The notes below the pieces were generated by a model that had not been told where the DNA came from, did not search any database, and worked only from the letters and a program-made list of their open reading frames with translations. A stretch of DNA of 64,000 bases from Sipunculus nudus (taxonomy: Eukaryota > Annelida > Sipuncula > Golfingiida > Sipunculidae). The stretch lies in assembly GCA_026874595.1 (NCBI GenBank), contig CM049306.1, positions 82,302,142-82,366,141 of the forward strand, given 5' to 3'. Below are positions 1 through 64,000 of the stretch, one piece after another; the stretch's first letter is position 1; the number at the start of each line of letters is the position of its first letter. The position numbers and the translations under genes were made by a program.

Positions 1-632
1 GATAACCCTCTACATTTAATTTGTATGTCCCGTCTACAAAAAGGACTTCCGGATATTTATTATTGAAATCTTTCATGGGCCCTGACTGGATCAATTAAAA
101 CACTCAATGTTCCTTTCTTATCAGTATCTATATGTACTTTACACTCTGAATCATTTTTGCTAATGGAAGTTATTCTATCAATTAATAATTGCTCTTTAGT
201 TTTATCCCCTGTCGTCTGTTTTCTTTTATCTCGCCTGATGTTGTGAATATCTTGGGCCAACACAGATTTTCCAATTTTATCTTTAATAAAATTTTGTAAT
301 TGTGTGGTCCCTACTTCATAATTAATCATGTCATTAACTAAATCTATTTGATTTGAGTTCAATTTGCGCTGATCTGGATACATATTATAAGTATTTTTAG
401 TAATCGGATGATTATGCTGGTCCATTATTTTAGTGACTTTATACATACCTGAAGTTTTCTGAAGATTAACATTTACTGAAACTGGACAATAACAAGCCAG
501 GTAGGACTGAGTCGGTCGAGCGCCAGTTCCCCGAGGTTTGATACTGCCAGCATGTTTACACGTGAATGTGATAGTGTTGTAAGGGTGTGACTCGACCTTC
601 TCAGGGTTTTTCTCCGTTCTACGTTTTTTCAT
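1..632 (-). pseudogene. ZSWIM/FAR1-like transposase-derived protein, N-terminal part, frameshifted
   Basis: The frame opens at 632 and runs 190 residues. Residues 20-80 look like a FAR1/WRKY-GCM1-type zinc DNA-binding domain: C25, then C47-Y-C49, then H73-N-H75 in the context DQHNHPI, followed by YPDQRKL. Proteins with this layout (ZSWIM1/3-like, derived from Mutator/MULE transposases) continue into a DDE domain. Here the frame stops at 60, but the neighbouring frame over 1-79 reads KYPEVLFVDGTYK, which matches the start of a MULE DDE core with its first Asp at 34-32. A single frameshift near 75-80 therefore splits the protein, and no canonical short intron fits. The rest lies beyond the left edge. 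Seen: zinc-ligand pattern and split frame. Inferred: decayed transposase or a domesticated relative. An assembly indel is the main alternative. Confidence 0.6.
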
Positions 633-779
633 GGGATGAAGATTGGTGTCACACCAAGAAGTAAAACTAACATTGAAGTCAGATTATGTACGGTATAATG
701 CACCAACACAGAAACTGTCTGGTCCTCCATCTAGTAAATAGCTTTTTGAACCTTTTTGTGCTGCCTTGGTATTGGCTGA

Positions 780-1493
780 TGACTGCTTTGTTAAAAGCTT
801 AGCAGTCACATTAGTTGCTGTCCTGGTAGAACATGGTGACTGCTTTGTTAAAAGCTAAGCAGTCACATTCGTTGCGGTCCTGGTAGAACATGGTGACTGC
901 TTTGTTAAAAGCTTAGCAATCACATTAGTTGCTGTCCTGGTAGAACATGGTGACTGCTTTGTTAAAAGTTTAGCAGTCACATTAGTTGCTGTCCTGGTAG
1001 AACATGGTGACTGCTTTGTTAAAAGCTAAGCAGTCACATTCGTTGCGGTCCTGGTAGAACATGGTGACTGCTTTGTTAAAAGCTTTGCAGTCACATTAGT
1101 TGCTGTCCTGGTAGAACATGGTGACTGCTTTGTTAAAAGCTAAGCAGTCACATTCGTTGCGGTCCTGGTAGAACATGGTGACTGCTTTGTTAAAAGCTTA
1201 GCAGTCACATTAGTTGCTGTCCTGGTAGAGCATGGTGACTGCTTTGTTAAAAGCTTAGCAGTCACATTAGTTGCTGTCCTGGTAGAGCATGGTGACTGCT
1301 TTGTCAGAAGTTTAGCGGTCACATTAGTTGCTGTCCTGGTAGAGCATGGTGACTACTTTGTTAAAAGCTTAGCAGTCACATTAGTTGCTGTCCTGGTAGA
1401 GCATGGTGACTGCTTTGTCAAAAGCTTAGCAGTCACATTCGTTGCTGTCCGGGTAGTAGCTGGTGACTGCTTTGTCAGAAGTTTAGCAGTCAG
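780..1493. repeat. 57-bp minisatellite, 12 full copies plus a partial one
   Basis: Copies start every 57 bp without an indel (780, 837, 894 and so on to 1464), each beginning TGACTGCTTTGTTAAAAGC. Because 57 is a multiple of three, the minus strand gives a 19-residue Thr-rich repeat (NVTAKLLTKQSPCSTRTAT) in one frame, joined upstream to a Thr/Pro stretch up to 1760. That frame is broken: copies at 837, 1008 and 1122 carry an in-frame TAG from the AGCTAAGC variant, and the copy at 1350 carries another. The AGCTAAGC copies also share ATTCGTTGCGG, and the seven lower-coordinate copies read GAACATGG where the next four read GAGCATGG. This suggests whole-unit duplication. A mucin-like coding origin is possible but not supported as intact. 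Confidence 0.93.
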
Positions 1494-1576
1494 TTGTCGG
1501 GAAGGCATATCAGTGAGACTGATTGCACACAGGCTTGAAACAGAGGAGTCCTTCAAAATCCTTGGTATCTGCTTGC

Positions 1577-1756
1577 TCACAACATGTTGGCGTTTGCTTG
1601 AAGCAAGGTACCAAGGGGCAGAGTGTCGCTTCTGTACACCGTGATCAATCTCCTGTGTAGTGGGGGTAGTTGTAGCAGGGGTTGCAGTAGTTGGAGTTGC
1701 TCCACTTGGTCCTGACCAATGTTGTTGGCGCCAACATGTAGTACTATGACCTGCAT
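1577..1756 (-). pseudogene. SGNH-hydrolase-like fragment (possible LINE esterase remnant)
   Basis: A 59-codon minus-strand frame begins MQVIVLHVGANNIGQDQVEQ. The block VIVLHVGxNNI resembles the HVGTND/HVGTNN block of SGNH esterase-like domains found in some LINE and other retroelement proteins. The conserved Thr is Ala here, and the frame stops after about 40 further residues, so at most one block survives. It sits just upstream, in minus orientation, of the 57-bp minisatellite. The call rests on one short motif and is tentative. Confidence 0.3.
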
Positions 1757-2333
1757 ACATACATATATATATATGTGTGTGTGTATTGTATTATATATAT
1801 AGTAAACGGAAATGGAGATGGGGGCCCAGTGTTATTGGTTAGAATATCAGAGTATACATATTTGCCGATTCACACACACAAACACTGTTTTCTTCCTGCT
1901 TAAAAAATGCTTATTTTTGTATAACTAATGGAACAGAGATTTGATGAGTTCTCTATTTAGTGAACTTTGAATTATTGAGTTAAGTGTAGGGCAGCTAAAA
2001 TATACAAATAGTGTCTAACATGGTTTCATGTTTATCTGTGAATGATTTTGTATATCATAAAGTTTATGATTGTTTCGCCCTGAACTCCTTTAGGGTATAC
2101 AGACTGCAAGGTATCCATCGCTGGTACATGGTGGTGTTATGGTAGACAAGAGTCTCGTAACGAATGATCCTCTCACACAATCACTCTCTTTGTAAACACA
2201 TTATTTATATACCCACACACATACACTCATAAATATGTATATATATATGTATTTTTCTAAGTACTGCTATATATTTCATATTCAAGATTATTCCACATTA
2301 TAAATTTATCATTAATTACTTATATATAATGTT

Positions 2334-2336
<3 letters not shown>
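1757..2336. other. Unassigned AT-rich stretch
   Basis: Contains short TA/TG repeats at about 1759-1800. I see no gene, RNA or clear element otherwise. Confidence 0.5.

Positions 2337-2384
<48 letters not shown>
2337..2384. repeat. (AT)n microsatellite
   Basis: Uninterrupted AT dinucleotides over about 48 bp. Confidence 0.97.
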
Positions 2385-2386
<2 letters not shown>

Positions 2387-3631
2387 ATACTTCCAGGTAT
2401 GTGTATGGGCCGTTGTCGAGTACAGATATTCAAGGTCAAAGAGCAATTATGCTTGCGCAGGCATGACCAAAGGGTCAGGTAAGGGCACTAGAGAAAGAAA
2501 TTGGTGGTTTCCAATTCACGCAAGGATCATTTAAATCGACAAATCTGATGGAGGGGGCCCGGAGGATACAGCAATAGACCCCAACTGTTGCGAGAGACCA
2601 GCGTGGAATTCAATAGCTAAACACCGCAACCTGAATGGCCCGGTTCACGTTACAACAGCTGCTTCAATACACGGTATTCTGTTCGGTGCATTTGATTACT
2701 GTTGCGCATACCAAACATGTTCAATATTTGTGTCCAGATATATTAAAAAGCACAGGCCGTCAGAACCCCACACTGTCTGTTTATGAATTGCTACTCACAT
2801 TAGTATTTCACTGGGCAAATATTTGACATCAGATACCCAAAGGAGCCATGAATATGAACCCTACATACGAAATGGTACGGGACACTTACGGACAAATGTA
2901 GGGGCTACTCATTACAGAAGGCTCAAGTAAACACATTCATATGTCCAGCGTGAAGATCTATTAGAGCCTAGACAGAATCTTGTCGATTAAACGCGCGCAC
3001 GATAATAACCCACACAGCCTGTTTAAGTATATGTTTTCAACTACAGATAAACTGGATTAGGATATAAGCATATATAAGCGGTGTTAAACAGGATCTCTGC
3101 TTCTCGGGAGAGTGATTTCTACGACCACGTCGCGAAATAACTAAACGGATAATCGCTGAAACCAATCAGCAACCCGGCATCTGAAAATCAAATGATTGAA
3201 AAAAAGACCGGACAATACTTCTTGAGTTGCGGCTGCATCACTTCCTCCAAATTACCAACCTGATGGGACACAGGTGAAGGTATGTAAATTTTCTTATTTG
3301 ATATTTATCACACAAATGGTTTTATTAGACCGCAGGTGTTCGGCTGAATCCTTAACCATGGTGCCATTACGTTTTAGATTTCGTCTGTCCAGAGATTTAG
3401 TGCGTAAAACCAGCAGGAATTGGATTAGTCGGAATTTCGACTCGTTTTCAAGTGAAAAGCGGCCCTTACAAGCCGCTGCCGTGCCATTAACTGCTAATGT
3501 TACAACATCACTTGATCGTTACAAGATACTTGAATCTGATGCTGTGCCTCTGAAAACAGCGGGGACTCCAATGACGTGATGTCATACAGAGGAGGCAATC
3601 AGATATCTGTCACAGAACGGGATAATATGCA

Positions 3632-3635
<4 letters not shown>
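2385..3635. other. Unassigned stretch
   Basis: No recognisable gene. A 101-codon frame at 3274-3579 lacks an ATG at its 5' end and matches nothing I know. GAAG/GTATGT at about 3278 is a good splice-donor look-alike, but without a convincing exon beside it this stays unassigned. Confidence 0.4.

Positions 3636-3674
<39 letters not shown>
3636..3674. repeat. (AT)n microsatellite
   Basis: AT dinucleotides over about 39 bp. Confidence 0.97.
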
Positions 3675-3676
<2 letters not shown>

Positions 3677-4605
3677 CATTTATCTGTACGTTTCTTCATA
3701 ACAGTGGTTCCTTCTACAATTCTTCGTTATAATCCAATTTGCAAATCAACCCGAGTATTAATTAATCAAACTTATTACTATAACCATCTCTGCATCAGTA
3801 ACACGTCATTTTAGTTTTACTCAGTTTAAATGAAAGTGCACCATCGTGTAAACGCTTCTGAAATACTGATACGAAGTACAGAAAACAGTCAAACAAATTT
3901 ACAATTAGAAAGCTGCAATTGCCGAGCGATCGCAAGGAATGCACCCACCCCTCCCCAAACCTACCATATATGTCACAGTGGTTTTTTTTCGGTAATTATT
4001 TAGTGGAGGTTTTTATAATGCTTGCTAAACTATGTACTACAAGTACATCTGCAAAGTTCCTTTCTGGTTTCGGACTCCGTGACAGGGGCTTACACTCGAT
4101 TATCCTGGTGTCAACTAGGCTGGGTGTACCGCTCCTGCGGGCCCTGGGTGTGTGTCATCCCTGTGTCATCAATTGCTGGGTAGCTGACACACTGTTACAT
4201 GTAATGTTTGAGGTTTCTTTATCAGTAAGTGCTTTGGCTATTTGTTTGTCCGCCAAAGTCGGTATCGCTGTTATTTACAAGTATCAGGTTAAATGTTGGA
4301 GCAGTCTTTGTTCTGGCAGTCATATATAGTTGACGTGTGATGTAATCATGGTGTTGTCATCCATTTTATAACACCATTTGATAAGGATCTTGCTATACAG
4401 CCGGGACGGGTGATATAAAATGATCGCGGAGGTATGCTTACTATAAACTAGCGTATTACCGGTTCTGGCGTTGGGATAAGGCAACGGGACGTCGGACGGG
4501 TTTTATATGCCGAGTTCACTTGGATCGAGTTCACTGGCGTGTTTTCTGACACTGCGATTGCGCTGCGAAATAATGTTAATATAAATATGGAACATGGCAC
4601 CCTTA
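3675..4605. other. Unassigned stretch
   Basis: No convincing coding frame. The open frame at 3919-4329 has no proper start and a composition typical of chance. Confidence 0.4.
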
Positions 4606-4619
4606 GGACACACTTGGCA
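4606..4619 (+). repeat. Dispersed 14-mer GGACACACTTGGCA, copy 1
   Basis: The same 14-mer occurs at 30077-30090 and 40902-40915. Similarity to the 30-kb copy continues downstream (TCRTTTCNGACA, then ACCAAA), so this is part of a longer, decayed dispersed repeat. Confidence 0.6.
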
Positions 4620-5027
4620 TCGTTTCCGACACTTAAAACCAAATGTTAGATCAATTAGCGTATATACCAATTATATTGCTCGTTCCAATGTCTCTCAAGA
4701 AAGGGTCCATTCTAAAACATCTATTTGTTTATACATGTGTTTATACAATATACGTTGTCTGTTGACAAGGTACGTGGTGACTCCATGGTTGTGTATATAT
4801 ATAAATGTGTATGTCTTTATTTTCACGATTTTTTTTTGTGTGTGATTACAAAGTCCTATATATAAATGGCGATGTTTGGGGATTTTACTACCGTCAAAGA
4901 AATGTATAATTCCTGTGGCCCAGGAGGTTATGTTTTCATCGGTGTATATTTCCGTGCCTTTGCTACCTGTTCTCAGGATGTAATGTTTTCACGTTTTATA
5001 AGAAGTCTGTTTGTATGTAGATCTCTT

Positions 5028-5053
5028 TGACTGTTGGCACTGACCAACAGTCA
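5028..5053. repeat. 10-bp stem inverted repeat
   Basis: TGACTGTTGG at 5028-5037 and CCAACAGTCA at 5044-5053 are perfect reverse complements around a 6-base loop. Confidence 0.85.
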
Positions 5054-5120
5054 GTGAAAAACGAGGTGGGACATTGGCCATGAAAGGCATATGTTGGTAG
5101 AGTTTCCTGTAGGATTGCAG

Positions 5121-5145
5121 GCTTTGGCGGAGGTTTGCGCTCTAC
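5121..5145 (+). repeat. GGCGGAGGTTTGCGCTC repeat fragment
   Basis: CTTTGGCGGAGGTTTGCGCTC followed by TAC recurs in altered form at 48785-48805, 51814-51830 and 53151-53176. It appears to be the conserved core of an old dispersed repeat. Confidence 0.55.
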
Positions 5146-6766
5146 TCAAAGCCGTTTAAATTCATTAGTTTGTTTGCCTGTTATGCAAAATTATGCAAAT
5201 TTTGCTAATCCTGTTTCTGAGAAAATTCGTTTTCTCACCACAAGCGTGTAGAATTTGGTCTTTACAAAATCGAATTCAGAATACCGTATCCGATACACAT
5301 CGTGTTCATACTGCAACAGAAAAAGCGTATTCAATATCATATCCGATAGGGTATTCGATTCACTTCTCGTGTTTGCGCGTGAATATTCCTCCTATTGTAC
5401 ATGCATTGCAGAAAAGGTACTCGACGAGAATACAATGTCGTGTCCACACTGTTTCGATTCGAATAACGTATTAATTTATATACTATCGAAATTACCTCCC
5501 GTCGTGGTTTTTAACTGATGCGGATCGAAACGCGAATGAATACGGGTGTCGATTATGAACAAAGCGTGGATTTGGAGACCGTGAAACGGCATTCCGAATA
5601 CGGGTGTCGTATTAACACGGCATTCATCGAATATTGAGAGAAAAAGACCACACTGGTGATAATCCGTAGAACTGTTTTGCCTTGGCGAGGTATATGCCCC
5701 CTTTCTAGATGAGCCGTGGACTGATCCCGCCACGATTCCCGCTCATCATTTTGAAAAGAAACAATGAAAACTGGAAATGCTTCTGCTATGTTTGTTTTCA
5801 CCTATTCGGTCCAAATTCCCAGGTTCATTCGTGCACAAGTGTCTCTACATTTGTGGATATTCCTTGGTTACGTTCAAGCATCCGGATCATCTAGCAGATC
5901 CACACCAAAATATATTCCCGAAAAGTCCTGAAAAGTTCATGAGATTCCGTATAGGATTTGCAGGAGTTATGTTGTGAAAAGCACACAAACAAACGCACAC
6001 TATGACGGGAATGGACGCATATCATTGAACATTTTTGTATATTTACCCCTGAACTACATGGATACAGTAGAACCATTCACTATTAGTAGTCGCAATATCT
6101 GCCATGTATTAACACTAGTTTTACGACAAATTTCATTTAATGATCTCACAGGGCTGGTCCGAAATTAAAGAAAACATTACTCTATGTAATCTTTAGTTTT
6201 GCATGCAATCCCTCCGTATATACCGACATGGATATAACGACAAGCCATTGCGGATAAACACCCTGTCTGCGTGAATTTAGTACCTAAACAAAGATTACGC
6301 CCACACAAACTAGGATTAGAACAAGCCAGCTACCATGAAAAAACATGAGAATTTTTTGCACCTACTCTAACTGTTAGGACGCTGGAGAATTTCAGAGAAG
6401 AATGATGCAGCCTTGGGTTCCTTTTAAATAAGAGGTCCGTGAGTGTGCGTAGACCGGTAATGCTCTCTATCCAGGAGAATGGGCCTATCAAATCCCTCGC
6501 TGCTTTTAAGACTACTCTGAAAACAGAGTATTAAAACGGGCGAGATGAGATTAAACGACACGGGAAGGAGGCATTACAATCATTTAAAGCATTCCATATC
6601 CCGAACCTCATATAATCCGCAAATGGTTTCTTCAATCTGTCTGTTTATCTGGCTGTTTTTTTGTTATGACTGAGCATTGTTTCATGTGACAGTTCTTGGA
6701 TAGTGAAAAAGATCGTCTTTACTATTCTAAGGCATGGGTCCGCATCTGATGAAACAGGTGGAAACA
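5146..6766. other. Unassigned stretch
   Basis: No supported gene. Between about 5260 and 5640 words such as GAATACGGGTGTCG recur, suggesting a degenerate local duplication. Short frames here overlap on both strands and look like chance. Confidence 0.4.
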
Positions 6767-7101
6767 GGAGAGAGAGAGAGACAGAGAGACAGAGAGAGAG
6801 AGAGATAGAGAGAGAGTCACAGAGAGAGAGACAGACAGAGAGGCAGAGACAAAGAGAGACAGAGACACCGGACAGACAGACATACACCGGACAGACAGAC
6901 AGGCGGACAGACAGACAGTGAGAGAGACAGATAGAGAGAGAGGGAGAGACAGAGAGAGAGACAGATGGACACAGAGACAGGCAGAGAGACAGAAAGAGAC
7001 AGACAGACAGACAATCAAACAGAGAGGGAGACAGACAGACATACAGACACAGAGACAGCCAGATACACAGACAGACAGAGAGACAGAGAGAGATAGAGGC
7101 G

Positions 7102-7159
<58 letters not shown>

Positions 7160-7164
7160 CAGAG
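6767..7164. repeat. GA/CAGA purine-rich simple repeat
   Basis: About 400 bp of GAGAGA, GACAGA and CAGACA words, ending in a pure (GA)n run. The top strand is almost all purine with scattered C. Arg/Glu frames (plus) and Ser/Leu frames (minus) through it are artefacts of the repeat. Confidence 0.97.
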
Positions 7165-7310
7165 CCGCTAATGATAAAGGAGTGTAATGAAAATTTAATG
7201 ATACCTAAATGATGTTCATTGTTAATCAGTTCAGATTCAATTTGATACGTGCTTTCACATAACTAAATAATGAAATAAGCCTTCCGTGTACACTAATCAG
7301 GCTTTATTAA

Positions 7311-7610
7311 GTCAGATATACATACATATTAATGTCGATCATTTGTGGAGACCTTAACAGTAGAGTTAGGGACTCAATTGATATGATTGAAGGTATTGAT
7401 GATATTCCTAAGAGACAGGTTATTGATTTTAACAAAAATCAGCACGAAGCATTGATTGAATTTTTACACGAATCAAAATTTTGTATAGTTAATGGAAAGA
7501 TTAATAACTTGCAAAATCATCTTACGTGCATATCATCTAAGGCAAATCTGTAGTAGATTACATTTTGGTTCCACAAGATAAATTGAAGGTCTGTTTATAT
7601 TTTTATTGTA
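7311..7610 (+). pseudogene. LINE endonuclease domain, C-terminal half
   Basis: The frame from 7311 reads ILMSIICGDLNSRV; GDLN corresponds to the GDFN motif of APE-type endonucleases. After a frameshift near 7550 the frame continues VVDYILVPQDKL, the conserved block before the catalytic His region. In intact LINEs this domain nicks target DNA. The N-terminal half with the other catalytic residues is absent, so it cannot be active. Confidence 0.8.
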
Positions 7611-8300
7611 TCGCCATGTTCTGATTTCATAGAAAATAATAACTTAATGTATTTAGTTGGAAGAAAATCACGGATACCTGATCTCGTAGAAGTCCATATT
7701 GATATTGGAGTTAATATAGATCATACACACTTACAAAAGAAACGAGAGGCAAAAAGAAAGTTTAATTTCAGGAATATACCCGCTAACTTTATGAAGTCTG
7801 AACACGTAATGCATTATATATTAGAAGCCATAAATATTATTGAAAATGCTAAAGATTCACAGGCATCTGTTGATAATGCATATTGTGCTGTTACAAGTCC
7901 AGTTAGTAATGAAATGAATGATCTTCTGGTCCGTAATGATTGTATAAAAAACAAACGCAGAGTAAAACCACTTTGGAGTGATGAATTAGATGCATTGTTT
8001 AAAGATAAAAGAAAGGCTGAAAAGGAATATAGAAAATGTGTTAGTGCTGGAAAAGAAGGGAAAGAACTTCTAGAAGCTTTTAAGAAAAAATCTGCTCTGT
8101 ATAAAATTGTATATGATGAGGTAAGTGTGTTGAGTAAATGGAAATCTGATTTATATGCTGGTATAAATGAGTCTCACATTAAAAATAAAAATTTTGCAGA
8201 ACAAATAAAACATTTTATGTCATGTAGAGAAAATGATATGATTGACCCATTATATCAGGGTAAGCAGGAATTAATACAATTATTACTTATGATGAATTAG
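7611..8300 (+). pseudogene. LINE ORF2 endonuclease-RT linker
   Basis: Open from 7611, reading SPCSDFIENNN and then VGRKSRIPDLVEVHIDIG. The SRIPDxxxVEVHIDI part corresponds to the last endonuclease block (usually SDH), with the His lost. The remaining 200 or so residues are Lys/Glu-rich (RRVKPLWSDELDALFKDKRK) and typical of the region between endonuclease and RT. The frame ends by a frameshift near 8270, after which the RT continues in another frame. Confidence 0.75.
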
Positions 8301-9110
8301 AAAGTGTAGTTAATAAGCTGAAAAGGGGGAAAGCTGCAGGAATTGATGAGATTCCTTATGATGTTCTGAAAAATGCTATAGTCACTAAGGCATTACACAG
8401 TTTCTTTAATACGGTATTTGATTATGGAATAGTTCCTTCTGTAAGGGCTGATTCAATGGTATTTCCGATCTTGAAGTCCAGTGTCGATGACCCTAGGGTG
8501 CCAATGAACTAAAGGAGTATTAGTTTGTTATGTTGTATTTTGAACAGGCGTCTTATGAAGAACTTAGATAATCATAACATCTTAGTTGAGGAGTAAATTG
8601 TTTCAGAGAAAATCGATCGTGCTTAGAGCACATTTTTTCCTTATATTGTATTATCAGAAATAGACTAAACATTGGTCTTAATACGTTTACAGCTTATATA
8701 GATTTGAAAACCGCTTTTGACTCGGTGAAAAAAGATTTTCTGTACTATAAATTATTTCAGTGGGGAAATGATGGCAAATTTTATTTTGCTTTTAAAGCGT
8801 TATACAAAGACAAACGAGCTTATGTAAAGATTAACGATCTGTACACAGATTGGTTTGATACCTCAGATGGTGTGAGGCAGGGTGATACCCTTTTACAAAC
8901 GTTATTTTCGATCTTTATTAATGATTTGGCAGAAGGTATCAATAGAATGAATAGAGGAATAGATGTAAATTGTAGACATGTTAGTATCTTAATGTACGCT
9001 GATGATATTGTTTTATAAGCACGCTCTGCGTCTACTTTACAAGAAATTTTATCTTACATTCATGAATGGTGTCAAAAGTGGCAAATTGAAATAAGTGAGA
9101 AAAAGTCAAA
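8276..9110 (+). pseudogene. LINE reverse transcriptase, multiply interrupted
   Basis: 8276-8509 reads LKRGKAAGIDEIPYDVLKN and ends in DPRVPMN followed by a stop at 8510-8512, where RT block 2 normally has NYRxIS; RSISLLCC follows the stop. A piece is missing before LNRRL. From about 8695 the frame carries IDLKTAFDSV (first catalytic Asp), GVRQGDTL and LMYADDIVL (catalytic YADD at 8995-9006), then a stop at 9016 and HEWCQKWQIE beyond it. Both Asp blocks remain readable, but stops and deletions make it non-functional. Confidence 0.88.
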
Positions 9111-9851
9111 AGTTGTACACGGCGAAAAAGTTGTTTAGGCGTTCGAGACAGAAAAGGTCAAATGTTATCTTTAAAGCAGGGGAGAAAATTATTTCCTATA
9201 CATCATTTTATAAATATCTTATTGTGTATTTTGATGGAAATCTCAATTTAAATCATCACGAGAGAGAGAGAGATGGCTGCAGCTGCCATGAGAGCATAAG
9301 GAGCTGTGATAGGTAAATATCGAACAAATAATAATATGTCGTTTAAAGTGTACAGTAATCTTTTTCATGCTTGTGTTCTACCAATCATAGAATATGGTTC
9401 AGAAATATATGGCGCTGATAAACGTCCTAGATTAGAGAATGTTCAGACGACAGCCGGCAGAATATTTTTGGAGTAAACAGATTTGCTCCACATTTAGCCA
9501 TCCTAGGTGATGTAGGTTGGGTAATCTGTAAATACCGGTTAATAATGAATGTGGTGAGATTATGGAATAGGATTTTCAAAATGGATGACAATAGATTATG
9601 TTAGCAAATATTTTTATGGGATTATGCTTTATTAGAAAATAATTCCACTGTATGTGACTTTTTGAAAATTGTGAATGTAAACCAAGGTTTGACAATATTA
9701 TAGAATGCTCAATGACTAAATATTTACAATAAATTAGAACATGTGATGAATGATGAATGGAGAGAAAAACTGTTATCAAAACCAAAACTTAGGAATTATA
9801 GGCTGTACAAAAATTCAATCAGTACTGAATTATATGTAAAATTGAACCTTT

Positions 9852-10154
9852 TTGGCTCAGTTCAGAATGGGTGTATTACCTTTGGCAATTGAAACTGGCA
9901 GATTTCGTCGTATTAATATTGAACAAAGAGTCTGTTTTAAATGTAATGCGTGTATTGAAGATGAGGTCCACTTCCTTTTTCACTGTCCTTTGTATGAGCA
10001 GGAAAGTCATATATTATTTTCTGGTACAAACTGGCCATCATCTACTTTTACAGAAAATGATAAAATATCCTGGTTGTGTGAAAATAAATCTAGAAAGCTA
10101 GCAAAATATTTATGCAGATGTTACGAAATTAGGAGCAAGCAATTGTATGTCTAG
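9852..10154 (+). pseudogene. LINE ORF2 C-terminal Cys/His domain
   Basis: About 100 residues containing FRMGVLPLAIETGRFRR, then C-x2-C-x8-H-x4-C within CFKCNACIEDEVHFLFHC. This Cys/His knuckle is common at the C-terminus of LINE ORF2 proteins and is thought to help bind template RNA. The frame has no ATG at its start and ends at 10154, about 140 bp before the element's 3' tail. Between 9117 and 9850 recognisable ORF2 words (YKYL, IIEYGSEIYGADKR, LFLWDY-like) are scattered over frames. Confidence 0.75.
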
Positions 10155-10532
10155 TGTATGTGAATCGCTTATTTTGTTCCAAGTTATGAAGTGACTAATA
10201 GTTCTATGGGGCCGGGTGCACTGATATGTATAATTATATATGTATCTGAATGTACAATCTAATAAAGAATACTACTACTACTACAACTACAATTTAAAGG
10301 AGTGACTTTTGTGTAAAATACCCGGTACGTTTCTCTGAACTCGCTGAGGCAATGTGCAAGACAAACTTAATTAATCTAGCATTATCATCTTTATTGTAAG
10401 TATGAAGAGAAAAAAGCAATACTGAAAGCTCTTCTCTTTAACAAAGATCTGTATAAAAAACTATTCTGCTCAGCTTTAAGCTACAGTCCCACTGAAGCAG
10501 GCATTTCTATGGATAGGCAAGGATTACAACGG

Positions 10533-11056
10533 GTCTCCCCGGATACGGTTCGGGGTGGTCCGTGGTGATCCGGGATGTTGTTTTGGCAAAAATTATCCCG
10601 GTAGAGCCCCGGATTTTTCGGCAGAGCTACGTCTCACCACGGTCCGCCAAGGATGCGCTACGGATTCCAGTTTTTGTTTGCCGCGCTAGTCCGGGGTAAT
10701 TCGCAGCTCCGACAGGGCACTGCCGTGGAAGTCCTGGGCTCTGCTGTATTGGTCCGTCGCTCTGCCGAGGTAGTTTTCATTGTCCCGGACCTCCAAGGAC
10801 TGTCATGGCAGTGCCCCGGACTTCCACGGCAGTGGCACGGATACCCACGGCAAAACCCCGTCAGAGCTACGGATGAGCCCCGGATTACATTCCGCCCCGG
10901 ATCACCACGAATCGTCCCGGCAGTTTTTGACATCCAAAAACTGCCGGCTCGCCCTCTGGACCGTGCCGGACCATCCCGGCAGCGCTACGGCTTACACTCC
11001 GGATCACCCCGGACCTATCCGTGGCACTGCCGTAGCTCTGCCGGGTCCTCTATAGG
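10533..11056. repeat. GC-rich foldback element with nested inverted repeats
   Basis: An abrupt GC-rich island in AT-rich DNA. Several nested inverted pairs were read directly: CGGCAGAGCTACG (10619-10631) with CGTAGCTCTGCCG (11031-11043); CACTGCCGTGGAAGTCC (10718-10734) with GGACTTCCACGGCAGTG (10818-10834), both perfect; and GGTCCGTGGTGATCCGG (about 10557) with CCGGATCACCCCGGACC (about 10998), one mismatch. The words CCGGATCACC, CACGGCA and AGAGCTACGG recur throughout. Long frames on both strands here are by-products of GC content. Best read as a foldback/MITE-like unit; no target duplication was identified. Confidence 0.75.
10918..10946. repeat. Perfect 11-bp hairpin inside the foldback element
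   Basis: CGGCAGTTTTT, loop GACATCC, AAAAACTGCCG. It is the inner hairpin of the right half of the GC-rich foldback. Confidence 0.9.
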
Positions 11057-12235
11057 ACTTATACTTTATGTTCATCAGAAGGAGAAAGAATAGTGTCTTC
11101 CTTTCGAAATATTTATCAGTCATAATGTTGGAAATACAAGCCACCGTTTCCAGTATCCACCATGTTTACATAAATATTTATAAGTCATAATGTTTACAAG
11201 CAGAGTTTAACTATAAAGCATAATGCTTGCAAGAATATCCGTGCAGATGACGATCCTAAACGAAGTTTAGGAGTTAGATTGGCGGTAATAGGTGATACAC
11301 GAATGGATCGTTGCTTATCGTAAGTTGTCTATTATTTTGGTCCCGTTATCGATTTAAGTTATTGATGATCAGATGAATACATTTTAAAGTTAGCTGTTCT
11401 CATGCCTTATTTGCAAAATGTATGTGATCCTGGCTTAAGCTGCGTAAATTTTAAGGCAATCGATGAACTCTAGGTAATTCCTGCCAAGAAAGGAGTATAA
11501 CAATAGAAGTATAGAAGTATAACAAGATAGATAAGCACATAGAGAAATGGGAAAAAAATTAAATGTTTAAGCAAAAAAAAAAGCAGAAGCTAACGTTAAA
11601 TGTGAAAATTACAAAATGTTTTTTTTCTTGTGTTAATAAAATATATATTACTTCAAAGGATGTCAATGATGAAAGGAGAAAAATGTATATACTATAGTAT
11701 TTTGCTTATTTCTGAGACATCCAAAAAAGAAAAAAAATGTGTGCGTTTGGTCATCTACAAGATTAGTAAACACGGTACAAATGGCCATCATGACAAAGAG
11801 AAAAAGCACGTAAGCAGAGATGGTTAACTAAACATGTGTAGAAATTGTAAGGCATCAGGTGTTAGTGGTGAGAAAACAGGAAGAATCTTTTGTCATTTGT
11901 AAAAACTGGTTTGTCTGAATTTAACTTCATATGTCCTTGTTGGACGTGTTTGGGTTTAGACCGGCGACTATTTTGTCGGACCACCACATGTTATAAACAC
12001 TTGGATATAAACAAAACAAACAGCCTGTGCAACGTGGGATCGGCGCTCTTTGGCTTACATTTATAAATGATAAAATATTGACGATAATACTCTTCATAGG
12101 TTGTCGTCAGAGCTTCGCAGGAGAAACATTTTCCCTATCTTAATGAACATAGTCCTTTCTTGAAATATAATAAGTGAGTATATAGCCGTTTTCTCAAACC
12201 ATCTCTCCTCCCAAATGACTAAATCTTGTTATAGG
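11057..12235. other. Unassigned AT-rich stretch
   Basis: A small internal duplication (ATATTTATMAGTCATAATGTT at about 11109 and 11173) is visible. No gene seen. Confidence 0.4.
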
Positions 12236-12240
12236 CAACA

Positions 12241-12603
12241 TAGGGGCGGATTGGGATGGGGATGGGGGGGGGGGGGGGATTTGGGAAAGGGGCGACCTAA
12301 CCAAAACATCTGGGGAAAAACTCTTAGTACACCGTCACGCTTTCAGTAAAGATCGAGTGTATAGAACAGTTACAATGTATGTCTTGCTTTATAATGCATT
12401 TGAGCTACCCAAGATTGCACGATTACAACCTAAACTATCTAAAAAATGTCTACACCATGGACGGGGGGGGGGGAGGGGGTGTTACCCTCTCCCCATCGCT
12501 CCCCTCCATGGCTCTTCGCGCCTCGGCTCACCCGCTTCGCGGACTCGCGCAATGTGAGCCCCCCCTCCCCCCCGACTATTCTACATTCCTGTATCCGCCC
12601 CTG
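12241..12603. mobile_element. Short TIR element with poly-G/C interior
   Basis: The left end (T)AGGGGCGGATTGGGATG and the right end CATTCCTGTATCCGCCCCTG (12584-12603) are imperfect inverted repeats. CAACA flanks both ends (12236-12240 and 12604-12608), a possible short target duplication. Inside are G runs at 12264-12278 and 12463-12473 and a C-run pair at 12559-12573. Termini of CAGGGGCGG...CCGCCCCTG type occur in hAT-like non-autonomous elements. No transposase frame is present. Confidence 0.55.
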
Positions 12604-13327
12604 CAACACGAAATCAGCGGAGGCCGCAACAGTGCTTCAACCAGTTTTGTCGATCAGAGTCGATAGAATGGATAAGAAAATCGGTAACCCTTTTCCCCGG
12701 AGGTCGTTTCTACTCTAAACGAACCCTTTCCAGTAAAGGACTTTGGGGGGGGGGGGGGGGGCCTATTGGCTAAACTTGTTCATAATCACAATTTGTCATT
12801 CAAGAAAAAGTCTTCTTTTTATATTGCTCATGTGCATGCTTCCAACATATTATTCATTCCGTGAAGAAAATAATTTATTTTCATTAAATTTAAATTGAAC
12901 CAATTCACCTACAAAATATTATGACGGGCTGATTGCCCTTTTCAACACATTAACACCTGCCCTTACTGCTGCATTTAGAAGCCAGCCCCAGTGCATTGTG
13001 GATAAAGAATTTCTTTACCCACAATCCTTAACCATCTTGTGATTCTAAGCGCTTTGAAAACAATGGCGGAAACCTGCATTACCTCGCTCTGACTTGTTGT
13101 ACCATTTGCTCTTCAGCCAAGGCCCTGGCAGCCACATACGGCAAAGGCGGCGTTTGCATGCAGTAAGTACCATGTAGAATGAATTAATTGAATGAATGTA
13201 ACGTAACCACATCGTAAAGAGTCTGGAAAATGTGTTGTTCTAAGTTTGCTTGCACCACAGACACTAGTATTATGAGACTGGAAGATTGATGATTTCGGTG
13301 CATGGAACCCTGTGTCAAATCTTCAGC
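12604..13327. other. Unassigned stretch with a 17-base G run
   Basis: G run at 12745-12761. No coding evidence. Confidence 0.4.
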
Positions 13328-13398
13328 TTACCCCCATATAAGATTATCCCCTGGAAATCTGAAATTGTTTTCAGATTACCCCGGGGGGATTCTGAACC
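13328..13398. repeat. AATCTGAA/TTCAGATTACCCC palindromic motif, locus 1
   Basis: AATCTGAAATTG then TTTTCAGATTACCCCGG form an inverted pair (AATCTGAA/TTCAGATT). The motif GGGGTAATCTGAA and its complement recur at 14127-14208, 25746-25790 and 28961-29092. Confidence 0.6.
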
Positions 13399-14126
13399 TA
13401 ATTTCTGGATTAAGAGATATAAAAATTTAATCAAGCCTTGAAAACGAAATGTTAATTTTATTGTTGATCTTATCTATATTGATTCATACACTTCAATTAA
13501 GCGGAGTGCACATGTAAACATATGATAAACCTATTTGAGAATTAAAGCAGAAAGGAATTTGAATCGTAAGCAAACAAAATTATAACTCGGACTAACAAGG
13601 ATGCCCTCGCCGGCAGCAAGTAAGAGAGATTTTTTAAAGTGGTGGAGAATTAATGTGGCAATCCTGAAGGAACCTGAATTTGACCATGGACCTTTTATGA
13701 TATAACAATGTATAGTTAATCAAGATCAATGGTGATGATAAGAAATTCCATTAACTATTTTTTCTAATGGGGTATAAGTCCTGGTAAAATGTTGGTCAAC
13801 CGTGAAAAAAACTCAATCCGTAACCTGCCCACACACTAAAAATTAGGCAAATTTCTGTATTCCGAAAAAAAGTCGTTACAAGTACATTTATCATTACATT
13901 TTATATTTTTCATGAAATTTTCTATGTTCAGGAGCCCTTATAGGGGTAAAGTATGTCAACCCTGACGAAACGGGAACTCGATCTTTCACTGGTCATTATC
14001 TGCTCACTTACCAAAAATAAGGGCCAATATCTGCAGGCATTGCAGAGAAAAGTGCGTACGACTGTTAGATTTTGGAAGGACGGAAGGACAAAATGACGGA
14101 TATGGGAAAAACTACTTCAAGTTATG
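13399..14126. other. Unassigned AT-rich stretch
   Basis: No gene or defined element seen. Confidence 0.4.
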
Positions 14127-14208
14127 CCCGGGGGTAATCTGCAAGCAATTGCAAGCTAACCGGAGGGGGGGGGGGGCAGGGATACTCCGAACAGGAAGTA
14201 ATCTGAAA
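14127..14208. repeat. GGGGTAATCTG motif, locus 2
   Basis: CCCGGGGGTAATCTGCAAGC, a G run at 14165-14176, then GAAGTAATCTGAAATCGC. Related to the motif at 13.3, 25.7 and 29.0 kb. Confidence 0.5.
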
Positions 14209-14439
14209 TCGCTACATTGACCGTAAGTTTCAACCCCTGCATGGTTGTCCACCTCTGCTTTCCGGGGATATAAAAGGTAACCGGGTCTTTAAAGAAGAGA
14301 ATCATTTATTTACTTCGCGAAAAATAAAGCCAAAGTAAAGCATAATATAAACACCACTCACAAGCACCTTACAAATTTATCAATATGATACCCGTTAGCC
14401 TGTGTAAAGCAGAAAGGTGCAAACATGCAGATTTTTCAA

Positions 14440-14690
14440 AATTACCGTTTAACTTCGAATTTCCGTCTCTCTTTTTTTTCCGAAAATTCGTTATTCCGAA
14501 ATTAAAATTGAGGAACCGAAATTTACCTACATTAACCGAAATGTAGAAATACGACATTCCTGTAGTAATAACCAGCTTAGTATTCTTATTACAAAAATGG
14601 TGTACCTCGCATATCCGTAACCCCAAATATCCGAACAAATTTTATGTTCCCCAATCTATTCGGATATTCGAGGTTCTGCTCGGTACGTGA
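14440..14690 (-). mobile_element. Possible pogo/Tigger-like element end
   Basis: On the minus strand the right edge reads GCAGAACCTCGAATATCCGA, close to the CAGTAGAACCTCGATTATCCGA-type termini of pogo/Tigger DNA transposons. It is followed by repeated words (TTCGGATATTTGGGG, TTACGGATATGCGAGG). Further in, CCGAAAATTCG and TTCCGAAATTAAAATTGAGG echo the same vocabulary. No transposase frame and no opposite terminus were found, so this is an end fragment or MITE at best. Confidence 0.4.
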
Positions 14691-15074
14691 CCAGAAAGGA
14701 GTTCACAAATATATAACAGACACATCTCTGTCGAGGACAATGCAGACTCAAATCGCTTTAAATGAAACATCAATAACAGTTGTGTTCACGTTTTAAAAAG
14801 CTTTTACTGGTATTGATTCCTTTTTGTTGGCGATATTATATATGTAAAGCGCAGCACACGAACCCTCACCCCTACACACACACTCACACATGCACATGAT
14901 GTTGCTGGTGACACACTGGGGCATCGAGACACTGCTGAAACAAGACCTACGCCTAAGGAGCTGATAAACAGATCGATAGAGATTAAAATGCGTGTATGGA
15001 TATGTATAGGCTGGAGAAAATTATACAACGCTGAATAGGTTAAATATAGGCAGACCAGTCAAATATATACATGT
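14691..15074. other. Unassigned stretch
   Basis: Short CA-rich patch at about 14874-14892. Nothing else seen. Confidence 0.4.
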
Positions 15075-15075
15075 T

Positions 15076-15122
<47 letters not shown>
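15075..15122. repeat. (AT)n microsatellite
   Basis: Nearly pure AT dinucleotides with one AAA interruption. Confidence 0.95.
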
Positions 15123-15127
<5 letters not shown>

Positions 15128-15232
15128 GAAATATATATTACTTATATATATATATATTACAGGAAAATATTCCATATAATACACAACAATACAAAAAGAT
15201 TCGTTTTGGTAAGAGCAATTGATGAAGGGAGG

Positions 15233-15247
15233 GTGAGAGAGAGAGAA

Positions 15248-15290
<43 letters not shown>

Positions 15291-15352
15291 AGAGAGAGAG
15301 AGACAGAGAGAGAGAAAGAAAGTGAGAGAAAGAGAGTGAGAGAGAGACAGAA

Positions 15353-15386
<34 letters not shown>

Positions 15387-15466
15387 GAGGAAGAGAGAGA
15401 GAGAGAAGGGAGAGGGAGGAAGAGAGAGAGACAGACAAACAGAGACAGAGAGACAGACAGACAGAG
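15233..15466. repeat. GA-rich purine simple repeat
   Basis: About 235 bp of GAGAGA with GAAAG, GGAAG and CAGACA variants, a second locus of the type seen at 6767-7164. Open frames through it in all registers are artefacts. Confidence 0.97.
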
Positions 15467-16057
15467 TTTGTTTTGACAAATTAGAAATCCCGAAATAAGC
15501 ACAAGATACCTCTTACACATAGTAAATATATAACCTTTAAACCAAGGCAAACTCTCCTATCCCTTCTTGTGTGGCCCCCTCGCTTTAAGGCAAACGTTCT
15601 GTATTAGACCAAATAATTATCTTTGCAGGCAATCTTGATTGTCCATCAATATGATAGAAACGGTATCTGAAATATTACTGCAATACAAACCGGGTTACCG
15701 AGTTTGTGGTATCTCCCAGCTTTATCCGGTTAGGGGGCGTAAAACATTGAAAAAAAAAATACGAGACTCTTTTAATGAAAAAAAAGATGGGGATCGGAAA
15801 CCGTTCCTTATTCATTTTATCTCTACAAGAAATGAACAAAATGTCGCTGTAAATCACAATGAGGTATAAATATCAGACTAATCTGTCCAGTTTGCCATAA
15901 CCTGCCATTTATCAAAAGTCACCAGACAAGTAAGTTGTGTATAAATGTAAAAAAATTAGGTAAGATCGGTTACGCCTCACATGGTATCAACGGTATTGTC
16001 CCGTCTAAGTATGACGATCTTCTTAATGACCGTTACATAATTATACAGGAAAATCGA
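15467..16057. other. Unassigned stretch
   Basis: A 76-codon ATG frame at 15639-15869 is basic and unlike any family I know; I do not call it a gene. Confidence 0.35.
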
Positions 16058-16430
16058 AAGTGACCTGGTTAAACTTTCCTTTTTTTAAGACTGGCCTGTA
16101 ACAAGTCTGGGCTTGTTTGCTCTAGAAGGTATTTTTTTGGTCATTTTGCAAATCGTAGCCATTCCTCATCAACACAGTAACGGCAATCCACAAGTCCACA
16201 TGGATTAAATTGCTGTGACATAATAATATGTGCTAGCAATAAGTGACCCGGTTGTGTATATTTTTTAATCAGACTGGCATGCATAACTCTTGGCTTGCTT
16301 ATTAATCTGCGCTAGAGGGAAGTTTTTTTTTGTGTGTGGATATTTAGGAAATCGTGACAGCTCTTCATCAACACCACCACGAGAAATTAAACATGTCCAC
16401 AGGGTTACATTACCCTATTTTTATAATTGT
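16058..16430. repeat. Degenerate 183-bp tandem duplication
   Basis: AAGTGACCTGGTT at 16058 and AAGTGACCCGGTT at 16241 start two units. Both continue with AGACTGGCNTGNATAA, a GGCTTG-containing block, GCTAGA, a T-run, and an ATCGT block before CATCAACAC. The copies are well diverged. Confidence 0.7.
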
Positions 16431-16942
16431 GTAGAAACTTCTGCTCCGATTTACACAAATATACATTGACGCCATACACATCCTATCTGTGCTGTCGTAC
16501 CTAATATCTTTATAAACGCCGGTGTAGCATTGCGTCTAGCTGGTTGTGAGTATATATTGGTTATGTTTGAATGTAATAAAATAAATTGATAAAACAAACG
16601 AAAACAAAACTAGATGGTATAGTAATCACAGATTCATAATGTTTCGCTCCGACGAAAAAACAAAAACTTTTCCAGGTTTTTTTTTTTGGAAGAAATAACT
16701 GTCGTTACTTCTTACATACTAATATCCAGGATTAATGAGTTTAATGTGAAAATGATAAGGTTTGAGCAGAGTGGTACAATGTTTCATTGTTCAACTGACA
16801 AATGCAATATTCAATTAAACGGGATCTACCAGGGGCGTAGCCAAGGGGAGCCCCCCCCCCCCCCCGCAGGCCCCCCCCCCCCACCGGTCGCATCCAGTAC
16901 TCGCCGTCCTTTCAAAATTTCACTTAGTCTTATAATGATAAT

Positions 16943-16945
<3 letters not shown>

Positions 16946-17018
<73 letters not shown>
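16946..17018. repeat. (AT)n then (TG)n microsatellite
   Basis: AT dinucleotides to about 16999, continuing as TG dinucleotides to about 17018, inside the outer TIR element and just left of the inner one. Confidence 0.95.
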
Positions 17019-17036
17019 CATTAAATTGCCTTTGCT

Positions 17037-17782
17037 ATCAGTGGCGGATCCAGAAGGGGCGCCTAAGATTTTATTTAATTTATCTGCAGTTTATTACTTT
17101 CAAACTCATTAGTTTGGGATGAGGATATTTATAGACAGCTGCAGAACAACTGCAGGCAACTAGGTTCTGGTTAGGGTCGACCGTGAACAATATCACGGCC
17201 CCTCTGGTGATACCGGTACTTGAACTCGCGATCTGTCGGGACCACGGACCCCGGATAATGCAAAGTTTAACATAAGACTTCAAAATATCAGTGAATTCAC
17301 TCTGAGCATTACATTTAAAAGATAATATTTTGCAAGTAATAAACGTAAATGCGCCTTTGCGCCATTGACTTTAACATGTTGAAAACGATTAAAAATTTTA
17401 TATCATAATTTTGGAGAAATATAAATATAAAATTTTGAACCTCTATACGATTTGACTACATAACGCAAAGACAAAAGGGAACAGTTTTACATTAACAGGA
17501 AATCCTCATTTTTATTGTGAAAGTTGCCTCACAATGTCCTCTTTACGGTGCATTTTCAAAAAATTTCTCAATATGTGAGGGGTATCCCCCTCCTATACCC
17601 TTTCCATGTACGTGTAAGTAACCTTAATGAGACCATGTTTCATTATTGAAAATAAAAAAAGGCTATAGTTTCATAGACCAAATTTTATGACGTATAGTAA
17701 TAATAATAATACTATGTACCCACACATGCATATTAGCGCCCCCCCCCCCCCCGTTTTTCGAATTTCTGGACCCGCCACTGAT
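17037..17782. mobile_element. Inner TIR element (CAGTGGCGGATCCAG) nested in the outer one
   Basis: The left end ATCAGTGGCGGATCCAGAA (17037-17055) and right end TTCTGGACCCGCCACTGAT (17764-17782) are inverted with one mismatch in 19. CAGTGGCGGATCCAG termini are familiar from hAT-type MITEs (from memory). A C run at 17739-17752 precedes the right end. The interior holds a SINE-like head at about 17150-17283 and unassigned AT-rich DNA. No 8-bp target duplication is visible. Confidence 0.7.
17150..17283 (-). mobile_element. Possible tRNA-derived SINE fragment
   Basis: The minus strand contains GCGAGTTCAAGTACCGG (B-box core GTTCAAGTACC at 17225-17215), followed by GAGGGGCCGTGATATTG. A pol III B-box with a following conserved block suggests a SINE head, but no good A-box was found. 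Confidence 0.35.
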
Positions 17783-17827
17783 CATGGCCCCCTCCCCTCC
17801 CTAAATCCTGGCTACGCCCCTGTCTAC

Positions 17828-19400
17828 TGTATAGTAATTATGGATTTCTTTACATAAATGACTGTATTGAACTTTGGGGTTTTCGTATACATCAGGATAA
17901 ACATATGTTACTAAAACTCTTATAAAGAGTTAATTAGAATAATTTTCCGACATTTTATTAAGCAAAATCTGATGTTTTATTAAACATTTATACACTTTAA
18001 GTATTCCATATATAACAATATTATTAATGCTGTATAAAGGATTAACCTTCTATTGTATGGTCTTTGAATTTATTTGGAAAGAAAATAGCATGTGCCACGC
18101 ATAAAAATCGAATTTTCCAACTCAGAAAGCAGATCTGATAGCGACAATAAGAGGAATTGAGATTTGCAGAGATATACTGTGCCTGTGATAACACGTAACA
18201 AGTCAGTCACGCAAGGAAGGGTGGAATTTCGATCAAGTAGATATTATCACGTGGCGAAGCATGTCGGCAGGTTGATGTTACATATGCACCAGTTCATGAA
18301 AAAAATTACAAAATAACAATTTTCCATGAGTGGCTGGTATTTATCAGGGACTAATTTTGAATAGTTTAAGCATTGTAGCAATATATATTGCAGTGACGTA
18401 TACATATTTATTACAGAAATACTCATTTATCAGAGAGGCATTTTATTTAAGACTGTCTGTCTGGCCGACATCCCAAATGCCTTTATCTGGACCTTTTCCC
18501 TGAATCAGGTTAAATGCGCCATCTAGCGGCAACTGATTGGTATAACCTTTTTCATGCTTTCTCTGTAGACCTAATGTAGGATGAAATTGAGGCATTTGTT
18601 ATCAATCTCTTCCTGCCACGAGAGTCACGCAAAGTAATTGAACGCGGTCACGTGACTGAGCGAGGGATGAAAAAGTTTTGCCAACAGGAAATGAAGTAGA
18701 ACAGAAATAATGCAGAAAGAAAATTATGGCTCCTGTCCTTAAACCAGTCGCAACCTTTACGGAGGGATTTCATGAATGCGGCGTCTATTTTAATCTGCCA
18801 TCAATCGGATATCATAAGTTTTATTTCTTTCGTGTGAATGTAGTTTAAATATCATACAATGCATCCGATTTACAAATCTATGTCCTATGTTAAATATAAG
18901 AAAAATCGCAGCATATCCCTGCAGTGCTCCTGTTTAGATGAGTGGATATAAACAAATTGTGTTTTGAATTTTCAGGAAACCTTAAAAATGTTATTACATA
19001 AAAAATGTTTAATAAATATATTATAATCTATCTTGAAACGATGCTTGCGAAAACTTAAATTATTTGAATAATAATAGAGAGCAGATATATTGATGTTTGA
19101 AATGAGCGACCCATTGGTAAGCGCTCTCTTAAAATTACACTGGTTGCTGCATATGGAGTCCTTCTTTTCGCATAAAAGCTTTTCAACACATTGGTTTATA
19201 AATTCCCTAAGGCATTAAATAACAACCAAATGATCACCTGGGGATAAAAACAAGCCCAGTCGGGGCGAGTGTCTGACTATCTCAGCGGAGCAAAACATGA
19301 ATGGGATATAATCCATCAAAACTGAAGAAAACTGTGATCACTGTGTTCACAAAAGAAAGATGTATTAAAATATCTTTACTATAAACAATGCGTCTCTCAA
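17828..19400. other. Unassigned AT-rich stretch
   Basis: No open frame of note, no RNA gene, no clear repeat boundaries seen. Confidence 0.4.
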
Positions 19401-19712
19401 ATGAAGAAAAATGTATATGAAGATACACCCTTAAAAAAGATTGTTGCTCAGCCTTGGCCTGTTGTAACTCGTCATCACCAGAACTGCAAATCCATTTTTA
19501 ATAGCAAATGCCTGGGACTAAATATAAATGATCCCTGCGTAAGTGTTCCATCAGCTAAACAATGTTTAAAGTTTTTTTTAGCAAACGATAATAATGTAAA
19601 TGACTCACTGCCTTTTAATTCTTTTAAAGAAGATATGGAACAGTCAAGACAGACAAACATGAACATGACATTCAGTAAAACTCAAAGACAGTCGTCAACC
19701 GTTCATCCCTGA
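19401..19712 (+). CDS. Hypothetical 103-residue protein or exon
   Basis: An ATG frame starting MKKNVYEDTPLKKIVAQPWP and ending in SSTVHP. It is hydrophilic, with no signal peptide or membrane segment, four Cys (CKSIFNSKC, DPCVSV, KQC) and a Ser/Thr/Gln-rich tail. Composition is balanced and free of simple repeat, unlike most open frames here, which is the only support for coding. A five-codon-earlier ATG in another frame overlaps it, and the base at -3 is C, so the start is weak. I do not recognise the family. It could be an exon of a larger gene or chance. Confidence 0.25.
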   Translation: MKKNVYEDTPLKKIVAQPWPVVTRHHQNCKSIFNSKCLGLNINDPCVSVPSAKQCLKFFLANDNNVNDSLPFNSFKEDMEQSRQTNMNMTFSKTQRQSSTVHP

Positions 19713-20859
19713 ACTTGCTGAACTAGCAAGATTGACGAGTTATTTAAACGGGTTTGCCCTTGACCGGCAGCTGATAATGGGGACAGGAGGCGTGAAAATT
19801 AAGCCCCCATGGGTACCATAAACCTAAGAGTTTTGCTCTGGTCATGAGATATAATACACTCATGTATATAATTTCTCTATTAATTAAACATTTCTTTGAA
19901 ATGTTACGTTTGCTGATTTTTACACAACATAAAAAGAAAGTAAACAATAAAGACTAAGATATTAAAAGTTCGGCGTCGTGGAATGGGCACAATACTTATT
20001 AATCCGGCATTAGCCCTGACCTGGCAGCGAAATAATTCATAATTATAAGCCTCTCAAGGGAGCGCATGGATATCCATTATCCAAAACAAACGGATATACC
20101 TTCCAGAGAGTCGAAATTTACCAAATAGTGTAATACTGATGATGGACTAAAATCTCGGGCTTTAGTTGCAGTGAGCGCTAATGTCCCCCTTAGGGCAACC
20201 ATTCGATATAGTCATATCCCTTGTTTATACCTCCGCAAAGAGTTGTTATGTTTCTAACCTCGCTGGTTGGTTATTTGTTTGAGACGTCTGTTTGTAATTT
20301 TACTCATATTGTTATGAGTGAAATTTGAGGAAATTTGATGGGGCTGGGGAGGGCATAGGAGAGCATCCAAAGAAAAAGGAAGTTAAGTTTTTAGAACCCA
20401 TCATACCGTTTGTAAAGACTCTTACCATATTGGTCATTTGGGACCGTCATTGTTCTAGCAAGCAGAGCTCATCTGTAACCCTTTCATGGAATTGGTGAGA
20501 TGCGACACACGTTTTTCTGTGTAGCGCAGCCGCCAAAGTTTAATCATGATGTGGTCACCGACAATATATGGTCACTTTCTATTTACTAGTTACAAGATAA
20601 TTTTGTTAGAATGAATTCGCTGCCATGGAAAATTTGAGGAACGAGTTATCGTCAAGGAGCTATATCAATGGAATAAGAATATAATTTAGAGTGCCATATT
20701 TCGTTGAAGTCAGTTATATCAATTTGAATGCTCCTGCAAAAACGAAGGGATAGCTCTGTTGAAAACATAATCTCCTGGCTCTGTAGATTGTACGGGAGAT
20801 CTGTGGCTGGATACCTCTATGAAGAAACAACAACGTTCAACAGGAGTCGGGAGAAAAGG
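19713..20859. other. Unassigned stretch
   Basis: No supported gene. ATACCTCCGCAAAGAG at about 20228 faintly resembles the GGCGGAGGTTTGCGC repeat core on the other strand. Confidence 0.4.
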
Positions 20860-21150
20860 TTACTTGTCACTGTAGTCCCTGTGCGTCTCCCGCAGGTCAA
20901 CAGATTTACGTTGAAAAGAAATCTCCTCTGAGTCAAGGTACACGACACGGACGGAGTCACAGCTGTTGGTGCTTGATGTACGGCGTGAGTTAAGTATTCC
21001 CTGGTTATGTTGTCTTGCGGAATACCCAGATGACGTCACAGACATGGCAGATTTAGACGGATAAACCATAAAGGGGAATAAAATCAACAATCCGACCAGG
21101 ATTAGAAGGATACATAAGGAAACATAGGAAAATAAATAAAAACCCAACAT
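20860..21150 (-). CDS. Putative single-pass membrane protein, 96 residues
   Basis: From the ATG at 21150 the frame begins MLGFYLFSYVSLCILLILVG and stays hydrophobic to about residue 29, a strong signal-anchor or signal-peptide segment. A polar Ser/Thr-rich tail follows (SAMSVTSSGYSARQ, RRTSSTNSCDSV, VVYLDSEEISF, then RETHRDYSDK and stop). The frame stays open 13 codons upstream of this ATG, so an upstream exon is possible. ACAA/GTAACC at the stop could be a weak donor, making this a first exon of a type II membrane protein. Hydrophobic segment plus polar tail is seen; membrane location is inferred; no family is recognised. It is one of the better coding candidates here. Confidence 0.35.
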   Translation of the reverse strand: MLGFYLFSYVSLCILLILVGLLILFPFMVYPSKSAMSVTSSGYSARQHNQGILNSRRTSSTNSCDSVRVVYLDSEEISFQRKSVDLRETHRDYSDK

Positions 21151-21776
21151 TCTCCATGTTAGATCGTTTTTGACAGAGATTTGGGTCACTTTTTAACTAT
21201 CAAAGCTTGTCTAGAAAGACTTTGGCCATTGTTTCTGTTCAAGTAAGTATTAGTCTACTCGTGTAAAACTAACTTGCTCTTAAGTGCAGTACAGAAGAAT
21301 AAAAAACAGCATCATATACCAGATATCAAACCGTAAAAACTCCAGACCCAGTGCTGTGTCATGATAATAATACTAATAGGCCAGCATGAGTTGTGTAAAG
21401 ATGTTTTAATACTTTAACAGTTAAAACTCTTTTAGATTACCTCTATAATTACGACTATTACCAAGATTTAAATGTATTACTTTAACTCTTTCCGTCCCTT
21501 CCGTCATTGTAAAACTACGGCATATTTGATAGGGATTTGTATAGGTTAAAGCCTTTCTGCTTCGAAGCATTGACGGCAAAGAACCAATTTGTGTTAAAAG
21601 CTAACATAATTACAATTACAACGCTCATTAATTGCTTCGTTTTAAACATCCCTGACTATTTACATCTCTGTCCTTCTTGATTAACCATCCCTAAGCAAAG
21701 GATTATATTGATTTTCATTAGTTTAAATCAGGGATATTTTGTGGCCAGGGATTTTGTTTTCTTAGACAATATTTGG

Positions 21777-22184
21777 TAGAGGATAATGTAAATGAGATAA
21801 TGAGTGCAAAATGGTTCAATAACCACACAATAACCATTAATTTAGACTCACGCACCGTATTTTGTCCAATCTCTGAACCCCCATCCGGAAATGATTATCT
21901 AAAATTTCTTTGATTTACACCAAATCTTTGTGTAAACGGTCTTAATGTTAAAAAAAGTTTGGCATTGTCATGCCTAATGTGAGTTGCATTGTGGTCTGTC
22001 TTTCACGAGTTTTTCGGCTTCCTTTGAATTATATAAACGAGTATTAGTGGTATCGTGAATTGATGTTGTCAGCAAACATATGGTTTGGTGCTTTGATTTC
22101 AAAATCGATATTGTGAACAGAATGTTGTAAATGAAATTACAAGTGCAAAATGATCCATCTACTGCAAGGTGGCCATTAATTCAG
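21777..22184. repeat. Degenerate ~342-bp tandem duplication
   Basis: 21777-21848 and about 22119-22184 align: AATGTAAATGAGATAATGAG with TTGTAAATGAAATTACAAG, then GTGCAAAATGRTYCA and CCATTAATTYAGAC. The first repeat begins after GGTAGAGGATAATG; the copies are diverged. Confidence 0.55.
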
Positions 22185-22749
22185 ACAATACCCAAGCGGG
22201 TCTTCCATATGTGTCTCCTTTGAAAACTATCCCGGACAGAAAAGGCAAGGAAAGAGCAAGCACAGACGAAACTGCCTTCTTGCAGGGCGGGATAACCGGA
22301 GATGTATCTGTCGGCATTTCCTTGATTCAGGTAGTGGTCATGATGAGCCCCGCCGTCGGTGCGGCAACTCCTTTATCCGAGTGTGCTTATCATCAAAATG
22401 GCGGTTAAAATGGCCGCAAACTGCAGACGTGAGACGGGAGCAGGCCGGATTTTCAGATCCCCCCTGCTCTTTTTATAGCCGGATTAGGCGGCCAGCACTG
22501 CGTGACACATGAAAGCAAATAGCTGCCACACAAAGAGAAGTCGTCTCTATTACATATCCCCGAGACGCTAGACGAGTTAAACCAGGTAAATAATGTTAAA
22601 CCTTCTCGTTTAGTTCCAGGGCAATTTGGCATGGAGGGCGAACCTTTCACTTGTGTGGTCCTGCACGTGTGCTTCGTCTAGAACCTTATTTTTCGCATTC
22701 ACAAAGAATATTGATATTGAGTCCGGGTGAACCTAATTTAACATGTAGA

Positions 22750-22789
<40 letters not shown>

Positions 22790-23215
22790 TATTTTCTTTA
22801 AAAGAATAAACTGTACGTTTTGGATTATGTTCTGTAAGATGCCACCAGTGAACCATTGGTAGACAAATTACGTCAGCCATTTGTAGAAAAACCACGCCAA
22901 TTCATTGTATCAAATAAAGTTCAATAGTTTCATTGACATTAACAAGTTAGATGCATTCTAGACATCCTATATTAACATCGCTCCTAAAATAAATCTATAA
23001 ATACTTCGTAATCATATACCCCAATCCACATGTTCGGTATACATAATGACAAATAGTTCTATATCCGCAACAGTATTTGGAAGCATGAGCAGTACAATTT
23101 GAAATTCGAGATTTTAAACTTTTTAGATAATCCGTCTAATATAAGGACGCATGGCACTCAAACAACTGTAGCTGTTTTGTCATAGAAACTTTTTTTTAAA
23201 CAGCTGTCTGTGTTA
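22185..23215. other. Unassigned stretch with (AT)n at 22753-22786
   Basis: A 79-codon frame at 22169-22408 and an opposing one at 22453-22650 have no proper support. The (AT)n tract is the only definite feature. Confidence 0.4.
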
Positions 23216-24290
23216 TTGAAGCTTTAAATATTGGACCAAGGGTGGAAAACATTACCATCTTTCATGAGTAAAAAATTTGTTTTGTTCTTTTTTTTTGTTT
23301 ATCGTTCTCTTCCAAATATTTTCTCAGTTTTTACTTTCTTAGTTCTTGTCTGCTAATTTTCTCTAAGTTCTCTTATCAACTGAGTTCTAATACTATCACT
23401 TCCTATCACAGATTTAAGACTTTAAATATTGGGACTACGGTGAAAAACATTACCACCTATATAAACTTAGAAAAGGTTGGTGGTACAGGCATCTTTTTAA
23501 GAACTAAGTATTAGTTAATTTGATGGTATCTTTTTCCGTTTTGAAATAATTTTCGAGAAAAAATACATTCAAAAGGTCAGGGGACAACTTGATCATTAGA
23601 GGACTTGGTTCTACACAGGTAAAAGCAGATCATGACAAAACCAAAATTCATTGAAAGTCGATAAATTTCCTCCTATAAATTAAATTAAAATGTTTCATGT
23701 GGGCGGTAAAACTGTTTGCACCTTTGAGTGAAAATTAAATTTAAAATTTTTTATACGGGTGGTAACACTCACGCCTGAAGTGCCTGTGATTCTTTTTTTT
23801 TTGAACTTATGTTTTTTTTAATTGCTTCTCTTATCTCTTTAATTCTTCTCAGTTCTCTTCTCCGCAAAACTTTTTTATCACTTCTCACTATATTTAAATA
23901 TCGGCCAAATATCTATTAGAATAACCATAACAGTTCCTCTTTCTATATTTGATATATAACTCCTCTCCATTTAATATTATTTTTTTAAATTCTAAAGTTT
24001 GTATGTTGTTTATTCTCCTTGGTTCTCTATTTCCCTAATCATTAATATCAGTGCCTTTCCCATTTTTATTCTCAGTTCTCCCGTTAATTTTTTGTGGTTT
24101 ATCCACTTCTCTGCTTGGCAGTTCTTTACGTTCAGTTCTCCTTTTATTTCGCAGTTCTTCTTCACTTCTGAATGTTCTCTCAGTGTGTCTTCTCTGCTCA
24201 GTTTTAGTTTCAAATCTTCTTTCCAGTTCTTTTTTTTCACAATTATTCTCTTCGGCGTTTTATCTTCTCATTCAACTTTAATTTAACTTC
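23216..24290. repeat. Pyrimidine-rich, internally repetitive region
   Basis: CTTTAAATATTGGACCAAGG with GTGGAAAACATTACCA (23221) recurs at 23420 as CTTTAAATATTGGGACTACG with GTGAAAAACATTACCA, a period of about 200 bp. A related TGTGGGCGGTAAAACTG / TACGGGTGGTAACACTC pair lies at 23698 and 23754. From 23280 to 24280 the top strand is dominated by TTCTCAGTTCTC-type words. Phe/Ser-rich frames through it are compositional artefacts. Confidence 0.55.
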
Positions 24291-25364
24291 TTACCAGCGA
24301 TACAAATAATGGGTTGTCTGGAACGTCAAAACACTGTAACTTTAAAAATTTAAAACCTATGTACTGAGAACTGTGTTGTTGTGGTAAACGATGCTGTTTA
24401 CATTGAAGTGGCAGGATGATGTGTTATAGTTTATCATTTCAGCATTAACAGTGACGTAAACATCCAGGTTTAGCACGGGAAACCACAAACGTTAATTATT
24501 TGAAACCCTTCCAGGACAGCATCGCAATTAACTTACAAAGGAGAAGACAGCGCGGGTCATTAAGGTAATTAAGCTCTTCACTCCGTGAGGGCATTTTTAT
24601 TCGAGTGCAAGAAGTGCCTCCTTGTCGTTCAAGCTCCTTAGGAACTGGGTGACATATATCATGATTAGGCGTATTCTGCGATCTTGAATGGATCCCTACG
24701 GTGCGCCATATATCACAAAAATTCGGAAACTCTCATGCAGTTTTTCATGAGGGATTACCCACTAAATATCAATTTTGATTCCCATTTGTAGTTAAGTTTT
24801 TAGGTCAAGATTTTGCTGAAGTTCTTTGTCCTTTATCTTTGGTTTTGTTATCGTTGGGTGGCCGGGTCCCACAGAGAGTAAAAAAAACAGGTGTGTTATA
24901 ACTTATTAAAAAGTCTGAGCCCTTTAATCTTTCAAGAGAATTAGGAAAATGGACCCCAACCGATTCGGACAAGAACCATTATGTAATCACCTTGACGTTC
25001 TATTACCAAAATAAAAATCCTTACTTGTTTTATGTTAGATGTTACATGTTTTAATAACATGCAAGCAGACAGAGGCAAATTGATGTGTTAATGAGAAAAT
25101 ATATAAGGCGCCCATGATGATTTAAAGATGTTTCTATTTAACAGAACAATAGAACTTTAAAATTATTGGGTGCTTTCTGTCCATGCTACAACAGTTATTT
25201 TTGCAGTTCAAATTTCTGTTTTTATGACAAATTGCTCATATTATTTTAACCTATTTGAGGTTTAATTTGCATATTTTAGTTATGTACTATAGTAAATGAG
25301 AAATGTGCAAAAAATTATGTAATTAATTGTTTCTTTAATTTCTACATTTCTTTAATACAAATAG

Positions 25365-25366
<2 letters not shown>
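24291..25366. other. Unassigned AT-rich stretch
   Basis: No gene or bounded element seen. Confidence 0.4.

Positions 25367-25402
<36 letters not shown>
25367..25402. repeat. (AT)n microsatellite
   Basis: AT dinucleotides over 36 bp. Confidence 0.97.
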
Positions 25403-25404
<2 letters not shown>

Positions 25405-25745
25405 TCTGAAAAAAATGGGTCACCGAGGTAGCTTGAATTCTATTTCATATTACCACTGGGAGTAAATTGGAATCTATTTCATCTTACGATTTCCGATAAC
25501 ACTGTCATAAACTTGCCATTTCATTCTGAAATAGGTAGTGTGCTGTGCGCTTTTTGGGAAGTGTACAAGTGAATATCAATATAATTTACAACATAATTCA
25601 CATTTTGCGAGTTTTTTTTAAAATATTGATTCTAGCGTTAATTTCATTAATCAGTAATCAAAAACTTAAGAATCTATCATTACACTAAATGAGAGAGGGG
25701 TTATATAAAACAATGCGGAGTTTACCTGAAATCAGGCTCAGCTCA

Positions 25746-25790
25746 GCCCAGGGGGTAATATGAAAGTTATGTCGGATTACCGGGGAAAAC
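25746..25790. repeat. GGGGTAATNTGAA motif, locus 3
   Basis: CCCAGGGGGTAATATGAAAG, then GTCGGATTACCGGGG: two copies of the motif in opposite orientation, as at 13.3 and 29.0 kb. Confidence 0.5.
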
Positions 25791-26517
25791 CTTTATGTCA
25801 TGGCCGGTAGCTTGACATATCTAAACCTGGCCTCATCCTTGTCCTTGAGTTTTGTATTTCAGCTCAATTAAATTGAGATTAAAATAGTCAATCGTCGATG
25901 CAGCGAAACCGGCTTTGTTTGAAAAGTTACAATTACAATGATTTCTGTCTGCGAATTTGAATCTTGAGAGCAGTGGCCGGCCTGATATACGCTTGATAAA
26001 CGGTGGCGGCTTACCATGCCAATGGATCTGGTGCAGAAGGTGCACACAACGGCCACAATTCGAAAAATCATTTTCAGATGCACTTCAGCAAATTAAACAC
26101 ATTTTTATTAATGTAAGAAAGACACATACTGGGCCAGTCAGTTGAAAAAACTAACCTTTATGAATATCTTTTGCTACGCGCGACGCTTTCACCCAATTCC
26201 CCGTCACAGCATTCGAATTACGGGATGAATATTCTTTGACATACGGTAACGTCACCAGAATTCATAAAGTGGGTTGCATTAATCTGTTTAATGCATCTGT
26301 CATATATGTTTTTTTTTTTACTCGAGAAGTGGCAAACACTAATAATTCTAAAAGTTCAGCTTTGCCGTACATCACAAGGTCATTCAATGTAATGTGGACC
26401 ATCGATTATTTCATGTGAAACATATTTCGGTGAGATTCTGGATTGCTTCAGTGTCGTCAGCGAATCACTCTAGCTATAAGATTCCTCAAGGATGGTTAGC
26501 TAACTGTTCCGAAGACT
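25791..26517. other. Unassigned stretch
   Basis: Small overlapping frames on both strands, none convincing. Confidence 0.4.
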
Positions 26518-26590
26518 AATTGTTCCGGGATTCGAACCCATGGGACAGTTCGGTCGACTTTTATATCACCCCGTAACATAACAAATTCCT
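26518..26590 (-). mobile_element. tRNA-like B-box repeat, deleted relative of the 31.1-kb copy
   Basis: The minus strand reads GTTACGGGGTGATATAAAAG, then CCGAACTGTC, then CCATGGGTTCGAATCCCGG. GGTTCGAATCC is a perfect pol III B-box. CCGAACTGTC also precedes the tRNA-like unit at 31066-31125, where an A-box-containing stretch lies between it and the B-box; that stretch is missing here. GTTACGGGGTGAYATAA recurs at 34.2 kb. Confidence 0.5.
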
Positions 26591-27339
26591 ATTTCAAGAA
26601 CTCCTTGGGTGAGAGAGTCCTCTCTTAAAACAGTGATTTGATCGAGCAACGCGGAATCAGTGGACACATGGGATTTCGTACTTTTTACGTGATTAGCGGA
26701 GTAAAGATTTTTCATGCTTATGAATTAAAAAGCAAACGCTAACGAAATTCCTTAAGTTACTTATTCCGACAAAAGCAATATTTTTTTAACGTCATTAGTT
26801 GGTTAGTTAATTGATTGGTTCTTGTGTCTATAAGAAACGGATTTTATGAAATTTCCAGGAAATTTTCTTCAAGAGAGCGCGACTGTGATATGCAGGGCGT
26901 TTTTGTTGCTGGTATAGACTACGCTATTCAAGGAAGAAAACCAGTGCACGGTCGAATTGCAAACGTTTATATTTATCCACAAGAACACAGTAACCGACTG
27001 TGTATCAGACTAATGAAAGGAGTCTTGTGATAGGTTTTAAATATCAGGGGATCTATAAATATTGTTCCATTGTTCCATTTGACAGATAGTGGTACATGTA
27101 CAAGGAAACCATCGATTTTCTCTATATGAATACCTTGAGAATACCAAGTACTCAACTGTGGCATGGATGGAATCATATCTTTTATTAGATTTACAAGCCA
27201 GTGTCGTATAAAGGTACAGCGGATCATTCTTTTTATTTACTTTGTGAATAAGTGAAATACGCTTTTAGGGATATCTGGACGTGAGTGTTACGTTTATTCA
27301 AAGGATATCAGATAATGGAAATATTAAGGAATATATATT

Positions 27340-27343
<4 letters not shown>
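26591..27343. other. Unassigned stretch
   Basis: A frame ending at 27030 (GVFVAGIDYAIQGRKPVHGR) follows an acceptor-like TTATGAAATTTCCAG at about 26859. It has no match I know, so I leave it uncalled. Confidence 0.3.

Positions 27344-27390
<47 letters not shown>
27344..27390. repeat. (AT)n microsatellite
   Basis: AT dinucleotides over about 47 bp. Confidence 0.97.
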
Positions 27391-27396
<6 letters not shown>

Positions 27397-27440
27397 CAAC
27401 CCAAAACGGACGCATCCTTACTCAAGCCCCGAAACAATTT

Positions 27441-27650
27441 ACGGCTTTGACAAGAATCGATATTTTTATCGATGACTCTAACAAGAATCGATATTTTACT
27501 CGATGGCTCTGCCAAGAATCGATATTTTTAACGATGGTTCTGACAAGAATCGATATTTTATCGGTGATTTTGACAACAACTGATATTTTATCGACGGCTC
27601 TGACAAAAAAACCGGTATATTTACCAATGGCGTTAACAAGAATCAATGTA
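27441..27650. repeat. 30-31 bp minisatellite containing ATCGATATTTT
   Basis: CAAGAATCGATATTTT-type units start at 27451, 27482, 27513, 27544, 27574 (CAACAACTGATATTTTATCG), 27604 and 27637. The spacing is 31, 31, 31, 30, 30 and 33. Several units contain ATCGAT...ATCGAT pairs, so each can form a small hairpin. The last two are decayed. Ile/Thr-rich frames on both strands are by-products. Confidence 0.88.
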
Positions 27651-28960
27651 ACAATCTTCATAATCAATAAACCAAACAATATTTTAGTTTTTTACTTAAC
27701 TGCCAAGAAAAACATTCAAATACAAACTCGGGAGGTATCAAAAGGTAAAATGCATGGGTGGAGTTAAAATATACTCTTTTGATAGCTTAATCCAGATAAT
27801 GTTGCAATAATATAAGAAGACTAACCCCGGCTATGTTTTGATAAAACTGATATAATGTGTTGTAAAAATCGATATGAATCGATAATTCTATGCCCACATC
27901 CCTACAAACGCTGACCCAGTTTTAACGAGAATCGGTCAATAAACCCGACCCGATTATCTTTATGGAGATTTTTGTCAATCTTTTCTTTCATCCTTCTAAC
28001 GGTCTTCAATTACAGTTATTGCTCCCTGCTTCCTGTTAACGTTCCCGCGCTTCATATAAGCGGTATATATACTTGGTAAAAGAAATGATCGATCATCCCC
28101 GATCCGGCAGTACTGGCTACCTGCCACTTACTCTTCTTTTCTACATGTTCTTGGGGATTAGTAAGGGTCACTCTAAGATCCTTGGCTTTACTTAAGTAAT
28201 CACTTTTGTTTAAAAAAATGACTGATTGTTTCCGTTTTTGTGGTACTGGCAGTACTGCTGTGCAATTAAGGAATGTACTTTGCTCGGCAAAATCAATAAT
28301 TCTGTTTAAGAAATTAACATACTGTTGTTTTCATATATTTTTTTTTTGGAATGTCTTTACGTTACTTTCATGCTCTCTCCCCCACGCGTGCTTCGTGAAA
28401 AACTTCGTCAACGTCTGGATTCCACGACAAGGATTAATTAGTCTGAGATGGCAATCAATTGCACCTGGAAAGTTTAATATAAATAACGCATAATGTGACC
28501 ACACAATCTTCGTCAGCCAAAATAGTAGTTCCCTGTTATTCTTTCAGCGGGAATCTGATACATCGTTGGCGAAGCTTCCTGACGGCACAACGGTGTAACG
28601 GTTTCAGAATACCCCCGCTTCTCATTTCCGGGGGAGGGGTATTTTACCCCCGGCGGTATCATATTATTTAACAGTTCTATCTTTATGTTATTCACTTAAA
28701 ATTCAGATAATTTCCTTCTTCTTCATTCCCAAAATTTGTCTGAATCTTATGATTGCATTTATTGTCTCATGTGCTATGGTGAAGTGTTGGAGTAAATATT
28801 AAAATTATAAATTATATTTTGCGAAAATTTTATTTTTTCATGGACTGATTCCGACTGTTAAATCTCGGATCTTTCACATGATTTATTGATCAAAAATTAC
28901 CATTTAATATTAATTTATAAATCATGAGATAAAAGTCTGAGTATCATTTAGTTTAACCTG
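27651..28960. other. Unassigned stretch
   Basis: TTTCCGGGGGAGGGGTATTTTACCCCCGG at 28624-28652 is a small inverted repeat (CCGGGGG/CCCCCGG). No gene supported. Confidence 0.4.
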
Positions 28961-29092
28961 CTAGGGGTAATCTGAACAGTGGGGGTAACCTGAAATTATA
29001 GTTCAGACTACCCCGGTGGTAATCTGAGATCGATTTTAGATTACCGGGGGGGGGGGGGGGGAGGGGGTTATCTGAACCGAGGGGAATCTGAA
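28961..29092. repeat. Cluster of GGGGTAATCTGAA motifs in both orientations
   Basis: At least five motif copies in 130 bp: CTAGGGGTAATCTGAACAG, GGGGGTAACCTGAA, TTCAGACTACCCC, GTGGTAATCTGAG and TTTTAGATTACCGGGG. A 16-base G run (29046-29061) then GTTATCTGAACCGAGGGGAA follow. This is the densest locus of the family. Confidence 0.65.
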
Positions 29093-29463
29093 GTCTTTAC
29101 ACTAGTTATTCTCTCTTTATTTTTCCAGAGATTTGCTTATAAATCTCTTATGATCAGTAGAACAGCTTCCCCGAAATGACTATCCAGACCGGACACTTGT
29201 TTTACCGGAAACACCATCCCCTCAGGGTTCAATCTATCTGTCTGGTTGGTCACTTAATAATAACAACGCAGCCATTAAAAAGGCATTAAATTTTAACAAA
29301 GCGTCACTGGAGTTTATAGACACCGTGCTTGTTCCCCATGGAGGAGCCACAACTTATAATTGGAGTGTCAGATTTGACCCAGCTGCTGCATTTTTTTAAA
29401 TATTTTCGGTAAAGCCCTTCAAACTTGAATATACCACACTCGGCGCTACACTCTTCACGCGGC

Positions 29464-29753
29464 GGTTATACACTGCAGTCGCTCTATTCTCCTTCGTTTA
29501 AACCGCTGCTTTGTAGATCACGATAGTCCGGGTTTCATCATCAGGGCTGGCACAGGGCACAGAAATGTAATAAGACCAATGAGAGCTTGGTATCGCACTC
29601 TGCATTCAGCTCTAAGAGCGACACCCGCTCTGGCTGGTCTGATTCCTGGCCCTGTGCTAGCCCTAGCTTTGTGTTGAAACCCCGAACAAAATTAGCTAAA
29701 TTAAGCCGCGGTTAAACGGGGAAGGACATCTTGAACCACTGCAGTGTATAACC
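29464..29753. mobile_element. 290-bp foldback (MITE-like) element
   Basis: GGTTATACACTGCAGT (29464-29479) and ACTGCAGTGTATAACC (29738-29753) are a perfect 16-bp inverted pair. Inside, the arms continue imperfectly: CCTTCGTTTAAACCGC with GCGGTTAAACGGGGAAGG, and GGGCTGGCACAGGGC with GCCCTGTGCTAGCCC. The whole unit is one long imperfect hairpin with no coding capacity. A target duplication was not identified. Confidence 0.75.
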
Positions 29754-30508
29754 CCTGTGTAAAATGAATATAACTCTACACACAGTGAGAGGTTTGACAC
29801 TACTAACCACTGATTCCTGACTACTATGAATCTTAGTATAGACTCTACACCTGCTTCCTATTCGTATCCGTAAAATAACAATCTTAATCATTGTCCTTAC
29901 TAATCACACGCTTATTACTCGTTTATAGGATTGCACTTGAAGATAAATTTCATTCCAAATACAATACCCTGGTGAAATCATCTGCTGGATCATACATTAG
30001 CATATTTTCTTTAAGATGGACTCTTTCTTCAAATTGATCAAGATTTATAGGGAAAACATGACGAGTACTCCTCTTTGGACACACTTGGCATCATTTCAGA
30101 CAATTCAGTACCAAAATTAGGCATTTCCGAGGTGGGGGCCACAGAAGAGTTGCATGACAACAGTTAAATGTCACCACCGTCAATATTAATACAGATTGAA
30201 CCGTGCAGTTCTGATGTCTGGGACCAATGCGCATCTACGACGTGGACTCAAGACAGCTGATTTAGGACTTTCAAGTTGTGTTTTTTTTGCCACGTACCTT
30301 CGACTGTTTTCATGGGTACAATATGTTCATTGGTAGATATCTTCACGGTCTTGACTCACGGATACTAGCAAACCAAAATACACTCAAATCCCTCCTGGAA
30401 CATCTTAGCCTCTGAATACATTTTGCTTTTCGATAGCAAAGTCATATTAAGGCATAATGTGCATTATTCTTGGACACCTATTTATAATACATACGAATAG
30501 TCATCTCG
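29754..30508. other. Unassigned stretch with dispersed 14-mer copy 2
   Basis: Holds GGACACACTTGGCA at 30077-30090 (see 4606). Nothing else recognised. Confidence 0.45.
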
Positions 30509-30602
30509 ACAGGAGGACCCGGAGAAAACTACCGGCCTTGGACGAGCCACTACAACCCACTCTCATGGCCGCACCGGGAATCGAACCCGGGTCGCCAGCG
30601 GA
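30509..30602 (-). mobile_element. tRNA-derived SINE, copy 1
   Basis: On the minus strand: CGACCCGGGTTCGATTCCCGG (B-box GGTTCGATTCC at 30587-30577), then GCGGCCATGAGAGTGGGTTG, TAGTGGC and CGGTAGTTTTCTCCGGGTCC. The same blocks occur at 44291-44395. Upstream TGGAAAACTGGATGTAAAACG is a weak A-box candidate. No conserved tail was defined, so the length is a minimum. Confidence 0.75.
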
Positions 30603-31065
30603 GAAGGCAGGGCGTTTTACATCCAGTTTTCCAGGCCCCTTATGTTAAATATACATGGAATATAACGTGTTCCCCTAACAATATCATTTTACCTGCAAAC
30701 ATTTCCTTCTAAAACCCATACGGTTACTCCTGCACAAGTGGAAACAACTTTGCATCGGTGCGATCAGGGGCACGAAACATAACCATAGTGCGGGCGCAAC
30801 ACTCAAAAAGCAAGACTTCGCAAGCGGTGTTCCCTTGTGTTTCTTCTTTCATGTTTCATCTCCTTGTTTGTTAGTTGCAGTTGCATGTGCAAGATTCGAC
30901 CCTTTGATCACGATATAGAAAACCCGGCATGAAGGACTGTGTTATTTCATATACAGAACCATAAAACGGATAAAACTGGAGAATTGAACATAGTAAGTCC
31001 GTGTGATTGGTGGTTTTGCTGTTGTTACGAAGACAAATTGTTGAGGGGAAAAATCCTGAATCGAT

Positions 31066-31125
31066 CCCGGTTTCGAACCCAGGCCGGTGGCGTACAAGTC
31101 CGGCGTACCAACCGCTTCGCTTGCA
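31066..31125 (-). mobile_element. tRNA-like SINE head
   Basis: The minus strand reads AAGCGAAGCGGTTGGTACGC (A-box-like, 31122-31108), then CCGGACTTGTACGCCACCGG (anticodon-arm-like, close to tRNA-Thr TGT), then CTGGGTTCGAAACCGGG (B-box 31080-31070). The spacing of the boxes is right for a tRNA-derived pol III promoter. It lies just left of the composite satellite island. Confidence 0.6.
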
Positions 31126-31163
31126 AAGCAAGCTTCCCTAGCGAGACAGTTCGGTCCGTTTTT

Positions 31164-31192
31164 AGCTCAGCTGACTGAAAGTCATCTGAGCT
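31164..31192. repeat. 12-bp stem hairpin at the island's left end
   Basis: AGCTCAGCTGAC, loop TGAAA, GTCATCTGAGCT; 11 of 12 bases pair. Confidence 0.85.
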
Positions 31193-31235
31193 ATAGCGAT
31201 CACTCTTTGTCCGTCGTCCGTCTGTCCGTCTGTCC

Positions 31236-32714
31236 GTCCGTTAACCAGGCACAAATCGTAACCGCTGAACCTAGAACCTTGTAACTTGGGATTCTGAGAG
31301 GTCCATGAAAAATCTCCTTGGAAACCAGAAATTAGGTCTCTGTTACCCATATCCTTCGAGCTATGGGGCCCCAAAGTACCCCCCAGAAAAGTAAAAAATT
31401 TCATACAAAAACTTCAATATCTCATTAACTACTTGACTGATGGTCATGATTTTTGGCATACATATTGATCATGAGATGTTCCATCACTTCCTGCAAACTT
31501 GTGGCGCCACCTGTATTTTTCGTTTTTTTTACAAATTTTTTTCTCTATTTTTGAGACCTTTAAAAATGTGAACGTCTGTTAACAAGGCACAAATCGTAAA
31601 GCCTAGACCTAGAATCTTAATTCATGATTTTTGGCATACATATTGATCAAGAGGTGTTTCATCAGTACCTGCAGACTTGTGGTGCCACCTGTATTTTTTC
31701 AAATTTTCACAATTTTTTTTCTCTATTTTCGAGACCTTTCAGGATGTAGGTATCTGTCAACAGGGTACAAATCGTAAGGACTGGACCTAGAATCTTCATT
31801 GTTGACACAAAGGGAGACCCATGATAAGTCTCCATGGACACCTGAAATTAGGTCTCTGTTACCCATATCCTTTGAGCTATGGCACTCCAAAGTACAGCTC
31901 AGAATAATGGAAAATTTGATACAAAAGCTGAAGTATCTGAACAACTAATGCAGAGATCACCATAATTGTTTTCATGGATATTGATCATGGAGTGTTTCAT
32001 CAGTTTCTGCAGACTGGTGGCACCACCTGTATTTGTTCGGGTTTTTTTACGAATTTTTTCTCTATTTTTGAGACCTTTAAAGTTATGAACATCTGTTAAC
32101 GGGGCACAAATCATTAAAACTGGACCTAGAATCTTCATTCTTGACACACAGGGAGACCCATGAAAAGTCTCTATGGAAACCTGAAATTAGGTCTCTGTTA
32201 CCCATATTCTTTAAGCTGTATGGCTCCAAATTACCCCCCAGAATAATGGAAAATTTGATACAAAAACTGCAGTATCTCAATAACTACAACACTGATGGTC
32301 ATGATTTTCGGCATACATATTGATAATGACCTGTTCCATCAGTTTCTGCAGACTGGGTGCGCCACCTCTATTTTTTTCAAATATTTACGATTTTTTTTTC
32401 TCTTTTTTTGATACCTTTAAAGATGTGGTTATCTGTCAGCAGGGTACAAATCGCAACAACTGGACCTAGAATCTTCATTCTTGTCATGCAAGAAGGCCCA
32501 TGAAAAGTGCCTGTGGAAACTTAAAATTAGGTCTCTGTTACCCATATCCTTCAAGCTATAGGACTCCGAAGTATCCCTCAGAATAATGGACAATTTGATA
32601 CAAAAGCTGAAGTATCTGAACAACTAATGGGGAGATCACCATGATTCTTTGCATTGATATTGATGTTTGTAAGTGTTTTTATTAGTTTCTGCAGACTGGT
32701 GGAGCCACCTGTAT
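31236..32714. repeat. Tandem array A, unit about 340 bp, four to five copies
   Basis: The unit-start phrase TNACNAGGCACAAATCGTAA occurs at 31238, 31573, 31750, 32091 and 32430, spaced 335, 177, 341 and 339; the 177 step is a truncated unit. Each full unit then has ACCTAGAATCTTCATT, TAGGTCTCTGTTACCCATAT, CAATATCTCANTAACTA-type and TTGGCATACATATTGAT blocks. It ends with a GGTGGCGCCACCTGTATTTTT box. The minus strand of each unit stays open for about 60 codons (GNRDLISGFH), which follows from tandem copying and is not taken as coding. Confidence 0.9.
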
Positions 32715-33930
32715 TTTTGTACCCGCCAAAACGAAGTTTTGTGGATACTATGTTTTTGACCGGGTTCCTCCGCCGTTGCCGCGTTCGTTTCCAGAGAGCT
32801 CCTCTGGGACTTGATTTTATCAGCTTTCCAAGCTCATATCTCGGGAACCGTTTGACTGATCAGGAAATAAAATTTATACTAATGTAGCCCTTGGATAGCT
32901 CTATAACATACACAAAAAATGGTGGCGCCACCTGTAACCATGTTTGAACAGTGTCCATCTGTTCATCTGCCTTTGGTTAAAATCACTCATATCTCTGCAG
33001 TGAATTGACTAATTCACCTGAAATTCGGCATGCGTATACATCCTGGATAGCTTTCTTGATTTTATGACAGGTGGCGCCACCTACATTCTCATTCACGCTG
33101 ATGACATCCAAGCTCATATTTCGGGAACCGTTTGACCGATCGGGCCAAAATTTTGCATGTATATAGATCTAACATAGCTCTTTATCATACGCTAAACTGG
33201 TGGCGCCACCTGCAACCATTTTTGCACAGCGTCTGTCTGTTTGTCTGCCGTGCAATAATGTCACTCATATCTCGGCAGTGGTTTGACATATCTGCCTAAA
33301 ATTTTGCAGTTTTATACATCCTGGATAGCTTTCTTGATTTTATGACAGGTGGCGCCACCTTTATTCTAGTTTATGCTGCAGACATCCAAGCTCATATCTC
33401 GGGAACCGTTTGAACGATTGGGCCAAAATTGTGCATGTGTATAGATCTCACATAGGTCTTTATCATACACAAAACTGGAGGGGCCACCTGCAACCATTTT
33501 TGCACATTTTGCACAGCGTCTGTCTGTTGGTCTGCCGTGGCCTAAAATCACTCATTTCTGTGTAGTGGTTTGACATAACTGCCTAAAATTTTGCAGGTTT
33601 ATACATCCTGGATAGCTTTCTTGATTTTATGACAGGTGGCGCCACCTACATTCTAGTTAACGCTGCACACATCCAAGCTAATATCTCAGGAACCATTTGA
33701 CTGATTGGGCCAAAATTGTGCTTGTGTTTAGATCTCACATAGGTCTTTATCATACACAAAACTGCAACCATTTTTGCACAGCGTCTGTCTGTTTGTCTGC
33801 CGTGGGCTAAAATCACAATTTTGCATATGTATACAACTTGGACAGCTTTCTGGATTTGTGGTAGGTTGCACAACCTACATACACATTTAGGCTGCAGACA
33901 TCCATGCTAATATGCAACATACCTCCCTCT
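32715..33930. repeat. Tandem array B, unit about 280 bp, about four copies
   Basis: The phrase AAGCTCATATCTCGGGAACC occurs at about 32829, 33110, 33388 and 33673 (decayed), spaced about 281, 278 and 285. Each unit has two palindrome boxes about 130-150 bp apart: 32921, 33069, 33199, 33347, 33477 (decayed), 33634 and a rewritten one at 33861-33878. Other shared blocks are CATCCTGGATAGCTTTCTTG and CAGCGTCTGTCTGTTTGTCTG. Confidence 0.9.
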
Positions 33931-34178
33931 GTTTCCCCTTGCCACTCAATCCATGCCTCACTTCACTCTGATTTTGGCAGATACACGTAGTCACTTGTCG
34001 GCTACCCGTATTCTAGTTTTTAAAGTTTACACATTCTTTCTCTATTTTTCAGATATATAAATACAGACTAAATCTTGGCCTGTTGGTTAATCTGTTTGAT
34101 GCTTCAGTTGAATGGGTATCTACCATTCTGATGATAAAATTTCCTTTTGTGAATCTCTTCCCAGTCAGCTGAGCGTCA

Positions 34179-34192
34179 TGACCCATGGGTCA
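34179..34192. repeat. 14-bp perfect palindrome TGACCCATGGGTCA
   Basis: It lies 4 bp outside the island's right inverted end. It is followed by CTTGTTATGTCACCCCGTAAC, whose reverse complement recurs in the tRNA-like repeat at 26.5 kb. Confidence 0.85.
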
Positions 34193-34611
34193 CTTGTTAT
34201 GTCACCCCGTAACACTGTAAAAAACCTTTTTATTCAGCCATAATGATTTAATGAGATAATACAAAAAGTGCACGTTTATGTACCTTGGGCTTTAATGTAA
34301 TTTTTTCTAGTTGGTGCTAATTGGTTTGAGGTACAATTTTTTAACTGAATGTATTAATACAACGTAGTCACAGACATTTGAATTCTTAACATTTAGCCTT
34401 TATTTTGTTATTTTATGATTAACTCCGTCGAATTCTGACGGCACTGTCTTTTAACTTTCGATGAAGCTGATCATTTAAGAAATTTAGCCGTCTGGACTTC
34501 ATATTTTTTTTTAATGCACGGGGACCGGAATAATCGATAATCGATAAGTCACAGGGGTCCAACCCCTATAATTACAAAAGCTTAAATTGGTCCAACCTAT
34601 TTCTGACACAG
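34193..34611. other. Unassigned AT-rich stretch
   Basis: No gene seen. It ends in CCTATTTCTGACACAG, a fair splice-acceptor look-alike. Confidence 0.4.
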
Positions 34612-34898
34612 AAACCCGGGGGTGGAGAGGTAAGTTTTATTATAATAAGGACAACGACCTGTTTCAAAGATGGATTTATGAGGAAGAAAGCTGTGGCGCT
34701 GGCGGTATGAGTGGATCACACGATAATCTGAAGCCTTCTGTATTTCATACATTTATGCATGCGGCTCGCTTGTCTCGGCCCAAGTCGTGTGATTCCGATC
34801 CGCTCAGCTCCTCTCCGTCAACAATGTCTTGGGAACGACTCTTAAAACAAAAACGCCCAGTAAGGTTCCAAATAGGAGACCCCTTTGGAATCGTATAA
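34612..34898 (+). CDS. Possible C-terminal coding exon, unknown protein
   Basis: After the acceptor-like CCTATTTCTGACACAG the frame reads TRGWRGKFYYNKDNDLFQRW, then EEESCGAGGMSGSHDNLKPS, FHTFMHAARLSRPKSCDSDP, LSSSPSTMSWERLLKQKRPV and ends RFQIGDPFGIV at 34898. It is about 95 residues of balanced composition with a Ser-rich linker and basic patches, more protein-like than nearly every other frame here. There is no ATG until 34707, so it fits better as a last exon than a small gene. There is no canonical AATAAA close downstream, and GAGAGGTAAGT inside the frame at about 34626 is itself a good donor site, which argues for caution. Family not recognised. Confidence 0.3.
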
Positions 34899-36354
34899 TT
34901 GACATTTCAAGCGGTGTCAACATAAAATAATTACCTTTTTGTTGTCTTTGGATGTTTTATATAACATCTGTAAAGTATTGGCACCAAAATAATGCTCAAT
35001 AGCCCAACTTATCCATAATTTTTGCCAAGAGCTGATGTGTTTACATAGAGAACATGCCGCCATGATTACATTAAATGACCCACAGTCCTTTGCAACGGGA
35101 TTTAGACAGGGAACCCGCTCTGATCTGATCGCTGTTTGAACTGGAAAAAGCGGGCGATAATAGATCTCGGTGGCGGGTACTAGTCGATCAACGTCCGCTC
35201 ATTACAAATTCCTGTATATTGTTATGTTTAAATCACCGCGTGCTTATAAGGATCGTTAGGGATAATATTTCATTAATATATTAAGGTAAGAACGTGGTAA
35301 AGTTGCCAGAAAGACCCATTTACTACCAAAGACACTAACGGATACATTTTGGTGTGTATATTTAGTAGTTTTAAGAGTTTTTTTTTGGTGCTTTCTACCA
35401 TTTCACCATTACAAGCCCTAACTGTACAGGCCATTCCCACAACTGTGATCGTATCACAGTTATGGATCCGCGACAAGCGGCTCGCCAGTCATGTTCCGAA
35501 TATCGCTTGTTTTGTACTAGACGACCCGGGGTGATGGCACGTCAGGGATCAACGCTCTGAAACAAACATGTGACGTCGGTACTGGTTCACGCGCTGGACA
35601 GAAAAAAAGGTCTGGTACTATAAGCATGACCTGGACACCACCGGGACTCGCTTTATCCCGTTTTATCAACATTGAAGCAATTACGATATTTGAAACGTGA
35701 TTGTTTTATAAGTTCAATAACTACAGCACACGTTGGTCAAGGTAACCAGCTTGTTTCAGTGGCGCCGTGTTAAGTGAAACAAGTATTCTTGCTTGATCTC
35801 TGCATATTTTTCGTAAAATATAGTCTCTATTGTATTAAGAGAATAACGAAGCTTGGTTATAGAGTTACTGCATGATATCACGTTCAAAACCAATATCTGT
35901 TCTTTCATGATCTGCAGGAGTATAAATTAACAAAGAAATTCTACGCAGCCTCTTGAATTCCTTATGAGAAATCCTATGTTTTATAGTTTTAACTTTTGAA
36001 TAATGTATTTCCAAAGCTTTCAGTAAAACAAATGTTATGGAGTCCTATAAGATTTTGTAGCACCCCAAAGGTCTCAGTCAGATACAGTCCCATGTTGCAC
36101 TGAATCCATCTCTTTTTGCGTTTTAAGTCATTAGCTTGTGTGGCGTTCCTTCAAGCTGACAATGTGTTCCTCCTTCATTTTTGCGCATAATTGAGCGTGT
36201 CCATTAATACTTATCAGTGACTATGAAACACTGGGATCGACATATTATTGTTTTTTTTTATCTGCAGGATTCATTCGTTCTTTAATTACTAGGAACAATT
36301 CATAGTAAGACAGACACGATATTAATCCTTCAAACGTTTATAAGAATTATGAGT
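34899..36354. other. Unassigned stretch
   Basis: No supported gene or element. Overlapping frames at 35273-35534 on both strands lack support. Confidence 0.4.
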
Positions 36355-36551
36355 TGTTACAGGTGCCCTTTTTATTGTGTGACACGGATGTAATTCGTGT
36401 TGTAGCGCCCGTGTCTGGCCGCGAGCTCACGTGTGAACCCTGACACGGCGTTCTCTGTTCTAGTATGTTCTTTGAGCGTGTGTACTGTGTATTATGTTGG
36501 AATTGTTTAGACTGTTCGAGAAGTGGAAAATTCTCGGCTTGGGGCGAGAAG

Positions 36552-36561
36552 TTATAAATAG
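36552..36561 (+). promoter_or_regulatory. TATA-like box TTATAAATAG
   Basis: Conserved in the second copy at 61520-61529 (minus). With AATAAA about 390 bp downstream it gives the element an LTR-like promoter-to-polyadenylation order. Confidence 0.45.
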
Positions 36562-36945
36562 GGGGCTGTGTTTTAAAGCGGAGAGAGAGGTAAGAGAATA
36601 TTCCAGCGGACACAGACGTGTGTATGTCAGTGTGTGGGACCTGTCCGATTATCCAGTAATTTCAGGGATTCTACTATTACTAACACTTTACAATTTAGTA
36701 GTGCCTGTCTCAATTTTACTTTCTGGATTGTTACAAGAGCTTTACATTGGACTGTTATTCTCCGAGAGAATTCGTGTGAACCATTCGTCAGGTTTATACT
36801 TTTAAAAACCTACCGCTGTGGTGGTACCGAGGTACTGTGCACTTTGTTTATCTTACTGTGGGATTGTATTGATTTGTTGTTATACTGCTGTTATATTGTG
36901 TAATTGTATTGATTTAATGTATTGTAATGTTAGGGTTGTTTTAAG

Positions 36946-36951
36946 AATAAA
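36946..36951 (+). terminator. AATAAA polyadenylation signal
   Basis: Lies within AAGAATAAAGTATAG; kept in the other copy at 61167-61162 (minus). Confidence 0.45.
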
Positions 36952-37108
36952 GTATAGTTATTTGTTAACTAAAAACCACTGACTTCTTTATTCATCCCCC
37001 TAGACATTTCACGCTGCCTAGTGTTACAGAATCTGATTTTATTTTATCTCCTTGACAAAATTTATGTTCATCACGCATACGTGATCTGTTGATATTAGGT
37101 CCATAACG

Positions 37109-38727
37109 CGTGTTCCCTGATGCTTCTCTTATAATAACCTTAGTTGCATTTTTTTTTGCTGTTATCATTGATTACAACGTAATTGGTACAGGTAATGTAT
37201 CAAGTACATGATATAAATATTCATTAATCTTTTTGTCCCTTTTACTAACTAGTATTCAAGAGATGTTATGTAAACCGACAGCAAATTTCCTTTACCAGAA
37301 TATGCAATTATAATTTGCATATCATTCTTTTGCTTTAACCTCTTTTCTTCCGCGGTCGGCGTAGATCTAGTATATAACATATAGCCTTTAGTTTGGTACA
37401 ACAAACCTAAGTCTGGTAATATATTAATGTTCAGAAGAAAAGTAAATTTGCCAAATCAGCAATATAACGTATGATCTGCTTGCCTGGACTACACATGGGC
37501 TTATGCTAAACATTTAGATACGTGGAAAATCATTCAATAACTCGTTATGTCTAAGCTAAGTTTAATTGTGTCATAAGTTTATCAGACTGGTTTGATGGTT
37601 ATAAAGCGTATACTTGGTAGTCAGCAATATTCATCGATTATTAAAGCCTAGGTAGAGAGAACGTGTCACGAACGTCACAAGAACGCGGGCTTCAATTTAA
37701 TCACGTTTCGAAGCGAACAGACCAATACTTGTTAACATCCTGACACGTGGCTCTGTTGTTGTTTCGCGCCGTGTATTGTGTGACGATGACGTAAGGGTTT
37801 GTGCCATGCCTCCGTGAGCGTAGCGCAAGGCAGGCTGGGAACCATGCTAATTCCCGACACTGCCACGCTTTTGCTTGCCGTAGTTGAACCGAGAGAGACA
37901 CCATAGAAGGACGTGGCAAGTGCGACCTAGGCTTAAAAAGCACACTTCACTCTTTTTGACGTGGACGCTCGGATTTCCCCAGAACGAGGCGTCCCAAAGA
38001 ATGTCGAGCGTCGCAGACGCTTGCAGCCACTTTCCCTAAACCTATCCTAAACCTCCAACTAGAGGTATATTATTGCGACCTGTGACATCCGAGTTTTAGT
38101 TTGTACCCAAAATGACGGTCATCAAGAGGCTTCCTCAAAATGTGGGAAATAAACCTGTCAGGCTTTGATAAGGGCACGGAGATGAAAGTACTCTAAGAAA
38201 AATTTCCAGAGGAAGAGCTATGTACGGGGAGAATTTTGTGGCAAGGAGACGTGTATCGCAAACGTTCAAAGCGGAATGACGCTTTTTTTTACCACACCGA
38301 AATATTTCGATGATGTTATATAAAATTCAACCTTAGCAACGGTTCGAAACTAAATTCTGTAATCTTTATAACTTTATGATTGTATATGACTTTATGTCTG
38401 TTCGATTTTCCTCAACCTCTGTCAAAGTCAATTAAAATCTACGAACCAAACACTTGCCTTTATAAAAGTCCCCTGCAAACTATTGATGTCGTCACCTCAC
38501 CCACACCGTTCTGTTTTTTGCACTGATCGACCTTGCCTCGCCGTACCTCTGAGTATGAATCTCAACCTCCGGCATTCCCTCTGGCATTTTCCTTTAGTTA
38601 ATTTTTTACTATTTTTTCCGCTCACGTTTGCTTGTTGTCAAAGTGCAGGGTAAACGCTGATGCATGGGCACGCTGTTTACATATGATATTGAATTAAATC
38701 TGGCCGGGGTTTGGAGTGATCCCTCAC
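37109..38727. other. Unassigned stretch
   Basis: No gene supported. A minus-strand frame at 37701-37943 looks like chance. Confidence 0.4.
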
Positions 38728-38901
38728 ATGTCAATAAACATCGACATTCTGCACAGAGACAACAATAACGTGGGGAGTGAAATGGCAGCTGCACGAAACA
38801 ACCCCTGTGAAAGCAGGGAGAAGGCTTCACTTGACTTTGATAGCTTTACATTAGACACTTTTCCAAAGAGTTCCATAATCACTTCTACTGAAACCCTATA
38901 A
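38728..38901 (+). CDS. Hypothetical 57-residue frame
   Basis: ATG frame starting MSINIDILHRDNNNVGSEMA, ending in a Ser/Thr/Asp-rich tail (DFDSFTLDTFPKSSI). No signal peptide or membrane segment. Composition is protein-like, but a 118-codon minus-strand frame (38724-39080) overlaps it, and neither has family support. Kept only as a weak candidate. Confidence 0.12.
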   Translation: MSINIDILHRDNNNVGSEMAAARNNPCESREKASLDFDSFTLDTFPKSSIITSTETL

Positions 38902-39390
38902 CAACACCCTGACATGATCTGCATTTTTTTTTCTTTATCCTCCACGAATTTCAATACAGCCACAATATATATAAAGAATGCTTTGTATGCAGATTGCAAA
39001 TGTCCATGAGCTCCAGGGCGACCACTTAATGTTATTATATCCCTGAGGAAACTGAGAGAATACCTATGAACCGACGTCATGTTTCAATACATTTGAAACA
39101 CTGACTTTTTCCTATAAAAAGTAAATTGCTATTTTGATGATTGAACAAATAAACCGTCTTCTGTGTTCTAATGCCGCATATATAATAGTATATAGGTAAT
39201 ACAGTAAATACGAGTTAACAAGTGGAAAGTAGCGTTCGATACGTGGCGAACTGAGGCTTGTTGGACCAATCCCAATTGTCCTTCACCTTTATCCATGACA
39301 ATGACGGCATCCAGGGAGCAAATAAAGATATCAAGATTTTACTAGTGAAAATTCTAGTTTTTAGTGAAAAAAATAAACAAATGTGAGTTT
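38902..39390. other. Unassigned stretch
   Basis: Nothing recognised apart from the start of the overlapping minus-strand frame. Confidence 0.35.
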
Positions 39391-39541
39391 AAGATTTGTC
39401 AAAAAAGGTCGTTGGTTGAGAGCGGTCGGGGGGGGGGGGGGGGTTCGACACCCAAAACCCCCCGTCATGCATAAGATTTGTCAAAAAAAAGGTCGTTGGT
39501 TGACAGCGGGGGGGGGGGGGTCTCGACACACAAAAGGTCGA
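39391..39541. repeat. 82-bp tandem duplication with G runs
   Basis: AAGATTTGTCAAAAAAGGTC starts at 39391 and AAGATTTGTCAAAAAAAAGG at 39473. Both continue GTCGTTGGTTGASAGCG, a G run (39428-39443; 39508-39520) and TCGACACNCAAAA. The copies differ mainly in run length, so the duplication looks recent. Confidence 0.9.
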
Positions 39542-41574
39542 CAACAGATATTTCGTATCCTAGTCTGAACTCGAAATGTAGTTTTGGCAGATGTACATAA
39601 CAGTTAAGCTAGAATAAAAAAAAATGAGGATATAAATTTTAGCAAAAAACATATTGTCAGAGATAATTTGGTGCGGTGTGGGTATCATAAAATAAAAAAA
39701 ATCGTTGGTGCTGTGGATTTCGATGTAAAATTCTTCAGTTTATGATTCATTAATAACAATACAAGACCAAATGGAAGTAAAAAACGAATCCTAATGTGAT
39801 TAGATTTATTCCTTTGCTGCAGGATATAGAAAAAAAACGATGCATTAATCATAGACACGCAATCACCCAAGGGGGTATACAGAAAACATGTCCTATTATC
39901 CAATATCAACGTAACCCCCTGATAGTTGTCCTAAATATAACATGTAACATGAAGACGCGACGTATGGTAAACGTTCTGCTAGAAATCTGAGGCGGACCTG
40001 AATATCAAATAAATAAAAAGCCAAGTTTTGTCATCATGTAATTTCCCCATAGATCAAGAGGACACAGATGTTCTGAATCAGGTGTTGCCTGTCGACAATA
40101 ATGTTATTTTTATCCACAGAAACATGAGTTTTAACACGGTGAAAACTCGGTTCCTTTCCTTGATTTATGACCGTTATCAGACCATTCAACTATTAAAAGC
40201 AGACGTTTCGTGCTGGAAGGTTTACCATTGGCGTCAAAAGTCTTCCGTCCGCATCAGATGCGGAGTCATCTACATTTAGATCGAGGATCCATTGACGTAT
40301 ACACGAATAATGCTCATTTCTATTGCCAACTTGTATTAATATTATTCTTATCAGTGTTATAAAAAGTTCGATACATGTCGCCTGTGGTCCAGACCTATTA
40401 TTCTTCCAAACATCGAGTCCGTCCCGAGTCACCTCAATGTATTTGAGGTCCCATCAGGATATAAAAAAGATGATATGTATCAATATTTACAGAATGCTTT
40501 ATGTGTGGGCTCCGGCGAGTACCTATGGTGTCATTCATAAATTTTGTAGCTGACAATTCGATGTAGAAATAATAACAGTTTTTAAGGTAAATTCAGTGGA
40601 TTTTCTTATTTTCAGTCAACTTCTGTGATATCATTTCTCAAAAGTTTCTAATTTAAATATAATGCCTTGAGTTGTTAAAGATACATGGGCTAGATACTTT
40701 TTGTTTTTACTAGCACTTCACACGATATAGTGTGTTGGGACTGGTATACCCCGCCGGGGCCTGGTTTTCCATTGGCCGAGTTCACCCACCGTATGTAAAT
40801 ATTAGGTACAGATTCTGATAGATGGCTAATCTATACCGCCTGCTCGAAATAATGTAAAATTTCTCAGGCTATTTAAGAATGTATAAAAAATAACCTCCGG
40901 AGGACACACTTGGCAGGCATTAGTCCCAACCCTTCAAGACAAAAAAAAAAAAGCATTTCACTCCCGGGGGAATGAAATACTGATCGCTCTCTGAACAATG
41001 TGTCCAAAAACTTGGTCCAGCATCCGGGTCAAATGACCTCCGCAAGTGAAGGTAGTATGACTGGGTGATATCCCTATTAAAATTGATATTTATACAGACA
41101 ACATACCGAGGCGTTTATTAAAACCAGGCTTGCTAAGCATACATAATCTAGTAAACATCAGTAAAAGATCTAAAGTGGGAGTCGCAGAGTAAACCACATT
41201 AACCCTTTGGAGAATCACATAACTAGACCTGAATAAAGGACATATAGTCATAGTGTCCAGGGGTAGATACAGTGTCTTAGAACAGGGTGAATCAACACCC
41301 GGACACTGGTAAACATGAGTGGCAGGGGCTCTAATAGACTTAGTACATAACTCTCGCACGCAGAAGCTTAATGGGAAGAAAACAGCATTAGACGCAAATC
41401 AGACCCTGCCATTCGGTATAAAGCGAATACTTTTTTGTTTCCCAGAATGTTTGGTCGAAAATGTGAAGGCGCATTCCCGTCTGCGCAACCTCGAAGTCCT
41501 CCCCTTATGTCACTTAGAGAAGTCTTATATTTTAAGCACTTTGGATACTGGCATAAGTATGAATGAAGCCTACA
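39542..41574. other. Unassigned stretch with dispersed 14-mer copy 3
   Basis: GGACACACTTGGCA at 40902-40915 (see 4606). No supported gene. Confidence 0.4.
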
Positions 41575-41601
41575 TAGTAAGCCTCCCAGTGAGGCTTACT
41601 A
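41575..41601. repeat. Perfect 11-bp hairpin
   Basis: TAGTAAGCCTC, loop CCAGT, GAGGCTTACTA. No U-rich run or gene end next to it, so no terminator role is claimed. Confidence 0.9.
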
Positions 41602-42826
41602 GCGCTCAATATAAAGTATTGGTGTGCGAGCGTTTTTATATAAATCATATAATTAGCTGAAAATAAACAAACGTAGGTCTTTACCTGGGTGTGTAAACCC
41701 TTCCTAATAAGTTAAAACAAGAAAATGTACAGGTAGCTTCAAGCCCCGCTTTTACCCATTATTTTGCCTGAATTTCTGTTGTAGTCACTAGATGGCACTA
41801 TTTTAAGGAACCAGGCAGTAAATATTACGCTTGGATTCACATGACGAATGAGCGATCAGAAGCCAATCAGAAGGAGGACTTTGAAAACAGGAGGCTCCCT
41901 ATGGCCTTGATCCTAAGCAATATGTTATTTCTAGTTAGAAACTTGCTCGCATCGCTTCCTAACTTTCCACCTGACAATATGGTTATTTTTTTCTATTTGA
42001 GCAAGAACAAAAGTAAAGTGTCATATTTAAGGTTTTGTTAGCTAGATTATGTTGGGTTATGTGGCCAAAGGAGGGCATTCAGTAATATCAAGCAGGGCAT
42101 CACTAGAAAGCATGCAGTACTCTCCGCCTCTATGTAGAGATGGATACTGCGTCTAGTATGAAAGTATTGTGTAATAATCAGTGAAAGAAGGAAAGAGATT
42201 AAGGTTTTCCACATCTCATTCTGCGGCCATTACCAAACCGAAATGACTTGTTAACAGCTGGACACGAGTTCAATCACCTGTACAAGTCAACCTAGGAGAA
42301 ATTCCCTACACGGCCTATCCGCTGTCAGAGACAAATGTTCAGTTGATGAACAGTCCTCGGGTGGTTGAAAATCGCGCCCAAGAGGAGCTCGGAATCCTCA
42401 GGCCGTCTGTTTATCCATGTAACACCAGTCCGCGTCAGGTCTCGGGCCAGAAAGATAGGTCACGCCTTCTGCAACAGCCCACCAGAGGGGTCGATTGGGG
42501 GCTGCAGACATTTAACGCATGTCTAGATGTCACTTTGCTATGACAAATCGGGCCACAGCTGTAGTCGCAGAGATTAAGTATCGATCTACACCCGCCGTTT
42601 ACAGTCATCTACAACTGTGATATGAACCTTTTATTACGACGGAAAAGGACCTCCAAGATTTATGCGTGTGGCAATTACCCCCGAAACAGAAAGGAGAGGC
42701 AATAAGCGTAAATAAAACAAGTGACAAATTGTAGTTTCGTTGTAACTTGAACGAAACGTGTTTGGAGATAAAATAACTAAACCCCACGCGCCTTAGCTCA
42801 TCATTAGCTTGAAGAAGATATTTTAT
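41602..42826. other. Unassigned stretch
   Basis: An open frame at 42343-42543 lacks an ATG and any family match. Confidence 0.4.
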
Positions 42827-42926
42827 ACGACTTGGAACCAGGTGTGAAAACGAAAATTCTCATTATTATTTATAGGATATGACAGAGGCTTAGTAATGGA
42901 AAATAAACTGCTGGTTTCAGGTTCTC
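42827..42926 (+). repeat. Dispersed ~100-bp repeat, copy 1
   Basis: ACGACTTGGAACCAGGTGTG, then TTAGTAATGGAAAATAARCT; aligns with 49093-49188 over its length with moderate divergence. Confidence 0.7.
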
Positions 42927-44290
42927 GAGAAAAATGACTTGAGAGTCTGACGTTTGGAGATACAACCAGTCTGTAACAACCAATAACTAACAGACCCAAT
43001 ATGAGCACACTATATTACAATATATACCTGATATTTCATACGGCGGGGGCTAGGCGTGAACGACACATTACATCATTATTGTCATCTGCTACACCATCGT
43101 CTTCTTGATCTTTCAAATGAAACCAGATGTGTGCAGTCCTAACACTAGATGGAAGATCCCCGGCAGGGCCATGATTCTTTTAGGTTTAAAATGCAATTTA
43201 AATTTGTTTATCCAATCAAAATTTAAAAATTCAATTTTAAGTGAAAAAGAAATATCATAGAGGAAGAAAAAAACCGGCTTTGCGATATTGTCATGTCGTT
43301 TGATATTAGACCACTAAAATATGGTTTGCTGTTGCTCGTTGCTTAAAATCGTTCACCATTTAATAATTTAAAATTTCAAAAATGTTAACATTTCCTTAAA
43401 AATAAATGTGAATTTCATTTATTCATATACCATGAGAAAGATGTCCCGACCAGATTTAAAATGCAACTTTATGGGGTCTAATATGCATCAGGGACAACTT
43501 TTTGATTGATTTAACTAAACATTGCGCAAAATCGGATTCACAAGAGTACAGCTTGCAGCCCTCAATGCCAATGCTCAGGGACTTCTAAATACACCAGCGG
43601 CATAGGCATACATGTAGCAAAGAGAATAATGTAGTCCGTTCAGGTAATTTTAAAAAGATTTATTAAGGCAAATTACATTTTTTATTGAAAGGACTTTACG
43701 AAATAAGCATTGCATTGTAAGCATGCGCATTTGAAATGCAAACAGAGAGTGTTTCCTTAAATGTAACAGATTTGGCATTTGAAGTTCAGACAAGTAGTCC
43801 CGACCGTCCGACAGTGCGCGACTAGGTTCGTTTAGAATAAACACGACCTCTGGCGGGGTTGGGGGGGGGGGGGTGCCTTAATCAAGCCTTTATTTGTTAT
43901 ACCGCCGCCAGGTGGCGAGAGGTATTACATGTCAAACTCGGTTTGACTGCCGGCAAATTTAAGGAAAAAGTTCTGAGGAGTTTATTTGTTGAAGGTGAGG
44001 AAAAAAAGAACACACCATTAAATTTTGGAGGTAATCTAGATCACATATTTCCTTTCCCTCTATATATATACGGCAATTTCTGTTGTCGGTGTCGAGGCAT
44101 GGAGCCATTTTTTAGAGACTGACTGACTGTAAGTAGAGTTGGCACTCGAGCCAGTCACAGGTCTCCGGAAAATCCGGCCCGCACTGGCTCCCTCAGCTGC
44201 GACAAAGTTTGACAGATTGAGTCGGTATACAATTAGATATTTAAGGCGAAATAGAAGATACTGATGGAGTTTAAGATTGTAGTGAGAGAG
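42927..44290. other. Unassigned stretch with a G run at 43861-43873
   Basis: No supported gene. Confidence 0.4.
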
Positions 44291-44395
44291 GTGGAGGAAG
44301 CTAGAGAACCCGGACAGAACCACCGACCTTGAACGGGCCACTACAACCCACTCTCATGGCAGCACCTGGGATCGAACCCGGGTCGTCAGCCGAGC
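44291..44395 (-). mobile_element. tRNA-derived SINE, copy 2
   Basis: The minus strand carries CGACCCGGGTTCGATCCCAGG (B-box 44378-44368), then CTGCCATGAGAGTGGGTTGT, AGTGGCCCG, AAGGTCGGTGGTTCTGTCC and GGGTTCTCTAGC. It matches the copy at 30509-30602 block by block. Confidence 0.75.
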
Positions 44396-45346
44396 CATTG
44401 TTAGAGAGGTATGACCATCAATTGGAGCTTTTGAACCGTGACACACGTTTTTTCCTGTGTTTAATACGAAGCGCAAACTGCTATTAAAGCAGTCAGCCGA
44501 ATGAGTACACGGGACCAGATATTATACATAAAATGTTGTTCAGGCTTGGAGCTCATCCTTCAATTTGTTAAAGATATTTATTTCATTTGGATTGTACAAA
44601 TAGCATTTGTGTCCTCTTTTTTTATTTCGCAGTGTGCTGTAGAATTTTACCGCTCAAATGATATTGTAATCATATGTGTATATACTAATAAAACAATCCT
44701 AAGCTAGGCGAATTTTTATAACATTTATTTTTTATTTTTATTGCGAGACATAACCCTGATGAACGAATTATAATATGATTTATCTCACTAAATGATAGTG
44801 ATATTACACTAAATCTTATCTGTTATACATTCTACGGATATGTAGCACAATTTCGGCCCTCTGACAGCGTACTAACCGTCATATTGCCGTTACTTCCAAT
44901 GCGAGGAACGAAACTGAAAGTTTCATGAGGATGCAAATAACGCCTCTTGGCCTGCAAGTACGCTGTAACCTGACAAAAACCAGACCAATCGTTCGCTTTT
45001 TTAGTATACTTTCTAACAATACCTAACATAACCGGGAACATCCCTCCACATTGTTATTGAATTTTTGACAGCATGAATACAAGCATGGCTCGCACGGCCG
45101 GGTTACGTACTGGACGCAGCCAACTTGTACGCGATATAGTCGGACAGCCAAACTCTGAAAAGTCCTCTAGAATTATTTTTACGGCATCGCTTTTATATAG
45201 AAGGGATCCATGTGGGATCTGTTCAGTATTGGGAGGTGAAAAAGCCGTGGGTGGATGCCATCGCGAAATTTGAATGTGAAAGTCATTTTTAAGGTCATCA
45301 AGGTCACAAGGTATTTCATTTCGGTGTTTTCCTTGTTTGATGTAAG
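44396..45346. other. Unassigned stretch
   Basis: An ATG frame at 45073-45273 (MNTSMARTAGLRTGRSQLVR) is basic and unrecognised; not called. Confidence 0.35.
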
Positions 45347-45356
45347 GCTAAAAAAA

Positions 45357-45606
45357 GGTATGGTTCTGAGGCACTTTTTTTTTCAAAAACCTTTTTTGTA
45401 TGTTTCGATAAAAATGTCATATGAATAGGGAAAAGCATGTAAATAACTGATTTTTCTTTTTTGCTAAAAAGGTAAAAGCACTACATAGCAAAGGAAATCT
45501 TATCAAACCTGTATTATTCAATCTTCCTCAAAGTTGAAAATCAAAATAAAAAGTTTGATGCAGGGTAAAAAAAAATATGAGGTGGGCGGTGCTTGAGAAC
45601 CATACC
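45357..45606. mobile_element. 250-bp MITE-like TIR element
   Basis: GGTATGGTTCTGAGGCAC (45357-45374) and GTGCTTGAGAACCATACC (45589-45606) are inverted with 16 of 18 matching. The flanks GGCTAAAAAAA (left) and a T-run before GCCTAAAAG (right) may extend the pairing. No coding capacity. Confidence 0.6.
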
Positions 45607-45886
45607 CCTTTATTTTTTTTTTGCCTAAAAGGCCACCTTTTGTTTTGCTTTTGATGACAGTTTGTTCTCAGTGTCATCATGTATTGACAACTTGACTGCA
45701 GCTTCTTGAACAATATTACGTTGTTATACTCCATTGTAGTGATATCAAGTTTTTTTCTTTCTTTCTAATTGCTATGAAGCAGATTTATTCTCAAGTTGAC
45801 GCATTCTCCAAATTTTTCAAGTGTGAAAGTGCTTATAAGTGTATAATCATCTTTATACTGTTTTTAAGAGAGAATCTCAAAAACAC

Positions 45887-45906
45887 CAGCATGTACGTAC
45901 ATGCTG
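45887..45906. repeat. Perfect 20-bp palindrome
   Basis: CAGCATGTACGTACATGCTG is its own reverse complement, with no loop. Confidence 0.95.
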
Positions 45907-46349
45907 CTATGCCGACTTTAGTGTTAAGAATAAAAATATGTTAAAATATAATGACATAATGTATGTCAATAATAATATTTATCATTGAATATCTATGACT
46001 GATAAATTGATTGCATGCAGGGTTCACTTCTCAATTACTTGAATTAAAGTCCCAGGTGTATGAAAACACTTTAGTCATATGCAAATATGATGACAGTAAT
46101 AATTACCAATAATAATAATATTAAATTGGTAATTTGACTGTTATTGTCATCAAAAGCTATACCTTTTATTATTTAGTTCAAAAATATTATCTAGTAGGTT
46201 TGGTGACCATTTTTAGTTTTTTACCTTGATTATTGGTCCACCTGAATACTGTTCATGCAAGGTTTTGTGTTTATTTGAGTTAAAAGACCCTAAAATAATC
46301 TATGAAAATCTTGATGTACAAACCTTGATGATGTTTTGAGCTGTAATCA

Positions 46350-46640
46350 GTTAACACCTTGTGAACGTATCTTCGATGTACAAGGTGCCTGCTTATGATA
46401 TGCGTGGGTAAGGATACAACAGTTGCATTTAGAAAACAGCTCTTTAATTAATTAACTCCTTGTAAAAGAAATATCAAGGTGCCTGTTGATGATTTGGTAA
46501 GGATACAAAAGTTACATTAGGAAAATAGAGCTTTAATTTATTAACTCCTTGTAAAAGTTACATAAAGGTGCCTGTTGATGATATGCGTTGGTAAGGATAT
46601 AAAAGCTGCATTACGAAAATTGAGCTTTAATCAACTAACT
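46350..46640. repeat. 89-94 bp tandem repeat, about three copies
   Basis: AAGGTGCCTGYTKATGAT units start at 46382, 46476 and 46565, each followed by GGTAAGGATAYAANAGYTGCATT and a GAGCTTTAAT block with TTAACTCCTTGTAAAAG. A single related unit (AAGATGCCTGCTGATGATAT) lies at 47613-47665, right after a C run. Confidence 0.85.
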
Positions 46641-48858
46641 TATTTTGAAAGTAATATTGAATGATTTACCATAATTAGGAATAAATAAGGTACATAATTA
46701 GTCAGCTACACAGATGTATAGAAGGGAAAGACATGGCTTCCTACATGGTGAGAGCTTGTTATAGTGTGATGGATCGTATACTTCGGGCTAGGATCAGTAC
46801 AACATTAATAATCTGACGTCTCAACCAGTACCAAAAAAAGTTATATAGCCATATACGGTAAATATATGTTGCCTCCTACATTAAGTTTTAGTTTTTAGTA
46901 TTTTTTGCAACCAAAAGATGTAACGTTGATGTTCAGCTGGAATATGTAACCTTTTATTCATCAGTAGTGTTCAGCAAATGCCATTTCCAATTTTACCATT
47001 CCCGTCCAATTTTGTTGCGTTTGACCTTGAAAATGACAATGAGAAAATTACTTGAACTCTTCTCTATGTTTTCATCATCAACAAGTTGCATATTAAATAA
47101 AGGGCACTCGTAAAAATGGTATACTGGAGATAATTGTTCTACGGATACTAACACAAATATCCTGGTCCAATGGATTAATTACGATAAGCTGAAGCACATT
47201 TAACTAGCTGTGTATTTGCTTAGGAGTACATTTCCGCTGTGTGTATCTAAACTGAAATCAAAAGATACCCCAAGTGATTTTACAGATTTATCATAAATGA
47301 TTTCTATGAGTTAGTTTTCGAACTGTAAAATTACAATAAAACCATCCATTGCAAATGTTTAAATTAATCTTGATTAGCTTGTTAATTTTACAAGTATAGC
47401 TCAAACCATTTCCAAGTGGTAGATAATTCTGACATAAAGTATCTCTTTTAACACTACGATTTCGCCATTTTACGTATAAAGCCCAAAACACATCGAACAA
47501 GTGTCGTGCATGAATCGTGAAATCAGGTGAAAGTCGCTTCTGTTTATTTATCTTATTATCTTGAACAATCTGCAGATCTGACAGGAACCTGACAGGCACC
47601 CCCCCCCCCCCCCAAGATGCCTGCTGATGATATGCGTTGGTTAGAATACAAAAGTTGCATAACGAAAACGGAGGTGGTCCCTCTACCAAAAATTCCCTTA
47701 AAAAGTGTTATCCTGAATAAACCAGGAGTGAATGGGTACAGGCCAAGGACGGCACGCAGATGCTTAACAAATAACCTTCTAGCGTTTGTTATAGCTGCTT
47801 GGACAGATGTCCCCAAGGGAGCCGATTAAAGCTACAAAATGAACAGGCCCGAAAGACTAGAAGGCAAACTGTAAAAGTCGGCTAAGTAATGTTAAACTAT
47901 AAATCCCCACTGTTTCATGTGTTGGCGATAAATGCCACCGAATGATCGTATTTGAACTTAAAACACATAATGGTTCATTAAAGCATTTATATATGATGAC
48001 TAATAAATAATGATAGCAATCGCCTTTTCCTTCATTGTGGCAGCTATCGTTTCAGCCATTTTGGTTGGTTCAGTTCGCCTATTACCTATTATGGACATGA
48101 TTACAACATGGCTTGTGTGAGTGTCATTTGACACAAAGATTACCTTAGATCCGTAAGTAACCTAATATACCTTAGTTTTATTAATAGGGAATCACTATAT
48201 CGGTTCAGATTCAATTTGGTTAGGCTTGACATTAAAAATGCATTGAAAATGACCTTTGAAGTTCATCAGTGTCTACAAAAGTAAAAAATCAACCTTGGAT
48301 GACCCATTTTTCGGTTTGACCTTAGAAATGAGCTTGTAATTCAAAATTTAAGTTGTCATCCACCCACACATTTTTCTTCACTCTATGACTGATTGATTTA
48401 GCATGGATGCCTGCTATTAACAAGCAATGCCCTCTAAAGTTAAAAAATCAACTTTGGCTGGCACACTAATACAGGAAATGACTCATTTTCATCATGAACA
48501 GAGTTTCAACTTGGGTAGTGAGTTCACTTGATTTCTTTTGTGTTAATTTATTATTCGTAGCCTAATGATAAGATTAAGGTTTGTGTACTACGATATGAAT
48601 GGAAAATGATTGAATACCACTGCGATGCATTCCTCGATATGGCCTGTATCATGACTCAAAGTCAGGCGTACTAGCCCTTTATAAGTGCCTATTGAGTCGT
48701 CCTGTCCCGTCTAATCAATATGCCACAAATTAGCATAGAACATCCTATTAAAGAATAATAACAATATAGTGAAACATTACTGATTTGGCGAAGGTCTGCG
48801 CTTTCAAAGCGCTTTCTTGTTGTACACAGATTCACGCTTTAGTAACACGAGTTGCCTT
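46641..48858. other. Unassigned stretch
   Basis: Holds the C run at 47599-47613 with the stray tandem unit after it, and a decayed GGCGAAGGTCTGCGCT fragment at 48785. No gene supported. Confidence 0.4.
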
Positions 48859-49293
48859 GGTCAGTTGTTTATAAGTTTGTTTATAAAACTGCTAACAGAC
48901 AAACCATCCAATCGACCAACCAAGGGGAACACATATTTAATACCTTTTTAAGCTGACAGTGAGTAATCTGAGCACTGTAACAGTGTTAAAGCTGAAATCT
49001 GAGCACAAGAATAATAATAATAATATATACTTATATAAAAAGAGTAAGGGACCAGGACGTAGAAAATTGATAGCTGAAGACAGATATTCAATACGACTTT
49101 GAACCAGGTGTGGTAACGAGATTTTCTTAATAATTTATACCTTATGATAAAGATTTAGTAATGAAGAATAAGCTAACGGTTCAAGACTCTTCAAGATTTC
49201 ACTGTTCTACAGTAAAACGTTTTTTCGGTCAGCTATTTAAAACTGTGTTTATAAGACTGCTAACAGTCAAACCAATTAATCGACCAACTAAGG
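48859..49293. repeat. 67-bp direct repeat pair, 368 bp apart
   Basis: 48859-48925 and 49227-49293 align without gaps at about 84% identity (GGTCAG start; ACTGCTAACAG and AATCGACCAAC blocks). Confidence 0.8.
49093..49188 (+). repeat. Dispersed ~100-bp repeat, copy 2
   Basis: Partner of 42827-42926: ACGACTTTGAACCAGGTGTG, then TTAGTAATGAAGAATAAGCT. It lies between the two 67-bp repeats. Confidence 0.7.
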
Positions 49294-50178
49294 CATATAT
49301 ACCGGCACGGCAACATGCAAATTTTCAATTATATTTCCTTTTATTTGATAAGGATTCTTTATGCCGCACGCTGGATACGCATTCCGTGCATATGTAATCT
49401 TAGCTTTATACAACTTTTATGAAAATGAAAGTTTTATTATTATTTGGGTGAGGTTTGGTAATGTTGAATACAATGCCCGTTTATTTCCCTAGGACAGAGG
49501 GAGATCACTACGGTGTCCAACCTGAAAGAGTTCTAATTAAATATATAAAAAGAGGTCATTTGACCCTGGAACAAACAGAAACGTCCCTGGAGCCAGAAGT
49601 TAATTTGGCCATGTCTGTGTCTTTTTGGTCTAAATTTAATTTGTTTAAGAGATGAGTGATTTGGTTTTCTTAAAATGAGTTTTTTTTTCTAAGGAACATA
49701 TCCAGACTTGTGGAAATTAATTTTGCTGTTTGTAGAATTCTGACAATAAACCGCCGGGAAGAGATTAAAGTTTGTCAAGGATTTAGATAATTGGTTTAAA
49801 GCAGAAATGTTCGACCGACATTGCCGGCATATTTTAAATTGATCTTTTAGAAAACTGTATTCAAAAATGAAATTTAATTAAAAGCATCACGTTTCACATA
49901 ACCGATGACAATACAATAATAGGGAAATATAAATTGAAATGATTTCATTGGATTTTTTAAAATGTATCCGAAAGAGACACATGTTTAATGCTTTCCTTCC
50001 ACTTATAAAAAAAAGATAAGTGAAAAATTAAAGGAACATGGTTATCAATCAATGAAAATATTTGAGAATAAATAAAAACGGTTGCAATTAACATTGCAAT
50101 TATAATGTATACATGTAGTAGGTGTATTCCTGATCTAATTTATGACATCTGGAATAAACAAATTATTATTAATATTCA

Positions 50179-50180
<2 letters not shown>
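49294..50180. other. Unassigned AT-rich stretch
   Basis: No gene seen. Confidence 0.4.

Positions 50181-50239
<59 letters not shown>
50181..50239. repeat. (AT)n microsatellite
   Basis: AT dinucleotides over about 59 bp. Confidence 0.97.
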
Positions 50240-50242
<3 letters not shown>

Positions 50243-50878
50243 AAAGGGTTTGATGAGTTTTTTTCTCCACTAGAGAAGGGGACCCTTTAGGTACCGTTGC
50301 AGAAGAATAATGCCGCGTAGTGTGTCCCCAGAATCTTAAGGTTGCGAAATCCCCAGACTGGTAAGGTACCGACGTCTGGTGCTCGATTCGGAACCTGTCA
50401 TTATGTCTTTGTGGTAATATGCCAGGGTAAAGGTCAGAAATGGCAAGGGGGCGAGAGGTGTGATGTTGTGCGACAGATGTGTGATGTGATGCTGCCGGGA
50501 AATCAATTTCGTGAAAGTGGAAGGGCCTAAATGGGTGTGCAAAAAAAATAAAAAAAAAACAGGCAGGAAAATTTTAGCATATAGAATATTATGATACAAC
50601 CTTTTGTTGATGGACCCATTTAGGTACTCCAGAGTGCGAGACAATCAATTTCGTTTATTACTTTTTTTTCCACTGTCATTTTCTGTTTGCCCTAGATATC
50701 CAGTTTGAATTATTTTCGAAAGTTCACGTTATACAAAATTTTAGTCCTCGGTGGAATAATTGCACCTAATATTTACCTTATTCCCAAGGTCGTTCATTCC
50801 CAAGACGAATTCCCAATTATCGCACATTAACCCCGGCTTCCAGTGATTGGGGCGATTGCATACATCTAGTTAGTTAAA
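50240..50878. other. Unassigned stretch
   Basis: ATTTAGGTAC-type words recur (50287 and 50618). No gene supported. Confidence 0.4.
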
Positions 50879-50879
50879 T

Positions 50880-50945
<66 letters not shown>
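50879..50945. repeat. (AT)n followed by (GA)n microsatellite
   Basis: AT dinucleotides to about 50905, then GA dinucleotides to 50945. Confidence 0.97.
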
Positions 50946-50949
<4 letters not shown>

Positions 50950-51615
50950 TGTGTGTTTTAGCCTTTGTTATATATCGCTGTGTTTTCTCCTTTATCGTCC
51001 ATCGTAGGCCAAAGGAAAGCAGAAAAAACGCCCTGACGCACCTTTATTTAATGAAAGAGGGACTTGCATGCTCCAGGGTGCTCTACAGTGCCATAGAGTA
51101 CACCTGTTTGGAAGCTCTTTCATGTAAAACCACGATCTAAGAGACCTCATCAGTTATTACTGCTGTGACACACGCAGTTAAATCCATCAAGGCGTCACCG
51201 TCATGTCAAGAAAGAGTCAGTCCGTTAGATCAAAGGCTGAGGATATGTTAATTCTTGTTTAGATCAAATGGCCGATATATGTAACATATGGATATTCTCA
51301 TGCATACACATATGTAAATCAATTTGGATGATGAATAAAAATATGAAGTTTACATATATGTATGCATTTATATATAAATATATATACACAAATACACACA
51401 TATATGTGTATTTATTATTGTATACACTATAAACAGTCTGTTCTCGTTTATTTGACGCCCGTTTTTCCGCTAAACTCGCCTTTCGTCAACATATAACAGA
51501 TTCCACAATAAAGGCAACTAACATTTGCACATAACGCCGATACCCGATGATCTTCCACCCTCGCCTGTCGTGAACTTCTCGAGCCCAAAATGGGCGAATA
51601 TAAATAAATAAATAA

Positions 51616-51618
<3 letters not shown>
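50946..51618. other. Unassigned stretch
   Basis: Interrupted TA/CA repeats at 51355-51420. No gene supported. Confidence 0.4.
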
Positions 51619-51658
<40 letters not shown>

Positions 51659-51662
51659 TATA
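51619..51662. repeat. (AT)n microsatellite preceded by (AAAT)n
   Basis: AAAT units at 51601-51618 lead into AT dinucleotides. Confidence 0.95.
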
Positions 51663-52825
51663 AAGACAAATAATGTTAAATTTAAAGGGTTCCATATCAT
51701 TTATAATCCCGATCCATTCACTGGTATTAGGAGCCGTCTTTGTTGAAGAGTTCGCCTGCGATCAAACCATGAATGAACTAGATTCGGACTGGCAAGTTTC
51801 TGTGTAGCACAGTCCCTGGCGGAGGTGTACATGTGGTCTCAGACTACCTTTTACTGGTTATAATATGCAATAATCTTTATTTTCAGGCATATTCGACAGC
51901 TTGATCTAGCACATGATCCCTTAATGCCCTTTTAATTGGCTGATAGTACTGTTAAATAATGATCCTTAACTACGTATCACATGGTTGGCACGGGAAATCG
52001 ACCCTTTATTCAGCGCCTACTTCATATCTGCCAAATGACCAGTAGTCCCTTGTTATTGATAATGCCCCGTCAGGCACTCCGTAACGCACGTTGGCCAATA
52101 AATGCCTGTCTTCATTATGCCAGTCCCCCGGAGAGCAAAAACACAATATAACTCAATATTGAATTGGATTTTGTACCCTGATGCGTCAAAGGTTTACGCT
52201 GCGACAGTACAGAAAATTTATTTTGTTAATAATTTATGAAATTGAACGACCTCCAGACTGCCAGCATAGGTAGGATCATGGATATAGATACATTCCCGTG
52301 CAAATAGTTACAACTTATTATCAGCAATATAACCTTCGCCTGAACACACTATCCCTGTTTACGATTGATTCCCTATTGGTCAATGTATACGTCTGCAGGA
52401 TATATCATGTCGCTGCTTTTGTTACAACAATACATTGGAAATGTATTTGTCTTCAAGCGATATTCCAAGAGGTTATACTGTTGTTGACCGATCAATAAAT
52501 GTGAGACATATTCAGTTCATCAGCAGGGCGCCATGCTCTAAACCCGGATATCGATATACGGATATTGGTAAATTAATTCTTTACCACTATCTCTCTGACA
52601 GTCCGAGCATACGTTTAACTTTGTAAAGGAGGGTTGAAATCGTAATACTCGGATACTTTTTAATAAATGAATGTGATAACTTTATTTTGTCTTTCTTAGC
52701 GACAAAAATCGTTACAATAAAGGTATTTGTTTAGTTTTTTAAGATCTAAAATTTGATAGATTTTTTTTTTCATTTATGGGGTCCGAACGAAAATATGATT
52801 AATAAATTTATGTAATTTTCGATCT
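51663..52825. other. Unassigned stretch
   Basis: A CTGGCGGAGGTGTAC fragment at 51816 belongs to the repeat core noted at 5121. Short frames at 52298-52626 are unrecognised. Confidence 0.4.
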
Positions 52826-53059
52826 ATGTACTCCGATATTCCTAGTGGCATGAATGACGGTTTCAGTGGCTCTCGCGTAACGTGGTTGATGGTAATATAT
52901 CCCTGTTTAACAGCGGTTGTCATTGACTACCTTCGCCTGGGAGATTATATGGTCATCTACGTTTGTTATTTTGTGTTTTCACCGATTTCCTTACGTTTGT
53001 GTGTTTTTGCTTTTGCTGGTTCATCCGTTTACGAAATCCTTCAGAACCGATTTCAGTGA
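52826..53059 (+). CDS. Possible membrane-protein exon, 77 residues
   Basis: ATG frame whose residues about 18-37 (WLMVIYPCLTAVVIDYL) and 43-65 (YMVIYVCYFVFSPISLRLCV, then FAFAG) are strongly hydrophobic, separated by a short polar turn (RLGD). It ends SSVYEILQNRFQ. Two membrane passes are plausible. The sequence is T-rich, which favours hydrophobic codons by chance, and no family is recognised. Confidence 0.15.
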   Translation: MYSDIPSGMNDGFSGSRVTWLMVIYPCLTAVVIDYLRLGDYMVIYVCYFVFSPISLRLCVFAFAGSSVYEILQNRFQ

Positions 53060-53150
53060 AATGTTGTGGACTGATAGGGCATGGTCCAAGAAAGATCCTA
53101 TAATATTTTAAATGAATTCCATATAGAATTGCGGAACCAGAAGAAGTTGT

Positions 53151-53176
53151 GCCTTGGCAAAGGTTTTCGCTCTACC
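53151..53176 (+). repeat. GGCRAAGGTTTTCGCTC repeat fragment
   Basis: GCCTTGGCAAAGGTTTTCGC then TCTACCGGGTGTCATTCTAG: a longer member of the core seen at 5121, and probably the best-preserved copy here. Confidence 0.55.
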
Positions 53177-55143
53177 GGGTGTCATTCTAGTCTCTTGCTG
53201 AATCAGATAATTCCCCGTCTGTTTTGTAAAGGGGGAAACTTTATAACATACATTACCAACACCATGAGACGGGACAGGCCAGGTAACCCTAATCAAGGAT
53301 AGTGGTTTCATTGTCATAAAAAAACACCCTAAAATTCTCTTGGTTCCTTTTTGGAGAACGCCAGTATTTCGATATATCTATTCACTTCAGGTTAACCGGC
53401 CTCCGAGGAATTTTCCAATTTGGGTCACGTATGTCTACTTTTTCATGCGTCCGTGTCTTCCCCGGCAGCTGTAATATTTATAGTCTATCTGCATTGTGAA
53501 ACCAGAACAAGATTGGGCAACTGTGTTAAGAAAAAGAATGGATCCTGATTTCAGATTTAGAATTCACAGAGTTCAGATAAGAAAACGAGAGCGTACAAAT
53601 ATTTGAAGACTAAAAAGGTTAAACACAGTGAAGGTTTGGGTTAAAAATGTCCACGTGTTTTTAAAACAGATTATGTATATGATGGACATCTATCAAGCGG
53701 TAAGGGCCTCTGGGGTTTTTTTGTAACTTCAGTATGGGTGAGTGGCTTCTCCTCACGCAACCTTTTATTTAGTAGCCAACCAGCCTTTAATACAAATACA
53801 AGGTAAAAAGTTTGGGGAGGGGGAGCGTTACAGCTCATTCCCTTCAGTGGTTCATCCATAGCGGCACAGACGATAGCGAAAGTAAAAAGTGTCACCGAGA
53901 AACACACTACCGTTAAAATTCGTGGCTTGGATGTGAATCGGCCGCTTCCCCGCTCCTGTAGTCCCTCCTGGAGGCATCGGTTGCCGGGCGATTCTTCTCT
54001 GTTGCGCTGTTCTTAAGGCGGGCAGGGTAATTGGTCTTGTGAGGCGTAATTTTTTCTGTGTACAAGAAGCCATCTATCACCGTTAGCGATAATGTAACCG
54101 TCGCCTTTTGTGATTATTAGTGGTACCCGGGGATGAAAGGTATCCAAGGAGAACCGCGGGGCCGCTGACTGATCTTCAGTATGAGGCGGTGTGCAGTTCC
54201 TAGACCCGCTAACCTCGCTAAATCTGCAGTCTTGGATTTACTCTGTTATCTGTTCAAATGTAGAATATCACTTGCTGTGTTACTTATACAATAACTGGAA
54301 CTGCTTGCCTGCGCCTTTTTGTTGAAATTTAGCCATAGCTGCGTAGATATCTAAAGCCCACGCTAAAATAGCCTAGGGATATATATTAAACCCTCTTAAA
54401 CAGTGACTGAACTATATACGGTTGGTAGAACAAATAAAAACAGGCATCAAATTCAACGTTAAAGATGTACATTAAATGCACGGATATATACCAGTTAAAC
54501 AAGGGTATCCAGTTTTACTAATACGATAGTCTTCACGACTTGGCTGAGGTAAGCATCTCCGACTGTGTGGGCGAACCCGCTTGTACTACCAAGTTTTCTA
54601 TTTCAAATAAAACTTAGATATTAGTTTTCTCTTGTATAAATTTCGCCAAAAACTAATCAATCAGGCTAATCGAGTTTAACCTTCAGTTGCACTCATTAGA
54701 TTTGTTTTAATTTATTCAATTTACATTTCTTTATATAATAACTAACTCTCAGACTATAGTTATGTGTAATATGTAGATATTATATAATTCTGTACTTCTT
54801 AAAGTAAGGCTTTTTGGAGCTCTCCAAGTTCATAACTAAATATTGAAATAAAATAGAATATAAATATAATAGGAAACTAAAAGTTCTGGATAGGTACTAT
54901 ATCACTATTTACGAATAAGAAATACACTTATGTTTCTAAAACTATCACGCCTTTTTGACAAGTTTCTCTAATTATAGGGAACGTGTTGCATTACTATCTA
55001 TGAATGTTTATGAACCAGAAGTGAAGGGATGTGATTTATACGATGGTCTTGTTTGCACCTTAAGATATTTCCAAGCGCAACCCATTTAATATTATTTCTC
55101 GAAGAAAACCAACACACACACATAAACATGTATATTTATAATA
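53177..55143. other. Unassigned stretch
   Basis: No supported gene. Frames near 53671-54073 on the minus strand look like chance. Confidence 0.4.
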
Positions 55144-55176
55144 ATATATATATATATAATTATATATATATATATT
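55144..55176. repeat. Short interrupted (AT)n
   Basis: AT dinucleotides broken by one AATT. Confidence 0.9.
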
Positions 55177-57280
55177 TAATGGCCTTATAATGTTTAAATT
55201 AAGGATCCTGCCGCTGTCCCTGTAATATACTAATCCACATGTAGCTTTCTCGTACCAAAGTCTGGACCGCATACCTGCACAGTATTGATATATTTTTATA
55301 TATGTTTGCAAAATTCATCCTTTCAAATAAGGTCAGCCCAAGAGTGTCCGGGCAGCCCGAAACGGTCATGATTAATCGGAATTTGATGACCATCGGGGCT
55401 TCCGTTTTGTTGAACCTCGGCACCAACTAGCGACGTTGGGGCATTTTTCTTTCCCCATGTATTGACCGATCTGTAGAAAGAACTTCGATATAAAAAGCAA
55501 TGTTGGCTCTTTTGGGTCAACTGTCTTGTCAATGTCTACAAACCTCCTTTCTTCTGTGATATAAAACAGATCATGTTGATCATTTGATCAATTTTACGTT
55601 TGCACCCATTTTGCTCCATTAGGTGCCATTGATGTATAAACAGCTGTCCGTTTGTACTGTATGTCCTTTCGACGATTGTACATTTCTTGTTCTCAAATTA
55701 TCCATCCGCGCCACATTTCTACCGGATGAAAGTCTAGAGCGGGCGTTACTTCCGAAAGTTTTGATAGAATCCGTGGGGGCCCGAAATAAAAAATTGCTGC
55801 CTACATTCATTTTCATATTCATCTTTCAATGATATACCGAGCAAAATTGTCAAGTATATAAATTATGTTTATGGGAATGGGATCGAGGAATTCATGTCAG
55901 ATTTGTAATTTGGTCTGTGTTGACCTTATAATCCAAGACAGCAGCCATTTTAGCTCAGAATAACTTGTACTCCAACAGCCTTCATAACTATTTCATATAG
56001 TTCATTCCATGAATGTCAATGCCTGGACGTCTCTAATTTTCCTTTAAACATCTTTACCCCTTGGTCTTGTTGAATGTTCATTCGACAGTTGTACCTGTTA
56101 TTGGCATCTTATTTTGTGTTGGCACATCCTTTCCTGTAAATAAGCTATCGGTAATGTGTTCCGAATGTCTTTTGACGTTTGCGAATTCTTTTTGTTGCTG
56201 ATTTTATATTCCACCGACCCTCTGAATTGATCTGCGAGAATAAATCAAATTGATCTCTTTTATCTGTAACCAATTTCTTGTTATATTATTCCATCAAATT
56301 TGATTCCGATGAATTTCTTCCCGTAATATATAAAATGATAGCTGCAGGTTGTTATAGGCAACTCTTCCGATACTTTAAGTGTTGTTCTTGTTCATAAACT
56401 TTTGTAACATTTAAAATATTGCCCGCCATGTATGAATCTGCTTTTGCCCGTCAGACGAAAGGCCTTTTTCTTTACTCATATGCTCTAGGAATATTTTAAC
56501 AAAATAAACAACTATGCCATGCGCTGTCCACCATGCTGCTCAAACCCGCCGACCTTGACCTTACCCTATTACCGTATAGTTTCGTGATACACTTCTCCCC
56601 GTCCTGGGTGTTGATCGATCATCCAGAAGTGTAAGGTGCATTGTGACAGAGGGAAAAAATAGGATGAATGCATTGTTCACAGGTCCTGCATACGCTTTCA
56701 TCATTTACACCACTTGTCTCGTTCGTGGTTCCATCTATCATCCGGGATTTATCAGCACGACTTTTTCGTCAGCTTAGATTACAAACTCCTCGATCTTGGC
56801 TTTGGGGATGTGCTAGAAAAGTCTCTAAACCATGCACGGGATATGAACATTTACACACGATACACCCAGTTCCGTTTGATTCCATCCCTTATAGATTCAT
56901 TACTGTTTTATTAAACTGGGAATGTGCGTTTATGAAAGTGAATTGTGTAATAACACCAAAGGGCTACAGAGCAGTTCACGTGCCAGGATATTTGTTTTGT
57001 AATGCACAATGCTAGCTTTTGGGCCGTTGTTTTTTACAAATACATTTATCTGATAGTAAAACTGGTAATTTTAACATCATTACCCAATCACCACGTTTTG
57101 ATTCAGTTGTACCGCTGCGTTATTATAACCCTTCCTATGTGTTGACACATTTGAAAAACAAAGAAGTTAAATTTTATTTGGTAGGCAAATTATATATATT
57201 GCTTTGTATAGGAAACAATACATGTGTAATGACTGAACATAGAACCAGAGACGATTGTGGATTCAACACCTACTCCCCGG
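55177..57280. other. Unassigned stretch
   Basis: Open frames at 55619-55832 and 56668-57015 overlap others and lack matches. No element boundaries seen. Confidence 0.4.
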
Positions 57281-57410
57281 ATCCCACTTCTGACACCATT
57301 TGTAACGGGCGGAAAACAAACACTGAGATCGAACCTACACGGCTCGCACACGAGTCCAGCATGAAACAATAAAGCAAACTTCACCAGGAGGAATGCTTTC
57401 GTTTGCATAA
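57281..57410 (-). mobile_element. LTR-retrotransposon 5' LTR end with tRNA-Leu-type PBS
   Basis: The plus strand at 57281-57298 reads ATCCCACTTCTGACACCA, which looks like the 3' end of an animal tRNA-Leu plus CCA; the minus strand TGGTGTCAGAAGTGGGAT would thus be a primer binding site. Two bases away, CCCGTTACA ends at 57301 with the terminal CA expected of an LTR. The minus-strand LTR would extend to higher coordinates, but its TG start was not located. Below 57281 I see no gag or pol frame, so this is a truncated relic. Mag/Gypsy elements often use this primer. Confidence 0.6.
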
Positions 57411-59279
57411 TTACGCATGGATGAATTCTTTATGCCAGTTTAGATCAAATGTATAGATATTTTCGCATACGCGTAGAACCTGTGGAGTCCCTTCTGTTAA
57501 ATTTGCCACGTGGTGATTTTGTACCCTCTTACATTTTTTTTATATTTTCAAAGTAATGATGTCCTGGGCGTGGTATTGTATATAAATGCAGAGAGGCACC
57601 CTTTAAAATAAGATTTGATTGGAGAGCAGAAAACAATAACAATCGGCTAGTGGTTTTTAAAAAGTGATTGAAAGAAAAGTTTCAAGTATGGTGTGACATG
57701 TTGTCTTTTTATTATAATTTTTTATCTTCAAAAACCCTTTAAATAAGTAATGGTAACATGATCAGGCGTAAAACATGGGCAAAACATAATTCCATATTTT
57801 TTTAACACGCTGTCAAACACGAGTATAATATTACCCAGTTCAACATCATAAAAACCATAACTAATTTAAACTTGACATGGTGTGAGGGACATGTTGAGCC
57901 ACTCTTCTTTGTATTCAATTTGATTAATGTCTTTTTTAGATACATTACAGACAGCTTAGGTTGTTGAGCACACACCAAAGAAGATGACTTGTATTCAGTA
58001 CTCAGAGACTGTTGTTTTTTCCGTTATCTCATGCCTATCCAGCAATCATTTCCTGCTTATAGTATGCCCTGGTAGACAAATTAGTTGACGCTTTCCATTA
58101 AAATTCGTTTAGTGCACAGTCTAGACGCCTTGAATATTATTCATGTAACAACTCATCCTTATCTAAAAGCCAGTCACTATTCATTTATGAAAATACAAGC
58201 AAGTTGGTTGGACAACGGTTTGAACGTTGCGTGCATCATACATGGTTTGTTTTTGTACGCCCGGGCGTTTAACTTCCCATCGGCTTCCGTGAAATAAACG
58301 CAGCTAAAATGGTCTTTGTGTGCGCTATATTGGGACTAAGGCCACTTCCACATACTGATATCATCCATCATTTGGCGAGTTTGCCTTTCAAACTGTGGAT
58401 CCATATGACCGTACTGGCGTAGCTATGAACTATCATGCTTGGCTTTCTTTGCAATGCTAGCGGTCCCGGTGTCAGTGTTAAACGTCTTTTTGTTGATGGG
58501 ATCTAGCTGGTGAAATAATTTCAGATTGCACCTCCGTTTTATATAATATGCCCAGGGACCTGATTTTATGTATACTGCTGGGGTGTTACTGTGTCAACAT
58601 GAATTTGAAATTGAATAGAAGCTGTCAGAAGCACTTGACGGTGCGGTAAACAGGGGCTGGCTTAGTGAGGACCGTGGACGGAGTGTGAATAAAAAAAATA
58701 ATCAAGTACTTTTCTTTAAGATTTCAGATATAGTCTGCTCGCCTCACCCGAATGCGACCCGCGAGGACTAGATTAACAAGTGATCTAACAGGGGTCGTGA
58801 AAACACGCTGAAATATCCCAGGAAGGCCCACAGCATTTGGTGGACAACAGAGTGGCGTGCCAGGAAAATTATTGTAAGCCGTATGCGAAAAGTGCTGCTT
58901 CTCCAGCTCCCAAATTGGATTAATACTTGAGTAATGCAGGCGGCTATTATATCCCGGCGATAGTCCTGGCGTTCCGCAGTCACGGAAACTCTGGACCAAA
59001 TGACGGGTTAGTAGCATTAAATGAGATTCGCCTGCTGGCGGGCAAACACTCTGCAATACTAACGTTACCCAACTGACAAAGATCGAAACCGTCGTGGAAC
59101 CACGGGTGCGTCCAGTCTCTTGCGCCTTATGTGTGTGTAACCTCTTGCTGTTGACAAGGTGGGTGCATAAGATACTCAGAAAACATAGCAGTTCTTTTTT
59201 TTCAATTCATTAGTTTATTTTTTTGTGTTTTTGATATGTTAGCTTCTATTTATAATATATTGACATAGGAACTTAAATT
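57411..59279. other. Unassigned stretch
   Basis: No supported gene. Minus-strand frames at 58724-59056 have no proper start or match. Confidence 0.4.
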
Positions 59280-59297
59280 TATATATATATATATAAA

Positions 59298-59361
<64 letters not shown>
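59280..59361. repeat. (AT)n microsatellite, left flank of MITE
   Basis: AT dinucleotides with a few interruptions near 59293-59303. Confidence 0.97.
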
Positions 59362-59363
<2 letters not shown>

Positions 59364-59790
59364 GTGGTTGGCTTCATATTCGCGAGGCTGAATTTTCGCG
59401 ATTTTTTCATTTTTATTGTTTTGCGAGGGTTTCATTTTCGCGATCTCAGAACCTATATCAAATGTTTGGCAAAGCCACATACCTGTGTGTATTATAAAAT
59501 GAGAATAAGTCATGAGTTTGTGACATTTTCTTATATAATGATGGGCCCGCACACACAGCATAGGTGGTTTAGTTCAAATTTAAGGCTTAAATTTCCCTAT
59601 ACCTGCAAGGATGTAATTTATTAAAAAGTTCTCTCTGTTTTAACCTATTACCATACAAGTATTGATTACACTAAATAAGAAGGACATTCTCAATTGGCCG
59701 ATTATTCCCAAGGGATTCATTTTCGCGATTATTTCCCATTTGCGAATATCGCGAAATTAAAACCCTCGCGAACAAAAAGGCAATCACAGT
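59362..59790. mobile_element. TTCGCGAGG MITE inserted in an (AT)n tract
   Basis: The left end TGTGGTTGGCTTCATATTCG with CGAGG and the right end, reverse complemented, TGTGATTGCCTTTTTGTTCG with CGAGG form imperfect TIRs of about 25 bp. Both ends abut AT dinucleotides, so the insertion probably split one (AT)n tract and used a TA-type target. Subterminal copies of GCGAGGGTTTCATTTTCGCG (59423-59442) and, inverted, ATCGCGAAATTAAAACCCTC (59748-59767) add inner arms. CpG-rich words (TTCGCGA) recur six or more times. No transposase. Confidence 0.75.
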
Positions 59791-59837
59791 ATATATATAT
59801 ATATATATTTCTATATATAATTATATATATATATATT
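59791..59837. repeat. (AT)n microsatellite, right flank of MITE
   Basis: AT dinucleotides interrupted by TTTCT and AATT. Confidence 0.93.
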
Positions 59838-60840
59838 GTGTGTGTGTTTTCTCTTATTCACTTTATTATCCTTCTTAGGCAATATTACCAAGCCCTGGAC
59901 ATAACATTTCACATCTTAATATTAAATTGGTTTTGTCCAGAGACGACAAAAACATCCACCATAGAGTTGCTATATAATCATATCTTACAGAACATAAAAA
60001 AGTACTTGTTTTGATATATGTTATGCTGAACATCTCCTCTTATAACATGATATACCCGGCAACCTCCGGCTTTTCTGACGCCTGAGTCGTTGAGTTGTTA
60101 ACACCTGGACGTGAGGTTGCATGTCTGATAAGGTACAAAAGCTGGGCTGTGTGATCTTTGGGGAAACAGCTCTAACGGTTCAAACGCCCACGAGTTTTAG
60201 ATCAATACCGACTTTACTTCTGGTTGACACCTGAGATTACCATACCAAGCCCTCACAGTGCAATGAATAGGATCTAGCGGCGACCGACACTCACATGACC
60301 GGAAAGGTCATTGCGCAAGCCCAGTGTTTTCCGCAAACAGTCACAGAATAAGCTTGTTTGGATAAGCGTAGGAGATTCTGGAAAGGCTGTTGTTCTCAAA
60401 GGAGGTGTTATTTAGTATATTTTTGGCACACTAATTCAGTGACTAAGTCAACTTTTTATATAATAACAACACACATGCCAATGTATTGTTAAACAAACAC
60501 ACGTATCTGTAAATATGAACGTGTGTGACAGCAACTGTGGAGCTAATAAAAAAATTGTGTCAGTTAGTCTAGTAACCTGTGTATGTGTGTATGTGTCTCA
60601 CCGTTACAACTTGGTCGTTACCTATTATAAAATAAAAGTCAAATAAAAGACGTTTTTTGCTTAGTCTTTTATCATATCTCTGATAACAAAAAAGAATAAT
60701 TTATCTGGATAGGATGACATCTTTAGATGTACAAATATAGTCATTCGCGAACAATTTTGCTAAAAATGCAACCGATTTAATCGATTACAAAAGAAAAGAC
60801 CAATCGATTTAATATCCATACAATAGATTAATTAGCATAC

Positions 60841-60842
<2 letters not shown>
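59838..60842. other. Unassigned stretch
   Basis: No gene or bounded element seen. Confidence 0.4.

Positions 60843-60871
<29 letters not shown>
60843..60871. repeat. (AT)n microsatellite
   Basis: AT dinucleotides over about 29 bp. Confidence 0.95.
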
Positions 60872-60877
<6 letters not shown>

Positions 60878-61004
60878 ATTCATTCGATTATGGGTAGTCC
60901 TTTGAAGGAAATGCAGTTATTCAGGGATCCCTTTTTTTCTTTTTAAGTTTAATTAGTAGAGTTCTATAAAAGTCTGATGAGAAATCGTAACATTGTTTGT
61001 ATAT

Positions 61005-61817
61005 TGTTACGGAACCTAATATATCACGATCAGATCACGTATGCGTGATGAACACAAATTTTGTAATGGAGCAAAAAAATCAGATTTGTGTAACACTAGG
61101 CAGCGTGAAATGTCTAGGGGAATGAATAAAGAAGTGTTTTTTTGTTAACAAATAACTATAATTTATTCTTAAAACGACGCAAACTTTACAGTACACTAAA
61201 TCAATACAATTACACAGTACAATAACAGTATGACATCAAATCAATATAACCACACAGCCTAATAAACAAAGTGCACAGTACCCGGATACCATCACCGCCA
61301 CAGCGACAAGTACCTAAAATGTATACTCTCGGAGAATAACAGTCCAATGTAAACCTTTTGTAACAATCCAGAAAGTAAACTTGAGGCAGGCAGCATTAAA
61401 TTGTATAGAATTAGTAATAGTAGAATCCCTGAAATTACTAGATAATCGGATAGGTCCCACACGTCTGCGTTCGCTGGAATATTCTTTAACCTCTCTCCGG
61501 GCACTAAAACACAGCCCCCTATTTATAACTTATTGCCCCAAGCCGAGAATTTTCCACTTCTCGCACAGTCTACAGGATCTAACATAAAACACAGTAAACA
61601 CGCGTTACAGGAATCATCTAGAAGAACATCGCTGTGTCTCTACATACCAGGGTCCACACGTGACTCACGACGCGGCTCGGTCAGCGAGAAAGCCCCAAGC
61701 TAGCATGACAACGAGAGTTCAACCAGTACGGATGAAACTGAGAATGTAACAAGCGGCCCGGCGAGGGCGCTACAACACGAATTTTAGTGTCGCACAATAA
61801 AAAGAGAACCTGTAACA
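61005..61817 (-). mobile_element. Dispersed TGTTACAG element, copy 2
   Basis: Minus-strand copy of 36355-37108. The ends are TGTTACAG (61817 side) and CCGTAACA (61005 side), inverted, with ATAT directly repeated outside both (61001-61004 and 61818-61821), which fits a 4-bp target duplication. A TATA-like box lies at 61520-61529 and AATAAA at 61162-61167, both on the minus strand. GTGTTACA at 61096-61089 marks the alternative LTR-type end. A 70-codon frame (61292-61504) parallels the hydrophobic frame of copy 1 but is broken upstream. Confidence 0.75.
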
Positions 61818-64000
61818 ATATTAAACACAGAAATGCTGCTAATCTTTACTCAAGATTGACAGAATTGATGACTGCACTAATTAACCCATAGCATAACAGC
61901 GTTCAATTTCACAGCAGCCAAGCCAGAGCGATGGTATGGTAAACGCAAACCGACTAATCTACACATTGAATTCATCATGAGAGGTCTAAATGGCACCCTT
62001 GTGAACACCAATCTGTGCCCAGTCTCCCAAAGATACGAAGCTAGCTTATGTTTTAAAATCGATAAGAGAAACAGAAATTACAAGGTTTTATAAATGCAAA
62101 TCTACTTACAACATTTAACATTCCCCGAGGCGATACAACATTGGGCTGCACAATTAGTTTTCTAATTTCGCCAGAAGGAATGTAATGATAGTTTATTATA
62201 CTTTCAATTAATTCCTTGGTTATATTGCATTTATAAGAAGTACTGTTGCTTAATGGACTTGAATAAATTAAAGCAAGAAGTAATCTATTTCTCGGAGTTT
62301 CAAGATTGCATCGTTTCACCAGAATATAATCTTGTAATTAGATACAGAAATGTAAAAGTTTTAATGTGAAGGTCCTTTAATTATTCATATTGGAGAAAGC
62401 CGTTTCCAAAATCTATTTAAGAATTTTAATTAAGCAGAGATAAAATTAGATAAGTATGTCATACACGTGTAATACCATTAAGGATAAGAAGTTTGATTAC
62501 ATAAAATCACAAGCAAGTGTTTCTATATGTGCGGCTAGGGTGACCTTTAACCCTTCGCTTACATATAAGCATTAGTCTGACATGCCAGCATAGCTTTGCC
62601 CACATTTATCAAAATTCAATACAGGCTGGATGACGGCGGGGCCATTCGTATGTTATCAATCTGTCACTGGAGCAAAACAATTCTACTGTGCTGTTCATTC
62701 GCCAATTATTAAAATTACATGCATATATTTCATTCATGAAACATGTTGATGGAGTTCTGTGAACCTTGGGTCCTGCAGACACAGCATTGCGTCAAAAATA
62801 GGTTGTACCAGACCTAAGAACATGTCCTCTTTTCCATGTTTACAGCATCAGCACGCGTCAATGGTATTTTTTTTATCTTTTCCTCTTGTTCCTAAAGAAT
62901 GAGTACTGAGTCATGTTTTCTTTAATCCTCAATATTGTGTTTCGGGTTATGTTCACCGTGTCATGTCGGATTGTATTATTGCATATATTGTGTTATTTCA
63001 GTGACGTAGTTATCTCAATGTGGCATGTAATAATATTTTTAAACTTCTTATTAAATATTGCTCAAACATACATGTTAATGCGCTGTTTTCTTTTTAAATT
63101 GTAAACATTTACACGTTTTCATGAGAAATTTAAAGAAAATCAATGTATTTTATTTATATCAATGCCTGAGCACACCAGACAGAAAAGAATAAGAAATATA
63201 CTTATTCGCAAACATGCAACATATTTATATTAAATTTAGAAAAAAGGGTAAACATTTATGTATTGAAATGCTGAAGAGGTCAAAGTTCGGGGTACATACG
63301 TTTGGATATTAGTATCATAAACTTTATTTGACCGTTAAGTTCCATAGTTAAAACATTAGACATTTTATGAATGTTGCATAAGAAACGGAGTCATTTTGTA
63401 GTGTAAAACCATCATCTATGAACAGAAACCAAATCTTAAGGAATCCATACAGAGATTTGATATAAGTCCACGGGTTTTCTCTTAATTAAGATATTCTTTG
63501 TGCAGACAAGGGAGAAGACCTTGCATTAAGTTATAATTAAACTTGAAGCCGTCAGTTATACTCGGGTAGGCAAGGGGCGAGGCAGATTAGGTTTGAGGTA
63601 TGGGTTCTTTGGCAAGGAAGCACGTTAGATGTACACAGATCTTGGACGAAGGAACAACAAGGGCCCAGGCTGAAGGGTCTGGTGATGACTGTTAAATTTC
63701 CAGCAGTCCTCTTGTCCTTGATTGAGATGTCTCGTGAGACAGTCCACTAAACAAGAAATTGATCGTAAGAAAGCTTCGCTAAGCTTCCCATAGAAGGGTG
63801 TTCAACCTTCCAAACTTGGGCTAGGTCGAGGGGTCCTTGACGTGCTTCATTCTTCAGTCAGTTCCTTTCCTGAGATAGCCTTCTTCTTTGCGCAGAGTTT
63901 GACAACGAAGACAGATGACCTCAGATTTGGTCATGAACCCACTGGGTCTCAAGAGAAAAAGTGACAGAATATTGCCTCTCGGGACCAATTAAATAGGCAC
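61818..64000. other. Unassigned AT-rich stretch to the window end
   Basis: Short frames at 62053-62319 (minus) and 62913-63104 (plus) show no family signal. No repeat or RNA gene recognised. Confidence 0.4.

Follow-up and report, generated by a model that had tools for sequence, protein, structure and literature searches.

Two different tandem arrays lie side by side in a 3-kb interval of the Sipunculus nudus genome that is bounded by a perfect inverted pair of 13-mers. Is this a single mobile element that carries or breeds satellites, or has the locus been assembled in some other way? We addressed this question in a window of 64,000 nucleotides (contig CM049306.1 of assembly GCA_026874595.1, forward-strand positions 82,302,142 to 82,366,141). 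Coordinates count from the first letter of this window, and the two elements and arrays, with all their parts, are given on its plus strand. The locus very probably consists of two non-autonomous rolling-circle elements of the Helentron type (HINEs), of which one, element B, is nested in the other, element A. The anatomy of the locus and the interruption and resumption of array A are directly visible; the mobility of the elements, the enzyme that would move them and the order of events are proposed by analogy with the published class.

The 13-bp inverted pair reported in the initial annotation is exact, with 31165-31177 on the plus strand matching 34162-34174 on the minus strand, although its start had been placed one base too early. 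The two tandem arrays described between the 13-mers, of about 340 and 280 bp, are likewise present, with measured periods of about 339 and 278 bp. As a measure of chance, exact inverted 13-mer pairs with at least five G/C and 20 to 3100 bp apart were counted in 30 shuffles of the window. Shuffled windows contained a mean of 1.5 such pairs, falling to 0.03 when at least eight G/C were demanded, as found in the pair considered here. The real window holds 22 pairs with at least five G/C, 12 between boxes of the arrays (see below) and 10 elsewhere, including the 31165/34162 pair. Given these counts, the 13-mer pair alone constitutes weak evidence. What rises above chance is the complete end structure rather than the 13-mer pair itself.

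Element A extends approximately from 31159 to 34198; its features stand in the order known from HINEs, and its outer limits are drawn from the published layout. A 5' oligo-T border (TTTTT, 31159-31163) precedes the 5' subTIR, GCTCAGCTGACTG (31165-31177), the exact reverse complement of which is the 3' subTIR, CAGTCAGCTGAGC (34162-34174). A third, minus-strand copy of the 13-mer at 31179-31191 carries two mismatches, or one over the 12 bases of 31180-31191, and turns the 5' end into a hairpin of -10.6 kcal/mol (z -4.33) that none of 200 shuffles equalled in stability. The left module also contains a GTCC/GTCT microsatellite (31208-31239). Beyond the 3' subTIR lie a perfect, self-complementary palindrome of 14 bp, TGACCCATGGGTCA (34179-34192), whose fold energy is ordinary for its composition (z -0.95; 34 of 200 shuffles as good), and a tail, CTTGTT (34193-34198), the TT of which is the putative terminus. 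Thus, the 13-mers, originally taken for the ends of the element, are subterminal, as the structure runs on to the 3' palindrome and the tail. The T-run at 31159-31163 and the TT at 34197-34198 may mark a T-rich insertion site. Every stop-to-stop frame within 31159-34198 is shorter than 100 amino acids; element A would therefore depend on an enzyme from elsewhere. In sum, element A displays inverted subTIRs within the HINE range of about 11-15 bp (13 of 13 bases matching), an inverted copy near the 5' subTIR, a microsatellite in the left module, a palindrome after the 3' subTIR, and no coding capacity.

We then expressed this layout as a grammar and scanned for it. A first, stricter rule, which demanded seven exact bases in the inverted copy, found nothing in the window and matched in 2 of 40 shuffles. 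A loosened rule (an exact pair of 12 bp, an inverted copy tolerating up to two mismatches, and a palindrome with a stem of five within 35 bases; both strands) matched element A as the sole instance in the window, and none of 200 shuffles contained a match. This loosened rule is post hoc, because it was set after element A had been seen and the strict rule had missed it.

Between its two modules, element A carries the array of longer period. The left part of array A (31237-32718) comprises a partial unit starting at about 31237, a 178-bp unit (31444-31621) and then 339-bp units, whose period holds over 31623-32718. The 178-bp unit corresponds to the 339-bp unit minus its second 161 bp, which suggests either an internal deletion or growth of the 339-bp unit from a shorter one. 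Array B, with its degenerate edges, occupies 32827-33913. Its 278-bp units are dimers, each made of one half-unit of 149 bp and one of 129 bp, and the period is clean over 32895-33764. Tandem Repeats Finder (TRF) scores of 1331 and 1172 place both arrays far beyond chance.

The left part of array A ends within a unit, at a T-run (32714-32718) that follows the box of that unit. The interrupting sequence, element B (approximately 32719-34016), is HINE-like, with a subTIR pair and an imperfect 5' inverted copy of its own. Its 5' subTIR, TGTACCCGCCAAAA (32718-32731), and its 3' subTIR, TTTTGGCAGATACA (33972-33985), are reverse complements at 12 of 14 positions, and elsewhere in the window nothing matches them at that level. 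This imperfect inverted copy of the subTIR lies at 32736-32744 and would form a 5' hairpin of -3.8 kcal/mol (z -1.83), a stability equalled by 11 of 200 shuffles. For a 3' palindrome, 33968-34020 offered no clear stem (z -0.26; 68 of 200 shuffles as good); this part may be absent or decayed, or the end of B may have been misjudged. Element B presents two of the HINE hallmarks, the subTIR pair and the T-rich insertion site. A and B have different subTIRs and would represent separate families under the rule, stated in the available part of PMC4067079, that one family is defined by subTIR identity over 11 bp or more.

After element B, array A takes up again in register, from its break point. The resumed stretch (34017-34076, with a T-run at 34017) was identified by alignment to A units: its 60 bases gave a mean score of 41.75 against four units, compared with 32.5 for the best of 5292 control segments. 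In a profile search this short, T-rich segment reached only E 0.33, yet it was the best match outside the array. When the flanks were joined across B, they aligned through the junction with all four A units tried (scores 105, 97, 124 and 87). Five Ts stand at both junctions, which can alternatively be read as a 5-bp duplication; the location of both junctions in T-runs agrees with published HINEs. The single inverted-end unit that had been proposed for both arrays is not borne out by this arrangement, in which array B very probably came with a second, nested element and array A resumes behind it.

The two arrays have more in common than their position. A box of the type GGTGGCGCCACC recurs in 11 copies over 31495-33650, five in array A and six in array B, one per unit or half-unit; in array B the copies are spaced 149/129/149/129/158, a dimeric pattern. 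With at most one mismatch, the box occurs eight times in the window, always within 31495-33650. Profiles containing the box found the other array (E 4e-6 for A on B and 1e-6 for B on A), and box-less profiles of A and B gave no significant match to the other array (best E 0.5 to 0.67). When B half-units were compared with A using the box as anchor, two of the six scored above all 1246 control segments and one was equalled by three controls. The other three were no better than controls, 202, 118 and 223 of the 1246 being as good, and segments from the other half of the A unit resembled the box half no more than controls did. The arrays had been described as unrelated. The common box, together with the resemblance to A beyond it in two of six B half-units, argues against this, and judging by these similarities the arrays probably descend from a common ancestor.

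Could a simpler arrangement explain the locus equally well? Inverted pairs with at least five G/C are common, both per shuffle (1.5) and in the window outside the array boxes, so that the pair might enclose ordinary satellites by chance, without any element being involved. However, the ordered set of features appeared in 0 of 200 shuffles, and the array, the microsatellite and the palindrome stand at their published places. We therefore reject chance alone on the strength of the grammar scan, and regard such a coincidence as extraordinarily improbable. A cut-and-paste transposon, whether a TIR element, a MITE or a foldback element, that carries satellites between 13-bp terminal inverted repeats would be expected to have just such a perfect pair. 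Yet a palindrome and a tail lie beyond the right 13-mer, so the repeats are not outermost; on the 5' side the repeat is present twice, as the two arms of a hairpin; and by eye no direct repeat flanks either the 13-mers or the outer limits proposed for element A. The structure beyond the right 13-mer and the doubled 5' repeat led us to set aside a TIR or MITE identity, and a cut-and-paste origin in any form seems highly improbable.

More serious is the possibility that a single HINE carries both arrays as one mobile unit, or that the nested pair now moves through the outer ends of A. Double-array HINEs have indeed been published: according to the available part of PMC7492417, of Cg_HINE_10_13 and Cg_HINE_11_12 one has related and the other unrelated monomers. 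Nevertheless, array B lies between subTIRs that differ from those of A, and behind it array A is taken up again at its break point. A single two-array unit is disfavoured because a direct succession of arrays does not predict that array A should continue after B, and we consider this reading unlikely as a whole. Its variant with two unrelated arrays in one unit is rejected on account of B's own ends, the resumption of A and the common box. There is likewise a small probability that the nested A and B now travel as a composite through the ends of A and gather array families by repeated nesting, helped by the box GGTGGCGCCACC common to the arrays of the two families, possibly a recombination or replication signal.

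For the nesting of one HINE in another, which we favour, the published class suggests a course of events. Element A would have carried its 339-bp array flanked by two modules, the left one made up of subTIR, inverted copy and GTCC/GTCT microsatellite and the right one of subTIR and palindrome. Later, element B, with its own 278-bp array and an unrelated subTIR pair, would have inserted into the T-run of one array-A unit; with its many T-runs, array A would offer many such landing sites. By analogy with the class, an autonomous Helentron at another genomic site would provide the Rep/helicase; this enzyme would nick the 5' end, rolling-circle copying would proceed from there and halt at the 3' palindrome, and the copy would enter T-rich DNA without duplicating its target. 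The arrays would be passengers, changing in size by slippage, unequal exchange or rolling-circle copying. As described in the available parts of PMC7492417 and PMC4067079, HINEs make no target duplication and use T-rich or TT sites; the clear target duplications foreseen in the initial annotation are therefore not to be expected. Its proposal of a mobile element with satellites was right as to the kind, given the inverted subterminal repeats and satellite-like arrays, and has to be corrected as to terminal ends, a single unit and, probably, unrelated arrays.

Pattern scans gave no match in viral contigs (four patterns) or in genome contigs (two patterns), nor did a distant blastn search of 31150-34200 against plasmids and phages. 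Because these collections consist of viral, bacterial, archaeal and plasmid DNA, such misses carry little weight for an animal genome. In Rfam, no family reached its gathering score in the window and none matched up to E 1 in 30600-34800. ARAGORN found no tRNA in the window. Of the 42 frames of 100 amino acids or more listed for the window, 19 were compared with Pfam, and no Helitron protein was among the matches. Literature text searches retrieved only work on bacterial chitinase for the box GGTGGCGCCACC and only work on cytomegalovirus for the 13-mer, both seemingly unrelated.

The window contains further repeats and coding remnants. A short dispersed repeat (30513-30603 and 44304-44394; 87% identity over 91 bp) begins the list; the first of its two copies lies some 550 bp to the left of A. 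Just left of A, on the minus strand at 31060-31140, a tRNA-like B-box, GGTTCGAAACC, was recognized by eye, with nothing reported there by ARAGORN or Rfam; it is perhaps the head of a SINE. A longer dispersed repeat forms an inverted pair (36442-37107 and 61006-61638) with 81% identity over about 680 bp. Tandem arrays occur at 27443-27644 (31-bp units containing ATCGATATTTTTATCGAT) and at 46382-46654 (89-bp units, to which another, incomplete copy at 47614-47668 can be added some 1 kb on), and a 57-bp minisatellite of 12.5 copies with 93% matches lies at 780-1492; a stop-free plus-strand frame (1144-1644) runs through part of the latter. A stop-free frame of 207 amino acids on the minus strand (60-683) weakly matches a FAR1 DNA-binding domain (E 2.2e-5, under the Pfam cut-off) and is perhaps a remnant of a MULE-type transposase. 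A reverse transcriptase fragment (RVT_1, E 7.8e-12) is encoded at 8590-9018 on the plus strand; this region and the neighbouring stop-free frames 7587-8300 and 9846-10154, which have no Pfam match, probably represent a decayed retroelement.

The initial annotation knew of no named element of exactly this build. The build is, however, that of HINEs and of the Cg_HINE elements of Crassostrea gigas, two-array forms included (PMC7492417, available part). That source describes 11 Cg_HINE elements, two of them with double arrays and one of these with unrelated monomers, in a layout of 5' subTIR, complementary inverted repeat, microsatellite, array, 3' subTIR and palindrome. Our locus resembles them in its left module, where Cg_HINEs have a subTIR of 11-12 bp, a complementary inverted repeat and a short microsatellite (GTCY, GTCC or GTCK in several), in its satellite-like array, and in a right module with 3' subTIR and palindrome. 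The likeness lies in the layout; the subTIR of element A measures 13 bp, and the units here are 339 and 278 bp long. Double arrays in Cg_HINEs usually follow each other directly; in some 5% of Cg_HINE_10_13 copies a gap of as much as about 1.2 kb separates them (PMC7492417, same part).

Similar features recur in HINE-Mo, HINE-Cq and DINE-1, for which the available part of PMC4067079 gives subTIRs of 12-15 bp (13 in DINE-1), a 3' palindrome, central repeats, a microsatellite and insertion at TT. DINE-1 has a separate inverted repeat about 3-22 bp from its 5' subTIR, as does element A. In the mite HINEs described there, in contrast, the subTIRs are themselves palindromic, with no separate inverted repeat, and are located about 38-60 bp before the 3' end, as against 24 bp to the proposed end of element A (PMC4067079).

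The kind of element described here is thus already known from oysters and other animals. Oyster pearl elements CvA, CvE and CvG, reportedly described by Gaffney in 2003, also bear comparison. Going by their descriptions in the available parts of PMC5874043 and PMC11136912, they share subterminal inverted repeats, a tandem core and a tetranucleotide microsatellite with our locus. 'Shuffled' Helitron/satellite loci of C. gigas, with such structures lodged in further elements and arrays of different kinds in a single element, are presented in the available part of PMC12628747 in the form of a review description, which follows no individual locus letter by letter. Nine of the 11 oyster satellites analysed in PMC8268682, as far as its available part goes, are associated with mobile elements. 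If oyster double arrays arose in the way proposed here, nesting would be another route to them, in addition to the capture of filler DNA that the available part of PMC7492417 considers; our single locus illustrates this route rather than proves it. The Sipunculus locus offers a readable case in which two satellite families would have come to share one inverted-end unit when an array-carrying rolling-circle element landed in the array of another.
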